From positions 3,038,001 to 3,102,000 of the forward strand of contig NZ_CP123923.1 in assembly GCF_030450125.1 (NCBI RefSeq): DNA of 64,000 bases. Reading direction: 5' to 3'. The position numbers and the translations under genes are program-made. The DNA is from Streptomyces sp. WP-1. GTDB taxonomy: Bacteria > Actinomycetota > Actinomycetes > Streptomycetales > Streptomycetaceae. Below the pieces are notes generated by a model. It saw only the letters and a program-made list of their open reading frames with translations, did not search any database and had not been told where the DNA came from. Positions 1 to 64,000 of this stretch are shown piece by piece (positions within the stretch are counted from its first letter, which is position 1; each line of letters begins with the position of its first letter).

Positions 1-973
1 TGACCGCAGGGATGCCGAGCGCGGCGAAGCGGGAGACGTCCGTCCAGCCGTACTTGGGGCGCGGGCTGCCGCCGACCGCCTCGATGAAGGCCGCCGCGGC
101 GGGGTGGGAGAGGCCGGGCAGCGCGCCGCCGCTGTGGTCGTCGACCACGAACTCGGCCACCCCGCAGTCCGCGAACACCTCGCGGACGTGCGCGATCGCC
201 TCCTCCTCGGTGCGGTCGGGGGCGTAGCGGAAGTTCACGGCGACCACGCACTCGTCGGGGATGACGTTGCCCGCGACCCCGCCGCCGATGCGCACGGCGT
301 TCAGGCCCTCGCGGTACTCCAGGCCGTCGATCACCGGGTAGCGGGGCTCGTAGGCCGCGAGCCGGGCCAGGATCGGCGCGGCCGCGTGGATGGCGTTGGC
401 GCCCATCCAGGAGCGTGCCGAGTGCGCCCGCTCGCCCTCGGTGCGCAGCAGCATCCGCAGGGTGCCCTGGCAGCCGCCCTCGACCTCGCCGTCGGAGGGC
501 TCCAGGAGCACCGCGAAGTCGCCGGCCAGCCACTCGGGGTGGGCTTCCGCGACATGGCGCAGGCCGTTGAGATGGGCGGCGACCTCCTCGTTGTCGTAGA
601 ACACGAAGGTCAGGTCGCGGTTGGGGGCCGGGACGGTGGCCGCGAGGCGCAGCTGGACCGCCACGCCCGACTTCATGTCGCAGGTGCCGCAGCCCCACAG
701 CACGCCGTCCTCGTCCAGGCGGGAGGGCACGTTGTCCGCGATCGGCACGGTGTCGATGTGCCCGGCCAGGACGACACGCTCGGCGCGGCCCAGGTCCGTA
801 CGGGCGATCACGTTGTTGCCGTAGCGGTCCACCGTCAGGTGCGGCAGGGCGCGCAGCGCGCTCTCGATCGCGTCGGCGAGCGGCTTCTCGGTGCCGCTCT
901 CGGAGGCGAAGTCCACCAGCCGCGCGGTGAGCGTGGCGGCGTCCAGCGTGAGGTCAAGCGAGGTGTCGGCCAT
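1..973 (-). CDS. dapE: Succinyl-diaminopimelate desuccinylase, 3' end cut by window edge
   Basis: Zn-dependent M20-family amidohydrolase that removes succinate from N-succinyl-LL-diaminopimelate in the lysine/meso-DAP branch feeding peptidoglycan. The minus-strand frame opens with ATG at 973 (MADTSLDLT) and stays open to base 1, so about 324 residues are visible and the C-terminus lies outside. Visible M20 motifs are VLAGHIDTVP (metal-binding His and Asp), GCGTCDMKSG (bridging Asp) and YDNEEV (catalytic Glu region). The frame carries the typical M20 lid segment with a GGGVAGNVIP stretch. It is divergent from the gene at 1071, with 97 bp between them. dapC, two genes away, acts in the same pathway. 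The assignment is firm; only the end is missing. Confidence 0.93.
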   Translation of the reverse strand, partial: MADTSLDLTLDAATLTARLVDFASESGTEKPLADAIESALRALPHLTVDRYGNNVIARTDLGRAERVVLAGHIDTVPIADNVPSRLDEDGVLWGCGTCDMKSGVAVQLRLAATVPAPNRDLTFVFYDNEEVAAHLNGLRHVAEAHPEWLAGDFAVLLEPSDGEVEGGCQGTLRMLLRTEGERAHSARSWMGANAIHAAAPILARLAAYEPRYPVIDGLEYREGLNAVRIGGGVAGNVIPDECVVAVNFRYAPDRTEEEAIAHVREVFADCGVAEFVVDDHSGGALPGLSHPAAAAFIEAVGGSPRPKYGWTDVSRFAALGIPAV

Positions 974-1070
974 GGCTCCGACCCTAGCGCGCCACCCCGG
1001 GACACCCCGTTGCCGCGTGCGGCGGCGGACCACTGCTGAGCGGTGGGGGCCGCTCCGCTACCTTGTACGC

Positions 1071-2063
1071 GTGTCACAGCCGTCCCCCACCCGTCCCGAG
1101 CGCCGCGGCCGTCTTCTCCGGTTCTCCGCGGCCCTGTTGGTCCTGTGCGGTGTCGCCGCCTACCTCGTGGTGCAGTACGTCACCGGAGGCGGCGGTTCGC
1201 ACGGCTGCAAGGTGGTCTCGGCCACCGGCGCCGGAGCGTCGTACGACTTCACGCCCGAGCAGGCGGCGAACGCGGCGACGATCGCCGCGGTCGGCACCGG
1301 CCGGAACATGCCCGAGCGGGCCGTGACGATCGCGCTCGCCACCGCGATCCAGGAGTCGGGGCTGCGCAACATCGAGCACGGCGACCGGGATTCGCTCGGC
1401 CTGTTCCAGCAGCGCCCCTCGCAGGGCTGGGGCACCGAGCGGCAGATCATGGACCCTACGTACGCGGCCGGGATCTTCTACGCCCATCTCGCCAAGGTGC
1501 CCGACTACTCCGATCTGCCGCTCACCGTGGCCGCGCAGAAGGTGCAGCGCAGCGGCTACCCGGAGGCGTACGCCAAGCACGAGCCGGACGCCGAGCTGCT
1601 GTCGGCGGCACTGACCGGGCAGGCGGCGGCCACGCTGACCTGCGACGGGCGCTTCGGCCCGGCGGCCGGGGCGATCGGCCCGGACGCGGTACGGGCCGCG
1701 CTGGTACGGGACTTCGGGCGGGACGCGCTCCAGGAGACCGGCGCGGAGGTCGGCGGGACGCCAATCCCGTCGCCGTCCCCCTCGCCGAGCGTGACGGCGA
1801 CGGCGAGCGGGCGGACGGTGACCGTGCCGGTGCCGCTCGGGACGCGGCGGGACGCGAGCGGGCGCGACGAGCGGGAGCGGGGGTGGCAGCTCGCGCACTG
1901 GGCGGTCGCCAACTCCTCGGCGCTGCACATCCACCGGGTGACGTACGCGGGGCGGGTGTGGACCGCCGGCAGCGACGGCGGGGCGTGGCAGCAGGCACGC
2001 TCGCAGGGGGCCGCGGGCGCGGAGAAGTCCGTGGGCGTTGTTCAGATCGTGACCGGGCAGTAG
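1071..2063 (+). CDS. Membrane-anchored lysozyme-like/lytic transglycosylase-like protein
   Basis: 330 residues from a GTG at 1071 (VSQPSPTRPE). There is one N-terminal transmembrane helix at about residues 15-40, then an extracytoplasmic domain. The segment ATAIQESGLRN followed by DSLGLFQQRPSQGWG resembles the Glu-containing helix and Gly-Leu-Phe-Gln-Gln motif of lysozyme-fold muramidases. A Pro/Ser linker (PIPSPSPSPS) precedes a C-terminal domain of about 90 residues. Orthologues are often labelled heavy metal transporter, which nothing here supports. A role in cell-wall cleavage is inferred from the fold-like motif only. It is divergent from dapE. An earlier in-frame start at 891 would overlap dapE and adds no conserved sequence, so it was not used. 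Confidence 0.7.
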   Translation: MSQPSPTRPERRGRLLRFSAALLVLCGVAAYLVVQYVTGGGGSHGCKVVSATGAGASYDFTPEQAANAATIAAVGTGRNMPERAVTIALATAIQESGLRNIEHGDRDSLGLFQQRPSQGWGTERQIMDPTYAAGIFYAHLAKVPDYSDLPLTVAAQKVQRSGYPEAYAKHEPDAELLSAALTGQAAATLTCDGRFGPAAGAIGPDAVRAALVRDFGRDALQETGAEVGGTPIPSPSPSPSVTATASGRTVTVPVPLGTRRDASGRDERERGWQLAHWAVANSSALHIHRVTYAGRVWTAGSDGGAWQQARSQGAAGAEKSVGVVQIVTGQ

Positions 2064-2353
2064 TTCGGGTCATCACGCCGGCGGGTGGCGTCGGCGTTTC
2101 ACACGCGGCCGAACGGGCGAGCTGCGGAACTCGGCCGGGAGCCCTTGGGGCGCAAGGGGCGGAAGGATTCTGCTGGGCGTTTCCACGGACGCCCTTTGCC
2201 CGTTTTTATCCCCACCTGATAATGCGATGCGTTATCGGTTCTTTACCTGGGGCGTCCGCAACCTTCGGCGGCTTCGAGCGGTAGTCATGGCGTCCGAGCC
2301 CGGTGCCGGGTCCGGACGACAGAGATCGTTCTTCTCCCGTCGAATGGAGCATC

Positions 2354-2770
2354 ATGTCCCTCCCCCTGACCCGCCGGATCGCCCGTGCCGCGCTGCTCGT
2401 CGCAGCGGGAGCGGCCGCCGGGGTCGGTGCGGCCGGCTCCGCCGGTGCGGCCACGAACCTGCCGGCCGCCGCGAACCTGGGCGGTCTGACCGCGCTGGAC
2501 GCGGCGCACGTCGGCGACACCGTCGACGGTGCCGCGCAGCACACCACCTCGCTGGCGGGCAACGCGGGCGGCAGCGCCGTGAAGTCGGCCGTGCCGGCCG
2601 CGGGCAAGACGGCCGGCGGCGCCGTGAAGAAGGCCGCCCCGGCGGCCCAGCAGGCCGCGGGCGGCGTCGCCGGCGCCGCGGGCAGCGCCCTGGGCGACGC
2701 GGCCGCCGGTGCCACGAAGGGCGGCCTGCCGACCGCCAACCTGCCGATGCAGGGCCTGCCCCTCACCTGA
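2354..2770 (+). CDS. Small secreted Ala/Gly-rich protein
   Basis: 138 residues. The start ATG at 2354 (MSLPLTRRIARAAL) was chosen because GGAG lies six bases upstream and because it opens a clean signal peptide: Arg-rich n-region, Ala/Gly/Leu h-region, likely cleavage after AGAAG/SAGAA near residue 30. The mature part is almost wholly Ala, Gly, Lys and Thr, with repeated AGGAVKKAAP / AGGVAGAAG segments, so it is probably disordered. Similar small exported proteins are common in Streptomyces and are sometimes wrongly called ATP-binding; no nucleotide-binding motif is present. Function unknown. It is followed directly by a strong hairpin shared with the convergent dapC. Confidence 0.6.
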   Translation: MSLPLTRRIARAALLVAAGAAAGVGAAGSAGAATNLPAAANLGGLTALDAAHVGDTVDGAAQHTTSLAGNAGGSAVKSAVPAAGKTAGGAVKKAAPAAQQAAGGVAGAAGSALGDAAAGATKGGLPTANLPMQGLPLT

Positions 2771-2788
2771 GCCACGGCTGCCCGGTGA

Positions 2789-2824
2789 AACGGGGTCCAG
2801 GGGAACGTCCCCCTGGACCCCGTT
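2789..2824. terminator. Bidirectional hairpin terminator between convergent genes
   Basis: A perfect 15-bp inverted repeat (arms 2789-2803 and 2810-2824, six-base loop) lies between the stop of the small secreted protein (2770) and the stop of dapC (2857). There is no U-tract, as is usual for streptomycete terminators. Confidence 0.8.
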
Positions 2825-2856
2825 CGGCGTTTACGAGGAGAACGGGCGAGCGGAAC

Positions 2857-3948
2857 CTACAGTCGCGCGACCGCCGCCGCGATCCGTTCGTCCGTCGCCG
2901 TCAGTGCCACGCGGACGAAGCGGTCGCCCGCCGGGCCGTAGAAGTCGCCGGGGGCGACCAGGATGCCCAGGTCGGCGAGGTGGGCGACGGTGGTCCAGCA
3001 GGGCTCGTCGCGGGTGGCCCACAGGTAGAGGCTGGCCTCGCTGTGCTCGATGCGCAAGCCGTGGGACAGCAGGGCCGAGCGCAGCGCCTCGCGGCGGGCG
3101 GCGTAACGGGCCCGCTGCTCGTGGACGTGGGCGTCGTCGCCCAGCGCGGCCACCACCGCGGCCTGGGTCGGCGCGGAGGTCATCAGGCCGCCGTGCTTGC
3201 GGATCTCCAGGAGCGGGCCCAGGACGGCCGGGTCGCCCGCGATGAAGGCGGCGCGGTAGCCGGCCAGGTTGGAGCGCTTGGAGAGCGAGTGGACGGCCAC
3301 GATGCCGTCGTGGGAGCCGCCGTTGACGTCCGGGTGCAGCACCGAGACCGGGTCGGCCTCCCAGCCCAGCTCCAGGTAGCACTCGTCGGAGACGACCAGG
3401 ACGCCGTGGGCGCGGGCCCAGGCGACGATGTCGGTCAGCTCCCGCTTGCCCAGCACCTTGCCCGTCGGGTTGGACGGGGAGTTCAGCCAGAGCAGCTTCA
3501 GACCGGCCGGGTCGAGCTCGCGCGGGTCGTCGTACGTCTCGTACTCCGCGCGGGCGAGCCGCGCGCCGACCTCGTACGTCGGGTAGGCGAGGCGCGGGTA
3601 CGCCACCCGGTCGCCGGGGCCGAGGCCCAGCTGGGTGGGCAGCCAGGCCACCAGTTCCTTGGAGCCGACGACCGGCAGCACATGCCGGTGGGTCACCTCG
3701 CGCGCGCCCAGGCGCCGCTCCAGCCAGCCGCAGATCGCGTCCCGCAGCGCGGGCGTGCCCCAGACCGTCGGATAGCCCGGCGAGTCGGCCGCGTCGATCA
3801 GGGCCTTCTGGACCAGCTCGGGGACCGGGTCGACCGGGGTGCCGACGGAGAGGTCGACGATGCCGTCCGGATGGGCCGCGGCCGTCTTCTTGTACGGCTC
3901 CAGCTTGTCCCAGGGGAAGGCGGGAAGCCGGTCGGAGACAACGGACAC
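2857..3948 (-). CDS. dapC: N-succinyldiaminopimelate aminotransferase (PLP fold type I)
   Basis: 363 residues, the usual length for actinobacterial DapC. It transaminates N-succinyl-2-amino-6-ketopimelate with glutamate to N-succinyl-LL-DAP, one step before DapE. Class I/II aminotransferase landmarks are NSPSNPTG at 156-163, SDECY at 187-191 (cofactor-binding Asp and Tyr) and SLSKRSNLAGYR, in which Lys224 should form the Schiff base and Arg232 bind the substrate carboxylate. It lies 122 bp downstream of fdxA on the same strand, the usual fdxA-dapC pairing in Streptomyces, and the two are probably co-transcribed. It ends at a shared bidirectional hairpin. Confidence 0.92.
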   Translation of the reverse strand: MSVVSDRLPAFPWDKLEPYKKTAAAHPDGIVDLSVGTPVDPVPELVQKALIDAADSPGYPTVWGTPALRDAICGWLERRLGAREVTHRHVLPVVGSKELVAWLPTQLGLGPGDRVAYPRLAYPTYEVGARLARAEYETYDDPRELDPAGLKLLWLNSPSNPTGKVLGKRELTDIVAWARAHGVLVVSDECYLELGWEADPVSVLHPDVNGGSHDGIVAVHSLSKRSNLAGYRAAFIAGDPAVLGPLLEIRKHGGLMTSAPTQAAVVAALGDDAHVHEQRARYAARREALRSALLSHGLRIEHSEASLYLWATRDEPCWTTVAHLADLGILVAPGDFYGPAGDRFVRVALTATDERIAAAVARL

Positions 3949-4070
3949 GATCAGTGGCTCACTTTCGTCTGGTGCGGCAAACGCCTCGGTCCCGTGCGGC
4001 GGTGATCGGGGCGATCGGGGCCGTACGGGACCGAGGCGGCGCGTTCGCGGGCCGCTTGGGCGCTAAACGG

Positions 4071-4391
4071 TCACTCGCCCTGCGGCGGCAGCGCGGCGAC
4101 GAAGGGGTGGTCGCGCTCGATCAGCCCCAGCTTGCTGGCGCCGCCGGGCGAGCCCAGCTCGTCGAAGAACTCGACGTTCGCCTTGTAGTAGTCCTTCCAC
4201 TCCTCCGGAGTGTCGTCCTCGTAGAAGATCGCCTCGACCGGGCAGACCGGCTCACAGGCACCACAGTCGACGCATTCGTCCGGGTGGATGTACAAGGACC
4301 GCTGGCCCTCGTAGATGCAGTCGACCGGGCACTCCTCGATGCACGCCTTGTCCTTGACGTCGACACAAGGCTGCGCGATGACGTAGGTCAC
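4071..4391 (-). CDS. fdxA: Seven-iron ferredoxin (3Fe-4S/4Fe-4S)
   Basis: 106 residues from a GTG at 4391 (VTYVIAQPC), with GAGGAGG about ten bases upstream. The cysteine pattern C9, C17, C21, C25, then C40-x2-C43-x2-C46-x3-C50-P is that of 7Fe ferredoxins: one 3Fe-4S and one 4Fe-4S cluster, with C25 probably the extra cysteine. It is a small soluble electron carrier; its partners here cannot be read from the sequence. It is divergent from the GNAT gene at 4532 and upstream of dapC. A longer reading frame upstream of the GTG lacks ferredoxin features and was not used. Confidence 0.93.
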   Translation of the reverse strand: MTYVIAQPCVDVKDKACIEECPVDCIYEGQRSLYIHPDECVDCGACEPVCPVEAIFYEDDTPEEWKDYYKANVEFFDELGSPGGASKLGLIERDHPFVAALPPQGE

Positions 4392-4531
4392 GCTGTCGTT
4401 CCTCCTCGATAGGGCGCTGGCGGGCCTCTCCAGGCTCCGCCGCCTGGCGCGCGGGAGCGCGGCGTCGTCGATGCCCGCCCCTAGTATCTCCGTTCCGGAG
4501 CATGATCCGAACAGGAGGGGTGAACTGACCG

Positions 4532-5551
4532 GTGGAAATCTCGGCACAAGGGCGCCTGGAAGTCCGAATCACCCCCGCTGACGTGGGAAAACGCGTCTCC
4601 GTACGGCGGTTGAGCGAACCCGGTGCGGCGCGGGAGAAGTTCACCGACACGGTAGGCGTTCTCACATCTTGGGATCATGGCGTGCTCATGATCACACAGC
4701 GGGGTGGTACAAGTGTCCGGTTTCCGGAAACCTCGCTCGTGGCGGGAAAGGTCGTCCCGGCCGCCCCGGCGCGCCGCAGGGGCCCGGCGGCCGGCTACGA
4801 GGAGCTGGCGCGGGTCACCTCGCGCGGCTGGCGCCCCGTGGAGAGCGAACGGCTCGGCGCCTGGGAACTGAGGGCCGCGGGGGGATACACACGGCGGGCC
4901 AACAGCGTGCTGCCGCTGGGTGATCCCGGGCGTCCGCTCGACGCGGCCCTGGCGGCCGTACGACGCTGGTACGGCGAGCGCGGGCTGCCCGCCTACGTGC
5001 AGACCGCGACGGGCGCCGAGGGCACGCAGGAGCTGCTCTGCGCGGAGCTGGAGCGGCGCGGCTGGGTGCGGGAGGTGAGTGCCGAGGTGTGGATCGGCGC
5101 GCTGGCCCCGCTCGCGGACCGGCCCGAGGGCGCGGACGTGGTCCTCAGCCGGGAGGCGGACGAGGCATGGCTCGCGCGGTACCAGCGCAAGGGGGTGAGC
5201 GAGGTGGCCCTGCGGGTGCTCTCGGCGGGTCCCTCGGTGTGGTTCGCCACCGTGCCGGGCGCGCCGGGCGGGGACCCGGCGGCGATCGGCCGGTGTGTCG
5301 TGGACGGCCGCTGGGCCGGTTTCGCCGCCGTCGAGGTGGACCCCGGAAGGCGGCGGCAGGGCCTGGCCACCGAGGTGATGGCCGCGCTCGCCCGCCGGGC
5401 GCTGACCGAGGGCGCCTCGGCCGGCTGGCTCCAGGTGGAGAGCGACAACGAGCCCGCGAGGGCCCTGTACACCGCTCTGGGCTTCTCCCGGCACCACGCC
5501 TACCACCACTTCCGGGAGCCGCAGGAACAGCCCGCTCACGGCCCGTCGTAG
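4532..5551 (+). CDS. GNAT-family N-acetyltransferase
   Basis: 339 residues from a GTG at 4532 (VEISAQGRLEVRITPADVGKR), with AGGAGG at 4513-4518. The N-terminal 70 residues resemble a small SH3/PRC-like beta domain (DVGKRVSVRRL, FPETSLVAGKVVP) that often precedes this actinobacterial acetyltransferase. The C-terminal half is a GNAT fold: AVEVDPGRRRQGLATEVM is the acetyl-CoA pyrophosphate loop, and VESDNEPARALYTALGF is the typical last helix-strand. Substrate unknown. The next gene starts 29 bp after its stop, so the two may be co-transcribed. Confidence 0.8.
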   Translation: MEISAQGRLEVRITPADVGKRVSVRRLSEPGAAREKFTDTVGVLTSWDHGVLMITQRGGTSVRFPETSLVAGKVVPAAPARRRGPAAGYEELARVTSRGWRPVESERLGAWELRAAGGYTRRANSVLPLGDPGRPLDAALAAVRRWYGERGLPAYVQTATGAEGTQELLCAELERRGWVREVSAEVWIGALAPLADRPEGADVVLSREADEAWLARYQRKGVSEVALRVLSAGPSVWFATVPGAPGGDPAAIGRCVVDGRWAGFAAVEVDPGRRRQGLATEVMAALARRALTEGASAGWLQVESDNEPARALYTALGFSRHHAYHHFREPQEQPAHGPS

Positions 5552-5580
5552 ACATCCTCCCGGAAGGGCGAGAACCCGCC

Positions 5581-6447
5581 ATGTCCCACCCGTACCTGCC
5601 GCCCCCGTACCCGCCGCCGCCCGAGCGGTCCGCCGAGGTGCGGGCGCGGTTCGCCGAGGAGGCCCGGTCCGAGCGGCCGGACCTGGCGGCGCTGTGCCTG
5701 CTGATCGCCGCGGAGGCGGACGGCTCGCTGGACGAGGCCGGGATCGACACCGCGCAGGCCGGGCTGGACCGGCTCGCGGGCGAGCTGCCGTACCGGCCCG
5801 GCGGCCCGCGCGCCTGGGCCGAGGCGGTACGGCTGCTGCTCGGCGGTCGCCACGAGTTCCACGGCACACCCGGCGACTACCAGCGCCTGGAGTCCTCGCT
5901 GCTGCACGAGGTGCTGCGGCGCCGGCGCGGCCTGCCGATCCTGCTGTCGGTGGTGTGGCTCGAGGTGGCCCGGCGGGCCGGGGCCCCGGTGTACGGGGTC
6001 GCGCTGCCGGGGCACTTCGTGGTCGGGTTCGGGGCGCCCGGGGAGCAGGTGCTGGCCGATCCGTTCGAGGGCGGGCGGGTGCTCACCGCGCCGGACGCCG
6101 AGCTGCTCGTGGTGGGCGCGACCGGCACCCCGCTGGACCCCGGGATGCTGGAGCCCGCGCCGCCGCTGGAGGTCGTCCAGCGCATCCTGAACAACATCCG
6201 CGCGTGGGCCGCGGCCCGCCCCGAGCGTTCGGACGTGGCGCTGCGCGCGGTGGAGCTGTCGCTGCTGATCCCGGCCCACCCGGCGCGGCTGCGCTACGAG
6301 CGCGGGCAACTGCTGGTGCAGCGCGGCCAGTTCACGGCGGGTGCGGACGAACTGGACGCGTACGCCGAGCTGATCGAGGTCGTCGACGAACCGGCCGCCG
6401 AACGGGTGAGACACCAGGCGCGCACCGCCCGCAGCAAACTCAACTGA
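5581..6447 (+). CDS. SirB1/transglutaminase-like protein with C-terminal TPR-like helices
   Basis: 288 residues from ATG 5581; GAAGGGCGAG upstream may serve as ribosome-binding site. The middle (roughly residues 95-190) matches the SirB1 (transglutaminase-like) family: RRGLPILLSVVWLEVARRAG followed by YGVALPGHFVVGF. The C-terminal 90 residues form helical repeats seen in the same family. No catalytic Cys is evident, so enzymatic activity is doubtful. The gene lies 29 bp downstream of the GNAT gene. Function in Streptomyces is unknown to me. Confidence 0.75.
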   Translation: MSHPYLPPPYPPPPERSAEVRARFAEEARSERPDLAALCLLIAAEADGSLDEAGIDTAQAGLDRLAGELPYRPGGPRAWAEAVRLLLGGRHEFHGTPGDYQRLESSLLHEVLRRRRGLPILLSVVWLEVARRAGAPVYGVALPGHFVVGFGAPGEQVLADPFEGGRVLTAPDAELLVVGATGTPLDPGMLEPAPPLEVVQRILNNIRAWAAARPERSDVALRAVELSLLIPAHPARLRYERGQLLVQRGQFTAGADELDAYAELIEVVDEPAAERVRHQARTARSKLN

Positions 6448-6466
6448 CCTGCCGTACGAGCGGGTT

Positions 6467-7081
6467 CTAGAGCCAGCCCTTCTCCCGCGCGGTGCGCACC
6501 GCCTCCGCCCGGTTGCGGACGGCGAGCTTCTGGATGGCCGTGGAGAGGTAGTTGCGGACCGTGCCCTGGGACAGGTGCAGGGCCTTGGCCAGTTCGGCGT
6601 TGGTGGAGCCGTCGGCGGCGGCGCGCAGCACCTCGCGCTCGCGCTCGGTGAGCGGGTTCGCGCCCTCGGCCAGCGCGGCGGCGGCCAGCGTGGGGTCGAT
6701 GACCCGCTCCCCGGCGAGCACCTTGCGTACGGCGGCGGCGAGTTGGGCGGCGGGCGCGTCCTTGACGAGGAAGGCGTCGGCGCCCGCCTCCATGGCGCTG
6801 CGCAGATAGCCGGGCCGCCCGAAGGTGGTCAGCACGACCAGCTTGACCCGGGGGAAGTCCCGGTGGACCCGCGCCGCGGCCTCGATGCCGGTGCAGCCCG
6901 GCATCTCGATGTCCAGCAGCGCCACGTCCACGTCGTGCGCCGCGACCGCGCCGAGCACCTCGTCCCCGCGCGCGACCTGCGCGACGACCTCGATGTCGTC
7001 CTCCAGGCCGAGCAGCGCGGCCAACGCCTCGCGGACCATGGACTGGTCCTCGGCCAGCAGGACCCTGATGGTGCTCGTCAT
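6467..7081 (-). CDS. NarL/LuxR-type response regulator (DesR-like)
   Basis: 204 residues. The receiver domain has the acidic pair E11/D12, phospho-acceptor Asp57 (ALLDIEMPG), Thr in VVLTTFG and Lys in FLVKDA. The C-terminal LuxR helix-turn-helix (residues about 140-200) reads NPLTEREREVL to LHLSQGTVRNYLSTAIQKL. The ATG at 7081 overlaps the TGA of the histidine kinase by four bases, so the pair should be translationally coupled. It is the last gene of the operon that begins with the ABC ATPase at 9952. It probably autoregulates that operon, and a palindrome at 10003-10016 is a candidate site. Confidence 0.9.
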   Translation of the reverse strand: MTSTIRVLLAEDQSMVREALAALLGLEDDIEVVAQVARGDEVLGAVAAHDVDVALLDIEMPGCTGIEAAARVHRDFPRVKLVVLTTFGRPGYLRSAMEAGADAFLVKDAPAAQLAAAVRKVLAGERVIDPTLAAAALAEGANPLTEREREVLRAAADGSTNAELAKALHLSQGTVRNYLSTAIQKLAVRNRAEAVRTAREKGWL

Positions 7082-8271
7082 GCCCCGGATCCTACGTCCC
7101 CGGTGTGCGCCACGGGCACGCGGGCGACCAGCCGGAACCCGGGCTTGACCCGGCCCGCCTCCAGCGTCCCGCCGGCCTTCTCCAGGCGTTCGGTCAGCCC
7201 GGTCAGGCCGTTGCCGAAACCGCCGTTGCCGGTGCCCGATCCGTTGTCCTCGACGACGAGTTCGAGCATCGGGCCGTCCAGCGTCTGGCGGTGCGTGAGC
7301 CGTACGGCGCACCGGTCGGCGCCGCTGTGCCGCACCACGTTGGTGACCGCCTCGCGCAGCGCCCAGGCGAGCGCCGACTCGGCCTCCTCGGGCACCTGGG
7401 CGAGGTCCGGTTCGGGCGGCAGTTCGGCGGTGACGCCCGCGGCCGTGAGGGCCACCTGGGTGCCGGCCAGCTCGACGGCGAGCCGGGGGCGCCGGTAGCC
7501 GGTGACGGCCTCCCGGACGTCCACCAGGGCCTGGCGGCTGACCTGTTCGATGTCGCTGACCTGCTGGGCCGCCTTGTCGGGGTGCTCGGGCAGCATCCGC
7601 CCGGCCAGCTCGCTCTTGAGCGTGATCAGGGAGAGCGAGTGGCCCAGCAGGTCGTGCAGGTCGCGGGCGAGGCGCAGCCGCTCCTCGTTGGCGGCGAGCT
7701 GGGCGACGGTGGCGCGGGCCTTGCGCAGCTCACGGGTGGTGCTGACCAGTTGGCTCACACCGATCATGGCGAACCCGATCAGCACGACCATCACCAGGCC
7801 CTCGTCGACCTCGTAGTCGCCCCAGCGCACCTGGACGAGGTACATCACCAGGGCGGTGCCCGGGATCGCGCAGGCCGCGACCCGCGGCGGCAGGGTCGCC
7901 CCGCAGGCCACCGAGACGTAGACGAACAGCCCGGTCCACGGCAGGCCCAGGCCGAGGCCGAGGACCGGCGCGAGGACGGCGAGGAGCCCCAGCAGCCCGG
8001 TCACGGCCCGCGGCGAGAAGGGCTGCCCCATGCTCCGCAGCACCAGCAGCAGATAGGCGGCGACGAAGGCGGTGAGGCCCACCGCTCCGGCCGCGGTGCC
8101 GGCCGTGGTGTGCCGTCCTCCGGTCAGATCGCCGATCGGGGAGCTGAGGAAGACCAGCCACACGCCGATCCACATGACCTTGATCATCAGCTCGCGCCGG
8201 TTGCGGGGGCCCTGCCCGATCCGGACCTGTGTCTCCGGCCGGTCCTCGGCCGTCCTCGGGTCGTCCGCCAT
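7078..8271 (-). CDS. Membrane sensor histidine kinase, DesK/HisKA_3 type
   Basis: 397 residues from ATG 8271 (MADDPRTAED). About five or six hydrophobic segments occupy residues 30-175, followed by a dimerisation helix with LARDLHDLLGHSLS; His206 is the predicted phospho-acceptor. The HATPase domain shows the N-box (REAVTNVVRHS) and G-box (VEDNGSGTG ... GNGLTGLTERL). Short loops between helices suggest membrane-intrinsic sensing, as in DesK, which responds to bilayer order. It is coupled upstream to the ABC-2 permease (five-base gap) and downstream to the response regulator (four-base overlap). The kinase may sense the transporter's substrate or state. Confidence 0.88.
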   Translation of the reverse strand: MADDPRTAEDRPETQVRIGQGPRNRRELMIKVMWIGVWLVFLSSPIGDLTGGRHTTAGTAAGAVGLTAFVAAYLLLVLRSMGQPFSPRAVTGLLGLLAVLAPVLGLGLGLPWTGLFVYVSVACGATLPPRVAACAIPGTALVMYLVQVRWGDYEVDEGLVMVVLIGFAMIGVSQLVSTTRELRKARATVAQLAANEERLRLARDLHDLLGHSLSLITLKSELAGRMLPEHPDKAAQQVSDIEQVSRQALVDVREAVTGYRRPRLAVELAGTQVALTAAGVTAELPPEPDLAQVPEEAESALAWALREAVTNVVRHSGADRCAVRLTHRQTLDGPMLELVVEDNGSGTGNGGFGNGLTGLTERLEKAGGTLEAGRVKPGFRLVARVPVAHTGDVGSGA

Positions 8272-8276
8272 GGTGC

Positions 8277-9014
8277 TCACGCCTTCAGCGTGTCCTTCCG
8301 GTACAGCCAGGCCGCGCCGCCCGCGAAGAGGACGAAGTACACGGCGAGGACGGCGATGTCCGTGGTGTGCGGGGCCTGGCTCTGCTCGATGGCCCGGCCC
8401 AGCGCGGCGTAGGCGTGGGTGGGCAGCCACTTGGCGATGTCCTGGAGGAACTGCGGGAACGTGGTCGTGGGCATCCACAGGCCGCCGAGGATCGACAGAC
8501 CGAAGTACACGATCATGGTGATGGGGCGGACCGCGTCACCGGAGGCGAGGTAGCCGATGGCCACGCCGAGCGCGGCGAAGACCAGGCTGCCGGCCCAGAT
8601 GATCCCGGTGAGCGCGAGCCACTGCCAGGCGTCCAGCCGTACGTCCTTGACCGCGGCGGCGACCAGGAAGACGACCACGATGGACGGGAGGCTGACCACG
8701 GCGGCGCTGGCGGTCTTGGCGAGGACGTAGCCGCGCCCGGGCAGCGGGGTCAGCCGCAGCTGCCGTACCCAGCCGCTCTCGCGTTCCTTGGCGATGCGCT
8801 CGCTGTTGCCCATCAGCACGGCGGTCAGGGCGCCGAAGGAGGCCATGGACACCATCATGTACGTCGCCAGGGTCAGCCCGGTGCCGTCGATCCTGGTGTC
8901 GTCGGCGTTGCCCGCGATGATCAGGAAGAGGACCGCCGGGTAGAGCACCGAGAAGAACAGGAACTTCTTGTTGCGCAGGGCGCGGGTCAGTTCGAGCTTG
9001 ATGAGACTGTTCAT
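8277..9014 (-). CDS. ABC-2 type transporter permease
   Basis: 245 residues from ATG 9014 (MNSLIKLELTRALRNKKF). It has six hydrophobic segments in the ABC-2 arrangement, with the first helix at about residues 18-36 and a final YRKDTLKA tail. The start overlaps the stop of the ABC ATPase by four bases and the stop is five bases before the kinase start. It makes a compact exporter-plus-two-component unit of the kind linked to drug or lipid export. Substrate cannot be read from the sequence. Confidence 0.88.
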   Translation of the reverse strand: MNSLIKLELTRALRNKKFLFFSVLYPAVLFLIIAGNADDTRIDGTGLTLATYMMVSMASFGALTAVLMGNSERIAKERESGWVRQLRLTPLPGRGYVLAKTASAAVVSLPSIVVVFLVAAAVKDVRLDAWQWLALTGIIWAGSLVFAALGVAIGYLASGDAVRPITMIVYFGLSILGGLWMPTTTFPQFLQDIAKWLPTHAYAALGRAIEQSQAPHTTDIAVLAVYFVLFAGGAAWLYRKDTLKA

Positions 9015-9952
9015 GACTGCTTGGCCTCCTCGGCCTCCGTGATGGCGACGAACGCCTGCTCCAGGCCGAGGCCGGCGACCTCCAGATTGCGGGGGTAGAC
9101 GCCGAGGCCGTACAGGGCGTGCACGGTGGCGTCGGCGTCCGAGGACTGGATGCGCACGGTCTGCCCGGACACGTCGATGCCGGTCAGGAAGGGCAGGGCG
9201 CGCAGGGCGGCCGTGTCGAAGGCGCCCTCCAGGTCGAAGGCGATGCGCCGGGCGCCCGCGCGGGCCTTGATCTCGGCGGCGGTGCCGTCGGCGAGGAGGC
9301 GGCCGCGGTGCAGCACCAGGACCCGGTCGGCGATGGCGTCGGCCTCTTCGAGGTAGTGCGTGGCGAACAGGACCGTGCGGCCCTGGTCGGCCTGCTCGCG
9401 CATGGTGGCCCAGAAGGCCTGGCGGGCGGAGACGTCCATGCCGGTGGTCGGCTCGTCCAGGATGATCAGATCGCTGTCGCCCGCGGTGGCGAGGGCGAAG
9501 CGGACGCGCTGGGCCTGGCCGCCGGAGAGCTTGTTGACCTTGCGGTCGGCGATCTGCGCGATACCGGCGCGGGCCATCACATCGGCGGCCTTGTACGGCC
9601 GCGGGTGCAGGGAGCAGGACAGCTTGACCAGCTCGGCCACCGTGACGTCGTCCATCAGGCCGCCGCTCTGGAGCATGGCGCCGACCCGCCCGGCCACGAT
9701 CGCCTCGCGGGGGCTGGTGCCGAACACGGACACCGTGCCGGCGTCGGGCTGCTTGAGGCCGAGGAGCAGGTCGAGGGTGGTGGACTTGCCCGCGCCGTTC
9801 GGGCCGAGCAGGGCCACGGTCTCCCCCGGGTGCAGCCGCAGCGAGAGCCCGTCGACGGCCCGTACCGTCCCGTACGTCTTGGTCACCTGGTCGAACCCGA
9901 CCACCTCGGTGGTGGAGGTGGCCGGTACCGCTGTCGTTGTCATGTCGTCCAT
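9011..9952 (-). CDS. ABC transporter ATP-binding protein (ABC-2 exporter)
   Basis: 313 residues. Walker A is GPNGAGKS at about 50-57, the signature LSGGQAQR at about 143-150, Walker B LIILDEPTTGMD, and the switch His is in FATHYLEEAD. A C-terminal extension of about 90 residues is typical of DrrA/CcmA-like exporter ATPases. Start at ATG 9952 (MDDM) or, nine bases on, at 9943 (MTTTAV). First gene of a four-gene operon (ATPase, permease, kinase, regulator) with four-base overlaps at both ATPase/permease and kinase/regulator joins. The upstream 218 bp carries a 14-bp palindrome and a 9-bp tandem repeat. Confidence 0.92.
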   Translation of the reverse strand: MDDMTTTAVPATSTTEVVGFDQVTKTYGTVRAVDGLSLRLHPGETVALLGPNGAGKSTTLDLLLGLKQPDAGTVSVFGTSPREAIVAGRVGAMLQSGGLMDDVTVAELVKLSCSLHPRPYKAADVMARAGIAQIADRKVNKLSGGQAQRVRFALATAGDSDLIILDEPTTGMDVSARQAFWATMREQADQGRTVLFATHYLEEADAIADRVLVLHRGRLLADGTAAEIKARAGARRIAFDLEGAFDTAALRALPFLTGIDVSGQTVRIQSSDADATVHALYGLGVYPRNLEVAGLGLEQAFVAITEAEEAKQS

Positions 9953-10002
9953 GGTGCCGGTGCGGGCGGGTGCCCGGCAGTGTCGGGGGTCCTGGGTGCC
10001 GG

Positions 10003-10016
10003 ATGACAGATGTCAT
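10003..10016. promoter_or_regulatory. Palindromic operator candidate upstream of the ABC/two-component operon
   Basis: ATGACAGATGTCAT is a perfect inverted repeat (six-base arms, two-base centre) starting 51 bp upstream of the ATPase start codon. Its position and symmetry suit a dimeric NarL/LuxR-type regulator such as the one encoded at the end of this operon. Binding is inferred. Confidence 0.5.
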
Positions 10017-10065
10017 GGGGGTCGGGGTGAGCGATCCCTGGGGGTCGCGTTCGCCGGACCGGCCC

Positions 10066-10105
10066 GTACGGGTGGTACGGGTGGTACGGGTGGTACGGGT
10101 GGTAC
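10066..10105. repeat. Tandem repeat of a 9-bp unit
   Basis: Four exact head-to-tail copies of GTACGGGTG (10066-10101) plus a partial fifth (GTAC), in the gap between the VanW-like gene and the ABC operon promoter. It contains no gene. Copy number probably varies by slippage. Confidence 0.8.
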
Positions 10106-10118
10106 CCCGAAGACCCGC

Positions 10119-10152
10119 GAGGGGCGCCCGGCGTGCCTGCCGGGCGCCCCTC
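10119..10152 (-). terminator. Hairpin terminator of the VanW-like gene
   Basis: A perfect 14-bp stem (10119-10132 with 10139-10152, six-base loop) starts 20 bp past the stop of the gene ending at 10172. It separates that gene from the downstream ABC operon on the same strand. Confidence 0.75.
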
Positions 10153-10171
10153 AAGGGCCGTGTCCGCGACC

Positions 10172-12391
10172 TCAGTTGGGGTGTGTGCTGATCACCGCGA
10201 CCCGGTTGGTCGTGCTGGTCAGCGCCTGGCGCATGGCCAGGTAGACGTCCTGGGGCGTGACCGGCGTCTTCTTGCCGTTGCCCCGGGTGATCAGGACGCC
10301 GTCGAAGGTCTGCCCGTAGAGCTCCTTGAGGGCGGGGTAGTTCGGCTTGTCGGTCAGCTTGCCGTCGACCGCGGCCACGCCGAGGAACTTCCACAGCGAC
10401 TTCTGCGGGCTGAACATGACCGTCCGCCCCGTGTCGGTGCGCACGGTCACCGGCGCCGACATGGCGGGCTCGGCGAACTCCTTCATCTCGCGGTCGACCT
10501 CGGCGTCGGAGACCGCGGGCTGCCGGCCGGCGGTGGGCACGGTGATCACCGAGGAGTCGTCGGTCTCCACCGCGGCGCGGTACGCCTGTTCGATCGCCTG
10601 GGTCGAGCGGGCCGCGTCGATGGCCGTACCCGCCTTGCCGTGCACGGCCACGGCCTTGCCCGCCTCGAAGGTGATGCCGCCGTCGACCACCGCGCCCGAG
10701 CCGGAGCCGCCGCCCGCCTGCCGGAGCGCGGCCTGGAGCTTCTCCTCGTCCACCGGCATGACCGGCTCGACCACGCGATGCTGCCCGAAGAGCGTGCCGA
10801 CCACGGAGACCGGGTTGTAGTCGCTCTTGGCGGCCGCGCTCGCGGTGGCCTGGAAGTCGAACTGGAGACCGGCGTTGGCCGGGGTGAGCATGACCGTACG
10901 GCCGCCCACGGAGAGCTTCAGCGGCTTGGCGACCCGGGGGCCGAAGACGTCGTCCAGCTTCTTGACGGCGTCGTCCCGGGTGCCGCCGCCGATGTCGACG
11001 CCGAGCACGGTGGTGCCCTTGGGCACATCGGTGTGGTTCATCAGCAGCCCGGCGCCGTAGACACCGCCCGCGATCACGACCAGGCCGACGCAGAGCAGGA
11101 CCAGCTTGCTGCGGCCCTTCTTCTTCGGCTTGGCCGCCGCCTTGGGCGCGGCCGCGGCCGGCTCGGGCTTGGGCGTGACCGGAGCGGCCGGGCCACCGGG
11201 ACCACCCGCCGGACCCCCGGGGCCGCCCGGAGCGCTCGCGCCGAACGGGCCGCCGTTGCCGCCCGGGACCACCGGGATACCGCTGGTGACGGTGTGTCCG
11301 GAGACGTTGTCCGGGGCCCGGTAGCCGGGCGTGCCCGGTTCGGGGGCCGGCTTCTGCGGGGTGAGGATCGCGGTGTCGTCGCTGAGGCCGCCACCGGGAC
11401 CGAGCCCGGCGCCCGGCGCCCCGGCCGGTCCGTCGAGGTCGGCGAGAGTGCTGCGCCCGGCACCCTGCTGCCCGTAGGGACTCTCGGCGCCCGGCCGCAG
11501 CGGGCTGTCGCCGGTGACCGGACCACCGGTCGGCCCGGCGGGCCCCTGCGGACCGCCGTGACCGCCCCGGCCGCCCTGTCCGCCCGTGCCGTTCGCGCCG
11601 CCCGCGCCCGCGGTGCCGAAGGGGTCCTGGCCGCCCGGGGTGCCGTTCTCCGAGAAGTACGGCAGCTCGTCGCGGCACGGCTCGCCGCCGGCCGTGTCGG
11701 AGGAACGGGAGCCGCCCAGCGGGCCCGCGGCCAGCGCCTCGGTGACGTCGAAGGAACCGGTGCCGCCGCCGTGTCCGGGGGCCACCGGGCCGCCGGTGGC
11801 GCCGGGCAGGCCCGAGCCGTTCGTCTTGCCGGAGGTGCGGCCGGGCACGCTCATGGAGCCGACCACGCCACCGGGGCGTGCGCCGCTGCCACCGGCCGCG
11901 CCGCCCGCGCCCTGGGCACCCGGGCGGGCGCCCGGCGCACCGGCGGGGGCACCGGAGGCGCCGGAGTTCTTGGCCCCGCCCGCACCCGCGCCGCCCTTGG
12001 CGGGCGCGCCCGCCTTGCGGGGCGCGAACCAGTCGCTGGTCTTCTCCTCGGCCGGGGCCGCGGGCTCCGCGGCGGCCTCGGGGGCGGGCGCTGCCGGGGC
12101 GCTCGCCTCGGCGGCGGGCTTGTCGTCCCGGCCGGTGTCGGCGGCCTCGCCGTCCGCCACGGGCTTGCGCACGACGACCGGCGGGATGGGCCGGGACCCG
12201 GGGATGTTGATCCGGATCCGGGTCGTCAGCGTGGTCTCGGTCTTGCGTTCCTCGGACTGCGCGCCCGAACGGCCCGCGTCCGCACTCTCGTCGGAAGCCA
12301 TGGGGGTCCCGTACGGCGGGGTGCCGGACGGGTATGCGGCTGTGCCGCGCCCGTTGGGCCCGGAGGACGGAGTGTCAGTTTCACGACTCAA
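10172..12391 (-). CDS. Membrane protein with Gly/Pro-rich cytoplasmic region and VanW-type peptidoglycan-binding domain
   Basis: 739 residues from a TTG at 12391 (LSRETDTPSSGPNGRG), chosen because GGGAG lies eight bases upstream; ATG 12301 (MASDESADAG) is the alternative. The first 430 residues are low complexity (GGPGGPAGG-like, PEPAAAAPKAAA) and probably cytoplasmic and disordered. One transmembrane helix follows (KKKGRSKLVLLCVGLVVIAG). The outer part carries two copies of the PG_binding_4 fold seen in VanW proteins: TTVLGVDIGGGTRDDAVKKL and the later region around VITVPTAGRQPAVSDAEVD. It probably binds peptidoglycan at the outer membrane face. The VanW catalytic-like domain itself is absent. 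Ends before a strong hairpin. Confidence 0.75.
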   Translation of the reverse strand: MSRETDTPSSGPNGRGTAAYPSGTPPYGTPMASDESADAGRSGAQSEERKTETTLTTRIRINIPGSRPIPPVVVRKPVADGEAADTGRDDKPAAEASAPAAPAPEAAAEPAAPAEEKTSDWFAPRKAGAPAKGGAGAGGAKNSGASGAPAGAPGARPGAQGAGGAAGGSGARPGGVVGSMSVPGRTSGKTNGSGLPGATGGPVAPGHGGGTGSFDVTEALAAGPLGGSRSSDTAGGEPCRDELPYFSENGTPGGQDPFGTAGAGGANGTGGQGGRGGHGGPQGPAGPTGGPVTGDSPLRPGAESPYGQQGAGRSTLADLDGPAGAPGAGLGPGGGLSDDTAILTPQKPAPEPGTPGYRAPDNVSGHTVTSGIPVVPGGNGGPFGASAPGGPGGPAGGPGGPAAPVTPKPEPAAAAPKAAAKPKKKGRSKLVLLCVGLVVIAGGVYGAGLLMNHTDVPKGTTVLGVDIGGGTRDDAVKKLDDVFGPRVAKPLKLSVGGRTVMLTPANAGLQFDFQATASAAAKSDYNPVSVVGTLFGQHRVVEPVMPVDEEKLQAALRQAGGGSGSGAVVDGGITFEAGKAVAVHGKAGTAIDAARSTQAIEQAYRAAVETDDSSVITVPTAGRQPAVSDAEVDREMKEFAEPAMSAPVTVRTDTGRTVMFSPQKSLWKFLGVAAVDGKLTDKPNYPALKELYGQTFDGVLITRGNGKKTPVTPQDVYLAMRQALTSTTNRVAVISTHPN

Positions 12392-12589
12392 GGCAGGTTC
12401 TCCCAGTTGGCTCCGCCGCCCGACACTGACCTCACTGCTTCGGCGGTCCCCCCAACTCGAACGGGGTCGAGAGCGCGGGGGAGGCTCGGCGGCGCGCACC
12501 ACCATACTGGCCGCATCTGGCCCACATCCCCTGACCGCTGAGGAAACCCACACCCAACTCGCACGTGGGCCGCACCGGAAAGCGGTACG

Positions 12590-13009
12590 TCACTTCCCAA
12601 GTCGGGCGGAGCCGAGGCGCGGTTGCCTCCCGGCGCCGAGGGTGGCGCAGATCACAGCCAGCGCCATGCCGCCGAACAGGAAGAGATAGGAGCCGCCGCC
12701 CGCGCCGAAGAGGAAGTCGCCCTCGGGACGGGAGGTGGTGAGCAGGATGACGGTGACGATCCAGCCCGCGGCGGGTGCCATCGCGCCGCCCCGGGACCGG
12801 GTGGCGTAGGCACCGCCGAGGAACGCGCCGACGGCACCCGCGAGGGCGAGCAGCAGCCCGCCGGGGAACCAGGCGGCCTGCACCAGGGACCCGGCGGCCG
12901 CGACGACGGCGCCGAGCAGGAAGAGGCCGATGTGGGCGAGGGCGCGCCCGGGGGTCGGCATGCGCAGCGGCTGGGCGAGCATCGGGCCCGGGGTGCCGGT
13001 GCCGCTCAC
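12590..13009 (-). CDS. Four-helix membrane protein (DUF6113-like)
   Basis: 139 residues with four hydrophobic segments (about 25-45, 48-70, 80-95, 103-125). The ATG at 13009 overlaps the TGA of mshB by four bases, so it is translationally coupled to mycothiol synthesis. Position and size match the DUF6113 proteins found behind mshB in Streptomyces. No functional motif is visible; a role linked to mycothiol is a guess from context only. Confidence 0.75.
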
Positions 13010-13884
13010 GACGCCTCCCCGGTGGCGATCCCGGCGAACAGGTCGCTCTCGCCGGGGACGGCGGTGCCGCGCGCCAACTCGTAGTATTCGGTGGTGAACA
13101 GCGGCTGGGCCAGCTCGTTCGAGAGCGCGAACCAGGGCTCGGCGACCGCGACCTGGGTGGCGTGGGCGCGCATCGCGGCGGCCTTCGCCGCGGCGTGGGC
13201 GGTGCCGTCGACGGCGGTGGTGACCCGGGCGTCGTCCACCACACCGGGTACGTCCTCCAGGGCCGCGCTCTTCTCGAAGGGCAGGGCCGGCAGCTCCTCC
13301 TGGAGCCGGGCGAAGGCGTCCTCGGCGACGGAGCGCGGGGTGCGGATCCAGTAGACCTTGTCGATGGTGTGCCCGCGCCCGGCCGCGAGGTCGGCGGCGC
13401 GCATGGCGACGCGGTGGGCCTGGATGTGGTCCGGGTGGCCGTAGCCGCCGTTGTCGTCGTAGGTGACGAGGACCTGGGGGCGGATCTCCAGGATCACCTC
13501 GACGAGGTGTGCCGCGGCCTCGTCCACATCGGCCTGCCAGAAGCAGCCGGGGTCCTCGTTGTCGGCGAGGCCCATCATCCCGGAGTCGCCGTAGCGGCCG
13601 GCGCCGCCGAGCAGCCGGGCGTCGGTGACACCCAGTTCACCGAGGGCGGCGGCCAGCTCGCCGCGCCGGTGCGCGCCGAGCGCGGCGCCGGTCAGATGCC
13701 GCAGCTCGGGCGGGATGCACTCGCCCCGCTCGCCCAGGGTGCAGGTGACCAGGGTCACGTGGGCGCCCTCGGCCACGTACTTGGCCATGGTGGCGCCGTT
13801 GTTGATCGACTCGTCGTCCGGGTGCGCGTGCACCAGCAGCAGCCGCCGGGCGGCGCGCGGGCCGGAGGTGGGCAGTTCCGTCAT
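13006..13884 (-). CDS. mshB: N-acetyl-GlcN-inositol deacetylase (mycothiol synthesis)
   Basis: 292 residues. Zn-dependent LmbE/PIG-L-family deacetylase that converts GlcNAc-Ins to GlcN-Ins, the second step of mycothiol synthesis in the cytoplasm. The metal motif HAHPDDES is at residues 19-26 (His21 and Asp24 ligands), and the third ligand is in [13 protein letters not shown]. Length is as in the Mycobacterium enzyme. It is followed with a four-base overlap by a DUF6113-like membrane gene. Marks the organism as an actinomycete. Confidence 0.94.
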
Positions 13885-13924
13885 GCCACCACCCTACGCA
13901 GGCCCGGGACCGCCCGCCCGGCCG

Positions 13925-14119
13925 TCAGAACTTGATGCTGCCGATCATGCTCGCCACGTTCGTCGTCAGCTGGCTGATCGTGGGCGCGATGGTGGAGGAG
14001 GCGAGGTAGAAGCCGAGCAGCATGCAGACGACCGCGTGGCCGCCCTTCAGTCCCGACTTCTTCATCAGCAGGAAGACGATGATCGCCAGCAGCACCACCG
14101 CCGAAATCGAGAGTGCCAC
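13925..14119 (-). CDS. Small two-helix membrane protein
   Basis: 64 residues (MALSISAVVLLAIIVFLLMK ... IGSIKF). The first helix spans residues 3-19, then a basic loop KKSGLKGGHA, then a second hydrophobic stretch VVCMLLGFYLASSTIAP and an amphipathic tail. The start is ATG 14119 with GGAGGTGAG just upstream. Very similar small proteins are common on Streptomyces chromosomes and in their integrative elements; no function is known to me. It lies between mshB and the S9 peptidase and is divergent from the latter. Confidence 0.75.
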   Translation of the reverse strand: MALSISAVVLLAIIVFLLMKKSGLKGGHAVVCMLLGFYLASSTIAPTISQLTTNVASMIGSIKF

Positions 14120-14296
14120 GGCGGCTCACCTCCAAAGATCCCAGGGACACGGCTGTTCGGAAAGATCGGTAGAGCAAGTCCATGCGGACACCGGCAGGTT
14201 CATACCCACACAGCGGTAGTGATCATAACTATCCGTGCTCGCGCATCTCTCGGCGCACGGCCGCACAAGGGGGCGCATGGCCAATATGGTCGGGGT

Positions 14297-16411
14297 ATGA
14301 CGACCGAGTCCGACTCCTTCCCCCGCAGACACGCCAGGACCCAGCGATTCACCCTCGGCGCGCCGCGCGGGTTCACCGTGGCGCCCGACGGCGCACGTGT
14401 CGCGTTCCTGCGTTCCAGCTCCGGTTCCGACCGGGCCAACGCCCTCTGGGTGCTGGACCTCCCGGACGGCACCGAGCGCCTCGCCGCCGACCCGGGCGCC
14501 CTGCTGGGCGGCGCCAGTGAGCAGCTCTCGCCCGCGGAACGGGCCCGCCGGGAGCGCAGCAGGGAGGGCGGGGCCGGCATCGTCGGCTACGCCACCGACG
14601 CCGCCGTGGAGTTGGCGTCTTTCACCTTGTCAGGGCGGCTTTTCACGGCGGGCCTGACGACCGGCGAGACCCGTGAACTCCCGGTGCCGGGCCCCGTGAT
14701 CGACCCCCGCCCGGCACCCGACGGCCGGCACATCGCGTACGTCTCCGAGGGCGCCCTGCGCGTGGTGGGCGCCGACGGCGAGGGCGACCGCGCGCTCGCC
14801 GAACCGGAGACGGAGCAGGTCACCTACGGGCTCGCGGAGTTCATCGCGGCCGAGGAGATGAGCCGTACCCGCGGCTTCTGGTGGGCGCCGGGCGGCGACC
14901 GGCTGCTGGTGGCCCGTGCGGACGACACGCCGGTGACCAGGTGGTGGATCTCCGACCCGGCCCATCCCGACCGTGAGCCAAATAACGTCGCGTACCCCGC
15001 GGCGGGCACCCCTAACGCGGACGTCCGGCTGTTCGTGCTGGGTCTCGACGGGGAGCGCACGGAGGTGCTCTGGGATCGCGACCGCTACCCCTACCTCGCC
15101 CGAGTGCACTGGTCACAGGCGGGTGCGCCGCTGGTCCTCGTGCAGTCCCGGGACCAGCGCGGCCTGCTGTACCTGGCGGTGGACCCGGACACCGGGACGA
15201 CCCGGATGGTGCACGCGGACGAGGACCCAATTTGGCTGGAACTTTTCGCCGGAGCGCCGTGCTGGAGCCCCTCCGGACAGCTGGTCCGGATCGCGGACGA
15301 GGGCGGCGCCCGGGTCCTCGCCGTGGGCGAACGTCCGCTGACCACAGGCCAGTTGCACATCCGTGCGGTTCTGGACGTGGGTGCGGACGACGTGCTCGTC
15401 TCCGCCTCCGCCGGGGCCGAGGCGGAGGCGCCCGAGATCGGCGAGATCCATGTGTACCGGGTGAGCGAACTGGGCGTGGAGCGCGTGTCCCGGGAACCCG
15501 GGGTGCACTCGGCGGTGCGCGCCGGGGGCGTGACGGTGCTGGTGTCCGCGGCCCTGGACAGGCCGGGCACACGTGTACAGGTGCTGGCTGACGGAAAAGC
15601 GACGGCCACTGTCCGGTCGTACGCCGAAGACCCCGGTTTGTCCCCCCGGGTCACGCTCACCGAGGGGGGCGCACGCCGAATTCCGTGCGCCGTGCTTATG
15701 CCACGGGACTACCACGGTGACACTCCCCTGCCGGTTCTGCTGGACCCCTACGGTGGCCCGCACGGTCAGCGGGTGGTCGCCGCGCACAACGCCCACCTCA
15801 CCTCCCAGTGGTTCGCCGACCAGGGCTTCGCCGTGGTGGTCGCCGACGGGCGGGGCACCCCGGGCCGCTCGCCCGCCTGGGAGAAGGAGATCAAGGACGA
15901 CCTCGCCGAGATCGTCCTCCAGGACCAGGTGGACGCGCTCCGGTCGCTCGCCGAGCGGTTCCCGCTGGACCTCACCCGGGTGGCGATCCGGGGCTGGTCC
16001 TTCGGCGGCTATCTGTCCGCCCTCGCGGTGCTGCGCCGCCCGGACGTCTTCCACGCGGCGGTGGTCGGCGCCCCGGTCACCGATCTGCGGCTCTACGACA
16101 CCCACTACCAGGAGCGCTACCTGGGCGACCCGAACGAGCAGCCGGACGTCTACCGCCGCAACTCGCTGATCGACGACGCCGGTCTGGTCGACGCGGCCGA
16201 GCCGCACCGCCCGATGATGGTCGTCCACGGCCTGGCGGACGACAACGTGGTGGTCGCGCACTCGCTGCGGCTGTCCTCCGCGCTGCTGGCCGCGGGCCGC
16301 CCGCACGAGGTGCTGCCGCTGTCCGGGGTGACCCATATGACCCCGCAGGAGACGGTCGCGGAGAACCTGCTCAACCTCCAGCTGGACTTCCTGCGGCGGT
16401 CCCTGGGCTGA
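14297..16411 (+). CDS. S9-family prolyl oligopeptidase/dipeptidyl peptidase
   Basis: 704 residues from ATG 14297 (MTTESDSFPRRHARTQRF). An N-terminal beta-propeller of the DPP-IV type (about 30-450) precedes an alpha/beta-hydrolase domain. The catalytic triad is visible: Ser568 in GWSFGGYLS, Asp648 or Asp649 in VHGLADDNVV, and His680 in GVTHMTPQ. No signal peptide is seen, so it should be cytoplasmic and cleave short, often proline-containing peptides. It converges on oligopeptide ABC operon A and shares a hairpin terminator with it, which fits a role in processing imported peptides; that link is inference from position. The upstream 177 bp contains an AT-rich stretch near 14220-14232 suited to a -10 element. 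Confidence 0.9.
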   Translation: MTTESDSFPRRHARTQRFTLGAPRGFTVAPDGARVAFLRSSSGSDRANALWVLDLPDGTERLAADPGALLGGASEQLSPAERARRERSREGGAGIVGYATDAAVELASFTLSGRLFTAGLTTGETRELPVPGPVIDPRPAPDGRHIAYVSEGALRVVGADGEGDRALAEPETEQVTYGLAEFIAAEEMSRTRGFWWAPGGDRLLVARADDTPVTRWWISDPAHPDREPNNVAYPAAGTPNADVRLFVLGLDGERTEVLWDRDRYPYLARVHWSQAGAPLVLVQSRDQRGLLYLAVDPDTGTTRMVHADEDPIWLELFAGAPCWSPSGQLVRIADEGGARVLAVGERPLTTGQLHIRAVLDVGADDVLVSASAGAEAEAPEIGEIHVYRVSELGVERVSREPGVHSAVRAGGVTVLVSAALDRPGTRVQVLADGKATATVRSYAEDPGLSPRVTLTEGGARRIPCAVLMPRDYHGDTPLPVLLDPYGGPHGQRVVAAHNAHLTSQWFADQGFAVVVADGRGTPGRSPAWEKEIKDDLAEIVLQDQVDALRSLAERFPLDLTRVAIRGWSFGGYLSALAVLRRPDVFHAAVVGAPVTDLRLYDTHYQERYLGDPNEQPDVYRRNSLIDDAGLVDAAEPHRPMMVVHGLADDNVVVAHSLRLSSALLAAGRPHEVLPLSGVTHMTPQETVAENLLNLQLDFLRRSLG

Positions 16412-16518
16412 GGCGGACGGCGGCCGTCAACCGCGTTAACACGCGGGCAACTTGACGGAAGCAGCTCCGATATACGGACACGGCAGGCTGCGGTTCGTAC
16501 GGTCGTGCGGGTGCCGTG

Positions 16519-16554
16519 AACGGGCCGGGGTGCATCACGTCACCCCGGCCCGTT
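16519..16554. terminator. Bidirectional hairpin between S9 peptidase and oligopeptide operon A
   Basis: A perfect 14-bp stem (16519-16532 with 16541-16554, eight-base loop). The right arm contains the stop codon of the last gene of operon A (16540-16542), so the hairpin overlaps the coding end. The convergent peptidase gene ends 107 bp to the left. Confidence 0.8.
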
Positions 16555-17601
16555 GCCGTCCGCCGGGCCGGACTCCGGCGGCACCACCCGCTTCTCCTCG
16601 GCGAAGTGGCACGCCGAGGCATGGGCGGCCGGACCCTCCTCGAAGAAGGCCGGCACCGCGAGCGCGGGCACCTGGAGCGCGCACCGCTCCCGCGCCTTCC
16701 AGCACCGGGTGCGAAAGCGGCACCCGGAGGGGATGTCCGCCGGGGAGGGCACGTCCCCGCTGAGGATGATCCGCTCGCGCCTCTCCCGCGCCTCGGGGTC
16801 CGGGACGGGCACCGCGGACAGCAGCGCCTGGGTGTAGGGGTGCGTCGGATGCTCGTAGATCTCCGCGTCCCGCCCGGTCTCCACGATCCGGCCGAGGTAC
16901 ATGACGCCGACCCGGTCCGAGATGTGCCGCACGATCGACAGGTCGTGCGCGATGAAGACGTAGGAGAGCTCGAACTCCGCCTGCAGCCGGTCCAGCAGGT
17001 TGATCACCTGGGCCTGCACCGACACGTCGAGCGCGGACACCGGTTCGTCGGCGACGATGACCTCCGGGCGCAGCGCGAGCCCCCGCGCGATGCCGATGCG
17101 CTGGCGCTGGCCGCCGGAGAACTGGTGCGGATAGCGGTTGACGAAGTCCGGGTCGAGCCCCACCACGTCCAGCAGTTCCCGCACCCGGCGGCGCCGGTCG
17201 CCCTTGGGGGCCGCCTCGGGGTGGATCTCGTACGGCTCCCCCACGATGTCCCCCACCGTCATCCGGGGGTTGAGGGAGGTGTACGGGTCCTGGAAGACCA
17301 TCTGGATGTTGCGGCGCACCGCCTTCAGGGCGCGCCCGGACAGCCGGGTGATGTCCTCGCCCTTGAACCGGACGGACCCGGCGCTCGGCCGCTCCAGGTT
17401 GCACAGCAGCCTGGCGACCGTCGACTTGCCGCAGCCCGACTCGCCGACGATGCCCAGGGTCTCGCCCCGGCCGAGGACGAAGTCGACGCCGTCGACCGCC
17501 CGGACCGCGCCGATCTGCTTCTTGAACAGGACGCCCCGGGTCAGCGGGTAGTGCTTGACGAGCCCGCTGACCTCCAGGACCGGTTCACCGCTCGTCGCCA
17601 C
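16540..17601 (-). CDS. Oligopeptide ABC transporter ATPase, OppF/DppF type (operon A)
   Basis: 353 residues from a GTG at 17601. Walker [10 protein letters not shown], signature [17 protein letters not shown], Walker [13 protein letters not shown] and switch His in [11 protein letters not shown]. The C-terminal oligo/dipeptide transporter extension has the expected cysteines ([15 protein letters not shown] ... SACH), a pattern that may bind an Fe-S cluster in some family members. The start overlaps the end of the preceding ATPase gene by 17 bp. It should pair with the OppD-type ATPase to drive the two permeases of the same operon. Last gene of operon A. Confidence 0.92.
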
Positions 17602-18568
17602 CGAGGCACTCCCTCCAGAAGTGGCAGGCGCTGCCGCGGACTTCGGACACCTCGTACAGCGGGGGCACCTCGGCGCGGCAGACGCCCCGGGCCATCGGGC
17701 AGCGCGGATGGAAGGAGCAGCCTGGCGGCACCCGCGTCAGGTTCGGCGGCAGGCCCTTGATGGCGTACAGCTCCCGCCCCTTGAGGTCCAGGCGCGGGAT
17801 GGAGTCGAGCAGGCCCCGGGTGTAGGGGTGGGCGGGCGCCTTGTAGATGTCGTGCACCGGCGCCGACTCCACGATCCGCCCGGCGTACATCACGGCGATC
17901 CGGTCGGCCACGTCCGCGACCACCCCGAGGTCGTGGGTGATGAGGACGAGCCCCATGCGGTACTCGCGCTGCAGTTCGGCGAGCAGATCCATGACCTGCG
18001 CCTGCACGGTGACGTCCAGGGCGGTGGTGGGTTCGTCGGCGATGACCAGGGCGGGTTCCAGGGCCAGCGCCATGGCGATCATGATCCGCTGGCGCATCCC
18101 GCCGGAGAACTGGTGGGGGTAGTCGCGCACCCGCTGGGCCGCGCCCGGGATGCGCACCCGGTCCATCAGCTCGACGGCCCTGGCCCGCGCGGCCTTGCGG
18201 GACATCCCCCGGTGCACCACGAACAGTTCGCCGAGCTGATCGCCCACGGAGAGCACCGGGTTGAGGGCCGACAGCGCGTCCTGGAAGATCATCGCCATCC
18301 GGGCGCCCCGCAGTTCCCGCCGGTCCTCCTCCTTCATCCGCAGCAGATCACGGCCCTGGAAGAGGATCTCGCCGCCGGTGATCCGCCCCGGCGGCATGTC
18401 GAGGATGCCCATCACGGCCTGCGCGGTCACCGACTTGCCCGACCCGGACTCGCCGAGCACGGCCAGTGTCTCCCCCTCGTCGACGGCGTACGACACCCCG
18501 TTCACGGCCCGGGCCACGCCGTCCCGGGTCCTGAACTCCACGTGCAGATCGCGGACTTCGAGCAGCAT
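17585..18568 (-). CDS. Oligopeptide ABC transporter ATPase, OppD/DppD type (operon A)
   Basis: 327 residues from ATG 18568 ([17 protein letters not shown]). Walker A GESGSGKS, signature [17 protein letters not shown], Walker [17 protein letters not shown] and switch [11 protein letters not shown]. The C-terminal oligopeptide extension has [15 protein letters not shown]. It lies seven bases downstream of the permease stop and overlaps the next ATPase by 17 bp. Partner of the OppF-type ATPase. Together with the binding protein at 22097 it completes importer A. Confidence 0.92.
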
Positions 18569-18575
18569 GGCGCCG

Positions 18576-19556
18576 TCACCTCAGCTTGGGGTCGAGGGCG
18601 TCGCGCACCGCGTCGCCGAGCATGATGAAGGCCAGGACGGTGACGGCGAGGGCGCCGGAGGGCCACAGCAGGGCGTGCGGGGCGTTGCGGATGTAGGGGG
18701 AGGCGGCGGAGATGTCGATGCCCCAGGAGACGCTGGGCGGTTTGAGGCCGACCCCCAGATAGGACAGGGTCGCCTCCAGGGAGATGTAGGTGCCGAGCGC
18801 GATGGTCGCCACCACGATCACCGGGGCGACGGCGTTCGGCGCGATGTGGCGCAGCAGGATGCGGGAGTCGGAGGCGCCGAGCGCGCGGGCCGCCTGGACG
18901 TAGTCGTGCTGGCGGGCGGTGATGACCGAGCCGCGCGCGATACGGGAGATCTGCGGCCAGCCGAGCAGCACCATGAAGCCGATCACCGGCCAGACCGTGT
19001 TGCTGGTGACCACGGACAGCAGCACGAGGCCGCCGAGGACGACGGGGACGGCGAAGAAGATGTCGGTGGTGCGGGACAGCAGCGCGTCCCACCATCCGCC
19101 GAAATAGCCCGCCAGACCGCCGAGGACGGACCCGAGGAGGGCGACCCCCAGGGTCGCCAGGACGCCGACCGTGACGGACGTACGGGCCCCGTAGACGGTG
19201 CGTGTGTACACGTTGCAGCCCTGCCCGTCGTACCCGAAGGGCGCGCCCGGCCCCGGGCCGTCCTGGGACTTGGCCAGGTCGCAGCTGAGCGGGCTGCCGG
19301 AGGCGATCGCCGAGGGCCACAGGGAGACGAACACCAGGAAGAGGATGACCAGGGCGGACAGCAGGAAGACGGGGTTGCGGCGCAGGTCCCGCCAGGCGTC
19401 CGACCACAGCGAGCGGGGCCGCCCCGCGGGCCCGCCGCCCGGCGGTGCGCCGGGGCCCTTCTCCAGGGTGGTGGCCTCGCTCGCGCCGAGGTCCATGGCG
19501 CCGCCCATGCCGGTCCCGGCGATGACGCCCTCGGGCTCGTAGGGCTGTTCAGGCAT
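18576..19556 (-). CDS. Oligopeptide ABC transporter permease, OppC/DppC type (operon A)
   Basis: 326 residues from ATG 19556. Cytoplasmic N-terminus of about 70 residues, then a first helix (NPVFLLSALVILFLVFVSLW), an extracellular stretch with two Cys and the five-helix binding-protein-dependent permease core. The EAA loop for ATPase contact is YVQAARALGASDSRILLRHIAPN. It overlaps the end of the OppB-type permease by eight bases. C-terminal LGDAVRDALDPKLR is typical of DppC. Confidence 0.92.
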   Translation of the reverse strand: MPEQPYEPEGVIAGTGMGGAMDLGASEATTLEKGPGAPPGGGPAGRPRSLWSDAWRDLRRNPVFLLSALVILFLVFVSLWPSAIASGSPLSCDLAKSQDGPGPGAPFGYDGQGCNVYTRTVYGARTSVTVGVLATLGVALLGSVLGGLAGYFGGWWDALLSRTTDIFFAVPVVLGGLVLLSVVTSNTVWPVIGFMVLLGWPQISRIARGSVITARQHDYVQAARALGASDSRILLRHIAPNAVAPVIVVATIALGTYISLEATLSYLGVGLKPPSVSWGIDISAASPYIRNAPHALLWPSGALAVTVLAFIMLGDAVRDALDPKLR

Positions 19557-20472
19557 AGCGGATCCTCGGGTCGAGTACGGCGTACAGGAGGTCGACGAGG
19601 AGGTTGGCGAACAGGAAGACCAGCACGAGGACGGTCACGAAGCCGACGACCGTCTGGGTGTTCTGGCGCAGGATGCCCTGGTAGAGCTGGTAGCCGACGC
19701 CGTGGATGTTGAAGATCCGCTCGGTGACGATCGCGCCGCCCATCAGCGCCCCGATGTCGGTGCCGATGAAGGTGACCACCGGGATCAGCGAATTGCGCAG
19801 CAGATGCCGGGTGACGACGCGGCGCCGGGGCAGGCCCTTGGCGATCGCGGTGCGCACGTAGTCGGCGCGCTTGTTCTCCGCGATGGTGGTGCGGGTGAGC
19901 CGGGTGACGTAGGCGAGGGAGACGGAGGCGAGGACCAGTCCCGGCACGATCAGCTCGCCGAAGCCGGCGGCCGGTGAGACGGACGGTCTGATCCAGCCCC
20001 AGGAGACGCCGAGCAGCAGTTGCAGCAGCAGGCCGGTGACGAAGGTGGGCACGGAGATGACGACCAGGGTGGCCAGCAGCACCCCGGTGTCGACGGGGTG
20101 GCCGCGCCGCAGTCCGGTGACGACGCCGAGCGCGATGCCGATGACGATCTCGATGGCGATGGCCACGATCGTGAGCCGGACGGTGACCGGGAACGCGGCC
20201 GCCATCAGCTCGGTGACGGGCTGCCCGTTGAACGCCGTACCGAAGTTGCCGGTGAAGACGTTCCCCATATAGGTGGCGTACTGGCGCCACAGCGGCTGGT
20301 CGAGGCCGAACTCGCGTTTCAGCTGGGCGGCGGTCGCCGGGTCGCAGGCGCGCTCGCCGCACAGGCCCGCGATCGGATCGCCCATCACGTTCACCATGAG
20401 GAAGATCAGCAGGGTGGCCCCGATGAAGACCGGGATCATCTGGAGCAGTCGCCTCGCGACATAGCGGCCCAC
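19549..20472 (-). CDS. Oligopeptide ABC transporter permease, OppB/DppB type (operon A)
   Basis: 307 residues from a GTG at 20472 (VGRYVARRLLQMIPVF), five bases after the stop of the binding-protein gene. First helix at about 9-30, then the exported loop with CGERACDPATAAQLKREFGLDQPLW, typical of DppB, then a five-helix core. EAA loop: YVRTAIAKGLPRRRVVTRHLLRN. It ends LLYAVLDPRIRYA and overlaps the OppC-type gene. A much longer open frame upstream runs through the binding-protein gene in another frame and is not real. Confidence 0.92.
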   Translation of the reverse strand: MGRYVARRLLQMIPVFIGATLLIFLMVNVMGDPIAGLCGERACDPATAAQLKREFGLDQPLWRQYATYMGNVFTGNFGTAFNGQPVTELMAAAFPVTVRLTIVAIAIEIVIGIALGVVTGLRRGHPVDTGVLLATLVVISVPTFVTGLLLQLLLGVSWGWIRPSVSPAAGFGELIVPGLVLASVSLAYVTRLTRTTIAENKRADYVRTAIAKGLPRRRVVTRHLLRNSLIPVVTFIGTDIGALMGGAIVTERIFNIHGVGYQLYQGILRQNTQTVVGFVTVLVLVFLFANLLVDLLYAVLDPRIRYA

Positions 20473-20477
20473 GCGGC

Positions 20478-22097
20478 TCAGCCGACCTTGATCTCGTTGT
20501 AGACCGGGACGCTGAACGGATTGAGCGTCACATGGGAGAGCCGGGCGGTGTAGCCGGCGCTGCCGTTCTGGTACCAGAGCGGGATGGCCGCCATGTTGTC
20601 GCGGACGACCTTCTCGGCCTCCTGGAACAGCCGCACGGAGGCCGCCCGGTCGGTCTCGGCGTTGGCCCGGTCCACGAGCCGGTCGAACTGCTTGTTCGAC
20701 CACTTGCCGTCGTTGGAGGAGGCGTCGGTGTAGTAGAGCGGCTGGAGGAAGTTCTGGATCAAGGGGTAGTCCATCTGCCAGCCGGCCCGGAAGGGTCCGC
20801 TCATCCTGTGCTGCCCGATCTGGTTGCGGAAGTCGGCGAAGGTGCCGACCGGGTTGCCGACGCACGCCTTGTCGTCGCCGAGGGCGTTGTTGATGGAGTT
20901 GCACACGGCGTCCACCCACTGCTTGTGCGAGCCGGTGTCCGCGTTGTAGGTGATCTTCAGCCGGCCGCCGGGGATGCCGCCGCCCTCCCGGACGAGCCTG
21001 CGGGCGCCCGCCGGGTCGTAGGCGCAGGCGTGTCCGCACAGCCCGTCCTGGAAGCCGCCCGCCGTGCCGAGGACCGGCGAGGTCCAGTCGGTGGCCGGGG
21101 TGCGGGTGCGGCGGAAGATGGTCTCGGTGATCTGCGCCCGGTCGATCGCCATGGACAGCCCGGTGCGGACCTTGCGCGCCCCCGCGGTGTTCCACTTCGG
21201 GTCGTAGTAGGGGAAGGCCAGGGTCTGCAGGATGCCGGCCGGGGTGTTGATGTAGCGGCCGTCCAGGTCGGTGCGGACGTTCTTGAGCTGGGTCGCGGGC
21301 ACGTCGTCGACGAGGTCGAGGTTGCCGGCCAGCACATCGGTGTACGCGGTGTTGCTGTCGGTGTAGACGAGCAGGGTCACGCCCTCGTTGCGGGCCGGGT
21401 CGGGGCCGGGGTACCCCTTCCACTTCTTCAGGGTCATCGCGGAGCCCTTGGTGTACGACGCGATCCGGTACGGCCCGTTGCCGACCGGCTTGCGCAGCCA
21501 TCCGGCGTGGTCGGTGAAGAAGGCGCGCGGCAGGGGCGCGTAGGCGGCGTACCCGAGGGTGTCGGGGAAGCCCGCGAACTTCTGGTTCAGGCGGACGGTG
21601 AAGGTCCGCGGCCCGGTCACCCGGAGCCCGGACAGGGTGTCGGCGCGCTGCCGGCCGCTGTCGGGGTGGGCCTTGTCGTAGCCGTCGATGTAGCCGAAGA
21701 AGTACGCGTTCTTCTGGTTGTCGCGCAGGCTCGCGCCGTAGTTCCAGGCGTCCACGAAGGACCGGGCGGTGACCGGCTCCCCGTTGCTGAAGCGCCAGCC
21801 GTCCTTGACGGTGACGGTGAAGGTGCGCGAGTCGGTGGTGCTGATGCGCTCGGCGAGCATGTTCACGGCCCGGCCGGTGCGGGGGTCGTACTTCTTCAGG
21901 CCCCGGAAGACCATGTCCAGCACCTTGCCGCCCTGGACCTCGTTGGTGTTGGCCGGCTCCAGCGGGTTCTGCGGATCGCCCCAGGACGAGGTGAGCACTC
22001 CGGCCCCGCCGAAGCCTCCGCCACCACCGCATCCAGCCATCATCAGCGCGGCTGCCATAGCACAGGCGGCCCGTCCGACGCGCATCAGTCCCCGCAT
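20478..22097 (-). CDS. Peptide-binding lipoprotein, SBP family 5 (operon A)
   Basis: 539 residues from ATG 22097 (MRGLMRVGRAACAM), with GAGGAGG six bases upstream. Sec-type lipoprotein signal with lipobox MAGC; Cys23 should be lipidated. The mature part is a cluster C (DppA/OppA) binding protein: VLDMVFRGLKKYDPRTG, GWRFSNGEPVTARSFVDAWNYG and YNADTGSHKQWVDAVCNSI. First gene of operon A (SBP, OppB, OppC, OppD, OppF), divergent from operon B across a 474-bp spacer. In S. coelicolor I recall SCO5117-5121 having this order in this place; that equivalence is from memory. Confidence 0.9.
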   Translation of the reverse strand: MRGLMRVGRAACAMAAALMMAGCGGGGGFGGAGVLTSSWGDPQNPLEPANTNEVQGGKVLDMVFRGLKKYDPRTGRAVNMLAERISTTDSRTFTVTVKDGWRFSNGEPVTARSFVDAWNYGASLRDNQKNAYFFGYIDGYDKAHPDSGRQRADTLSGLRVTGPRTFTVRLNQKFAGFPDTLGYAAYAPLPRAFFTDHAGWLRKPVGNGPYRIASYTKGSAMTLKKWKGYPGPDPARNEGVTLLVYTDSNTAYTDVLAGNLDLVDDVPATQLKNVRTDLDGRYINTPAGILQTLAFPYYDPKWNTAGARKVRTGLSMAIDRAQITETIFRRTRTPATDWTSPVLGTAGGFQDGLCGHACAYDPAGARRLVREGGGIPGGRLKITYNADTGSHKQWVDAVCNSINNALGDDKACVGNPVGTFADFRNQIGQHRMSGPFRAGWQMDYPLIQNFLQPLYYTDASSNDGKWSNKQFDRLVDRANAETDRAASVRLFQEAEKVVRDNMAAIPLWYQNGSAGYTARLSHVTLNPFSVPVYNEIKVG

Positions 22098-22571
22098 GGG
22101 CGCCTCCTCATGATGATCACCAGATTTATTACCCGGTAAATATCCGCACATACGACACATACCGCATGCGCATTACCGGATTGAGGGATCTTTAGAGGGA
22201 CACGTCGGCCGAATGCAGGCACCTCGCCCCGGGCACCCGTTGATCTTGTGCCGCGCACGCAACGGATCTCCGCGTAACGTTGCCGAAACGTTGGATTCGG
22301 ATCAGCCGATGTACGTATTTCGACACTCGACCGTCCGCATAACGGACTTCTTGCCCGATTAGTCCAATTGGTCCGATGTGAAGCACGGATTGATTACAGC
22401 GCGCTACCCGCGTAGCTACAGTTCGACCAAGTCGAGGCAAAGAAGGTAAAGACAACCCCAAGTCGGCCGAGAATTTATTGACCTTGAATGAATTGCGTTG
22501 AAAAAGTCCGGCGTAGCCCGTAGGGGAGCGCCCTGCGGAGTCATCAGACCCTCCCTTGGGCCAGGAGCACC
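22098..22571. promoter_or_regulatory. Divergent promoter region between oligopeptide operons A and B
   Basis: 474 bp with no credible gene, visibly richer in A/T than its surroundings. Near operon A it holds the palindrome TTACCCGGTAA at 22129-22139, flanked by ATTTA and TAAAT arms, with a further TTACCGG half-site at 22173-22179. In the centre AACGTT occurs twice, at 22276-22281 and 22287-22292, 11 bp apart, so on the same face of the helix. CCAATTGG at 22364-22371 is a short palindrome. TTGACC at 22478-22483 is the best -35 candidate for operon B, but no clear -10 follows at the right spacing. Regulators are unknown. Confidence 0.6.
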
Positions 22572-23600
22572 ATGACCTCCCCAACTCCATCCGCGGCCAC
22601 CCCGCTTGAGGTGACCGACGAGACCGTCACGAAGTCGACCACTTCGAACGGTCCGAAGGGCAGTGAGAGCCGTTCCCCGGGCCGGCTCGCCTGGAAGCGT
22701 TTCAAGCGCGACAAGACGGGCGTCATATCCGCCTATGTCGTGATCTTCTTCTTCGTGATCGCGATAGCGGCGCCGTTGATCGCCAAGCTCTACGGCAAGA
22801 ACCCGTACACGACGTACGCCAGCCAGGACCCGAGCCTGCTGGACGCGTTCGCGTACCCGTCCGGCCCGAACGGCGGCATGAGCTCGCAGTTCTGGTTCGG
22901 CATCGAGCCGCAGCTGGGCCGGGACGTCTTCACGTTCCTGCTGTACGGCATCCGGACGTCGCTGGGCATCGCCCTGGCCGCCACGGTCCTCACCGTGGTC
23001 GTCGGCGTCGTGGTCGGCATCACCGCCGGCTACCTGGGCGGCAAGACCGACTACATCGTCAGCCGGGTCATCGACATCCTGCTGTCGTTCCCGTCCACGC
23101 TGTTCTTCATCGCGTTCATGCCGGTCGTCTACGGCATCTTCGTCGCCCCCGACGACAACATCCCGACGTGGCTGCGCGCCACCGCTCTGATCACGGTACT
23201 GACCGCGTTCGGCTGGGCCACCATCGCGCGTCTGCTGCGCGGTCAGGTCCTCGGTCTGCGTGAGCGCGAGTTCGTGGAGGCGGCGAAGGTCACGGGCGCG
23301 TCTCCGATGCGCATCGTGTTCAAGGAGCTGCTGCCCAACCTGTGGACACCGATCATCATCCAGGGCACGCTGCTGCTCCCGACGCTCGTGACCGCGGAGG
23401 CAGGCCTGTCCTTCCTCGGCGTCGGCATCATCGACCCGACCCCGGACTGGGGCGTGATGATCGCTCGTGGGTCCACGTTCTACTCGCAGGACCTCACGTT
23501 CATGCTCTTCCCGGGCGTCTCGATGGTTCTCTTCGTGGTCGCCTTCAACCTGCTCGGTGACTCCGTGCGCGACGCGCTCGACCCCAAGTCCAAGCGGTAG
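22572..23600 (+). CDS. BldKA-like oligopeptide permease, OppC type (operon B)
   Basis: 342 residues from ATG 22572, with AGGAG at 22563-22567. Basic cytoplasmic N-terminus with AWKRFKRDKTGVISAYVV leading into helix 1, an exported loop containing KLYGKNPYTTYASQDPSLLD, then the five-helix permease core with EAA loop FVEAAKVTGASPMRIVFKEL. It ends NLLGDSVRDALDPKSKR. It is closely similar along its length to the permease at 35277-36305 in operon C, including KNPYT and the C-terminal LGDSVRDA(L/F)DPK. First gene of operon B, whose order (OppC, SBP, OppB, OppD, OppF) is that of bldKA-E. Confidence 0.9.
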   Translation: MTSPTPSAATPLEVTDETVTKSTTSNGPKGSESRSPGRLAWKRFKRDKTGVISAYVVIFFFVIAIAAPLIAKLYGKNPYTTYASQDPSLLDAFAYPSGPNGGMSSQFWFGIEPQLGRDVFTFLLYGIRTSLGIALAATVLTVVVGVVVGITAGYLGGKTDYIVSRVIDILLSFPSTLFFIAFMPVVYGIFVAPDDNIPTWLRATALITVLTAFGWATIARLLRGQVLGLREREFVEAAKVTGASPMRIVFKELLPNLWTPIIIQGTLLLPTLVTAEAGLSFLGVGIIDPTPDWGVMIARGSTFYSQDLTFMLFPGVSMVLFVVAFNLLGDSVRDALDPKSKR

Positions 23601-23680
23601 CACTTCCTTCCACCCGGTCCGGCTCGATGACGTCCGGCTGGTCACGACCGCCCGAATCGACCCCTATAGGCAGGCTCAGC

Positions 23681-25438
23681 ATGTCTTTTTCACGTAGAAA
23701 CTTCCTGATCGCCACCGGTGTGGCCGCGGCCTCCACGACTGTGCTGAGCGCGTGCAGCAGCAGCGACAAGGGCTCGACCGACAACAGTGTCCCGTCGGTG
23801 AGCAAGGCCAAGACCATGAACATCCCGGTCGGCACCAAGGCCGACTCCACGGGTCCGGCCCCGGAGGTTCCCGGAGCGGTCAAGGGCGGGACGCTGTACT
23901 CGCTCGACCAGTTCGACATGGACCACCTGGACCCGGCGCAGGTCTACGTGGCGACCGAGGGTGCGATCACCCGCCCGATCCTGCGCGGTCTGACCGGCTA
24001 CAAGGTGGACGAGAAGGGCGCCGCCACGCTCGTCGGTGACGTCGCCACGGACGCCGGCACCATGAAGAACGGCGGCAAGACCTGGTCGTTCACCATCAAG
24101 GACGGCATCAAGTGGGAGGACGGCTCCGACCTCTCCATGGACGACGTCCGCCACACGTTCGAGCGCCTCTTCGCGTCCTTCGTGACCGAGGGCCCGCGCT
24201 ACGTGCAGCAGTGGCTGGTCGGCGGCGACAAGTACAAGGGCCCGTACGACGGCAAGCACCTCGACTCGCTCGAGGTCTCCGGCAACACCATCACCTTCAA
24301 CCTCACCGAAGCCCGCACGGACTTCAACTACACGCTCGGCATGCCGGGCTACAGCCTGGTGAACAAGAAGAAGGACACCAAGGAGAAGTACGACAAGCAG
24401 CCGTTCGCGCTCGGTCCCTACCGGATCGGCAACCGTGACATCGGCAAGTCGCTGACGTACGTGCGCAACGAGCACTGGGACGCGAAGACGGACCCGATCC
24501 GCAACGCCTACCCGGACAAGTACGTCTTCCAGTTCGGCTTCGAGCTCGTCGCCTCCACCGACCGCTACATCGCGGACAAGGGCAACGACCAGTACGCGAT
24601 GTCGATCTTCAACGAGGTCGCGCCCGAGCGCATAGCGCAGGTCATGACCAACGCCACGCTGAAGAAGCGCGTGCTGACCCAGGTCGACACGGTCACCTAC
24701 TACTGGCCGATCAACACGACCCGGATCAAGGACGTCAAGGTCCGCCAGGCCATCAACTACGCGTGGCCGCACCAGCAGCTGCAGACGATCCGCGGTGGCG
24801 CGGCCAGCAGCGAGATCGCGACCACGATCCTCAGCCCGGTCACCCCCGGCTACACCAAGTTCGACCTCTACGGCACGGACAAGAAGCCCGGTGGCGACCC
24901 GGCCAAGGCGAAGGCCCTGCTGAAGGAGGCCGGCAAGGTCGGCCAGAAGCTGGTCATCGCGTACCAGGCCTCGGACAGCGCGGTCAAGAGCGCCGTCGCC
25001 ATCAAGAACGCGCTGGAGGCGGCCGGCTTCCAGGTCGTCAACAAGCAGGTCGACAAGTCGACCTTCTACACCCAGATCGGCAAGATCGACAACACCTTCG
25101 ACCTGTTCGCGGCCGGCTGGAGCCCGGACTGGCCGAACGGCTACTCCGTGTTCTACCCCTGCTGGGACGGCAAGAACATCGGTGACGGCCGCAGCAACTA
25201 CGCCCAGCTCAACGACCCGGGCGTCAACAAGGCGATCGACGCCGCTGCGAAGATCACCGATGTCACGCAGGCCAACAAGGCCTGGGGTGAGGTCGACCGT
25301 CAGGTCATGGAGCTGGCCGCGGTGGTCCCGGACTACCACTCCATCCGCAACTGGATGCACGGCTCCAAGGTCGGCGGCGTCATCTACGACCCGGGCAACA
25401 CCTGCGTCATGCTCACCAAGCTGTACGCGATGAAGTAA
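23681..25438 (+). CDS. BldKB-like peptide-binding lipoprotein with twin-arginine leader (operon B)
   Basis: 585 residues from ATG 23681. The leader MSFSRRNFLIATGVAAAS has a twin-arginine consensus (SRRNFL, Arg5-Arg6), and the lipobox LSAC places the lipidated Cys at 25, so it is probably a Tat-exported lipoprotein. The mature part is an SBP family 5 domain: DHLDPAQVYVATEGAITRPI, DGIKWEDGSDLSMDDVRHTFERLF, GPYRIGNRDIGKSLTYVRNEHWD and DLFAAGWSPDWPNG. The in-frame ATG at 23627 is rejected because it would bury the signal. A 12-bp hairpin lies 16 bp after the stop. The corresponding protein of operon C (33314-35122) has a Sec-type leader. Confidence 0.9.
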   Translation: MSFSRRNFLIATGVAAASTTVLSACSSSDKGSTDNSVPSVSKAKTMNIPVGTKADSTGPAPEVPGAVKGGTLYSLDQFDMDHLDPAQVYVATEGAITRPILRGLTGYKVDEKGAATLVGDVATDAGTMKNGGKTWSFTIKDGIKWEDGSDLSMDDVRHTFERLFASFVTEGPRYVQQWLVGGDKYKGPYDGKHLDSLEVSGNTITFNLTEARTDFNYTLGMPGYSLVNKKKDTKEKYDKQPFALGPYRIGNRDIGKSLTYVRNEHWDAKTDPIRNAYPDKYVFQFGFELVASTDRYIADKGNDQYAMSIFNEVAPERIAQVMTNATLKKRVLTQVDTVTYYWPINTTRIKDVKVRQAINYAWPHQQLQTIRGGAASSEIATTILSPVTPGYTKFDLYGTDKKPGGDPAKAKALLKEAGKVGQKLVIAYQASDSAVKSAVAIKNALEAAGFQVVNKQVDKSTFYTQIGKIDNTFDLFAAGWSPDWPNGYSVFYPCWDGKNIGDGRSNYAQLNDPGVNKAIDAAAKITDVTQANKAWGEVDRQVMELAAVVPDYHSIRNWMHGSKVGGVIYDPGNTCVMLTKLYAMK

Positions 25439-25454
25439 CCGTGTAGTACCCACC

Positions 25455-25483
25455 GGGGGGCGGCCACGATCTGGCCGCCCCCC
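25455..25483 (+). promoter_or_regulatory. Intercistronic hairpin after the binding-protein gene of operon B
   Basis: A perfect 12-bp GC-rich stem (25455-25466 with 25472-25483, five-base loop) lies between the binding-protein stop (25438) and the next permease start (25538). Such hairpins can protect the upstream transcript or terminate part of the messages, giving more binding protein than permease. No equivalent hairpin was seen at the matching place in operon C. Confidence 0.65.
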
Positions 25484-25537
25484 TACGGCCCACCCCCCTA
25501 TCCCGGCGACGGCGCCCCGTCCGGAAAGTCACGCCCC

Positions 25538-26518
25538 ATGCTCCGCTTCCTTGTCCGCCGAATCCTCGGCGCGCTGGTCATCCTGCTGGTCATCAGCGCC
25601 GTCACCTTCTGGCTCTTCTACGCCATTCCGCGTGACCCCGCCATGATGTCGTGCGGCAAGAACTGCACGCCCGACATGCTCAAGCAGGTCCGGCACAACC
25701 TGGGCATCGACCACCCGGTCCCGGTCCAGTACTGGTACTGGCTGAAGGGGATCTTCGTCGGCCGCAGCTACGGCGACTTCGGCAACTGCCCGGCGCCCTG
25801 CCTCGGTTACTCCTTCGCCAACCGCCAGCCCGTCCTCGGCACCATCCTGGACCGCCTGCCGCTGACGCTGTCGCTCGCCTTCGGCTCCGCCGTCGTCTTC
25901 ATCATCTTCGGTGTCGGCGCGGGCATGATCGCCGCCGTCAAGCAGGGCAAGTGGCAGGACAAGGTCGCCAGCTCCGGCTCGCTGATCGCCTCCTCGCTGC
26001 AGATCTACTTCGTCGGTTACCTCGCGATGTACCTCCTCGTCGCGAAGCTCGGCATCCTCGACAACCCGTCGTACACCCCGATCACCGACAACCCGGCCGA
26101 GTGGGCCTCCGGCCTGCTGCTGCCGTGGCTGGTGCTCGCGCTGATCTGGACCGCCAACTACACGCGTATGTCGCGCTCCCAGCTGGTGGAGACACTGACC
26201 GAGGACTACGTGCGCACGGCCCGCGCCAAGGGCCTGTCCCGCCGCAAGGTCTTCTTCCGGTTCGCCTGGCGCGGCGCGATGGGTCCGATCGTCACCATCT
26301 TCGGCATCGACCTCGCCACGCTCATCGGCGGCGCGATCATCACCGAGTCCGTCTTCAGCCTCCAGGGTGTCGGCCGGCTCGCGCTGGACGCCGTCAACAA
26401 GAGCGACCTGCCCATGGTCCTGGGCGTGACCCTCCTCTCGGCCGGCGCGATCGTGATCTTCAACATCATCGTGGACGCCGTCTACGCCCTTATCGACCCG
26501 CGGATCCGGCTCGCCTGA
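25538..26518 (+). CDS. BldKC-like oligopeptide permease, OppB type (operon B)
   Basis: 326 residues from ATG 25538 (MLRFLVRRILGALVILL). Helix 1 at 9-30, then an exported loop with paired cysteines (MMSCGKNCTPDMLKQVRHNLGID and NCPAPCLGYS), then the permease core. EAA loop: YVRTARAKGLSRRKVFFRFAWRG. It ends YALIDPRIRLA. It is highly similar to the OppB-type permease of operon C (32248-33228), including the cysteine-bearing loop. Part of importer B. Confidence 0.92.
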   Translation: MLRFLVRRILGALVILLVISAVTFWLFYAIPRDPAMMSCGKNCTPDMLKQVRHNLGIDHPVPVQYWYWLKGIFVGRSYGDFGNCPAPCLGYSFANRQPVLGTILDRLPLTLSLAFGSAVVFIIFGVGAGMIAAVKQGKWQDKVASSGSLIASSLQIYFVGYLAMYLLVAKLGILDNPSYTPITDNPAEWASGLLLPWLVLALIWTANYTRMSRSQLVETLTEDYVRTARAKGLSRRKVFFRFAWRGAMGPIVTIFGIDLATLIGGAIITESVFSLQGVGRLALDAVNKSDLPMVLGVTLLSAGAIVIFNIIVDAVYALIDPRIRLA

Positions 26519-26565
26519 CCTCCGCCCCATTCCCGACCCCTCGCATCACCCCCAGGAGCGTCCCC

Positions 26566-27603
26566 GTGACGAGCACCGATCAGCAGCCGTTCCTCTCGAT
26601 CAAGGACCTAAAGGTCCACTTCTCGACCGAGGACGGCATCGTCAAGGCCGTCGACGGTCTCAGCTTCGACCTGGCCAAGGGTCAGACGCTCGGCATCGTG
26701 GGCGAGTCGGGCTCCGGCAAGTCGGTCACCAACCTGACCATCCTCGGCCTGCACGACCCGGCCCGTACGTCGATCGAGGGCGAGATCCTCCTCGACGGCC
26801 AGGAGCTGCTCACCGCCTCCGAGCGTGAGATGGAGCGGCTGCGCGGCAACAAGATGTCCATGATCTTCCAGGACGCGCTGGCCTCGCTGTCGCCGTACCA
26901 CACGGTCGGCATCCAGATCGCCGAGACCTACCGCAAGCACACGGGCTGCGGCAAGGCCGAGGCCCGCAAGCGCGCCATCGAGATGCTGCGCCGGGTCGGG
27001 ATCCCGCAGCCGGACATGCGGGTGGACGACTACCCGCACCAGTTCTCCGGCGGTATGCGCCAGCGCGCGATGATCGCCATGGCGCTGGTCTGCGACCCCG
27101 AGCTGCTGATCGCCGACGAGCCGACCACGGCCCTCGACGTGACCGTGCAGGCGCAGATCATGGACCTGCTCAAGGACCTCCAGCAGGAGTTCGGCACCGC
27201 GATCATCTTCATCACCCACGACCTGGGTGTGATCGCCGACATCGCCGACGACGTGCTGGTGATGTACGGCGGCCGGTGTGTGGAGCGCGGCACCAAGGTG
27301 GAGGTCCTGCGGGACCCGCAGCACCCCTACACGCTGGGCCTGCTGAACTCGATGCCGAGCCTGACCGGTCCGGTCGACGTGCCGCTGACGCCGATCCCGG
27401 GTGCGCCGCCGTCGCTGCTCAACCCGCCGTCCGGCTGCCGCTTCCACCCGCGCTGCGCCTTCGCCGAGAAGGTCTCGGGCGGCAGGTGCGCAAGCGAGCG
27501 CCCTCTGCTGGAGATCGTGGACGGCCGGGGTACGGCCTGCCACCTCACCACCGAGCAGAAGCAGGAACTCTTCGCCGACTTCGCCGCGACCCGGCAACAC
27601 TGA
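26566..27603 (+). CDS. BldKD-like oligopeptide ATPase, OppD type (operon B)
   Basis: 345 residues from a GTG at 26566 ([19 protein letters not shown]), with AGGAG at 26554-26558. Walker A GESGSGKS, signature [16 protein letters not shown], Walker [17 protein letters not shown] and switch [11 protein letters not shown]. The C-terminal Opp extension contains [10 protein letters not shown] and a further Cys pair. It is close to the ATPase at 31212-32234 in operon C over its whole length. It lies 47 bp after the permease and 25 bp before the second ATPase. Confidence 0.92.
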
Positions 27604-27628
27604 CGGACGCAGACGGGACTTCACGATC

Positions 27629-28672
27629 ATGAGCAACACGAACCCCCTCCTGGACGTCTCCGGGCTGACGAAGCACTTCCCCATCAAGGGCGGCTTCCCG
27701 ATCCGGCGGACCGTCGGTGCGGTGCAGGCCGTGGACGGGCTGGACTTCCAGGTCTCCGCGGGCGAGAGCCTGGGCCTCGTCGGCGAGTCGGGCTGCGGCA
27801 AGTCCACCACGGGCCGGCTGATCACCCGGCTCATGGAGCCGACCGCCGGCACGATCAAGTACCAGGGCCAGGACATCACGCACGCGGGCCGCAAGCAGCT
27901 GGCTCCGATCCGGTCCGAGATCCAGATGATCTTCCAGGACCCGTACGCCTCGCTGAACCCGCGGCAGACGGTCGGCAAGATCATCTCCGGGCCGATGGAG
28001 ATCAACGGCGTCAACCCGCCGGGCGGGCGCGAGAACCGCGTGCGCGAACTCCTGGAGATCGTCGGCCTCAACCCCGAGCACTTCAACCGCTTCCCGCACG
28101 AGTTCTCCGGCGGTCAGCGCCAGCGCATCGGTGTCGCCCGCGCGCTGGCCCTGGAGCCGAAGCTGATCGTGGCCGACGAGCCGGTCTCCGCGCTGGACGT
28201 CTCCATCCAGGCGCAGGTCGTCAACCTGCTGCAGAAGGTGCAGCAGGAGCTGGGCATCGCGTTCGTCTTCATCGCCCACGACCTCGCGATCGTGCGGCAC
28301 TTCTCGCAGCGCGTCGCGGTGATGTACCTCGGCAAGATCATGGAGATCGCCGACCGCGAGGACCTGTACGACAACCCGCGTCACCCCTACACCCGGGCGC
28401 TGCTGTCCGCGGTGCCCGAGGCGACGGTGGACGAGGAGCCGCGCGAGCGCATCCGCCTGGTCGGCGACGTGCCCTCGCCGATCAACCCGCCGTCGGGCTG
28501 CCGTTTCCGCACCCGCTGCTGGAAGGCGACGGAGAAGTGCGCGACGGAGGCCCCGCCGCTGGTCCAGGTCGAGGGCAACAAGCCCGGCCACCTCACGGCG
28601 TGCCACTACCCTGAGACGCAGGAGACCGTCCCGGCTCCGCGCCTTTCCAAGGACCCCGAGGCAGCGGCCTGA
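27629..28672 (+). CDS. BldKE-like oligopeptide ATPase, OppF type (operon B)
   Basis: 347 residues from ATG 27629 (MSNTNPLLDVSGLTKHF). Walker [10 protein letters not shown], signature [17 protein letters not shown], Walker [13 protein letters not shown] and switch HDLAIVRHFS. C-terminal Opp extension [15 protein letters not shown] with a final ACH. By eye it is about 80 percent identical to the ATPase at 30060-31199 of operon C, for example [16 protein letters not shown] and [16 protein letters not shown] in both. Last gene of operon B; a strong hairpin follows 90 bp downstream. Confidence 0.92.
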   Translation: MSNTNPLLDVSGLTKHFPIKGGFPIRRTVGAVQAVDGLDFQVSAGESLGLVGESGCGKSTTGRLITRLMEPTAGTIKYQGQDITHAGRKQLAPIRSEIQMIFQDPYASLNPRQTVGKIISGPMEINGVNPPGGRENRVRELLEIVGLNPEHFNRFPHEFSGGQRQRIGVARALALEPKLIVADEPVSALDVSIQAQVVNLLQKVQQELGIAFVFIAHDLAIVRHFSQRVAVMYLGKIMEIADREDLYDNPRHPYTRALLSAVPEATVDEEPRERIRLVGDVPSPINPPSGCRFRTRCWKATEKCATEAPPLVQVEGNKPGHLTACHYPETQETVPAPRLSKDPEAAA

Positions 28673-28761
28673 CACACCCCTTTCCGTCGGCCGCTCCCTT
28701 GCCGGAACGGACTTCACCGGCCCATTGACCCGAGCCACCTGACGTCCGCTCCACGGGAAAT

Positions 28762-28794
28762 GAAGGCCCGCGTCTCCCCAAGACGCGGGCCTTC
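28762..28794. terminator. Bidirectional hairpin after operon B
   Basis: A perfect 14-bp stem (28762-28775 with 28781-28794, five-base loop) between the end of operon B and the 3' end of the convergent VOC pseudogene. Confidence 0.8.
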
Positions 28795-28816
28795 GCCGTA
28801 CCCGGACCCGTGCCGC

Positions 28817-29201
28817 TCACCCTGCGACGGCCTCGGCCTCGAACCCGTCCGCGTCCTCCAGACAGACGGCGTAGTGCCCGGCCCCGCAGACGTAGGGATG
28901 CCGCTCGGGAGACAGCAGCCTCCAGCCGTGCGCGGGCGCCTCCTCGGCGAGCGCGTCGACGGCTCCCCTCCCCGGCGCCCGGAAGGCCGGATGATCGAGC
29001 CCCGGGCGCATCCGGTCGTGCCCGGCACCGGACCGCAGCGCGGGCGACCGCTCGACCACCAGACAGATCTCCCCCGGCCGCCGGCTCCGCCCCGCGGGCC
29101 ATTCCTTGGTACGGCTCCCACCCGAGGGAGCCCAGCAGCCACCCCCAGGAGAGGACCGCCCGGTCCAGGTCCGGTACCCACAGCTCGACGTGATGCAGCA
29201 C
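28817..29201 (-). pseudogene. VOC/glyoxalase-family gene broken by a one-base frameshift
   Basis: The N-terminal part reads from a GTG at 29201 (VLHHVELWVPDLDRAVLSWG ... GWEPYQ), behind GAGGAG. The rest of the domain continues in the next frame (EWPAGRSRRPGEICLVVERS ... HYAVCLEDADGFEAEAVAG) to a stop at 28817. The switch is needed at about 29103-29109, where the coding strand reads CCAAGG; removing one base there restores a single 127-residue VOC domain. Neither frame alone gives a whole domain. It could be a true mutation or a sequencing error. If intact it would be a small metal-binding VOC enzyme or resistance-type protein of unknown substrate. It is divergent from a methyltransferase. Confidence 0.75.
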
Positions 29202-29224
29202 GGCCCAACTCCTCTTTCCCGCAC

Positions 29225-29273
29225 GGCACATCGTCACAAATTGGCGTGTGCCGTTCAGAAACGTGTGGCACAC
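29225..29273. promoter_or_regulatory. Inverted repeats between the VOC pseudogene and methyltransferase
   Basis: GTGTGCC at 29246-29252 is repeated inverted as GGCACAC at 29267-29273 (14-base spacer), and GGCACA at 29225-29230 pairs with the same left arm. Three related half-sites in a 79-bp divergent promoter suggest an operator for an unidentified repressor. Confidence 0.4.
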
Positions 29274-29280
29274 TGCCGCG

Positions 29281-30024
29281 GTGGTGGATCACTCGTTCGC
29301 CGATCTCTCGCTCGCCGCGTTGTACGACAGCCTCAACCCCTGGGGGCCGGGCGACGAGTTCTGTCTGGGGCTCGTGCGGCGGGCGGGTGATGTGCTCGAT
29401 GTCGGGTGCGGGACCGGGCAGTTGCTGCGCCGGGCCCGGGCCGAGGGGCATCGGGGGCGGCTGATGGGGCTGGACCCGGCCGCCGCCATGCTCGTACAGG
29501 CGCGCGCGGCCAGGCGGGACATCGAGTGGGTGCTCGGGGACACCCGGGTGCGCCGCTGGGACCCGGAGTTCGACCTCGTCGTGATGACCGGGCACGCCTT
29601 CCAGGCGCTGGTCGGGGACGAGGAGATCCGGGGCTGCCTGCGGGCCGTACGCGAGGCCCTGCGCCCCGGCGGGCGGTTCGTGTTCGAGGTCAGGAACCCG
29701 GCCGCGCGCGCGTGGGAGCGCTGGACCCCCGACCGGGCGCACCAGGCCGTCACCGCCGACGGAACCCCCGTACGGGTCACCCACCAGGTGCTGGACGGCG
29801 GTCCGCGGAACGGCCGGGTGCGCTTCACGGAGACGTACGCCAGCGACCGCTGGCCCGCCCCCCTCGTCAGCCACAGCGTGCTGCGCTTCCTGGACCCCGG
29901 CCTGCTCGCCGGCTTCCTCTCGGCGGCGGGGCTCACGGTCGTGGAGCAGTACGGCGACTGGGACGGCCGGCCGCCGGCGCCCGCCGCCCCCGAGATCATC
30001 ACCGTGGCGACGCCCACCGCCTGA
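29281..30024 (+). CDS. Class I SAM-dependent methyltransferase
   Basis: About 247 residues if it starts at GTG 29281 (VVDHSFADLSLAALYDSL); GTG 29248 would add 11 residues, and neither has a clear ribosome-binding site. Motif I is VLDVGCGTGQLLRRA, with acidic LMGLDPAAAML (motif II), VLGDTRVRRW and FDLVVMTGHAFQAL (post-I/IV), and LRPGGRFVFEVRNP. This matches small-molecule methyltransferases of the Methyltransf_25 type. Substrate unknown. It lies between operons B and C and converges on the end of operon C with 35 bp between stops. Confidence 0.85.
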   Translation: MVDHSFADLSLAALYDSLNPWGPGDEFCLGLVRRAGDVLDVGCGTGQLLRRARAEGHRGRLMGLDPAAAMLVQARAARRDIEWVLGDTRVRRWDPEFDLVVMTGHAFQALVGDEEIRGCLRAVREALRPGGRFVFEVRNPAARAWERWTPDRAHQAVTADGTPVRVTHQVLDGGPRNGRVRFTETYASDRWPAPLVSHSVLRFLDPGLLAGFLSAAGLTVVEQYGDWDGRPPAPAAPEIITVATPTA

Positions 30025-30059
30025 GCACCGGCATCACGCGGCGGGCACAACCGCGGTCG

Positions 30060-31199
30060 TCACGCCCGCCCCTCCCCCTCGTCGGACGCCCCCTCCTCCA
30101 GCGCCGCCAGCGCCGGGTCCAGCACGATGTCCTCCTCGCGACCCTCGATCGTCGGCTCCTCCGGGAAGTGGCACGCCGTCAGGTGCCCCTCGTGGTTGCC
30201 GGAGATCCGCACCAGCGGCGGTTCCTCCGTCGCGCACCTGTCCTGGGCCTTCCAGCAGCGGGTGCGGAAGCGGCAGCCCGACGGCGGGGAGATCGGCGAG
30301 GGCACGTCACCGGCGAGCCGGATGCGCTCCCTGCCGCCCGACGCCTCGTCCGTGAGGTCGACCTCGGGGACCGCGGACAGCAGGGCGTGCGTGTAGGGGT
30401 GGCGCGGCCGGGTGTAGATGGAGTCGCGGTCGCCCACCTCGATGATCTTGCCGAGGTACATCACCGCGACCCGCTGCGAGAAGTGCCGTACCACCGCGAG
30501 GTCGTGGGCGATGAAGAGGAACGCGATGCCCAGGTCGTTCTGCACCTGCTGGAGCAGGTTGACGACCTGCGCCTGGATGGAGACGTCCAGCGCGGAGACC
30601 GGCTCGTCGGCCACGATCAGCTTGGGCTCCAGGGCCAACGCCCTTGCCACGCCGATGCGTTGGCGCTGACCGCCGGAGAACTCGTGCGGGAAGCGGTTGT
30701 AGTGCTCGGGGTTGAGCCCCACGATCTCCAGGAGTTCGCGCACCCGCTTCTCCCGGCCGCCCGGCGGGTTGACGCCGTTGATCTCCATCGGCCCGGAGAT
30801 GATGGTGCCGACCGTCTGCCGCGGGTTCAGCGACGAGTACGGGTCCTGGAAGATCATCTGGATCTCGGAGCGGATCGGCGCCAGCTGCCTCCGCGAGGCG
30901 TGGCTGATGTCCCGGCCGCGATAGGTGACGGTCCCGGCGGTCGGCTCCATGAGCCGGGTGATCAGCCGGCCCGTGGTGGACTTGCCGCAGCCCGACTCCC
31001 CGACGAGCCCGAAGCTCTCGCCGGTGTGCACGGTCAGGTCGATGCCGTCCACGGCCTGCACCTGCCCGATGGTGCGGCGGATCGGGAAGCCGCCCTTGAC
31101 CGGGAAGTGCTTGGTCAGTCCCGCGACCTCCAGCAGCCGCTCCCCGTCCGTACCGGGGCCCTGCGCGCGCTGGGCCGGGAGGACCAGGTCCTCTGTCAT
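30060..31199 (-). CDS. bldKE: Oligopeptide ABC transporter ATPase BldKE, OppF type (operon C)
   Basis: 379 residues from ATG 31199; AGGAGG overlaps the stop codon of the upstream gene, so translation should be coupled. Walker [10 protein letters not shown], signature [17 protein letters not shown], Walker [13 protein letters not shown] and switch [10 protein letters not shown]; Opp extension [15 protein letters not shown]. The acidic C-terminal tail of about 25 residues ([20 protein letters not shown]) is absent from the operon B copy. The symbol follows operon order (A permease, B lipoprotein, C permease, D and E ATPases) and position beside typA. The enzyme family is certain; the symbol less so, because operon B has the same order. 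Confidence 0.82.
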
Positions 31200-31211
31200 G
31201 ACAGTGTCCTC

Positions 31212-32234
31212 CTAGCCCAGGCGGGGCTTGATCTCCTCGATGAAGATGGTGCGCTTCTGGTCCGCGGTCAGATGGCAGGCGGCCGCCCGGTCGGTGGCGA
31301 GCGGCGGGCGTTCGGTCGTACAGCGGCCCGCCGGCGCCACCCGGTCCCGGAAGGCGCAGCGTGGATGGAAACGGCAGCCGGACGGCGGGTTGAGCAGGGA
31401 GGGCGGAGCGCCCGGGATCGGGGACAGCCGCGCGCCGGTGTCGGAGTCCAGGCGCGGCATGGAGTTCAGCAGGCCCCAGGTGTACGGGTGCCGGGGCGAG
31501 CGCAGCACCTGTTCGGTGGTGCCCCGCTCGACCGCGCTGCCCGCGTACATCACCATGATGTCGTCGGCCATGTCGGCGATCACCCCCAAGTCGTGGGTGA
31601 TGAAGATGATGCCCGATCCGAACTCCTGTTGCAGGTCCTTCAACAGGTCGAGAATCTGCGCCTGCACGGTCACGTCGAGCGCGGTGGTCGGTTCGTCCGC
31701 GATGAGCAGGTCGGGATCGCAGATCAGGGCCATGGCGATCATGGCGCGCTGGCGCATGCCGCCGGAGAACTGGTGCGGGTAGTCCTTGGCCCGCTGGCGG
31801 GGGTGGGGGATGCCGACCTTGCCGAGCATCTCGACGGCGCGTTCCCAGGCGTCCTTCTTGGAGGCGCCGTTGTGCTTCATGTACGGCTCGGCGATCTGCC
31901 GGCCGACGGTGTAGTACGGGGAGAGCGCGGTCAGCGGGTCCTGGAAGATCATGGCGACCTTGTTGCCGCGCAGCTTCTCCAGTTCCGGCTCGCGAGCGGT
32001 GGTCAGCTCCTGCCCGTCCAGCAGGATCTCGCCCTCGACGGTGGTGAACATCGGGTTGTGCAGGCCGAGGACGGTCAGGTTCGTCACCGACTTGCCCGAG
32101 CCGGACTCGCCCACGATGCCGAGCGTCCGGCCCCGCTCCAGGTCGAAGGAGAGCCGGTCCACGGCCTGGACGACGCCGTCCTCGGTCTTGAAGCTGACAT
32201 GCAGGTCCCGCACGGACAGGAGAGGTGTGCTCAT
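31212..32234 (-). CDS. bldKD: Oligopeptide ABC transporter ATPase BldKD, OppD type (operon C)
   Basis: 340 residues from ATG 32234 with GAGGAGAG upstream. Walker A GESGSGKS, signature [16 protein letters not shown], Walker [17 protein letters not shown] and switch [11 protein letters not shown]. The C-terminal Opp extension contains [10 protein letters not shown] and APAGRC, with a late ACH. It lies 13 bp after the permease and 12 bp before the second ATPase. With the other four proteins it should form the BldK importer, which in S. coelicolor imports an extracellular oligopeptide signal needed for aerial mycelium formation. Confidence 0.82.
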
Positions 32235-32247
32235 GGGTGTCTCTCCT

Positions 32248-33228
32248 CTAGGACAGCCGCACGCGCGGATCGATGAAGGCGTACGTGGCGTCGACGACGA
32301 TGTTGAAGACCAGGATCATGGTGGCGGCGAACAGCATCACCCCGAGCAGCAGCGGCAGGTCGCTGAAGAACACGGACTGCACGGCGAGTTGGCCGAGGCC
32401 CGGCAGTCCGAAGGTGTACTCGGTGATGATGGCGCCGCCGAGCAGGGAGCCGAGGTCGATGCCGAAGATGGTGACGATCGGGATCAGCGAACCGCGCCAG
32501 GCGTAGCGGAAGAAGACATAGCGCCGGGACATGCCCTTGGCGCGGGCGGTGCGGACGTGTTCCTCCTGGAGCTGCTCGATCATCGCGGAGCGCGCCATAC
32601 GGGTGTACTGCGCGGCGAAGATCGTGGAGAGCACCACCCAGGGGATGATCAGCCCGGTGAACCAGCTCAGCGGGTCGCCGGTGAAGTCGTTGTAGGCGGG
32701 CTTGTCGAACCAGTGGGTCTGGTAGACGAGGATCGCGAGGGCGAGCGGGCCGAGGAAGTAGATCTGCAGAGCGCTGATCACCATGGCGCCGCCGGTGGCC
32801 ATCTTGTCGATCAGGGTGCCGCGCCGCCAGGCCGCGAGGAGGCCGGTGCCGAGGCCGACGACCAGGAAGCAGACGGCCGCACCCAGGGTGAGCGAGACGG
32901 TGGTGGGCAGCCGGTCCATCAGGGTGGACCAGACCGGGTCGTTGGTGTGGTACGAGTACCCGAAACAGGGGGCGGGGCACGGCCCTTGGGCGAACTGGTC
33001 GCTGCCCATGACGAGGTTGTGCAGGAAGATCCAGTACTGCTCGGTGATGGGTCTGTCCAGGCCGAGCACATGGTGGATGTTCGCGATGCTGTCCGGGTTG
33101 CAGGTCTTGCCGCACATCAGCAGCGCCGGGTCCCGGGGCACCCCGAAGAACAGCACGAACGTGACGATGCTCAGCAGAAACAGGATGACGACGGCACCGA
33201 TGATCCGGCGGACGAGGAAGCGCAGCAT
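32248..33228 (-). CDS. bldKC: Oligopeptide permease BldKC, OppB type (operon C)
   Basis: 326 residues from ATG 33228 (MLRFLVRRIIGAVVILFLL). Helix 1, then an exported loop with cysteines (LLMCGKTCNPDSIANIHHVLG and GPCPAPCFGYS) and the five-helix permease core. EAA loop: HVRTARAKGMSRRYVFFRYAWRG. It ends YAFIDPRVRLS. The first 25 residues and the Cys loop are nearly the same as in the operon B permease at 25538-26518, the best single sign that the two operons are paralogous. Confidence 0.82.
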   Translation of the reverse strand: MLRFLVRRIIGAVVILFLLSIVTFVLFFGVPRDPALLMCGKTCNPDSIANIHHVLGLDRPITEQYWIFLHNLVMGSDQFAQGPCPAPCFGYSYHTNDPVWSTLMDRLPTTVSLTLGAAVCFLVVGLGTGLLAAWRRGTLIDKMATGGAMVISALQIYFLGPLALAILVYQTHWFDKPAYNDFTGDPLSWFTGLIIPWVVLSTIFAAQYTRMARSAMIEQLQEEHVRTARAKGMSRRYVFFRYAWRGSLIPIVTIFGIDLGSLLGGAIITEYTFGLPGLGQLAVQSVFFSDLPLLLGVMLFAATMILVFNIVVDATYAFIDPRVRLS

Positions 33229-33313
33229 GAGGGGGCAGCTCTCAGACGTCGGCGGTCCGGGCGGTGCCCGGCGCGCCCCTCGGTGAGACGCGCCGGGTAC
33301 CGGCGGAGGACGG

Positions 33314-35122
33314 TTACTTGATGTAGAGGCGACGCGGGTCGACGCCGCCGATCACGTCGTCGTAGACGAGGCCGCCGACCTTGGAGCCGGCGATCTGGGT
33401 CTGCTTGTAGTAGGCGGTCGGGACCTCGTTGACCACCTTCGTCAGGAGGTACTTGTCGAGCTTCTCCCACTCGGCCGCGGACTTGACCGGGTCGGTGATG
33501 GTGTTGATGCGGTCGATCTCGCTGTTCACGTGCGGGTCGTTGATCTGCGAGTAGTTCTGCGCGCCGTCGGCGATCTGCCGGCCGTCGTACAGCGGGGGCA
33601 GGACCGTGGAGGCGGACGGCCAGTCGGCGCCCCAGGCGGTGTGGAAGATGTCGTAGGTGTTGTTCAGCTTGGAGACCTGGTCGTAGAACGTCTCGGAGGG
33701 GATCTCCTGGCGCTGGACGTCGAAGCCGGCCTTCTTCAGGCCCGCCGCCATGGCGGTGGAGTACTGCTGGCCCTCGGGGGTGTTGATGTAGCCGAAGGTC
33801 AGCTTCATGTTGAGCTTGCCGGCCGCCTTGAGCAGGGCGTGCGCCTTGGCGGGGTCGCCCGCGGGCTTCTTCTTCTTGCCGTACGGATCGAAGCCCGGGT
33901 CGTAGCCGCTGACGGTCGGGCTGATCAGGCCGCCGGCGACCTCCATCGCGTCGGTGCCGCCGTAGGCGCGGACGAAGGGGGTGATCGGCAGGGCGTAGGC
34001 GATGGCCTGGCGGACCCGGATGTCCTTCATCTCGGGCTTGCTCATGTTGATGTTCATCTGGCCCACGTACGGCTGGTAGCCGGAGACCACCCGGGACTTG
34101 AGCTTCGGGTCCCGCAGCACCTCGGACAGGTTGCCCGCGTCGACCTGGTTGTTCCAGCTGATGCCGGTCCGGTCGGGGCCGCTGTCGGCGAGCAGCGCCT
34201 TGGTGGACGCCTCGTACTGCTGGTTGAAGGTGATGTTGAACCGGTCCACGTACTGGTGGCGGATCGGGTCCGTCTTCGGGTCCCAGTTGGTGTTCTTGAC
34301 CAGCACCATCGACTTGCCGGACTTGAACGACTCGATCTTGTACGGTCCGCTGGTGACCGGGTTCTTGTCGTACTTCTCCTTGGTGTCGCCCTTGGCGGAG
34401 ACGACGGAGTAGCCGGCCATGGCGAGCGCGTACGGCAGGTCCGGGTGCGGCTTCTGGAAGTGGAAGACGACGGTCTTGTCGTCGGGCGTGGACAGGATGC
34501 TGTCGGGCAGGTGCTTGCCCTGGTAGGGGCCGTCGGGCAGCAGCTTGCGGTAGCTGGTGCCGCTGGTGTTCGCGAGCCACTGCTGGATGTAGCTCGGGCC
34601 CTGGTTGATGAACGGCGCGAAGAGCCGCTCGAAGGTCTGCCGGACGTCCTTGGCCGTGATCGGCGTGCCGTCGGCGAACTTGATGCCGTCCTTGAGCGTG
34701 TACTTCCAGGTCTTGCCGCCGTCGGTGGTGGTGCCGGAGTCGGTGGCGAGGTCGCCGACCACCTCGTGCTGCTTGCCGTCGTCACTGGTCGCCTTGTAGC
34801 CGGTGAGGCCGCGGTGGATCAGCTGGGCGACCGTCATCTCGTCGTTGACGTAGATCTGCGCGGGGTCCAGGTGCGCGTAGCTGTCGCGCTGGAGGACCTC
34901 CATGCTGCCGCCGTTCCTGGCGCCGGGCACGGCCGCCGCGGGCCCGGTGGAGTCGGCCGCGTCGCCGAACTTGATGGAGGCCTGCTGGCGTTGCGCGTTC
35001 TGCTCGTCCTGCTTCTTGTTGTCGCCCGCGTCGCTGCCGCCCTTGCTGCAACCGGTGAGCACAAGAGCTCCGGCCGCGAGCACGGAGAGTGCGCCGTATG
35101 CGTGGCGTCCGCCCCTACTCAT
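33314..35122 (-). CDS. bldKB: Peptide-binding lipoprotein BldKB, SBP family 5 (operon C)
   Basis: 602 residues from ATG 35122 (MSRGGRHAYGALSVLAAGAL); an in-frame ATG ten codons earlier is possible. Sec-type lipoprotein signal with lipobox LTGC and lipid-carrying Cys25; there is no twin-arginine pair. The mature part begins with a Lys/Gln/Asn-rich linker, then the SBP family 5 domain: HLDPAQIYVNDEMTVAQLIHR, DGIKFADGTPITAKDVRQTFERLF, GPYKIESFKSGKSMVLVKNTNWD and DIFHTAWGADWPSAS. In S. coelicolor BldKB binds the oligopeptide signal. Start, size and operon position fit. The close relationship to 23681-25438 means function could be shared or swapped. Confidence 0.82.
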   Translation of the reverse strand: MSRGGRHAYGALSVLAAGALVLTGCSKGGSDAGDNKKQDEQNAQRQQASIKFGDAADSTGPAAAVPGARNGGSMEVLQRDSYAHLDPAQIYVNDEMTVAQLIHRGLTGYKATSDDGKQHEVVGDLATDSGTTTDGGKTWKYTLKDGIKFADGTPITAKDVRQTFERLFAPFINQGPSYIQQWLANTSGTSYRKLLPDGPYQGKHLPDSILSTPDDKTVVFHFQKPHPDLPYALAMAGYSVVSAKGDTKEKYDKNPVTSGPYKIESFKSGKSMVLVKNTNWDPKTDPIRHQYVDRFNITFNQQYEASTKALLADSGPDRTGISWNNQVDAGNLSEVLRDPKLKSRVVSGYQPYVGQMNINMSKPEMKDIRVRQAIAYALPITPFVRAYGGTDAMEVAGGLISPTVSGYDPGFDPYGKKKKPAGDPAKAHALLKAAGKLNMKLTFGYINTPEGQQYSTAMAAGLKKAGFDVQRQEIPSETFYDQVSKLNNTYDIFHTAWGADWPSASTVLPPLYDGRQIADGAQNYSQINDPHVNSEIDRINTITDPVKSAAEWEKLDKYLLTKVVNEVPTAYYKQTQIAGSKVGGLVYDDVIGGVDPRRLYIK

Positions 35123-35276
35123 CACGAGGATTCCCACCCATCTGTGTGTCATCAGTGCGTTCCATGTCTCACCGGTACGAAAAGGACTCTGATGCGGTAC
35201 GAGGAGTACTGAAGTGCCGTGCGATACGCAGGAGTTGCCGAACGGGCCCGTCTCCCGCCGGCGGTTTCGGCAGGGG

Positions 35277-36305
35277 TCAGCGCGCGGTCTTGGGGTCGAA
35301 CGCGTCGCGGACCGAGTCGCCGAGCAGATTGAAGGCGACGACGAAGATGATCATCGAGATGCCCGGGAAGAACATGTAGGTGATGTCGTTCTGCATCACC
35401 AGTTCGGTGGACGCCTTGGAGAACATCTGCCCCCAGTCCGGCGTCGGTTCGACGATGCCCACGCCCAGGTACGACAGACCGGCCTCGGCGGTCACGAAGT
35501 TGGGCAGCAGATACGTCGACTGCACCAGCAGCGGGGTGACGATGTTCGGCAGGATCTCCTTGCGGATGATCCGCCAGGGCGAGGCCCCGCTGACCTTGGC
35601 CGCCTCGATGAACTCCCGCTCGCGCAGGGCGAGTGCGGTGCCGCGCAGGATGCGGCCGAGACCCATCCAGCCCAGGAACCACTGGACGATGATCAGGGCG
35701 ACCACCCGCACATAGGTCGGCGTCTCGTCGCGCGGGCTGACGAACAGGGAGACCACGACCGGCATGCTCGCGATGAAGAACAGCTGCGCGGGGAAGGCGA
35801 GCAGGAAGTCGATGACCCGGCCGATGAAGTAGTCGGTACGGCCGCCGAGATAGCCGGCCGCGACACCGAGCAGAATGCCGGTCACGACGACCGCGACGGT
35901 GACGGCGACCGAGATCATCAGCGAGGTGCGGATGCCGTAGATGAGCTTGGTGAAGACGTCGTAGCCGTTGCCGGGTTCGAGCCCGAACCAGAACTGGCCG
36001 CTGATGCCGCCGTTGGGATGCACCGGCACCCCGGCGCTGTCGAAGAGTTCCGGGCGTTCGTCCGCGTAGACCGTGTACGGGTTCTTTCCGTACACCTTCG
36101 CGATCAGCGGCGCCAGCAGCCCGATCAGGAAGAAGAAGCCCACCACGTAGGCCGATATCACTCCGGTGCGGTCACGCTTGAAGCGCGTCCACATCAGCCG
36201 GCCGGGGGACCGGCCCGGCAGCGCGGCCTCGACCGTCGCCTTCGGCCCTGGTTCGCCGGAGACGACCGTGGTTCCGCCGCCCCCCATGTCGATAGGACTT
36301 GTCAC
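35277..36305 (-). CDS. bldKA: Oligopeptide permease BldKA, OppC type (operon C)
   Basis: 342 residues from a GTG at 36305 (VTSPIDMGGGGTTVVSGEPG). N-terminal Gly-rich cytoplasmic segment, then MWTRFKRDRTGVISAYVVGF into helix 1, an exported loop with KVYGKNPYTVYADERPELFD, and a five-helix core with EAA loop FIEAAKVSGASPWRIIRKEI. It ends NLLGDSVRDAFDPKTAR. First gene of operon C, with a 154-bp gap before the lipoprotein gene that could hold a secondary promoter. A long non-coding leader region lies upstream. Confidence 0.82.
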   Translation of the reverse strand: MTSPIDMGGGGTTVVSGEPGPKATVEAALPGRSPGRLMWTRFKRDRTGVISAYVVGFFFLIGLLAPLIAKVYGKNPYTVYADERPELFDSAGVPVHPNGGISGQFWFGLEPGNGYDVFTKLIYGIRTSLMISVAVTVAVVVTGILLGVAAGYLGGRTDYFIGRVIDFLLAFPAQLFFIASMPVVVSLFVSPRDETPTYVRVVALIIVQWFLGWMGLGRILRGTALALREREFIEAAKVSGASPWRIIRKEILPNIVTPLLVQSTYLLPNFVTAEAGLSYLGVGIVEPTPDWGQMFSKASTELVMQNDITYMFFPGISMIIFVVAFNLLGDSVRDAFDPKTAR

Positions 36306-36802
36306 GGTTCGTCCGTTTCACAGATATGGGTGTGAGTGGTGCCCGGGTACTCCGAGGACGCGCGAACGCACAGGCGGACGCGCGTAGTCACAGGACCTGG
36401 TCACACGACGGGAAGCGAAGAACCGATCCGCCTGCTGCTTGCGACACCGCACATGGGTGTTCCTCCTCACGACTGCACGCGTTCACCTACAGAGGGGGGT
36501 TTTGGCCCAGCCTCCGACACCCCTGACGGAGGCTCAGGCACCCCTTGGTGCTCGTGAGTCGACGCAACTGTCCCCACAGCGCGTGACCCATCGACCCGAG
36601 CGCTACGCGGCTAACTATCTGCCATGGGCGGAACCAGCGACCACTGCCCGTAGATCTCGATTCAGTCACAGCTGCCGCCCAGACCTTTCAAAATCTGGAC
36701 AAAGCGTCTGCCCGAAGAAGGCGCGAAACGGACTTGTTACATGGCTATCGGGCAACGATCTCCGCATGTCGGACATACACCACTGAAAAACGGGTTGCAA
36801 AA
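36306..36802 (-). promoter_or_regulatory. Long upstream region of operon C (bldK-type)
   Basis: About 500 bp between the operon C start and the typA terminator with no credible gene. Visible structure: an 8-bp inverted repeat AGCCTCCG/CGGAGGCT at 36509-36516 and 36527-36534 (ten-base loop), a GCACC/GGTGC hairpin at about 36537-36551, and CCAGA...TCTGG around 36680-36699 in an A/T-rich patch. Any promoter lies on the minus strand; no confident -35/-10 pair was found. Its length suggests multiple regulators or a long leader for the developmental operon. Confidence 0.5.
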
Positions 36803-36837
36803 AACCCGGGTCCCCCCATGGAGGGGGAACCCGGGTT
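36803..36837 (-). terminator. Intrinsic terminator of typA with U-tract
   Basis: A 9-bp outer stem (36803-36811 with 36829-36837) is extended by a C-run/G-run pair with one bulge. On the typA transcript it is followed directly by a run of U bases, a canonical Rho-independent terminator, which is uncommon in this genome type. It begins 15 bp after the typA stop. Confidence 0.88.
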
Positions 36838-36851
36838 CAAGTGGCCCTGGA

Positions 36852-38759
<1,908 letters not shown>

Positions 38760-38900
38760 AGTGCGGCGTACTCCCGAAGTGGTGAGAAGGCCCTGCTGCG
38801 TACGTCCGTGACGCGGGCCTGCCGGGCTTGACACGCCACGGCCTCACCCCATGGTACGTGGCCCTGGGCGGGTCGGCCTCCGCAGGGCCTCCGGGCCCCC

Positions 38901-41021
38901 TCAGCCCTGGGTCGGGCTCGCCGGGACCCGGGCCCCCTTCTTCAGGAATCCCATGTCCTCGTACACCGGTGTCTGGAACCCGAACGCACCCGCGTTGACC
39001 AGGTCCTTCCGCACTCCGACCAGCTGCGGGCGCTGGTAGAGCGGGATCGAGCCGGCGGCGGCCCAGATCCGGGTGTCGGCCTGCCGGATCAGGGACTTCG
39101 CCTCGCCCTCGTCCAGCGTCGTCGCCGCCTGCTCGAAGAGCTGGTCGACCTGGTCGGTGCCGACCCGTGTGTAGTTCTGCTCGACGTTCACCGAGCCGTC
39201 CGCGCCGGGCAGCGGCTTGGCGTAGATCGGCCGGGCGTCGGTGGCGGGAAAGGCGGAGGACGGCCAGGAGTACAGCGCGAGATCGAAGTCACCCGCGGCG
39301 ATGTGGTCCTTGAAGTAGCTCTCGTCGGACACCTTGGTGATCGTCGTGACGATCCCCAGCCGGTCCAGCATCGCGGAGATCCGGTTGGCGACCGTGTTCA
39401 GCGTGTCCGAGCCCGGCCCGGACGGCAGCACGAAGCGCAGGGTGAGCGCCTTGCCGTCCCTGGCGAGCGGCCCGGCCTTGACGCCGGCCGGCGCCGCCGT
39501 GCCCTTGGGGGCGTAGGCGCCCGCCGCTCCCCCGTGCCGGCCCTCCTCCGCGAGGTGCTTGCCGCCCGCGTCGCCCTTGTTGTCCTCGCCGACGACGTAC
39601 TCGCCGTCGTGGCCGCCGTCGGACTTCTCCTCCTGGTCGCTCTCGGGCCCGGCCGCCTTCTGCGCCTTCTTCTCCTCCCTGACCGGACCGCCCGCCACCC
39701 ATCCGGCGTCCGCGAGCAGTGCCTGCGCCGCCTTGGTGTCCTGCGCGCCGAGCGCCCCGCTGTCGTCGGCGTACGCGGGCTGCCCGGACAGCGCGAGATG
39801 GCTGCCGACGGGTACGGCGGGCAGGCCCAGCGGGGTGAGCACCAGGCGGGCGATCTCCTTGCGGTCCAGGGCGCGCGCGATGGCCCGGCGGACCCGCTCG
39901 TCGGTGAGCGGCCCGGAGGCGGCGTTGAGGGCGAGCTGGGTGTAGGCGGGCTCCAGGGACTTGCGGACGCCGTAGGACTTCAGGGCCGTCTGCTGGTCCA
40001 GGTACTCGCTGATGGCCCGGGCCAGCTTGGTGCGGCCCGCCTTGACGTCGGCGGAGTCGAGCCCGTGGGCGCGCGCCCAGGCGCGCAGCGTCGACAGGGA
40101 CGCCTTGCCGCCGCCCTGGAGCGGCGAGGAGCCGCCCTTGCCGCTCGCGGCGAGCCCGATCCGCTCGGCGTCGGCCGGGTCGAGGTCGGCGAGGTCCGCG
40201 CTGCCGTCGGCGAGCGCGCCGACCCGCTTGTCGTGGGGCACGGTGTGCAGCACGATCTGGTTCAGCTTGGCCGCCCTGCCCCACCAGCGGGGGTTGCGGG
40301 TGAGGACGATGTCCTGGGCGATGGTGTCGACCTTGTCCACCTTGAAGGGGCCCGCGCTGATGGCCAGCTTGCGGCGGGCGCCGTCGTTGAAGGCGTCCGG
40401 GGTGCCCATGACGTCCTTCGGGTACAGCGGCGAGAACAACGACTTCCAGTCGGCGTAGGGGCGGGAGAAGGTGACCCGGACCTGGAGGTCGTTGGCGCCG
40501 CGCTCGATCTTCTCGATGCGGTCGTACCCGGCGTTGCGCGCGGTCCAGTAGGCGCTGTCCTTCCCGGACAGGGCGCGCCACTGGGCGACGAAGTCGGCGG
40601 CGCCGATCTCCCGGCCGTCGCTCCACACGGCCTGCTGGTTCAGCTTGTACAGCACCACCTGGCGCGGCTCGGTCTCGATGACCTTGGCGGACTCCAGGTA
40701 GGCGGGATTGACGACCGGGCTGCCGGCGGCGTCCATCCGGAACATGGAGGGCAGCGTGGCCTGGGCGACGCGGGTGGTCCCGGTGTCGGCGTCGGCCTGG
40801 TAGGTGTTCAGCGTCTCCGGAAGGTCGTCCACGGCCCATTTCAGGGTGCCGCCGTCGGCCACCAGGGTGCGGGCGGCCGGCTCGATGTCCTGAGCGGCGA
40901 GGGGCTTGGCCACGTCGTCGTCCGAGCCGCAGCCCGCGAGCAGAGAGACCGCGAGGGCGCCCGCGGTCAGGAAGGCGGCCGAGCGCAGGACCGCGCGCAG
41001 GCCGACGCCGTGGTGGGACAT
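38901..41021 (-). CDS. Orphan SBP family 5 peptide-binding lipoprotein with charged insertion
   Basis: 706 residues, about 100-150 longer than usual. The start ATG 41021 has GGAGGTAGCAGAG directly upstream. Lipobox LAGC puts the lipidated Cys at 31. SBP family 5 features: LKWAVDDLPETLNTYQADAD, QAVWSDGREIGAADFVAQWR, VRRAIARALDRKEIARLVL and FDLALYSWPSSAFPATDARP. Between the two lobes a low-complexity insertion of about 65 residues (rich in Glu, Lys, Asp, Gly; EEKKAQKAAGPESDQEEK, GGKHLAEEGRHGG) interrupts the fold. No permease or ATPase gene adjoins it, so it may deliver peptides to a transporter encoded elsewhere, possibly operon B or C. It lies 141 bp upstream of typA on the same strand. Confidence 0.85.
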   Translation of the reverse strand: MSHHGVGLRAVLRSAAFLTAGALAVSLLAGCGSDDDVAKPLAAQDIEPAARTLVADGGTLKWAVDDLPETLNTYQADADTGTTRVAQATLPSMFRMDAAGSPVVNPAYLESAKVIETEPRQVVLYKLNQQAVWSDGREIGAADFVAQWRALSGKDSAYWTARNAGYDRIEKIERGANDLQVRVTFSRPYADWKSLFSPLYPKDVMGTPDAFNDGARRKLAISAGPFKVDKVDTIAQDIVLTRNPRWWGRAAKLNQIVLHTVPHDKRVGALADGSADLADLDPADAERIGLAASGKGGSSPLQGGGKASLSTLRAWARAHGLDSADVKAGRTKLARAISEYLDQQTALKSYGVRKSLEPAYTQLALNAASGPLTDERVRRAIARALDRKEIARLVLTPLGLPAVPVGSHLALSGQPAYADDSGALGAQDTKAAQALLADAGWVAGGPVREEKKAQKAAGPESDQEEKSDGGHDGEYVVGEDNKGDAGGKHLAEEGRHGGAAGAYAPKGTAAPAGVKAGPLARDGKALTLRFVLPSGPGSDTLNTVANRISAMLDRLGIVTTITKVSDESYFKDHIAAGDFDLALYSWPSSAFPATDARPIYAKPLPGADGSVNVEQNYTRVGTDQVDQLFEQAATTLDEGEAKSLIRQADTRIWAAAGSIPLYQRPQLVGVRKDLVNAGAFGFQTPVYEDMGFLKKGARVPASPTQG

Positions 41022-41235
41022 CTCTGCTACCTCCGGGAAGCCGCGAGCGACATGATCACGTCTGGCGGTATTTGGAGCTGATCAGATCTATGCGGCTACT
41101 GAAGAGGAAAGGATCCGCCTACCCCGGGCGACACGGCGGCGGCGGCGGGCAAGCCCACCCGTGCGGCGCAAACACGGTGGTACGGGCGCACGCCGGTGCG
41201 GCGGGGACCGATGAACGCGCGACAGCTTCCTCCGA

Positions 41236-41279
41236 GCCCCTGCCCCTGCCCTGCCCTGCCCCTGCCCCTGCCCCTGCCC
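41236..41279. repeat. Low-complexity CCCCTG-type repeat
   Basis: About seven to eight head-to-tail CCCCTG/CCCTG units immediately after the 3' end of the GH18-like gene. It is simple sequence likely to change length by slippage, and is too short and irregular to be a CRISPR array. Confidence 0.75.
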
Positions 41280-42545
41280 TCACCCCACCCACCCCTCCCG
41301 GTACGCCCGCCAGTCCGCGTCCGTGGCGGCGAAGTCGACGTACAGGGCGACGCCGAAGCGGGCGCGGTGGGCGTCGGTACGGGACAGTCCGAGGCGTACG
41401 CCCCGTACCCCGGCCGGGACGGTCTCCGCGCGGGCCCGGTGCCCGAACCGGTTCTCGTGGTAGAAGGGCAGGCCCATGAGGAGCTGGGTGGACCCGGGGG
41501 TCGCCTCCAGGGCGAGGCCGGTCTGCTGGGCGACGTAGCCGCCGTACAGGCTCGGCAGCGGCTGCATGGTGTCGTACGACATCACGGCGATCTGGTCCAC
41601 CCGGCGGGCCACCTGCCCGAAGTACGCCTGCGACCACCACTTGGGGTGGCCGGTGGTCGTGCCCCAGAAGGAGTGGAAGCCGGGCAGGGGGTCGATCTGG
41701 TGGGCGGCGACGGAGAGCAGCGCGTGGTGGGCGCGGGTGAGGGCGTGCAGGTCGTCGAGGAGGGTCAGGTAGTCACGGTCGCCGGAGTGCAGGGGCTCCA
41801 GGTCGAAGTGGGCGCCCTGGAAGCCGGCGGCGAGGATCCGCCGGGTGGAGGCGAGGATCGCGGAGCGGGTCGCCGGGCGCTCCAGGCGCAGCCCCTCGGG
41901 CCCCTCGCTCGCGACCACGTCCCCGAGCCATGCCTGCACCCGGACACCGGGCAGCTCCCGGTGCAGGGCGCCGATCAGCCACCGCGCCTCGGGGTGGTCG
42001 GCGTCGGGCAGGGTCCCGTCGTCCTCCAGGGGCCCTGAGTGCACGTACAGATCCCTGACCCCGGTCCCTTTCAACCGCCGCGCGAGCGCCTCGACATCCG
42101 CCTCCGTCTTCCGCCCGTCCACCCAGGCGTGCCCCAGCCAGAGCGCGTCCTGACCGCGGGTGCGGGTGCCGGGGGCGGGATCACCGGAGTAGTTGACGCG
42201 GAGGGCGCCTTCGGCGGTGAGGAGGGCGAGGAGCAGGAGGAGCAGGACCAGGGAGAGGGCGGTGAGGGCGCGGCGGAGGGGGCGGTGGGGGCGGGGCTTG
42301 GTGGGGGGATCGGGGGGCGGGGTGGGGGTGGGTGCCGGGTCGGGGGCGGGTGTGGGGGCGGCGCCGGGCGCGGGGTCAGGGGCAGGTGCGGGGGCGACGG
42401 CAGGGTCCGGGGCAGGTGCGGGGGCCGGGGCGGTCTCCGGGTCGGGGGCTTTGCCCGTTGTGGAGTCGGTCTCGGCTCCACAGGTCGGTTCGGTCTCCGG
42501 GTCCTTTGTGCCCGGCCTCTTCCCCGGCCCGGTCCCCGCGTCCAT
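41280..42545 (-). CDS. Membrane-anchored GH18-like (chitinase-fold) protein
   Basis: 421 residues from ATG 42545; the true start could be later. The first 90 residues are Pro/Ala/Asp repeats (APAPAPDPAVAPAPAPDPAP), predicted cytoplasmic and disordered. One transmembrane helix follows (LSLVLLLLLLALLTAEGALR). The outer domain looks like a GH18 TIM barrel: DALWLGHAWVDGRK at strand 1, VRDLYVHSG, GFQGAHFDLEPLHSGD (Asp/Glu at the end of strand 4), QIAVMSYDTM and LLMGLPFYHEN. The full DxxDxDxE motif is not present (FDLEP only), so activity is uncertain; it could be a glycan-binding or modified hydrolase. Divergent, with 80 bp between starts, from the repeat-bearing membrane protein. Confidence 0.72.
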   Translation of the reverse strand: MDAGTGPGKRPGTKDPETEPTCGAETDSTTGKAPDPETAPAPAPAPDPAVAPAPAPDPAPGAAPTPAPDPAPTPTPPPDPPTKPRPHRPLRRALTALSLVLLLLLLALLTAEGALRVNYSGDPAPGTRTRGQDALWLGHAWVDGRKTEADVEALARRLKGTGVRDLYVHSGPLEDDGTLPDADHPEARWLIGALHRELPGVRVQAWLGDVVASEGPEGLRLERPATRSAILASTRRILAAGFQGAHFDLEPLHSGDRDYLTLLDDLHALTRAHHALLSVAAHQIDPLPGFHSFWGTTTGHPKWWSQAYFGQVARRVDQIAVMSYDTMQPLPSLYGGYVAQQTGLALEATPGSTQLLMGLPFYHENRFGHRARAETVPAGVRGVRLGLSRTDAHRARFGVALYVDFAATDADWRAYREGWVG

Positions 42546-42625
42546 CCCGTCCCCCTGTCCGCCTGGTCCCTCACCCGTATCCGCCCCGCTCGCGGTGCGG
42601 TCTACTCCCCCATACGCTCCGAAAT

Positions 42626-44935
42626 GTGACGTCCTCCCTGTTCCGGGGCCGCCCCCGGTGCGCCAAGGCGCACATACGGGTGCGGGTGACGCATGCCGTG
42701 CTGGGCGCCCTGGTGGGGGCCGGGTGGCTGATGTTGCCGTTGATGACGGCGGCGACGCGCCGTCCGGTTCCCGCCACCTCCCCCGGAGCGCTGGCCGACG
42801 CGGCGGCGCCGGGGCCGGGCGGCGCCTCGGCCGCGGACTACGTGCTCCCGTTCATCGCCGTGGCCGCGGCGGCGGTGATGGCGGCCTACGGCTACCTGCG
42901 CCGCGTCCGCCGAGCCCGTACGCGTACGACACCGGGGACGACGCCGCCGGGGCCTCCGGCACCCCCCACGGTCGCCGACGCCGAACGCCAGGCCCGGATC
43001 GCGCTGGTGCTGGCCGACGACTGCGTACGGACGAGCCGCGAGGAACTGGGCTTCGTACGGGAGAGGTTCGGGGCGGTGGAGAAGACGCGGACCGGAGCGA
43101 TACCCGTGACCGGGGCGGCGGCGGGAACCGAGGCCGAGACGGACACCGCGTCCCGGACCGGCGGGGGGACGGGAGGCGGGGCACGGGCGGCGGGTGTGCA
43201 GGGGGCGCAGGCCGAGGAGGGGCCGCCGACGACGGACGGGGCGCGGACCGGAGCGATACCGGCGGCTGCGATGGCGGCCGAGCCGGGGGCCACGCCCGGT
43301 ACGGAGGCGGAAGGCGGGACGCGGACAGCGGGTGACGAGGGGACGCAGGCCGAGGAAGAGCCGCCGACGACGGACGGGGCGCGGACCGGAGCGCCGACGG
43401 AGGCCGCGGTGACGGCCGAGCCAGGGGCCACGCCCGGTACGGAGGCGGAAGGCGGGACGCGGACAGCGGGTGACGCGAGGGCGCAGGCCGAGGAAGAGCC
43501 GCCGACGACGGACGGGGCGCGGACCGGAGCGATACCGGCGGCTGCGGTGACGGCCGACACGGAGGGTGCGCCCGGTGCGGGGGCGGGGGCGCGGCGTGGG
43601 GGCCTGGGCGACGAGGCGGCCATGGAGACGAAGGGGCGAGCGGCGACCGCGGCGCGGTTCGGGGCCGGGGCCGCCGCCGACCGGAGGAGTCGGCAGGGAA
43701 GCGAGGCGGGGGCGGGCGCTCGGGGAGCGGAGTCGGCCGACGGCGCCTTCGGGTGTCCCCCGCAGGAGGTCGGGGCGCGGGATCGGGCCGTCGCCGAGAT
43801 GGAGACGGAGACGGCGGCCTTCGTGCGTGCCCTGCGCGGTGCCGAAGCCGAGTTGGCGGCGGCGTTCGCGATGTGGTGGCGGTACGAGCGGGGGTTGCCC
43901 GGGGAGGCGGGGGCGCGGCGGCAGGCGCTGGCCGGGGTGGTCGGGCGGTGTGCGGAAGCGGGGCGGCGGCTGGACGCGCAGGCCGCGGCGCTGGACCAGG
44001 TGCGGGGGCTGGAGGGGCCGGGCGCCGGCCCGGCACTGGACGTGGCGGAGGGCAGGTTCCGGGGGCTGGCGGTGCGGGCGGTGGCCGCCCACGCAACCCT
44101 GGCGGCGTCGCGCGAGCGGTACGCGCCCTCGGCCACGGGCCCCGTCACCGGCTCGGTCGAACAGGCCAAGGACCGCCTGCTGTTCGCCACCGCCCACCTC
44201 AACGCGGCCCGCCGGTCCATCGACTCCGCCGACGGCGACGGAACGGCCCGTAACCTGCGCGCCGCCGAGGGCGCCGTGGCCCAGGCCGAGATCCTGGTGA
44301 CCGGCGTGGACCGGCTCGCCGCCCGGCTGCGGGAGGCCGCCGCGCTGGTACCGGCGGCCCTGACCGGCGCGGAGGCCGAGCTGACGGCGGCCCGGCACGG
44401 CCGTTCCCGTACCTCCCCGGCCACCGGTGAGCTGAACGCCCGGCTGGCCCACGCGGACGGTGTACTGGCCGCCGTACGGGAGGAGTTGACCGGCGCCCTC
44501 CCGTACGACCCGCTGGACGCGCTGCGCCGGATCACCCGTGCCGTCGGCCGCCTGGACGTGGGCCGCTCCGGCGTCCTGGACACGGCGGCGCTCCTCGTGG
44601 CCCGCGCCTCGCTGGACACGGCCGACGATTTCGTCACGGTGCACCGGGGTGCCGTCGGCCCGGAGGCCCGCGCCCTGCTGTCGGAGGCGCTCCGGGCGCT
44701 GACCACCGGCACCGGTACCGCCTTCGAGGCCGACACCGCCGCCCGCGAGGCCCGCGACCTCGCCGAACGCGACGTCCGCGCCCACGGCACCCCCTGCCCC
44801 GACGCCACCGCGACCGGTCTGCCCGGTGCCGTCCTCGGCGGCATCCTCCTCGCCGAGGACCCGGACGGAGGCCCCCCGGCCACGTTCGGGGGGCCGGCGA
44901 CGCGGGGGCGAAGACATGTGCGGACGCCTGTGTAG
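42626..44935 (+). CDS. Large membrane protein with internal 46-residue repeats and helical C-terminus
   Basis: 769 residues from a GTG at 42626 (VTSSLFRGRPRCAKAHIRV). Two transmembrane helices lie at about 25-45 and 70-90. Residues about 150-320 are low complexity and contain 46-residue repeats (QAEEEPPTTDGARTGA...) encoded by 138-bp DNA repeats. The C-terminal 400 residues are Ala/Arg/Glu-rich, long-helical and coiled-coil-like. No known domain is recognised; the helical part recalls proteins that scaffold at the membrane. Frames upstream of the GTG run into the divergent gene and were not used. Function unknown. Confidence 0.65.
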   Translation: MTSSLFRGRPRCAKAHIRVRVTHAVLGALVGAGWLMLPLMTAATRRPVPATSPGALADAAAPGPGGASAADYVLPFIAVAAAAVMAAYGYLRRVRRARTRTTPGTTPPGPPAPPTVADAERQARIALVLADDCVRTSREELGFVRERFGAVEKTRTGAIPVTGAAAGTEAETDTASRTGGGTGGGARAAGVQGAQAEEGPPTTDGARTGAIPAAAMAAEPGATPGTEAEGGTRTAGDEGTQAEEEPPTTDGARTGAPTEAAVTAEPGATPGTEAEGGTRTAGDARAQAEEEPPTTDGARTGAIPAAAVTADTEGAPGAGAGARRGGLGDEAAMETKGRAATAARFGAGAAADRRSRQGSEAGAGARGAESADGAFGCPPQEVGARDRAVAEMETETAAFVRALRGAEAELAAAFAMWWRYERGLPGEAGARRQALAGVVGRCAEAGRRLDAQAAALDQVRGLEGPGAGPALDVAEGRFRGLAVRAVAAHATLAASRERYAPSATGPVTGSVEQAKDRLLFATAHLNAARRSIDSADGDGTARNLRAAEGAVAQAEILVTGVDRLAARLREAAALVPAALTGAEAELTAARHGRSRTSPATGELNARLAHADGVLAAVREELTGALPYDPLDALRRITRAVGRLDVGRSGVLDTAALLVARASLDTADDFVTVHRGAVGPEARALLSEALRALTTGTGTAFEADTAAREARDLAERDVRAHGTPCPDATATGLPGAVLGGILLAEDPDGGPPATFGGPATRGRRHVRTPV
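43208..43560 (+). repeat. In-frame 138-bp tandem repeats
   Basis: Units start at 43208, 43346 and 43484 (exactly 138 bp apart). The second and third units are nearly identical over their first 50 bases and the first differs by few bases. A more diverged unit seems to precede them from about 43085. Each encodes 46 residues, so copy number can change without breaking the frame. Confidence 0.85.
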
Positions 44936-45038
44936 CGTTACGGGGCAGAGCCGCTTGGTGCCGGACGGCGAATCGCGGTGCCCTTCCGGCCGGCCGCGAC
45001 GGGCGGGCGGGTGAGTGAGTGAGTGGGCAAAAGGGCCG

Positions 45039-47627
45039 TCAGAACAGGCTGAGCAGCGCCTCCGCCGGGTCCGTGAGGACCGCCTCCGCCCCCGGCAACG
45101 GCAACTCGAACCACACCGTCTTCCCCCGGGGCGTCCGCCGCGACCCCCACGCCGCGCTGAGCAACTGCACCAGCTGCAAGCCCCGCCCGCCCTCATCCGT
45201 GTCCCGGGCCCGCCGACGCCGGGGCTGCACGAGCCCGCCGTCCCACACCTCGCACACCAGCGTCCGGTCCAGCAGCAGCCGTAGCCTGATCTCCCCCTCG
45301 CCGTACCGCAGCGCGTTCGTCACCAGCTCGCTGACCAGCAGCTCCGTCGTGTCGACCAGCGCCTCAAGTCCCCAGTCGAGCAATTGCGCACGAGCGTGCT
45401 CCCGCGCCCGCCCCACACTCCGCGGCTCCCGCGGCAGCGTCCAGTCGCCGACGGAGTCCGCCGGCAGCCCCTGCACCCGGGCCATCAGCAGCGCGATGTC
45501 GTCCTCGCCGTGATGCGTGTCGAGGGTGTTGAGCACGTGGTCGCAGACGTCCTCCAGCGGCTGGGCCGGATCGGTGAGCGCGCCGACGAACGCGTGCAGC
45601 CCCTCGTCCAGCGGATGGTCCCGGGACTCCACCAGACCGTCCGTGTACAGCGCGAGCAACGCGCCCTCGGGCAGCTCGACCTCTACCTCCTCGAAGGGCT
45701 CGCCCCCCACCCCGAGCGGCATCCCGGGCGGCACGTCCAGCATCAGCGCGGGCTCGCCCGGTTCCACCAGCACCGGCGGCAGATGCCCGGCGTTGGCGAA
45801 CGTACATCGCCGGGTCACCGAGTCGTACACGGCGTACACACACGTCGCGAGGTACACCTCGGACAGGTCCGCGTCCCTGGGCTGCCGCGCCGTACGCGTC
45901 GCCTGCTGCACACCCCCCGGCGTGCCGAGCCCCCGCGCGATCTCGTCCAACGCGGACAGCACCTCGGCCGGTTCGAGATCGAGCAGCGCCAACGTCCTTA
46001 CGGCGGTGCGCAGTTCACCCATCGCGACGGCCGCCCGCAGCCCGCGCCCCATCACATCGCCCACCACCAACGCCGTGCGGTGGCCGGGCAGTTCGATGAC
46101 GTCGAACCAGTCGCCGCCGACCTCGGTCGCCGCGTTGCCGGGCAGATAGCGGCAGGCGATGTCCAGGCCGGACGCCTCGGGGTCGCCCGGCGGCAGCAGC
46201 GAGCGCTGGAGGATCAACGCCCGTTCGTGCTCCCGGCGGTACAGCCGCGCGTTGTCGATGCAGACCGCGGCGCGCGCGGCCAGTTCCACCGCGAGGTCCC
46301 GGTCCCGCTCCCCGAACGGCTCGCTGCCCTTGGTCCGCGCGAACCGTACGAGCCCCACCACCGTGTCGTGCGCGACCATCGGCACGGCGAGCGTGGACTG
46401 CACGAGGCTCCCCTCCTCGGCCGGCACCGCCCGCGGCCGCGCGGTGCGCAGGGCGTCCGCGCAGGGGGAGTTGAAGGGGAAGTGGTGTACGGCGCCGACC
46501 TTGACGGTCTCGGCGACCCGGCCCACGGGCGCGTCCGCGACCGCGCTGGCGATGGCGACCCGGCGCAGCTGGGCACTGCCGTCGACCATCCCGGGCGGCG
46601 TCTCGTCGCCGGTCAGCAGCCCCTGGTAGAGGTCGACGGTGGCGAGGTCGCAGAAGCCGGGGACGACGACGTCGAGGAGTTCGCGTGCCGTGGTCTCCAG
46701 GTCGAGCGAGTTGCCGATCCGCGCCCCGGCCTCGTTGAGCAGCGCCAGATTGCGCCGGGCCGCGGCGGCCTCGCGGGCGGCGGCGCGGCGGGAGGTGACA
46801 TCGGTGGCGAGCCAGGCCACGCCGATGGGCCGGCCGCTGCCGCTGTGCACGCGGTAGAGGTTGACCGACCAGTGCCGGCGCTCCTCGGAGCCCGGGACAT
46901 GTCCGGTGACATGCATGTCGGTGATGGCGTCGCCGCTCTCCAGCACCCGTCGCAGCGTCGCCGAGACCCGCTCGGCCTCGCCGCGCGGCAGATAGTCGAA
47001 GACGCCCTTGCCCCGGTGGTCGTCCGGGGTGCCGCCGAAGACATTGGCGAAGCGCTGGTTGACGCGGCGTACCCGCAGGTCGAAGTCGAGCAGGAGGAAA
47101 CCGAAGGGGGATTGTCCGAATATCGCCTGGGACGCGGCGAGATCGGTCTCGATCCTGCGCAGTGTGCGGACGTCCACGACGATGCAGACGGCGGCGTTCT
47201 CGCCCTCCGCGGTCCGGGTCGGCATCACATAGACCTCGGCCAGACCGTCCGCACCGCGCCCGCCCCGGGGGGGATCCGGCATCCGGAAGGGCACGACCCC
47301 GGTCCACTCGCGCCCGTCGAGGATCTCCGCCATCTTGCGCTGGCCCTGTTCCCGCAGGTCGGGGTCGATGAACGCCTCGATGGGGTCCATGCCGACGGCG
47401 CGCGAGGCCGGAATGCCGAACAACTGCTCGGCGCGCAGGCTCCACTGGTCCACCAGGCCGCCGGGGCCGATGGAGAAGGAGGCCACCTTTATGTAGTCGT
47501 ACATGGAGCCGGGCGGACTGCTCTGCCACAGGGCGCCACCGGTCGCCGCCGCACCCGCGGCGGTCTGGTCCCTCGCGCCGTCCGACGGGTCCTCGGACTC
47601 CGTGGCCTTCGCTGGTATCTCGCTCAC
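45039..47627 (-). CDS. PAS-PAS-GAF-SpoIIE phosphatase fused to RsbW-like ATPase
   Basis: 862 residues from a GTG at 47627 (VSEIPAKATESEDPSD), with GGAGGGG upstream. Domain order: PAS (about 41-150), second PAS (about 160-275), GAF (about 295-440), PP2C/SpoIIE phosphatase (about 470-690; ATEVGGDWFDVIELPG, VVGDVMGRGLRAA, YTDGLVESRD, HGEDDIALLMAR), and a C-terminal HATPase of the anti-sigma kinase type (LLVSELVTNALRYGEG, DEGGRGLQLVQLL). One polypeptide thus holds sensor, anti-anti-sigma phosphatase and serine-kinase-like modules, a common plan in Streptomyces. Partner STAS proteins are not in the window. A small stand-alone ATPase of the same family lies upstream on the same strand. Confidence 0.9.
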   Translation of the reverse strand: MSEIPAKATESEDPSDGARDQTAAGAAATGGALWQSSPPGSMYDYIKVASFSIGPGGLVDQWSLRAEQLFGIPASRAVGMDPIEAFIDPDLREQGQRKMAEILDGREWTGVVPFRMPDPPRGGRGADGLAEVYVMPTRTAEGENAAVCIVVDVRTLRRIETDLAASQAIFGQSPFGFLLLDFDLRVRRVNQRFANVFGGTPDDHRGKGVFDYLPRGEAERVSATLRRVLESGDAITDMHVTGHVPGSEERRHWSVNLYRVHSGSGRPIGVAWLATDVTSRRAAAREAAAARRNLALLNEAGARIGNSLDLETTARELLDVVVPGFCDLATVDLYQGLLTGDETPPGMVDGSAQLRRVAIASAVADAPVGRVAETVKVGAVHHFPFNSPCADALRTARPRAVPAEEGSLVQSTLAVPMVAHDTVVGLVRFARTKGSEPFGERDRDLAVELAARAAVCIDNARLYRREHERALILQRSLLPPGDPEASGLDIACRYLPGNAATEVGGDWFDVIELPGHRTALVVGDVMGRGLRAAVAMGELRTAVRTLALLDLEPAEVLSALDEIARGLGTPGGVQQATRTARQPRDADLSEVYLATCVYAVYDSVTRRCTFANAGHLPPVLVEPGEPALMLDVPPGMPLGVGGEPFEEVEVELPEGALLALYTDGLVESRDHPLDEGLHAFVGALTDPAQPLEDVCDHVLNTLDTHHGEDDIALLMARVQGLPADSVGDWTLPREPRSVGRAREHARAQLLDWGLEALVDTTELLVSELVTNALRYGEGEIRLRLLLDRTLVCEVWDGGLVQPRRRRARDTDEGGRGLQLVQLLSAAWGSRRTPRGKTVWFELPLPGAEAVLTDPAEALLSLF

Positions 47628-47945
47628 GCGAACCGTCCCCTCCAGCTCACCGCGCCCGGCACCGGTCACCGGGGGCGGCTGCCCGCAGTATCCAGCACTA
47701 CGGCGCCGCGCGACACGGTGTTCACGATCACAGCTCGGTCCAGACGTTTTTCGGACCGCTCCGCGACAACACTTCCACTCTTCTAACCAGGGAACACGGC
47801 CTCGAACCACACACTCCGGACCGGTCCGCGAGCCGGGGTCACACGGTGGACCGTACGGCGGTCGATGTACACCCCCTCCGCCCCCTCGGGCGCCCCTGCC
47901 TCACCCCGGACACCCCCGCGCCACCCCGATGCGCCCCCGGTCCCG
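47628..47945. other. Intergenic spacer between two regulatory ATPase genes
   Basis: 318 bp with no gene I can support. It holds the upstream region of the SpoIIE phosphatase gene, with GGAGGGG next to its GTG, and CCCC-rich sequence at 47875-47945. No clear hairpin or promoter pair was recognised. Confidence 0.5.
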
Positions 47946-48353
47946 TCATCCCGGCACGGCCAGCTCGAACCAGACGGTCTTTCCGCTCGCGCCGGGCCGG
48001 GTGCCCCAGCGGCGCGAGGACCCCGCGAGCAGCTGGAGTCCGCGCCCGCTCTCGTCCTCGGGCCGGGCGGTCCGCTCGCGCGGCGGGTCGGGGAGCGGGT
48101 CGGAGACCTCCACCAGCAGGGAGTCGTCGGCGCCGACCGGCCGTACGAGCCGTACGCCGATGGGGCCGGTGGCGTAGCGCAGCGAGTTGGTGACCAGCTC
48201 GCTCACCAGCAGCGCGGCGAGGTCGGCGACACAGTCGAGGTCCCAGCCGTGCAACTGGCCGCGGACCGCGGTCCGGGCGCTGCGCACGGCGCCCGGTTCC
48301 GCGGGAAAGGTCCACTCGGCGCAGTCGCCATCGGTGTCGATCACGCCGATCAC
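47946..48353 (-). CDS. RsbW-like ATP-binding anti-sigma/regulatory protein
   Basis: 135 residues from GTG 48353; GTG 48344, with GGGAAG nine bases upstream, is an equally good start. Single HATPase_c_2 domain: LAALLVSELVTNSLRYATG (N-box) and DESGRGLQLLAGSSRRWG (G-box), then GKTVWFELAVPG. The last motif is nearly the same as GKTVWFELPLPG in the downstream phosphatase, so the two ATPase domains are related. Proteins of this type bind and phosphorylate anti-sigma antagonists or act as stand-alone regulators. It is divergent from nothing; the Nudix gene upstream runs on the same strand. Confidence 0.82.
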   Translation of the reverse strand: MIGVIDTDGDCAEWTFPAEPGAVRSARTAVRGQLHGWDLDCVADLAALLVSELVTNSLRYATGPIGVRLVRPVGADDSLLVEVSDPLPDPPRERTARPEDESGRGLQLLAGSSRRWGTRPGASGKTVWFELAVPG

Positions 48354-48505
48354 TTCCCAGGCCGCGAGCTGTCCGGTTTCGTGGGGTTAATGGGCCCATA
48401 CCCGATAAGTGATGGCCAGTACCGTCCGGACCGTCTGAGTGTGGGTCGAACGGCCTACTCGGGCCGGGAGACAGAACCGGGGGCGAGTCCCCACCCAGTG
48501 GGGCC

Positions 48506-48925
<420 letters not shown>

Positions 48926-48997
48926 GGAGCGGAGCCTACGGGAGGCTCCGGGGCGCACGGCGACACCGGCCGTCCGCCCCCCTGCGAGCGCGGCGGG

Positions 48998-49189
48998 TCA
49001 GTCCCGGCCGCCGTCCCCGTTCTGCCCGAGCCGCTCGACCATGTAGAGCCGCTTGGGCCCCGGGGCCTCGAAGCTGTCGGCGATCCGCTGCGCCTCGGCC
49101 TCGGTCGCGTACCGGCCGACGCGGTACCGATTGCCGTTGTCGTCCTGCCGTATGACGATCCAGGGCAGGGAAGCCGTGCCCTCACTCAT
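48998..49189 (-). CDS. Small SPOR-like protein
   Basis: 63 residues from ATG 49189 (MSEGTASLPWIVIRQDDNGN). The sequence YRVGRYATEAEAQRIADSF matches the core of SPOR domains, which bind denuded glycan strands at septa when exported. There is no signal peptide, so it is probably cytoplasmic and the resemblance is structural only. Such small SPOR-like proteins are widespread in Streptomyces. Function unknown. Confidence 0.7.
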   Translation of the reverse strand: MSEGTASLPWIVIRQDDNGNRYRVGRYATEAEAQRIADSFEAPGPKRLYMVERLGQNGDGGRD

Positions 49190-49569
49190 GGTCCGCTCCG
49201 CCCCCATCGCGCCCTTCACCCTTTCCGGCATCACGGGACCCCCATCCCGTCCCGGGCCCACGCCGGGCCCCGCCTAAGGAAACCGCAATACGCATATGCC
49301 CGAGCGTACGCCCAACCTTCACTCAGCGAATACGCCTTTTCACAAAGAGGTACGCAACCGGTCGGACCGACGGGGGCGCACAGGAACGAACGCGCCCCGC
49401 GCGAGGCCACCGCACACATTCCATCAGAACCGGCGCCCACCTGCGAGAAGATCGGCATCACGGCATCGCCCGCCCACCGCGGGCAACCCCGCCACCGGCG
49501 CATTCGTCTCCCCCGCGAGCCCGCGATGTGCGCTAGCTCACTCCGCGGCCCGCGAGCGGTGTACGGCCC
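49190..49569. other. Intergenic region upstream of the SPOR-like gene
   Basis: 380 bp without a supported gene, A/T-richer in its middle (49280-49350), where AATACGC occurs twice (near 49287 and 49330) and may mark a promoter or operator for the SPOR-like gene. The right part is the 3' flank of the GntR gene. No terminator hairpin was identified. Confidence 0.45.
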
Positions 49570-50322
49570 TCACCGCACCGGCAGGTGATACGCCACCCGG
49601 TACCGGTCCGCCGGAATGACGACGTCCGCGGTCTCCACCGGGCGCCCGGAGGCGTAGTAGGTGCGCTGCACGACCAGGACGACATGGCCGGGGACGCCCC
49701 CGAGGAGATGCAGTTCCTCGGCGAGGCCGGGGCGCGCGCCGACCTCCTCGGTGACGTTGTCCACGATCACGTCGATGGCGCGCATGCGCTCGACCACGCC
49801 CATCCCGCCGAGCGGCCCCTCCTCGGGCAGCATCACCGGGCTTCGGCCGGTGACGGCGAGGGGCTCCCAGGAGGTGGAGAGCATCATCGGCTCACCGGCC
49901 TCGCGGAACAGGTACTTGGTGCGCATGACCCGCTCGCCGATCTCGATCCCGAGCCGCTCGGCGATCGCGGCACCGGCCTCGGCCTGCCGGCTGCTGGACT
50001 CCCAGGTGCCGCGCACCGCGGCGTCGGCCTGCTCCTGCCGGAAGGGGGTGGCGCCGCCGCTGGGGCGGTAGCCGGAGCGGGACACCCGGCGCGGCACGGG
50101 CCGTTCGCGCACGTACGTCCCCGAGCCGGAGCGGCCCTCCACCAGGCCCTCGGCCATCAGGACCTTGCGGGCCTCCAGGGCGACGGTGTCCGAGACGCCG
50201 TACTCCTCGCGGATGCGGGCCTGCGAGGGGAGCCGGGTGTGGGGCGGCAGTGAACCGTCGACGATCTTCTTGCGGAGATCACCCGCGACACGCAGATACG
50301 CCGGCTGCTCACCGAAAGTCAC
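49570..50322 (-). CDS. GntR-family regulator, HutC subfamily (UTRA ligand domain)
   Basis: 250 residues from a GTG at 50322 (VTFGEQPAYLRVAGDLRKK), with GGGAG nine bases upstream. N-terminal winged helix (residues 8-75): LPSQARIREEYGVSDTVALEARKVLMAEGLVE and GSGTYV. C-terminal UTRA domain (about 100-245) with RTKYLFREAGEPMMLSTSW and VVQRTYYASGRPVE. Ligand unknown; HutC members often bind sugars or small metabolites. A perfect 17-bp palindrome 77 bp upstream of its start is a likely operator, so it probably autoregulates and may control the divergent serpin gene. Confidence 0.88.
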   Translation of the reverse strand: MTFGEQPAYLRVAGDLRKKIVDGSLPPHTRLPSQARIREEYGVSDTVALEARKVLMAEGLVEGRSGSGTYVRERPVPRRVSRSGYRPSGGATPFRQEQADAAVRGTWESSSRQAEAGAAIAERLGIEIGERVMRTKYLFREAGEPMMLSTSWEPLAVTGRSPVMLPEEGPLGGMGVVERMRAIDVIVDNVTEEVGARPGLAEELHLLGGVPGHVVLVVQRTYYASGRPVETADVVIPADRYRVAYHLPVR

Positions 50323-50398
50323 TGGCCGCTCCCATCAGGTTGTACAGACAGCAACAGCGTGGCAACCGTGGGTTGAGCGGCGCAAGCGAAGGCCAGAG

Positions 50399-50415
50399 AA
50401 TCACTCGAAGTGATT
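50399..50415. promoter_or_regulatory. 17-bp palindromic operator candidate
   Basis: AATCACTCGAAGTGATT is a perfect inverted repeat (7-bp arms, CGA centre) in the divergent region between the GntR gene and the serpin-family gene. Arm length and spacing suit a dimeric winged-helix regulator such as GntR/HutC. Confidence 0.6.
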
Positions 50416-50588
50416 ACACCTGACCGGGCAAGCCCCCACCCAGCACTTTCTCCCCCACCCGCGCCCCCCTTCACACCTGCCGGGCGCCCCGGACAACTCC
50501 GGCCGCCCGAACGGCAGTCCGGGAACACCGGTACCGTGCCTCTTACGACTTGTCGCAGGTAAGCGGGACACAGGGGGCGGAATTGAAG

Positions 50589-51815
50589 GTGGAGAACCGG
50601 GTCGACGGCGCCGTCGTACGCACGGTGAACGGACTCACCGCGCGCTGGGGCGCCACCGCGCGGGGCGGCACGGTGTTCTCCGCGGCCGGTGTCTGGCCCC
50701 TGCTGGCCCTCCTCGCGGACGGCGCGGCGGGCCCCGCCCGGCAGGAGCTGACCGAGGTACTGGGCGTGCCCGCGGAGCAAGCTGCCGCCACCGCACGGGA
50801 GTTGCTCGCGGCCCTGGACTCGGTGTCGGGCCTGGACGCGGCGCTCGGCCTGTGGACGCAACAGGAACTGCCGCTGCGCGAGGAGTGGCTGGCCAAGCTG
50901 CCGGCGGCCGCGCACGGCTCGTTCGGGGAGGATCTCGTCACCGCGCAGGAACGGCTGGACCGCTGGGCCGCCGAGCGCACCGGCGGCCTGGTCGAGCGGA
51001 TGCCGGTGGCGCTGAACCGGCAGACCCGGATGGTGCTGGCGGGCGCGCTCGCCCTGCACACCACCTGGCGCCAGCCCTTCACCGAGCAGCCGCTCACCCC
51101 GGCGGCGGGCCCCTGGCAGGGCCGCACCCTGCGCGGCCTGCACCGGCGGAGCGTGCGCCCGGACCGGGTCGGCGTGACCGGCACCCCGGACGGCTTCGTC
51201 ACCGCGCTGACGGTCCCCGGCGACAACGGCATCGACGTCCATCTCGTCCTCGGCGAGGAGCGCATGACGCCGGGTCAGGTCATCGCCGCGGGCGTGGCCG
51301 TGGTGGAACGCGCGCTCCCGCTCACACCGGGCGGCGCCCTGCCGTACGGCGAGGTCGGCCCCGGACTGCGGGTGGAACGCGAGCAGGCCGTCACGCCGGA
51401 ACCGACCTCCCTGGACGTACGGACGGTTGCCTACGAGGTCCGCGCGGACCACGATCTGCTCGCCCAGCCCGACCTCTTCGGCCTCCACACCGCGACCGAC
51501 CCCCGCTACGGCCACTTCCCCGGCATCAGCGCCCACCCCCTGGCCGTCTCGGAGGCCCGCCAGTCGGCGGTGACCCGCTTCGGCGCCCTGGGCTTCCGCG
51601 CGGCCACGGTGACGGCCATGGCCGCGGCACCCGGCGGCGCCCCGCCCCAGCACCGCTACGAGACCACCGTCGTCCACGCCACCTTCGACCGCCCCTTCGC
51701 CTTCCTCGCCGTCGACCGCGACTCCCGCCTGATCCTGACCTCCGGCTGGATGACCGACCCCTCCCCCTACCCGGCCCCGGGGTACGCGGGCAGCGCGGGC
51801 CGCCCGGGTGTGTGA
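50589..51815 (+). CDS. Serpin-family protein without signal peptide
   Basis: 408 residues from GTG 50589 (VENRVDGAVVRTVNGLTARW); TTG 50583 and TTG 50550 are in-frame alternatives. GGGGGCGG at 50573-50580 supports one of the two later starts. The whole length fits the serpin fold: GTVFSAAGVWPLLALLADGA (helix B), NRQTRMVLAGALALHTTWRQPF (strand 3A region), and the C-terminal signature FDRPFAFLAVDRDSRLILTSGW. The segment before the signature (AATVTAMAAAPGGAPPQ) is the reactive-loop position; Ala/Gly/Thr hinge residues suggest it could be inhibitory. No secretion signal is seen, so it would act inside the cell. Bacterial serpins are scarce. Confidence 0.78.
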   Translation: MENRVDGAVVRTVNGLTARWGATARGGTVFSAAGVWPLLALLADGAAGPARQELTEVLGVPAEQAAATARELLAALDSVSGLDAALGLWTQQELPLREEWLAKLPAAAHGSFGEDLVTAQERLDRWAAERTGGLVERMPVALNRQTRMVLAGALALHTTWRQPFTEQPLTPAAGPWQGRTLRGLHRRSVRPDRVGVTGTPDGFVTALTVPGDNGIDVHLVLGEERMTPGQVIAAGVAVVERALPLTPGGALPYGEVGPGLRVEREQAVTPEPTSLDVRTVAYEVRADHDLLAQPDLFGLHTATDPRYGHFPGISAHPLAVSEARQSAVTRFGALGFRAATVTAMAAAPGGAPPQHRYETTVVHATFDRPFAFLAVDRDSRLILTSGWMTDPSPYPAPGYAGSAGRPGV

Positions 51816-51842
51816 TGCCTACGCCCCCCCGCCCGACCACAC

Positions 51843-51882
51843 GCCGAAGGGGCCGGACTCCCCTGAGCCCGGCCCCTTCGGC
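51843..51882 (+). terminator. Hairpin terminator of the serpin gene
   Basis: A perfect 14-bp stem (51843-51856 with 51869-51882, 12-base loop) starts 27 bp after the stop at 51815. An imperfect relative of this sequence lies at about 52850-52879 behind ychF, as part of the duplication described for 51901-51947. Confidence 0.8.
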
Positions 51883-51900
51883 ACAGCACGTCCGCCACTC

Positions 51901-51947
51901 CAGCGACGCGGCGTCACTTCATCCGCTCAGACGTTGAAGCGGAACTC
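51901..51947. repeat. Direct repeat, copy 1: detached copy of the ychF 3' end
   Basis: 47 bp matching 52903-52949 at 46 positions, in the same orientation. It holds the last 19-21 bp of a ychF coding end, including the stop, plus 26-28 bp of flank. Homology stops sharply at 51947. Weaker similarity extends leftwards into the hairpin region. It flanks vapBC on the left. Confidence 0.9.
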
Positions 51948-51998
51948 GGCGCCGAGAACACTACCCAACGCCTGTGGTGACCTGTGGGCGTTCCCGGC

Positions 51999-52415
51999 TC
52001 AGTCGGCGGTACCCGGCTCCACAACCCACTCGGCTTGCAGCCCGCTCACCGAGGCAATCATGTCGAAGTCTCCGTCGTAGTGCAGGACCGTGGCCCGATG
52101 CCGCTCGGCGGTTGCCGCGATGAGGACGTCGGCCATCGACAGTGCCCGGTGAAAGCCGGCGTTCAGGGCCAAAGCCTGGATCTCTAGCGCCCGCTCGAAC
52201 TCTTCGTCATTGCAGGGCAGGTAGTCGAATCCACGGAGCAGGGTACGCAGTCGCAGCGCCTCAGGCTTTCCGCGCGCCGAGTACAGAACCTCGTACTCGG
52301 TCGGGGCGCACACCGCCAGGAGCCCATCGCGGTCCAGCACATCCAGCCGCGCCCGCACCGCTGGTCCACCCCGGCGGGCCAGCGCGGACTTGTCGATGAG
52401 GTAGCGCCCCTTCAC
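51999..52415 (-). CDS. vapC: VapC-type PIN-domain toxin
   Basis: 138 residues from ATG 52415 (MKGRYLIDKSALARR). PIN-domain RNase with acidic active site: Asp8, Glu42 (EYEVLYSAR), Asp96 (MADVLIAATA) and Asp114/116 (HYDGDFDMIA). It should cleave RNA when free of antitoxin. The start overlaps the antitoxin stop by four bases. The pair lies in a 955-bp segment between direct repeats copied from the ychF 3' end, suggesting acquisition as a cassette. Confidence 0.9.
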   Translation of the reverse strand: MKGRYLIDKSALARRGGPAVRARLDVLDRDGLLAVCAPTEYEVLYSARGKPEALRLRTLLRGFDYLPCNDEEFERALEIQALALNAGFHRALSMADVLIAATAERHRATVLHYDGDFDMIASVSGLQAEWVVEPGTAD

Positions 52416-52663
52416 GCCGCCGAGGCCCCGCCTTCGCGCTTCAGAGAGCCGTCCGGATTCCGCGGCCCCGTCTGCGAACGGATCTCCGCGAACACGTCCT
52501 CGAACTCGCCGTCATCCATGGCATCGAACAGCTCCCGGCGCAGCCGCAGTTTCACCCCCTCCTCCATGGCCGCCCGCACCGCGGCGGCCTTGGTCCTCAC
52601 GCCGTACACCCGCATCGCCTGCTCGACGATCTCCTCGTCCAGATCGATCACAGTCCTGGCCAT
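52412..52663 (-). CDS. vapB: VapB-type antitoxin
   Basis: 83 residues from ATG 52663 (MARTVIDLDEEIVEQAMRVY). The N-terminal ribbon-helix-helix-like part (TVIDLDEEIVEQAMRVYGVRTKA) should bind DNA and dimerise. The C-terminal half (DDGEFEDVFAEIRSQTG) should wrap the toxin. It precedes and overlaps vapC, the standard order. AACGATATC/AACGACATC repeats just upstream are candidate operator sites for autoregulation by the VapBC complex. Confidence 0.88.
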   Translation of the reverse strand: MARTVIDLDEEIVEQAMRVYGVRTKAAAVRAAMEEGVKLRLRRELFDAMDDGEFEDVFAEIRSQTGPRNPDGSLKREGGASAA

Positions 52664-52694
52664 CAGTCATCCCTCCACCACCCGACGACCCAAT

Positions 52695-52726
52695 AACGAT
52701 ATCAATTGAGCTTCGTAAACGACATC
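52695..52726 (-). promoter_or_regulatory. Putative VapBC operator/promoter patch
   Basis: Two related 9-bp words, AACGATATC (52695-52703) and AACGACATC (52718-52726), 23 bp apart in an A/T-rich stretch 32 bp upstream of vapB. It is the most A/T-rich sequence in the neighbourhood and a likely promoter with toxin-antitoxin binding sites. Confidence 0.45.
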
Positions 52727-52902
52727 GATACCCGGAGATACGTCGAGGACGCTTCCGCTGCGGGCGGTGAAGCGGTCCGGTCGAGCGGGATTCGTCCTGC
52801 TGTGCTGATCACTTTGCTCCCGCCGGTCGCTCTGGGTGCGTAAAACCCAAGGGGCCCGACTCCACAGAGCCGAGCCCCTCCTGAACTGCATGTTTGCCAG
52901 AT

Positions 52903-52928
52903 CAGCGACGTGGCGTCACTTCATCCGC

Positions 52929-52949
<21 letters not shown>
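52903..52949. repeat. Direct repeat, copy 2: authentic ychF 3' end
   Basis: The 47-bp partner of 51901-51947, spanning the last 21 bp of ychF (stop at 52929-52931) and 26 bp downstream. The one mismatch is C/T at the ninth base. An imperfect stem at 52850-52879 nearby may terminate ychF. Confidence 0.9.
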
Positions 52950-54017
<1,068 letters not shown>

Positions 54018-54205
54018 GTTGCGACTTCCCGTGGATGAGAGGGCCAGGAGCTGGGGCTGCCAGGCCCTCGGAGGACACTGGCCGATCCACCAGTCTACGG
54101 CGTTCCGCGCGCCCTCTTCCCGGGAGCGCCGCCCACCCGGCCAAGGTCCGCCCATCGGCGTGTCTGGGAGCCGATCGGGCACATAAACAGACCTAAGTTG
54201 GTCCA

Positions 54206-54736
54206 ATGGAGCAGCACAGAACGCGACCCCCGAACGACGGACGGCGCCGCGGCAACCCGCCGCACGCCCATCTGCCGCCGCAGGCCCGGCGCCGCACGCC
54301 CGGCCCGGAGGCGGGGCGCGGCGCGGGGCAGTCACGGCCGGTGCCGGGCGCGGGGCTGCCGGGACCCCGGCTCACCGGGCTCGGCGGCGGCCTGTTCTGC
54401 GTCGCCGCGATGTTCCTCCTGGGCTGCCTCGACCAGCTGCTCCTCGGCGGCTCGCTGCCGGTGTACGGCCTGCTGTTCCTGCCCGTGTGCGTGCTGACCG
54501 CGCTGTGGGTGCGCCCCGGGGACGTGCTGACCGCGCCGGTCGCCGTGCCCATCGCCTTCGCGGCCGGGCTGCTCGTGGTCGCCGACGGGCGCGAGGGGAT
54601 GCTCGGCCGGCTGATGGGCCTGGCGACCGGGCTGGCCACCCAGGCCGGCTGGCTGTACGGGGGGACGCTCGCCGCGGGGGTGATCGTGCTCGTACGACGG
54701 GTGCGGTGGGTGCGGTCGCGGCGGCGCCCGCACTGA
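54206..54736 (+). CDS. Membrane protein, DUF6542-like
   Basis: 176 residues from ATG 54206. A basic Pro/Arg-rich cytoplasmic N-terminus of about 55 residues (RRRGNPPHAHLPPQARRRTP) is followed by four or five hydrophobic segments (LTGLGGGLFCVAAMFLLGCL, LLFLPVCVLTALWV, VAVPIAFAAGLLVV, YGGTLAAGVIVLV). This layout matches DUF6542. Function unknown. It is divergent from ychF and convergent with ppgK. Confidence 0.75.
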   Translation: MEQHRTRPPNDGRRRGNPPHAHLPPQARRRTPGPEAGRGAGQSRPVPGAGLPGPRLTGLGGGLFCVAAMFLLGCLDQLLLGGSLPVYGLLFLPVCVLTALWVRPGDVLTAPVAVPIAFAAGLLVVADGREGMLGRLMGLATGLATQAGWLYGGTLAAGVIVLVRRVRWVRSRRRPH

Positions 54737-54760
54737 CCGGGCCCCCTCCGGCCGCCCCCC

Positions 54761-54852
54761 TACGACTGCCGCGCGGCCCCTCCGACCGCAACCTCCTACG
54801 TCCGCCGCGCCGCCCCTCCGGCCGCCGTCCCTACGACTGCTGCGCCGCCCGC
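54761..54852. repeat. Degenerate repeats of the ppgK 3' end
   Basis: TACGACTGCCGCGCGGCCCC at 54761, a close variant at 54797 and the authentic ppgK end at 54832 share a TACG(A/T)C-GC(C/T)GCGC(C/G)GCCC pattern with linking CTCCG-GCCGCC words. Three imperfect 35-bp units lie between the DUF6542 gene and ppgK. Confidence 0.6.
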
Positions 54853-55577
54853 ATCGCCGCGCCCACGATCCCCGCGTTGTTCTGGAGCTGCGCGGGGACG
54901 ATGTCGGCCGTGATGCCCTCGATGTGGGGGAGGAACTTGTCGGCCTTGCGGCTGACCCCGCCGCCGATGATGAACAGCTCGGGCGAGAACAGCATCTCCA
55001 CGTGTGCCAGGTACTTCTGGACGCGGCGCGCCCACTGCTCCCAGCTCAGGTCGTGGTCCTCCTTGGCCTTGCTGGACGCCTTGTGCTCGGCGTCGTGGCC
55101 GTTCAGCTCCAGGTGGCCCAGTTCGGTGTTGGGGACCAGGACGCCGTCCACGAAGAGGGCGCTGCCGATGCCGGTGCCGAAGGTGAGCAGGATGACCGTG
55201 CCCCGGCGGTCCCGGCCCGCGCCGAACTGCATCTCGGCGACGCCCGCCGCGTCCGCGTCGTTGACCACCGTCACCGGCAGGCCGCCCAGTCTGCCGCCGA
55301 ACAGGGCGCGCGCGTCGGTATCGACCCAGCTCTTGTCGACATTGGCCGCCGTACGGACCATCGCCCCGCCGGTGACCACGCCGGGGAAGGTCAGGCCGAC
55401 CGGGCCGGTCCAGCCGAAGTGGTCGATCACCTGCTTCACCCCGTCGGCCACGCCGTCGGGCGTCGCCGGGTGGGGGGTGAGCACCTTGCAGCGCTCCTGG
55501 GCGAGGTCGCCCCTGTCGAGGTCCACAGGGGCGCCCTTGATCCCGGATCCGCCGATGTCCACGCCGAAGATCTGCAT
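54831..55577 (-). CDS. ppgK: Polyphosphate glucokinase
   Basis: 248 residues from ATG 55577 (MQIFGVDIGGSGIKGAPVD). ROK-type kinase that phosphorylates glucose using polyphosphate or ATP. Phosphate-1 motif GVDIGGSGIKG, VVNDADAAG (catalytic Asp), LLTFGTGIGSALFVDG (phosphate-2), and the polyphosphate-glucokinase hallmark ELGHLELNGHDAE replacing the ROK zinc motif. Length is as in Mycobacterium PPGK. It supplies glucose 6-phosphate in the cytoplasm. Downstream, degenerate copies of its own 3' end are seen. Confidence 0.94.
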   Translation of the reverse strand: MQIFGVDIGGSGIKGAPVDLDRGDLAQERCKVLTPHPATPDGVADGVKQVIDHFGWTGPVGLTFPGVVTGGAMVRTAANVDKSWVDTDARALFGGRLGGLPVTVVNDADAAGVAEMQFGAGRDRRGTVILLTFGTGIGSALFVDGVLVPNTELGHLELNGHDAEHKASSKAKEDHDLSWEQWARRVQKYLAHVEMLFSPELFIIGGGVSRKADKFLPHIEGITADIVPAQLQNNAGIVGAAMRAAQQS

Positions 55578-55627
55578 GGCCCCACGTTACGACGGGCCAC
55601 TGACAGTCACGCCCGAAAGGGCCGCGA

Positions 55628-56635
55628 TCACTCCTCTGAAGCGCCCGATCCGCCGCGCTCGGCCATCAGGTTCGCCGCCTCTTCGCGCAGGTCGCGGCGG
55701 AGCTCCTTGGGCAGCGAGAAGGTGATGGACTCCTCGGCGGTCTTGACGATCTCCACGTCCGCGTAGCCGCGCTCGGCGAGCCACTCCAGGACCTGTTCGA
55801 CCAGCACGTCCGGGACGGAGGCGCCGGAGGTGACGCCGACGGTGGACACGCCCTCCAGCCAGGCCTCGTCGATCTCGTCGGCGAAGTCCACCAGGTACGC
55901 CTCGCGGGCACCGGCGAGCTTGGCGACCTCGACCAGGCGCTTGGAGTTGGAGGAGTTGCGGGAGCCGACGACGATGACCAGGTCGGAGTCGGCGCCCATC
56001 TGCTTCACGGCGATCTGGCGGTTCTGCGTGGCGTAGCAGATGTCGTCGCTGGGCGGGGAGACCAGGCCCGGGAACTTGGTCTTCAGGGCGTCGACGGTCT
56101 CCATGGTCTCGTCCACGGAGAGGGTGGTCTGCGACAGCCAGACGACCTTCGACGGGTCGCGGACCTCGACCTTGGCGACGTCCTCGGGGCCGTCGACCAG
56201 CTGGATGTGCTCGGGGGCCTCGCCGGAGGTGCCGATGACCTCCTCGTGGCCCTCGTGGCCGATCAGCAGGATGTCGTAGTCCTCGTTCGCGTACCGGACG
56301 GCTTCCTTGTGGACCTTGGTGACCAGGGGGCAGGTCGCGTCGATGGTGGCGAGCCGGCCGCGCGCGGCCTCCTCGTGGACGACGGGGGCCACGCCGTGCG
56401 CCGAGAACATGACGATGTTGCCCTCGGGCACCTCCTCCGTGCGCTCGACGAAGACGGCGCCCTTCTTCTCCAGGGTCTGCACGACGTACTTGTTGTGGAC
56501 GATCTCGTGCCGGACGTAGATCGGGGCGCCGTACTGCTCCAGGGCCTTCTCGACGGCGATCACGGCGCGGTCCACACCGGCGCAGTAGCCTCGGGGGGCG
56601 GCGAGCAGGACACGGCGGCGCGGCGAAGCGGTCAT
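55628..56635 (-). CDS. ispH: 4-hydroxy-3-methylbut-2-enyl diphosphate reductase
   Basis: 335 residues from ATG 56635 ([20 protein letters not shown]). Last enzyme of the MEP pathway, making IPP and DMAPP. The three 4Fe-4S cysteines are Cys18 in PRGYCAGV, one in DATCPLVTK and one in [11 protein letters not shown]. Catalytic region [11 protein letters not shown] and HEGHEE are present, as is GSRNSSNS near the substrate phosphate. A longer upstream frame lacks family sequence. It is divergent from xseA with a 92-bp gap. Confidence 0.96.
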
Positions 56636-56727
56636 GGGTCCATCGTAGGGGGCGTACGACGGCGCCGGGATCAGCCGCCCGCGCCCGGCCGGACCGCTCT
56701 GTCGGTGGCGGCCATTACGCTCGGCGC

Positions 56728-57936
56728 ATGGCTTTGAAGACGACCCCTGAGGCACCCCTGCCGGTCGGTGAGGTCTCCCGGCTGATCGGGGGTTGGATCG
56801 ACCGGCTGGGCGCGGTGTGGGTCGAGGGGCAGATCACCCAGCTGTCGCGGCGGCCGGGCGCCGGCGTCGTGTTCCTGACGCTGCGCGACCCGTCGCACGA
56901 CATCTCGGTCGGTGTGACCTGCTTCCGGCAGGTGTTCGACGAGGTGGCGGACGTCGTCGGCGAGGGCGCCCGCGTCCTCGTGCTGGCCAAGCCGGAGTGG
57001 TACGCGCCAAGAGGCCAGCTCTCCCTGCGCGCGGCCGAGATAAGGCCGGTCGGGGTCGGTGAGCTGCTGGCCCGCCTGGAGCGGCTGAAGAAGTCGCTCG
57101 CGGCGGAGGGGCTGTTCGGGGCGGAGCGCAAGAAGCCGCTGCCGTTCCTGCCGCAGCTGATCGGCCTGGTCTGCGGCCGTGCCTCCGCGGCGGAGCGTGA
57201 TGTGCTGGAGAACGCCCGGCATCGCTGGCCCGCCGTGCGCTTCGAGGTGCGCAACGTCCCCGTGCAGGGGGTGCACGCCGTCCCGCAGGTCGTGCGGGCG
57301 GTGGAGGAGCTGGACGCGATCGAGGACGTGGACGTCATCATCGTGGCCCGCGGCGGCGGCAGCGTGGAGGATCTGCTGCCGTTCTCCGACGAGCAGCTGG
57401 TGCGGACGGTGGCGGGGTGCCGTACGCCGGTCGTGTCCGCGATCGGGCACGAGCCGGACAGTCCGCTGCTCGACCTGGTCGCCGATCTGCGCGCCTCCAC
57501 CCCGACCGACGCGGCCAAGAAGGTCGTACCGGACGTGGGCGAGGAGCTGGAGCGGGTGCGGATGCTCCAGGGCCGGGCCCGGCGCTGCGCGCACGCGCTG
57601 ATCGAGCGCGAGGAGCGGGGGCTGGCGCACGCGCTGGCCCGGCCCGTGCTGGAGGATCCGCACCGGATGCTCGACGAGCGCGCGGACCACGTGGCCTCCC
57701 TGCTCGGGCGGAGCCGGCGCACCGTCGGCCATCTGCTGGACCGCGCGGACTCGGAGCTGGCGCACACGCACGCGCGCGTGGTGGCCCTCTCCCCCGCGGC
57801 CACGCTGAAACGCGGCTATGCGGTGCTGCAGCGCTCCGACGGGCACGTGGTGCGCGATCCGGGCGAGGTGAGTGAGGGCGAGGCGCTGCGAGCGCGCGTC
57901 GCCGACGGCGAATTCACGGTGAAGGTGGGCGAATGA
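56728..57936 (+). CDS. xseA: Exodeoxyribonuclease VII large subunit
   Basis: 402 residues from ATG 56728. N-terminal OB-fold DNA-binding domain (residues 12-110: [22 protein letters not shown]), then the nuclease domain with [16 protein letters not shown] and [21 protein letters not shown], and a coiled-coil C-terminal arm that holds XseB. It ends with LKRGYAVLQ, the conserved family end segment. With XseB it degrades single-stranded DNA to oligonucleotides in repair. Its stop overlaps the xseB start by four bases. Confidence 0.95.
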
Positions 57937-58178
57937 CCGGCAAGACGGAGACCGGCGGGGCGCGGGAGACGCTCTCGTACGAGCAGGCGCGGGACGAGCT
58001 GATCGAGGTCGTACGGCGGCTGGAGGCGGGCGGTACCTCGCTGGAGGACTCCCTGGCGCTGTGGGAGCGCGGGGAGGAGCTGGCCAAGGTGTGCCGGCGC
58101 TGGCTGGAGGGGGCGCGCGCTCGCCTGGACGCGGCGCTCGCGGAGGAGGAGGGAGCGGGCGGGGAGGCCGCCGAGTAG
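57933..58178 (+). CDS. xseB: Exodeoxyribonuclease VII small subunit
   Basis: 81 residues from ATG 57933, overlapping xseA by four bases (ATGA). All-helical: [42 protein letters not shown] match the XseB helical hairpin. Six or so copies bind each XseA arm. The C-terminal tail is acidic ([11 protein letters not shown]). Confidence 0.94.
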
Positions 58179-58224
58179 GGGGCCGCCCGGGACTGTGGAG
58201 TGGGTCACCCTGCGGCCGGTTTTG

Positions 58225-58254
58225 TTGAAAGTTAAAACTCAACTGACGTAGGGT
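58225..58254 (+). promoter_or_regulatory. Promoter and operator-like repeat of the nitroreductase gene
   Basis: TTGAAA at 58225-58230 and TAGGGT at 58249-58254 (18-base spacer) form a plausible sigma-HrdB-type promoter. The -35 overlaps an inverted repeat, GTTGA at 58224-58228 with TCAAC at 58239-58243, a likely MarR- or HxlR-type repressor site. Confidence 0.6.
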
Positions 58255-58308
58255 CGTACGGTCAGCAGCGGTCCGGAGCGGACCGTACGCATCACCGAGG
58301 AAGTCACG

Positions 58309-58899
58309 ATGTCTCTCGTTCTTGACCCCGCCGCCCAGGACCTGCTGTTCCGCGAGGCCCGCACCGCGAACACCTTCACCGACGAGCCGGTGACCGAGGA
58401 GCAGGTCCGGGCGATCTACGACCTGGTCAAGTACGGCCCGACGGCCTTCAACCAGACCCCGCTGCGCGTCACCCTGGTCCGCTCCCCCGAGGCCCGTGAG
58501 CGCCTGGTGCAGCACATGGCCGAGGGCAACCGGCCCAAGACCGCCGCCGCCCCGCTGGTCGCGATCCTCGCCGCGGACAACGAGTTCCACGAGGAGCTGC
58601 CGGCCCTGTTCCCGGCCTTCCCGGCCGCCAAGGACGCCTTCTTCTCCGAGCGCCCGGCCCGCGAGCGCTCCGCCGCGCTGAACTCCGCGCTCCAGGCCGC
58701 CTACTTCATCGTCGGCGTGCGCGCCGCCGGCCTCGCCGCGGGCCCGATGACCGGGTTCGACCCCGAGGGCGTGCGCAAGGAGTTCCTGGACGACGACCAC
58801 ACCCCGCTGATGGTCGTCAACATCGGCCGTCCGGGCCCGGACGCGTCGTACCCGCGCTCCCCGCGGCTCGCGTACGAGGACGTCGTCACGACCGTCTGA
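58309..58899 (+). CDS. Nitroreductase-family reductase (malonic semialdehyde reductase RutE-like)
   Basis: 196 residues from ATG 58309, with GAGGAAG upstream. FMN-dependent nitroreductase fold: FREARTANTFTDEPVTEEQV, KYGPTAFNQTPLRVTLVRS (FMN-binding loop), AALNSALQAAYFIVGVRAAGLAAGPM and MVVNIGRPGPD. This arrangement matches the RutE/HadB group, which reduces malonic semialdehyde or related aldehydes and quinones with NAD(P)H. No other rut gene is nearby, so uracil catabolism is not indicated. An operator-like repeat overlaps its promoter and a 13-bp hairpin follows. Confidence 0.85.
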   Translation: MSLVLDPAAQDLLFREARTANTFTDEPVTEEQVRAIYDLVKYGPTAFNQTPLRVTLVRSPEARERLVQHMAEGNRPKTAAAPLVAILAADNEFHEELPALFPAFPAAKDAFFSERPARERSAALNSALQAAYFIVGVRAAGLAAGPMTGFDPEGVRKEFLDDDHTPLMVVNIGRPGPDASYPRSPRLAYEDVVTTV

Positions 58900-58920
58900 G
58901 CCGCCCCGCACGGCAAAGAG

Positions 58921-58949
58921 AGAGGCCCCCGGCGACGCCGGGGGCCTCT
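58921..58949. terminator. Hairpin between nitroreductase and DUF4245 genes
   Basis: A perfect 13-bp stem (58921-58933 with 58937-58949, three-base loop) ends the plus-strand gene, followed by TT. The convergent gene ends at 58994. Confidence 0.85.
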
Positions 58950-58993
58950 TCCGTGCCGCTCGACAAGCCGCGACCCGCGTGCCGCTCGCCGGG

Positions 58994-59536
58994 CTACGAC
59001 GCGGAGGTCTTCTCCAGCCGCAGCGCGGACGCCATCTTCGTCAGGTCGCCGAAGGACGCCGTGCCGGCGACCACGGTGGTCGAGCCGGGCGTGTCCTCCA
59101 GGACGAGGGCGTCGTAGCGGCCCCCGGTGTAGTGGGTCCAGGTGCGGCCGTCGATCCGCTCGGTGGCCTTGGTGGCCTTCGCGCCCTGGGTGGCCTGGTC
59201 GATGAAGTCGGCCCGCTTCTGCGCCGACTGCTCGATCTGGACATACTGGGCATCAGGGGTCTGGAAGCCCAGGTGCCAGTAGTCGCCGTTCGCGCCGTCG
59301 TAGCTCACCGAGGTGGCCTTCCAGGCGTCGGACAGGCCCTCGGGCCCCGCCACCGGGTAGCTCGCCGCCCGGCGGGCCGTGATCAGCTCGACCCGGTAGT
59401 CGACCCGCTTGAGGTCGGGAGCGTGATTGTCGTGCGGGATGGCGAAGAGGTAGACGACCGCCGCCGCGATACCGATCAGGGCCAGGGAGAGAATCATGTC
59501 CCGGGCCGTCTTCTGCTTGCCTTTCGAACCTGCCAC
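58994..59536 (-). CDS. Membrane-anchored DUF4245 protein
   Basis: 180 residues from ATG 59536 (MAGSKGKQKTARDMILSLAL). A basic N-terminus and one transmembrane helix (about 14-34) lead to an extracytoplasmic domain with YRVELITARRAASYPVAGPEGL, YWHLGFQTPDAQYVQIEQS and TWTHYTGGRYDALVLED, the DUF4245 pattern. Divergent from glpX, an arrangement conserved in actinomycetes. Function unknown. Confidence 0.88.
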   Translation of the reverse strand: MAGSKGKQKTARDMILSLALIGIAAAVVYLFAIPHDNHAPDLKRVDYRVELITARRAASYPVAGPEGLSDAWKATSVSYDGANGDYWHLGFQTPDAQYVQIEQSAQKRADFIDQATQGAKATKATERIDGRTWTHYTGGRYDALVLEDTPGSTTVVAGTASFGDLTKMASALRLEKTSAS

Positions 59537-59662
59537 GTCCCTATCGTCGCAGGTGCCTCAGGCGCTCAAACGTGGGGTCCCCTGCTCATTTTGTCTGCCT
59601 AACGATAGAGTCATGGCCAAGACCCTCATCCGGCCGTCGCCGTATCAGAAAGGTGCGCCCCG

Positions 59663-60697
59663 ATGACCGAAAATCATCACCTGCCCTCCGAACTCGATGT
59701 TCCCGCCGAGGCTCCCGACCGCAACCTCGCCCTGGAACTCGTCCGGGTGACCGAAGCCGCGGCGATGGCCGCCGGCCGCTGGGTCGGGCGCGGTGACAAG
59801 AACGGCGCCGACGGTGCCGCGGTGCGCGCCATGCGGTCCCTCGTCTCCACCGTCTCGATGAACGGCGTCGTCGTCATCGGCGAGGGCGAGAAGGACGAGG
59901 CCCCGATGCTCTTCAACGGAGAGCACGTCGGCGACGGCACCGGCCCCGAGGTGGACATCGCCGTCGACCCGATCGACGGCACCACGCTGACCGCCAAGGG
60001 CATGCCGAACGCGATCGCCGTGCTGGCCGCCGCCGAACGCGGCGCCATGTTCGACCCGTCCGCCGTGTTCTACATGGACAAGCTGGTCACCGGCCCCGAG
60101 GCAGCGGACTTCGTGGACATCGACGCGCCCGTGGCCGTGAACATCCGGCGGATCGCCAAGGCGAAGAAGGCGACCCCGGAGGACGTCACCGTCGTCATCC
60201 TGGACCGGCCCCGGCACGAGGGCCTGATCAAGGAGGTCCGGGAGGCCGGCGCGCGCATCAAGCTGATCTCCGACGGCGATGTCGCCGGGTCCGTCTACGC
60301 GCTGCGCGAGGGCACGGGCGTCGACCTGCTGCTCGGCATCGGCGGTACGCCGGAGGGCATCATCTCGGCCTGCGCCGTGAAGTGCCTGGGCGGCACGATC
60401 CAGGGCAAGCTGTGGCCCAAGGACGACGAGGAGCGGCAGCGGGCGATCGACGCCGGGCACGACCTCGACCGGGTGCTCACGACGGACGACCTGGTCTCCG
60501 GGGAGAACGTGTTCTTCGTGGCCACCGGCATCACCGACGGCGAGCTGCTGCGCGGTGTGCGCTACCGGTCGGAGACCGCGCTCACCGAGTCGATCGTGAT
60601 GCGCTCGAAGTCGGGCACGGTGCGCCGGATCGACTCCGAGCACCGCCTCAGCAAGCTGCGGGCCTACAGCGCGATCGATTTCGAGCGGGCCAAGTAG
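59663..60697 (+). CDS. glpX: Class II fructose-1,6-bisphosphatase
   Basis: 344 residues from ATG 59663 ([20 protein letters not shown]). GlpX-family, Li-sensitive metal-dependent phosphatase of gluconeogenesis. Metal and substrate motifs: [54 protein letters not shown] and [20 protein letters not shown]. It is the main FBPase in actinomycetes, which lack class I. A 10-bp hairpin follows the stop. Confidence 0.96.
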
Positions 60698-60710
60698 GCC
60701 GAGCGGCGTG

Positions 60711-60736
60711 AGCGCCCCCTGTGCGGAGGGGGCGCT
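60711..60736. terminator. Hairpin between glpX and the WhiB-family gene
   Basis: A 10-bp stem (60711-60720 with 60727-60736, six-base loop) followed by TTTC on the plus strand. It sits nine bases from the convergent WhiB gene's stop and may serve both. Confidence 0.75.
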
Positions 60737-60744
60737 TTCGCCTG

Positions 60745-61119
60745 TCAGCCGGCTATGCGGTCCGTCGTCGCCCGGGCCGCCTTCTTCAGGTCCAGTTCGC
60801 GGCGGCGGCGCCGCGCCAGGACCACCCGGCGCTCGGCCGCCGTGAGGCCGCCCCAGACGCCGTAGGGCTCGGGCTGGAGGAGGGCGTGTTCACGGCACTC
60901 GACCATGACCGGACAGCGGGCGCAGACGCGCTTGGCCGCCTCCTCGCGGGACAGCCGGGCGGCGGTCGGCTCCTTGGACGGGGCGAAGAACAGCCCCGCC
61001 TCGTCGCGCCGGCACACGGCCTCGGTGTGCCAGGGTGCCTCCTGGTCCCGCTCCCGCGCTGGCTCCCGCTGGGCCGGTACGGCAGCTACCTGCAAGGACG
61101 AATGCGGCGGTCGCAGCAC
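60745..61119 (-). CDS. WhiB-family Fe-S transcriptional regulator (WblI-like)
   Basis: 124 residues from a GTG at 61119, with AGGAG about eight bases upstream. The four cluster cysteines are C36, C66, C69 and C75 (C-x29-C-x2-C-x5-C) and the turn is GVWGG at 87-91, followed by a basic RRRRRELDLKK tail that should bind DNA. The acidic/aromatic AGLFFAPSKEPTAARLSREE region is conserved. From memory the S. coelicolor neighbour of glpX is a Wbl protein (wblI); I left the symbol blank. Wbl proteins act with the main sigma factor in development and redox response. Confidence 0.9.
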   Translation of the reverse strand: MLRPPHSSLQVAAVPAQREPARERDQEAPWHTEAVCRRDEAGLFFAPSKEPTAARLSREEAAKRVCARCPVMVECREHALLQPEPYGVWGGLTAAERRVVLARRRRRELDLKKAARATTDRIAG

Positions 61120-61238
61120 GGGTCTACTCCTGACGACGGCTTCGCGAGCGAGAGACGATGCAGCAAGCCCTACCCGCTGTACGCGCGCCTATGCACTGCG
61201 TCCCCGACGACGGGCGATTGCCGGGGAGTCGGCGACCG

Positions 61239-61937
61239 TCAACGGTCCAGGTGTCTACGCAGTTTCCGCTCGACCCTGTCCTGGACCCGCTCCAGGATGT
61301 CCGAGACGAGCTTGCCCCGCTTGGGCCGGGCCTCCACATTGCCGAGGACGGCCCAGCCGTCGATGTAGACGACCGGCGCGTCCGTCTCGGTCGAGTCCAG
61401 CGTCGCCACCTCGAAGTTGCCGAGGACGCCGCCGCCGGTGCCGCGCAGCGACACGTTCTCCGGGACGCGGATCTGGACGTCGCCGAAGACCGAGACCGCC
61501 TTGATCACGACCTGCTGGTACTCGAAGATCGCCTCGCTGAGGTCGATCTCGACGCTGCCGAAGACCGCGTACGCGTGCATCCGGCGCCCGGCGCGCCAGC
61601 GGCCGCGGCGGACCGCGCTGCTGAGGACGGCCACCACGTTCGCGTCGGACTCGCCGGGTATCTCGTCCGTGGGGCGCGGCGGGGCGGGGGTGCAGGCGGC
61701 GCGGGAGGAGTGCTGGTGGGCGGCGGGCAGGTCCTGGATGAAGACCTCCAGTTCACCGACCGTCCGCGCGTTCAGCACGCCGTCCACGCGCTCGGCGTGT
61801 TCGTCGGCGGTGAGGCGGCCCTCGGCGAGGGCCTCGCGGAGGATGTCGGCGACCCGGTCGCGGTCGGCGTCCGAGGCGCGCAGGGCGGAGACGCTCGGGG
61901 TGGCGTCCTGGGTACGGGCGGGCTTCTGAAGGTCCAC
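61239..61937 (-). CDS. DUF1707 domain protein with LiaF-like C-terminus
   Basis: 232 residues from a GTG at 61937 (VDLQKPARTQDATPSVSALR). The N-terminal DUF1707 motif is LRASDADRDRVADILREALA followed by EGRLTADEHAERVD (about 18-70). The C-terminal half (about 110-225) is a beta-solenoid-like cell-wall-active antibiotic response domain, with MHAYAVFGSVEIDLSEA, VFGDVQIRVPENVSLRG and VLGNFEVATLDS. No transmembrane helix. Probably a cytoplasmic envelope-stress factor. A 14-bp palindrome lies 19 bp upstream of its start. Confidence 0.82.
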   Translation of the reverse strand: MDLQKPARTQDATPSVSALRASDADRDRVADILREALAEGRLTADEHAERVDGVLNARTVGELEVFIQDLPAAHQHSSRAACTPAPPRPTDEIPGESDANVVAVLSSAVRRGRWRAGRRMHAYAVFGSVEIDLSEAIFEYQQVVIKAVSVFGDVQIRVPENVSLRGTGGGVLGNFEVATLDSTETDAPVVYIDGWAVLGNVEARPKRGKLVSDILERVQDRVERKLRRHLDR

Positions 61938-61955
61938 GGCAGCAGCGTACCGAAA

Positions 61956-61969
61956 CGCGATAGATCGCG
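61956..61969. promoter_or_regulatory. Palindromic operator candidate at the DUF1707 promoter
   Basis: CGCGATAGATCGCG (six-base arms, two-base centre) lies directly upstream of the DUF1707 gene. Related TATCGCGATA-type palindromes are typical of PadR- and similar winged-helix regulators; none is encoded nearby. Confidence 0.5.
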
Positions 61970-62081
61970 ACTAGGGGTGTGGACAACCCTGGGCGTGTCG
62001 GCGCCGCCGCCCGGCCGGGCACCGGCTCACGGCCACTGAGCCTTACCTCACAAGCTGGCCGTCGGCGGCAGGTTCTACGCT

Positions 62082-62113
62082 GGACGGGCCCGCCAGCGTC
62101 GGCGGGCCCGTCC
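62082..62113 (+). promoter_or_regulatory. Strong hairpin just upstream of class I fumarase
   Basis: A perfect 13-bp stem (62082-62094 with 62101-62113, six-base loop) ends 23 bp before the fumarase start codon and immediately follows a possible -10 TACGCT (62076-62081). It may be an mRNA-leader stabiliser or attenuator, or the terminator of an unseen transcript. Confidence 0.55.
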
Positions 62114-62136
62114 GTCAGAGTGAGGAATGGGCTGAG

Positions 62137-63831
62137 ATGCCGCGTAGTTCCCAACCGCCCCGCCCAGCGTTCGCATACACCGATCTGCTCCCCCAGGGAG
62201 AGGACACCACCCCTTACCGGCTGGTCACGTCCGAGGGCGTGTCCACCGTCGAGGGACCGGACGGACGGACGTTCCTCAAGGTGGAGCCCGAGGCACTGCG
62301 GGCGCTGGCCGCGGAGGCCATCCACGACATCCAGCACTACCTGCGCCCGGCCCACCTCGCCCAGCTGCGCCGCATCATCGACGACCCCGAGGCGTCCGCG
62401 AACGACAAGTTCGTCGCCCTGGACCTGCTGAAGAACGCGAACATCGCGGCGGCGGGCGTGCTGCCGATGTGCCAGGACACCGGCACGGCGATCGTCATGG
62501 GCAAGCGCGGCCAGAACGTCCTCACCGAGGGCGCGGACGAGAAGCACCTCTCGCACGGCATCTACGACGCCTACACGAAGCTGAACCTGCGCTACTCGCA
62601 GATGGCTCCGCTCACCATGTGGGAGGAGAAGAACACCGGCTCCAACCTGCCCGCGCAGATCGAGCTGTACGCGACGGACGGCGGCGCCTACAAGTTCCTG
62701 TTCATGGCGAAGGGCGGCGGCTCGGCCAACAAGTCCTTCCTGTACCAGGAGACCAAGGCCGTCCTGAACGAGGCCTCCATGATGAAGTTCCTGGAGGAGA
62801 AGATCCGTTCGCTCGGTACGGCCGCGTGCCCGCCGTACCACCTGGCGATCGTGGTCGGCGGCACCAGCGCCGAGTACGCGCTCAAGACCGCGAAGTACGC
62901 CTCCGCGCACTACCTGGACAACGCGCCCGCCGAGGGTTCGCCGCTCGGCCACGGCTTCCGGGACAAGGAGCTGGAGGAGAAGGTCTTCGAGCTGACCCAG
63001 AAGATCGGCATCGGCGCGCAGTTCGGCGGCAAGTACTTCTGCCACGACGTGCGGGTGGTGCGGCTGCCCCGGCACGGCGCGTCCTGCCCGGTGGCCATCG
63101 CCGTGTCCTGCTCGGCCGACCGTCAGGCCGTCGCGAAGATCACCGCAGAGGGCGTCTTCCTGGAGCAGCTGGAGCGGGACCCGGCGCGGTTCCTGCCGGA
63201 GACGACGGACGAGCACCTGCGGACCGACGGCGACGTCGTCGAGATCGACCTCAACCAGCCGATGGACACGATCCTCGCCGAGCTGACCAAGTACCCGGTC
63301 AAGACCCGGCTGTCGCTGACCGGTCCGCTGGTCGTGGCCCGTGACATCGCGCACGCCAAGATCAAGGAGCGCCTGGACGCCGGTGAGGAGATGCCGCAGT
63401 ACCTGAAGGACCACCCGGTGTACTACGCCGGTCCGGCCAAGACGCCCGAGGGCTACGCGTCCGGCTCCTTCGGTCCGACCACGGCCGGCCGGATGGACTC
63501 CTACGTGGCGCAGTTCCAGGCGGCCGGCGGCTCCAAGGTGATGCTCGCCAAGGGCAACCGCAGCAAGCAGGTCACCGACGCGTGCGACGCCCACGGCGGC
63601 TTCTACCTCGGCTCCATCGGCGGCCCCGCGGCCCGGCTCGCCCAGGACTGCATCAAGAAGGTCGAGGTCCTGGAGTACGAGGAGCTGGGCATGGAGGCCG
63701 TCTGGAAGATCGAGGTCGAGGACTTCCCGGCGTTCATCGTCGTGGACGACAAGGGCAACGACTTCTTCCAGGACCCGGCCCCCGCCCCCACCTTCACCTC
63801 GATCCCGGTGCGGGGCCCCGGCCTGGCCTGA
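62137..63831 (+). CDS. Class I fumarate hydratase (4Fe-4S)
   Basis: 564 residues from ATG 62137 ([20 protein letters not shown]), with AGGAATGG upstream. Iron-sulphur fumarase converting fumarate to L-malate. Cys112 in [12 protein letters not shown] is the first cluster ligand; CSADRQ and [16 protein letters not shown] hold further conserved cysteines. [18 protein letters not shown] and [14 protein letters not shown] are substrate-site motifs. The N-terminal alpha and C-terminal beta parts are fused as in FumA/FumB. A class II fumarase follows on the same strand, behind a terminator. Confidence 0.94.
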
Positions 63832-63839
63832 CCCATACG

Positions 63840-63870
63840 GGGGTTGGGCCAGAACCGATGGCCCAACCCC
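63840..63870 (+). terminator. Hairpin terminator between class I fumarase and fumC
   Basis: A perfect 12-bp stem (63840-63851 with 63859-63870, seven-base loop) starts nine bases after the class I fumarase stop, so fumC probably has its own promoter in the remaining 36 bp or depends on read-through. Confidence 0.8.
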
Positions 63871-63906
63871 TGGAACAACACCGGCCCCTCCTCCGCTGTA
63901 CCCGGT

Positions 63907-64000
63907 ATGAGCGAATACCGCATCGAGCACGACTCCATGGGCGAGGTCCGGGTACCGGCGGGTGCCAAGTGGCGGGCGCAGACGCAGCGGGCCGTGGAGA
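63907..64000 (+). CDS. fumC: Class II fumarate hydratase, 5' end only
   Basis: 31 codons before the window ends: [20 protein letters not shown] then [11 protein letters not shown]. This N-terminus ([28 protein letters not shown]) is diagnostic of class II fumarase (FumC), the Fe-independent enzyme. ATG at 63907. Having both fumarase classes side by side suggests an oxygen- or iron-dependent switch between them. Confidence 0.9.

Follow-up and report, generated by a model that had tools for sequence, protein, structure and literature searches.

A CIME-like vapBC cassette probably left by site-specific insertion at the 3′ end of ychF in Streptomyces

Introduction

Integron arrays consist of small cassettes, each with a recombination site, and such arrays can be rich in toxin-antitoxin pairs. 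In Streptomyces, the site-specific accretion of pathogenicity islands was reportedly described by Zhang and Loria in 2017. CIMEs are integrase-less stretches of DNA between an attL and an attR site; in these elements both sites have been kept and the integration and transfer genes have been lost, and the tandem accretion of ICEs and IMEs at one site is also known (PMC5704250). In pneumococcus, satellite prophages are reported upstream of ychF and uvrA, which is a different place from the 3′ end. A thin literature check yielded no description of ychF as an integration site in Streptomyces or of arrays of 1-kb toxin-antitoxin cassettes.

In this study, we compare with these systems a vapBC operon that lies between two direct copies of the ychF 3′ end in Streptomyces sp. 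WP-1. The window is the whole stretch of DNA that was analysed (64,000 nucleotides), and the features discussed below are as follows.

49570..50322, minus strand: GntR/UTRA regulator, which marks the far side of the hotspot in many relatives (domain match)
50550..51815, plus strand: serpin gene beside the distal copy (PF00079)
51841..51882, minus strand: terminator-like hairpin, copy 1 (predicted −42.6 kcal/mol)
51844..51947, minus strand: repeat copy 1, detached core with class A arm and hairpin (84% to copy 2)
51927..51947, minus strand: distal putative att core, copy 1 (genome search and alignment)
51948..51998, minus strand: non-canonical left junction, short and with the arm motif at −26 missing (comparison with other cassettes)
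51999..52415, minus strand: vapC toxin, PIN domain (PF01850, E 1.5e-13)
52412..52663, minus strand: vapB antitoxin (PF09957, E 1.1e-10)
52664..52736, minus strand: upstream region of vapB with GATATC-like repeats, of which about −44 to −73 is common to other vapBC copies
52846..52949, minus strand: repeat copy 2, core with class A right arm and hairpin (84% to copy 1 over 104 nt)
52849..52880, minus strand: terminator-like hairpin after ychF, copy 2 (predicted −26.9 kcal/mol)
52929..52949, minus strand: ychF-proximal putative att core, copy 2, the last 7 codons including the stop, GAGTTCCGCTTCAACGTCTGA (alignment)
52929..54017, minus strand: ychF (redox-regulated ATPase YchF), 3′ end intact (TIGR00092, 439.6 bits against a cut-off of 279.2)

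Results

Two copies of the ychF 3′ end flank vapBC

The original prediction described a direct match of 46 out of 47 positions between 51901-51947 and 52903-52949, with an abrupt end of the homology at 51947. The count is exact, and the repeat is in fact longer, extending over 104 nt without gaps at 84% (51844-51947 versus 52846-52949). The abrupt end is borne out by the alignment of the copies, in which the likeness stops at 51947 toward the ychF-coding side. Each 104-nt copy contains the final seven codons of ychF, with the stop counted among them, together with the 3′ flank and a strong predicted hairpin; neither hairpin is listed by a simple terminator scan, which demands a T-run. At up to three mismatches, these two are the only copies in the 7.6-Mb genome of Streptomyces sp. 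WP-1.

The stretch between the repeats measures 955 bp, and the only genes recognised there are vapB and vapC, which encode a VapB antitoxin and a PIN-domain toxin and overlap by 4 bp. The nearest solved chain to the window VapC is VapC21 (5sv2, E 2.9e-27), and the NCBIfam VapC model gives it 50 bits, under the cut-off of 80. This stretch had been predicted to hold the two genes, an A/T-rich promoter and no integrase. The genes and the absence of an integrase were confirmed, and the GC content upstream of vapB (52664-52845) is indeed lower than that of the window (58.8% vs. 71.2%), but a simple scan detected no sigma-70-like promoter there.

Among the compared loci, no empty version of the window site with the serpin next door was found. 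A serpin relative occurs in eight of 58 relatives' regions downstream of ychF, and the 400 bp that precede it contain no core, only weak words with about 3-4 mismatches.

Second cores downstream of ychF

A search of 392 genomes of the genus with the 21-nt ychF end, allowing up to two mismatches, produced matches in 252. At least two cores, always on one strand, are present in 18 of these 252 (table count, the WP-1 genome included). The second core lies within 20 kb in 15 of the 18; it is about 27 kb away in G269 and about 159 kb away in G340, and in G313 the cores are on separate contigs. Another 60 regions were drawn from the matches approximately in the order of the list, with genomes already included and several short contigs omitted and G035 added; multi-copy sites are under-counted in this sample because most multi-copy genomes were among those omitted. 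The 58 regions that could be oriented, with 1.02 Mb downstream of ychF, contain 13 extra cores on the ychF strand and none on the opposite strand, and these occur in 10 of the 58. A chance origin of the extra cores was rejected on account of this strand bias and of three sets of dinucleotide shuffles, which gave none.

The second cores downstream of ychF, on the same strand as the gene, carry varied cargo, including toxin-antitoxin pairs, restriction genes and abortive-infection genes. The suspicion that this junction is an insertion hotspot, at which other strains would hold different cargo between the two copies, is thus supported by many genomes. A relative of the GntR regulator was counted by us in 37 of the 58 regions (one on the opposite strand and one partial), at distances of 0.9 kb to about 18 kb after ychF; therefore, the ychF-gntR interval is highly variable.

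In 17 genomes of other genera, of which 0.5 to 3.2 kb after ychF was viewed, a second core is present in two (L290 and L298). These slightly different, ychF-end-like cores, TTCCGGTTCACCGT, lie on the same strand at +1342 (L290) and +959 (L298) from ychF and come from another family of the order, and the ychF site may therefore be used more widely.

The original prediction also suggested looking for strains with a single uninterrupted copy. In G224, ychF is followed by one core and then directly by the flank, which represents an empty site. In G012, the same two flanks enclose an occupied site, with 3,065 bp between two cores. The flanks of this pair are alike at 87.6% over 1,093 bp and at 88.9% over 3,633 bp, the two blocks overlap by 19 bp, and the word common to both sides measures about 15-19 bp. 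Because the base after GTTCCGCTTCAACGT goes with the right-hand flank, we read the exchange point in this pair as lying within GTTCCGCTTCAACGT.

Integrases at the ychF site

In several genomes, ychF is closely followed by IntB, a tyrosine integrase of 372 aa encoded on the opposite strand. Searching the genome contigs with IntB provided 79 loci from the best 80 of 100 matches, and all counts of IntB relatives refer to these best 79 loci. Among the relatives at 69% or above, partial ones included, a core lies 116-166 bp past the matched end in 29 of 36, and 25 of 36 are directly at ychF; at 40-45%, one of 43 has any core in its locus. Seven of the 36 have no core at the expected place. Two of these seven have a core and ychF about 7.4 kb off, one has a core 3.5 kb off, and the remaining four have no core in the available DNA, which in L218 ends 64 bp after the match. 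A full IntB with no adjoining core is present in L046. Beyond Streptomyces, kin of IntB occur in Kitasatospora (two, at ychF) and in Mangrovactinospora (69%, without a core).

A second family, Int36/41, is 54% alike within the pair and 29% to IntB, and it sits at the other end of the element. In L036 and L037, the integrase ends 104-105 bp short of the distal core, and in L055 the distance from its end to a core is 149 bp. The member in G184 (L041) lies near ychF instead of at the distal end, and no core is present within 250 bp of the relative in L038. The element of G043 (12 kb) contains Int36, an HTH_17 protein, an AAA ATPase and a type ISP restriction-modification enzyme, and the integrase of the G080 element is 96% identical to this Int36. 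The HTH_17 protein is a candidate excisionase. Large proteins were observed in elements at the ychF site: the one at L036:4909-9876 is a type ISP restriction-modification enzyme according to Pfam, and the one at L037:5245-10152 resembles it at its start.

The WP-1 genome has PF00589 matches at seven places. No resident ychF-type integrase was found among the three compared, L163, L165 and L166, which are at most 41% to the ychF-type integrases; L164 looks identical to L163, and L167, L168 and L169 fall outside the comparison. The places G000:C1:110789 and G000:C1:1685754 (L163 and L164) are segments of a few kb with an integrase-domain gene, which look identical by their predicted proteins and lie in opposite orientation. 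A phage origin of the cassette was considered and rejected, as a search for close relatives of VapC found none in viral contigs. Four IntB relatives, at 38-45%, are present in those contigs.

Arms of the cores

The right arms of 224 distinct cores include three large classes, with 43 cores at ychF and 13 elsewhere in class B, 17 and 21 in class A, and 15 and 10 in class C; both window cores are counted as elsewhere, though copy 2 is at ychF, and the share of classes B and C is inflated, as many of the loci were collected through matches to IntB or to F2, a gene pair treated below. The arm is unlike any other in 73 of the 224. For 74 of the 85 detached cores other than that of the window, the resemblance to ychF breaks off within 5 bp on the upstream side, and the remaining 11 keep TGGAG or TCGAG.

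A 10-bp arm motif, CGCAGGTCAG, was counted with up to one mismatch in 37 of 71 left arms (1 of 71 and 3 of 71 in controls) and, among right arms, in 45 of the 94 that are at ychF and in 24 of the 71 that are elsewhere (3 of 165 and 6 of 165 in controls); these frequencies are somewhat favoured, as discovery and testing of the motif used one set of sites and as related cassettes do not count as independent. Its positions are fixed relative to the core, mostly at −26, +24 (reverse) and +41/42. In the window, copy 2 has a word resembling the motif, with two mismatches, near the canonical position, and copy 1 has no right-arm motif, as a native attB side might be. When folded, the arms of both window copies, of class B in L123 and of class C in L151 form strong predicted hairpins.

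Small cassettes and arrays

The 46 inter-core intervals, the window included, comprise two below 0.2 kb, 15 of 0.5-1.3 kb, 14 of 1.3-4 kb and 15 above 4 kb. Small intervals often hold toxin-antitoxin pairs, namely RelE/ParE-type toxins with Phd, YefM with YoeB, VapBC, and an unnamed pair, F2. For 150 of the 206 array ORFs, the 25 of 79 Pfam families listed include Phd/YefM antitoxins (11), ParE-type toxins (9), YoeB (5) and integrases (5), with no conjugation family among them. PADLOC models for AbiE, JetD, AbiU and a methyltransferase have one member each among the 25 of 53 listed. The genes of the arrays lie in both orientations, and vapBC keeps its conserved upstream region. One compact model array was observed at 3.6-7.9 kb of L044 (G266), where five cores occur in about 4.2 kb together with three toxin-antitoxin pairs, one of them a 65% VapBC that lies in the opposite orientation. 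Streptomyces sp. ISL-66 (L230) has an IntB gene as well as several small inter-core intervals.

The F2 unit, a cassette of 1.01 kb, occupies an inner position in L126 and lies at ychF in L065 and L151, and the match extends from core to core over about 1,020-1,030 bp at 91-92%. Among the best 30 F2 loci, a core is present in 25 and, by our own count, lies about 130-160 bp from the toxin gene in 23. Neither Pfam nor NCBIfam nor the PDB gave a credible match for the F2 toxin, whose residues we read as PIN-like. Compared with ychF, F2 is more alike in one of six pairs only, and IntB is more alike in six of six. Furthermore, 31 of 82 distinct distal sites, counted after the removal of overlapping loci of one genome, continue from the core onward for at least 250 bp like the ychF-proximal site of another locus.

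Relatives of the vapBC operon

A core lies within about 1.5 kb in eight of the ten closest VapC relatives (91% or above) and in two of 19 at 63-69%, where one of the two (L031) is a lone match that looks spurious; a VapC match at 83% in G259 has no locus and is outside both groups. With up to two mismatches, cores are found on both sides within about 2 kb in three of the ten close relatives (L064, L065 and L070), on one side only in five and on neither side in two, which counts against the predicted small passenger mobilised in trans. Where an upstream core is in view, its distance to vapB varies from about 239 to 1,319 bp. The left junction of the window is approximately 88 bp shorter than that of L064 and has no −26 motif. 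Close vapBC copies (93% VapC) with no ychF core in view were observed in L063 and L068, and the operon may therefore also travel otherwise.

The vapBC DNA of the window is 91.1-92.6% alike to that of five carriers, and ychF is 86.5-87.0% alike in the three comparable ones. The closest ychF proteins among those fetched (about 97%) are from G003, G106 and G365, in which no VapC match was found except a weak one in G106 (E 1.5e-8). Because the likeness of vapBC exceeds that of ychF and the relatives closest in ychF have no good VapC match, these comparisons point to a horizontal gain of vapBC by the window lineage. The vapBC copies of L065 and L066 are less alike (89.0%) than their ychF genes (92.9%).

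Discussion

With its core GTTCCGCTTCAACGT, the ychF 3′ end appears to be an attachment site shared by tyrosine integrases of at least two distantly related families and by many small cassettes that have no integrase. We consider it likely that the vapBC unit of the window is an att-flanked, integrase-less, CIME-like cassette left by site-specific insertion at this gene end. An insertion that rebuilds the end of ychF was already put forward in the original prediction, and it is supported by the integrases at the site, the pair of empty and occupied sites, and the varied cargo. According to the mechanism that we propose, the ychF 3′ end would serve as the attB of several Streptomyces tyrosine integrases, and recombination inside GTTCCGCTTCAACGT would land an incoming circle between ychF and its former end. 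Because the circle would supply its own last ychF codons and its own hairpin, ychF would stay whole. The old end would be left as a detached copy on the far side, and repeated insertions would generate arrays. In the window, copy 2 would represent attL and copy 1 attR, with one integrase-less vapBC unit between them. This unit may have entered by the ychF-site route, moved in trans by the integrase of another element, and toxin addiction may help it to persist. By analogy with the G224/G012 pair, copy 1 is probably the former native ychF end; its identity is what we infer, because both copies are of class A.

Genome comparison offers a common core with adjoining integrases, a site seen both empty and occupied, a cassette that takes different places in arrays, and a likeness to the vapBC carriers that is greater in vapBC than in ychF, all of which are read from sequence. 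We infer that integrases of the IntB and Int36 types act on the ychF core. The movement of a small passenger in trans is plausible but unproven. At present, the window cassette is probably immobile, because its distal junction has no usual left arm and no close ychF-type integrase is present among those compared from its own genome.

The strongest rival holds that a larger integrase-bearing element at ychF lost by deletion everything apart from vapBC, so that no 1-kb unit ever moved. In nine loci (L035, L037, L039, L057, L061, L121, L135, L140 and L160), a core is accompanied by a partial match to IntB or Int36, and element decay therefore seems common. Moreover, the G184 element has a distant VapC (38%) near a full integrase, and the left junction of the window looks deleted. 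However, compact units with the same ends recur across genomes, as indicated by the core-to-core match of F2 and its regular spacing in 23 of 30 loci, and the intervals of 0.5-1.3 kb make up 15 of the 46. Such a decay remnant appears possible but rather unlikely to us.

A second rival, named in outline in the original prediction, is that the ychF 3′ end was duplicated in tandem together with its terminator and that vapBC later inserted between the copies; it would agree with two copies that share an arm class and are 84% alike over 104 nt, hairpin included. It is now disfavoured, and we regard it as very improbable, for three reasons. In the window, as at 74 of 85 other detached cores, the resemblance to ychF stops no more than 5 bp from the core; the G224/G012 pair shows insertion; and the right-arm classes are found at inner positions as well as at ychF. 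About as improbable is a route with no integrase, in which imported DNA entered by homologous recombination between the ends of ychF and the sequence downstream. Such a route would suit a ychF end that is much alike across species and the vapBC copies at other loci, but it must contend with a common word of only about 15-19 bp in the empty-site pair and with integrases and a fixed-distance arm motif that mark the sites.

Site-specific insertion at the ychF 3′ end, which we prefer for the window, may be part of a broader process, on which we are evenly divided. In Streptomyces and related actinobacteria, the ychF 3′ end would anchor an integron-like capture. Each toxin-antitoxin or defence cassette, about 1 kb in length, would have a core, an arm motif and a hairpin of its own. 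Tyrosine integrases of at least two distantly related families, encoded by larger elements at the same site, would excise and reintegrate these cassettes in trans, resulting in shuffled arrays. If cassettes of about 1 kb do move in trans, this would be a case of cassette shuffling outside integrons. The analysis points to a site-specific hotspot in a genus that is widely used for natural products, supplies a candidate att core and arm motif, and offers a reason for the pile-up of toxin-antitoxin and defence genes behind a conserved GTPase gene.

Compared with type II toxin-antitoxin systems of the VapBC kind, the window pair has the same PIN toxin, VapB antitoxin, overlapping operon and repeat-bearing upstream region, and it differs in setting alone. 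The Streptomyces pathogenicity islands are reportedly large and have another site and cargo, whereas the ychF cassettes are of 1 kb. In contrast to integrons, the cassette genes at the ychF site lie in both orientations and the anchor is the end of a housekeeping gene; the sites consist of a 15-19 bp core in direct repeat, accompanied by arm motifs. Three site-associated integrases score far under the integron cut-offs (TIGR02249, at most 73.5 against 265), and the window cassette contains no integrase.

Like a CIME, the window unit has two direct cores that, judging from relatives, would act as attL and attR, and in its 955 bp vapB and vapC alone are recognised, with no integrase or transfer genes. 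As to an origin by decay, partial integrase genes are present at the site, yet compact cassettes are present too. With the CIMEs and the ICE/IME accretion described in PMC5704250, the ychF site shares tandem units on one site, distantly related integrases of similar specificity, and the end of the target gene within the att site. It differs in that the target is Streptomyces ychF, the units are often of about 1 kb with one toxin-antitoxin pair, and the folded arms carry hairpins. The principle of insertion at a gene 3′ end followed by accretion is known, and the ychF site and the cassette-array style look new within a thin literature check.
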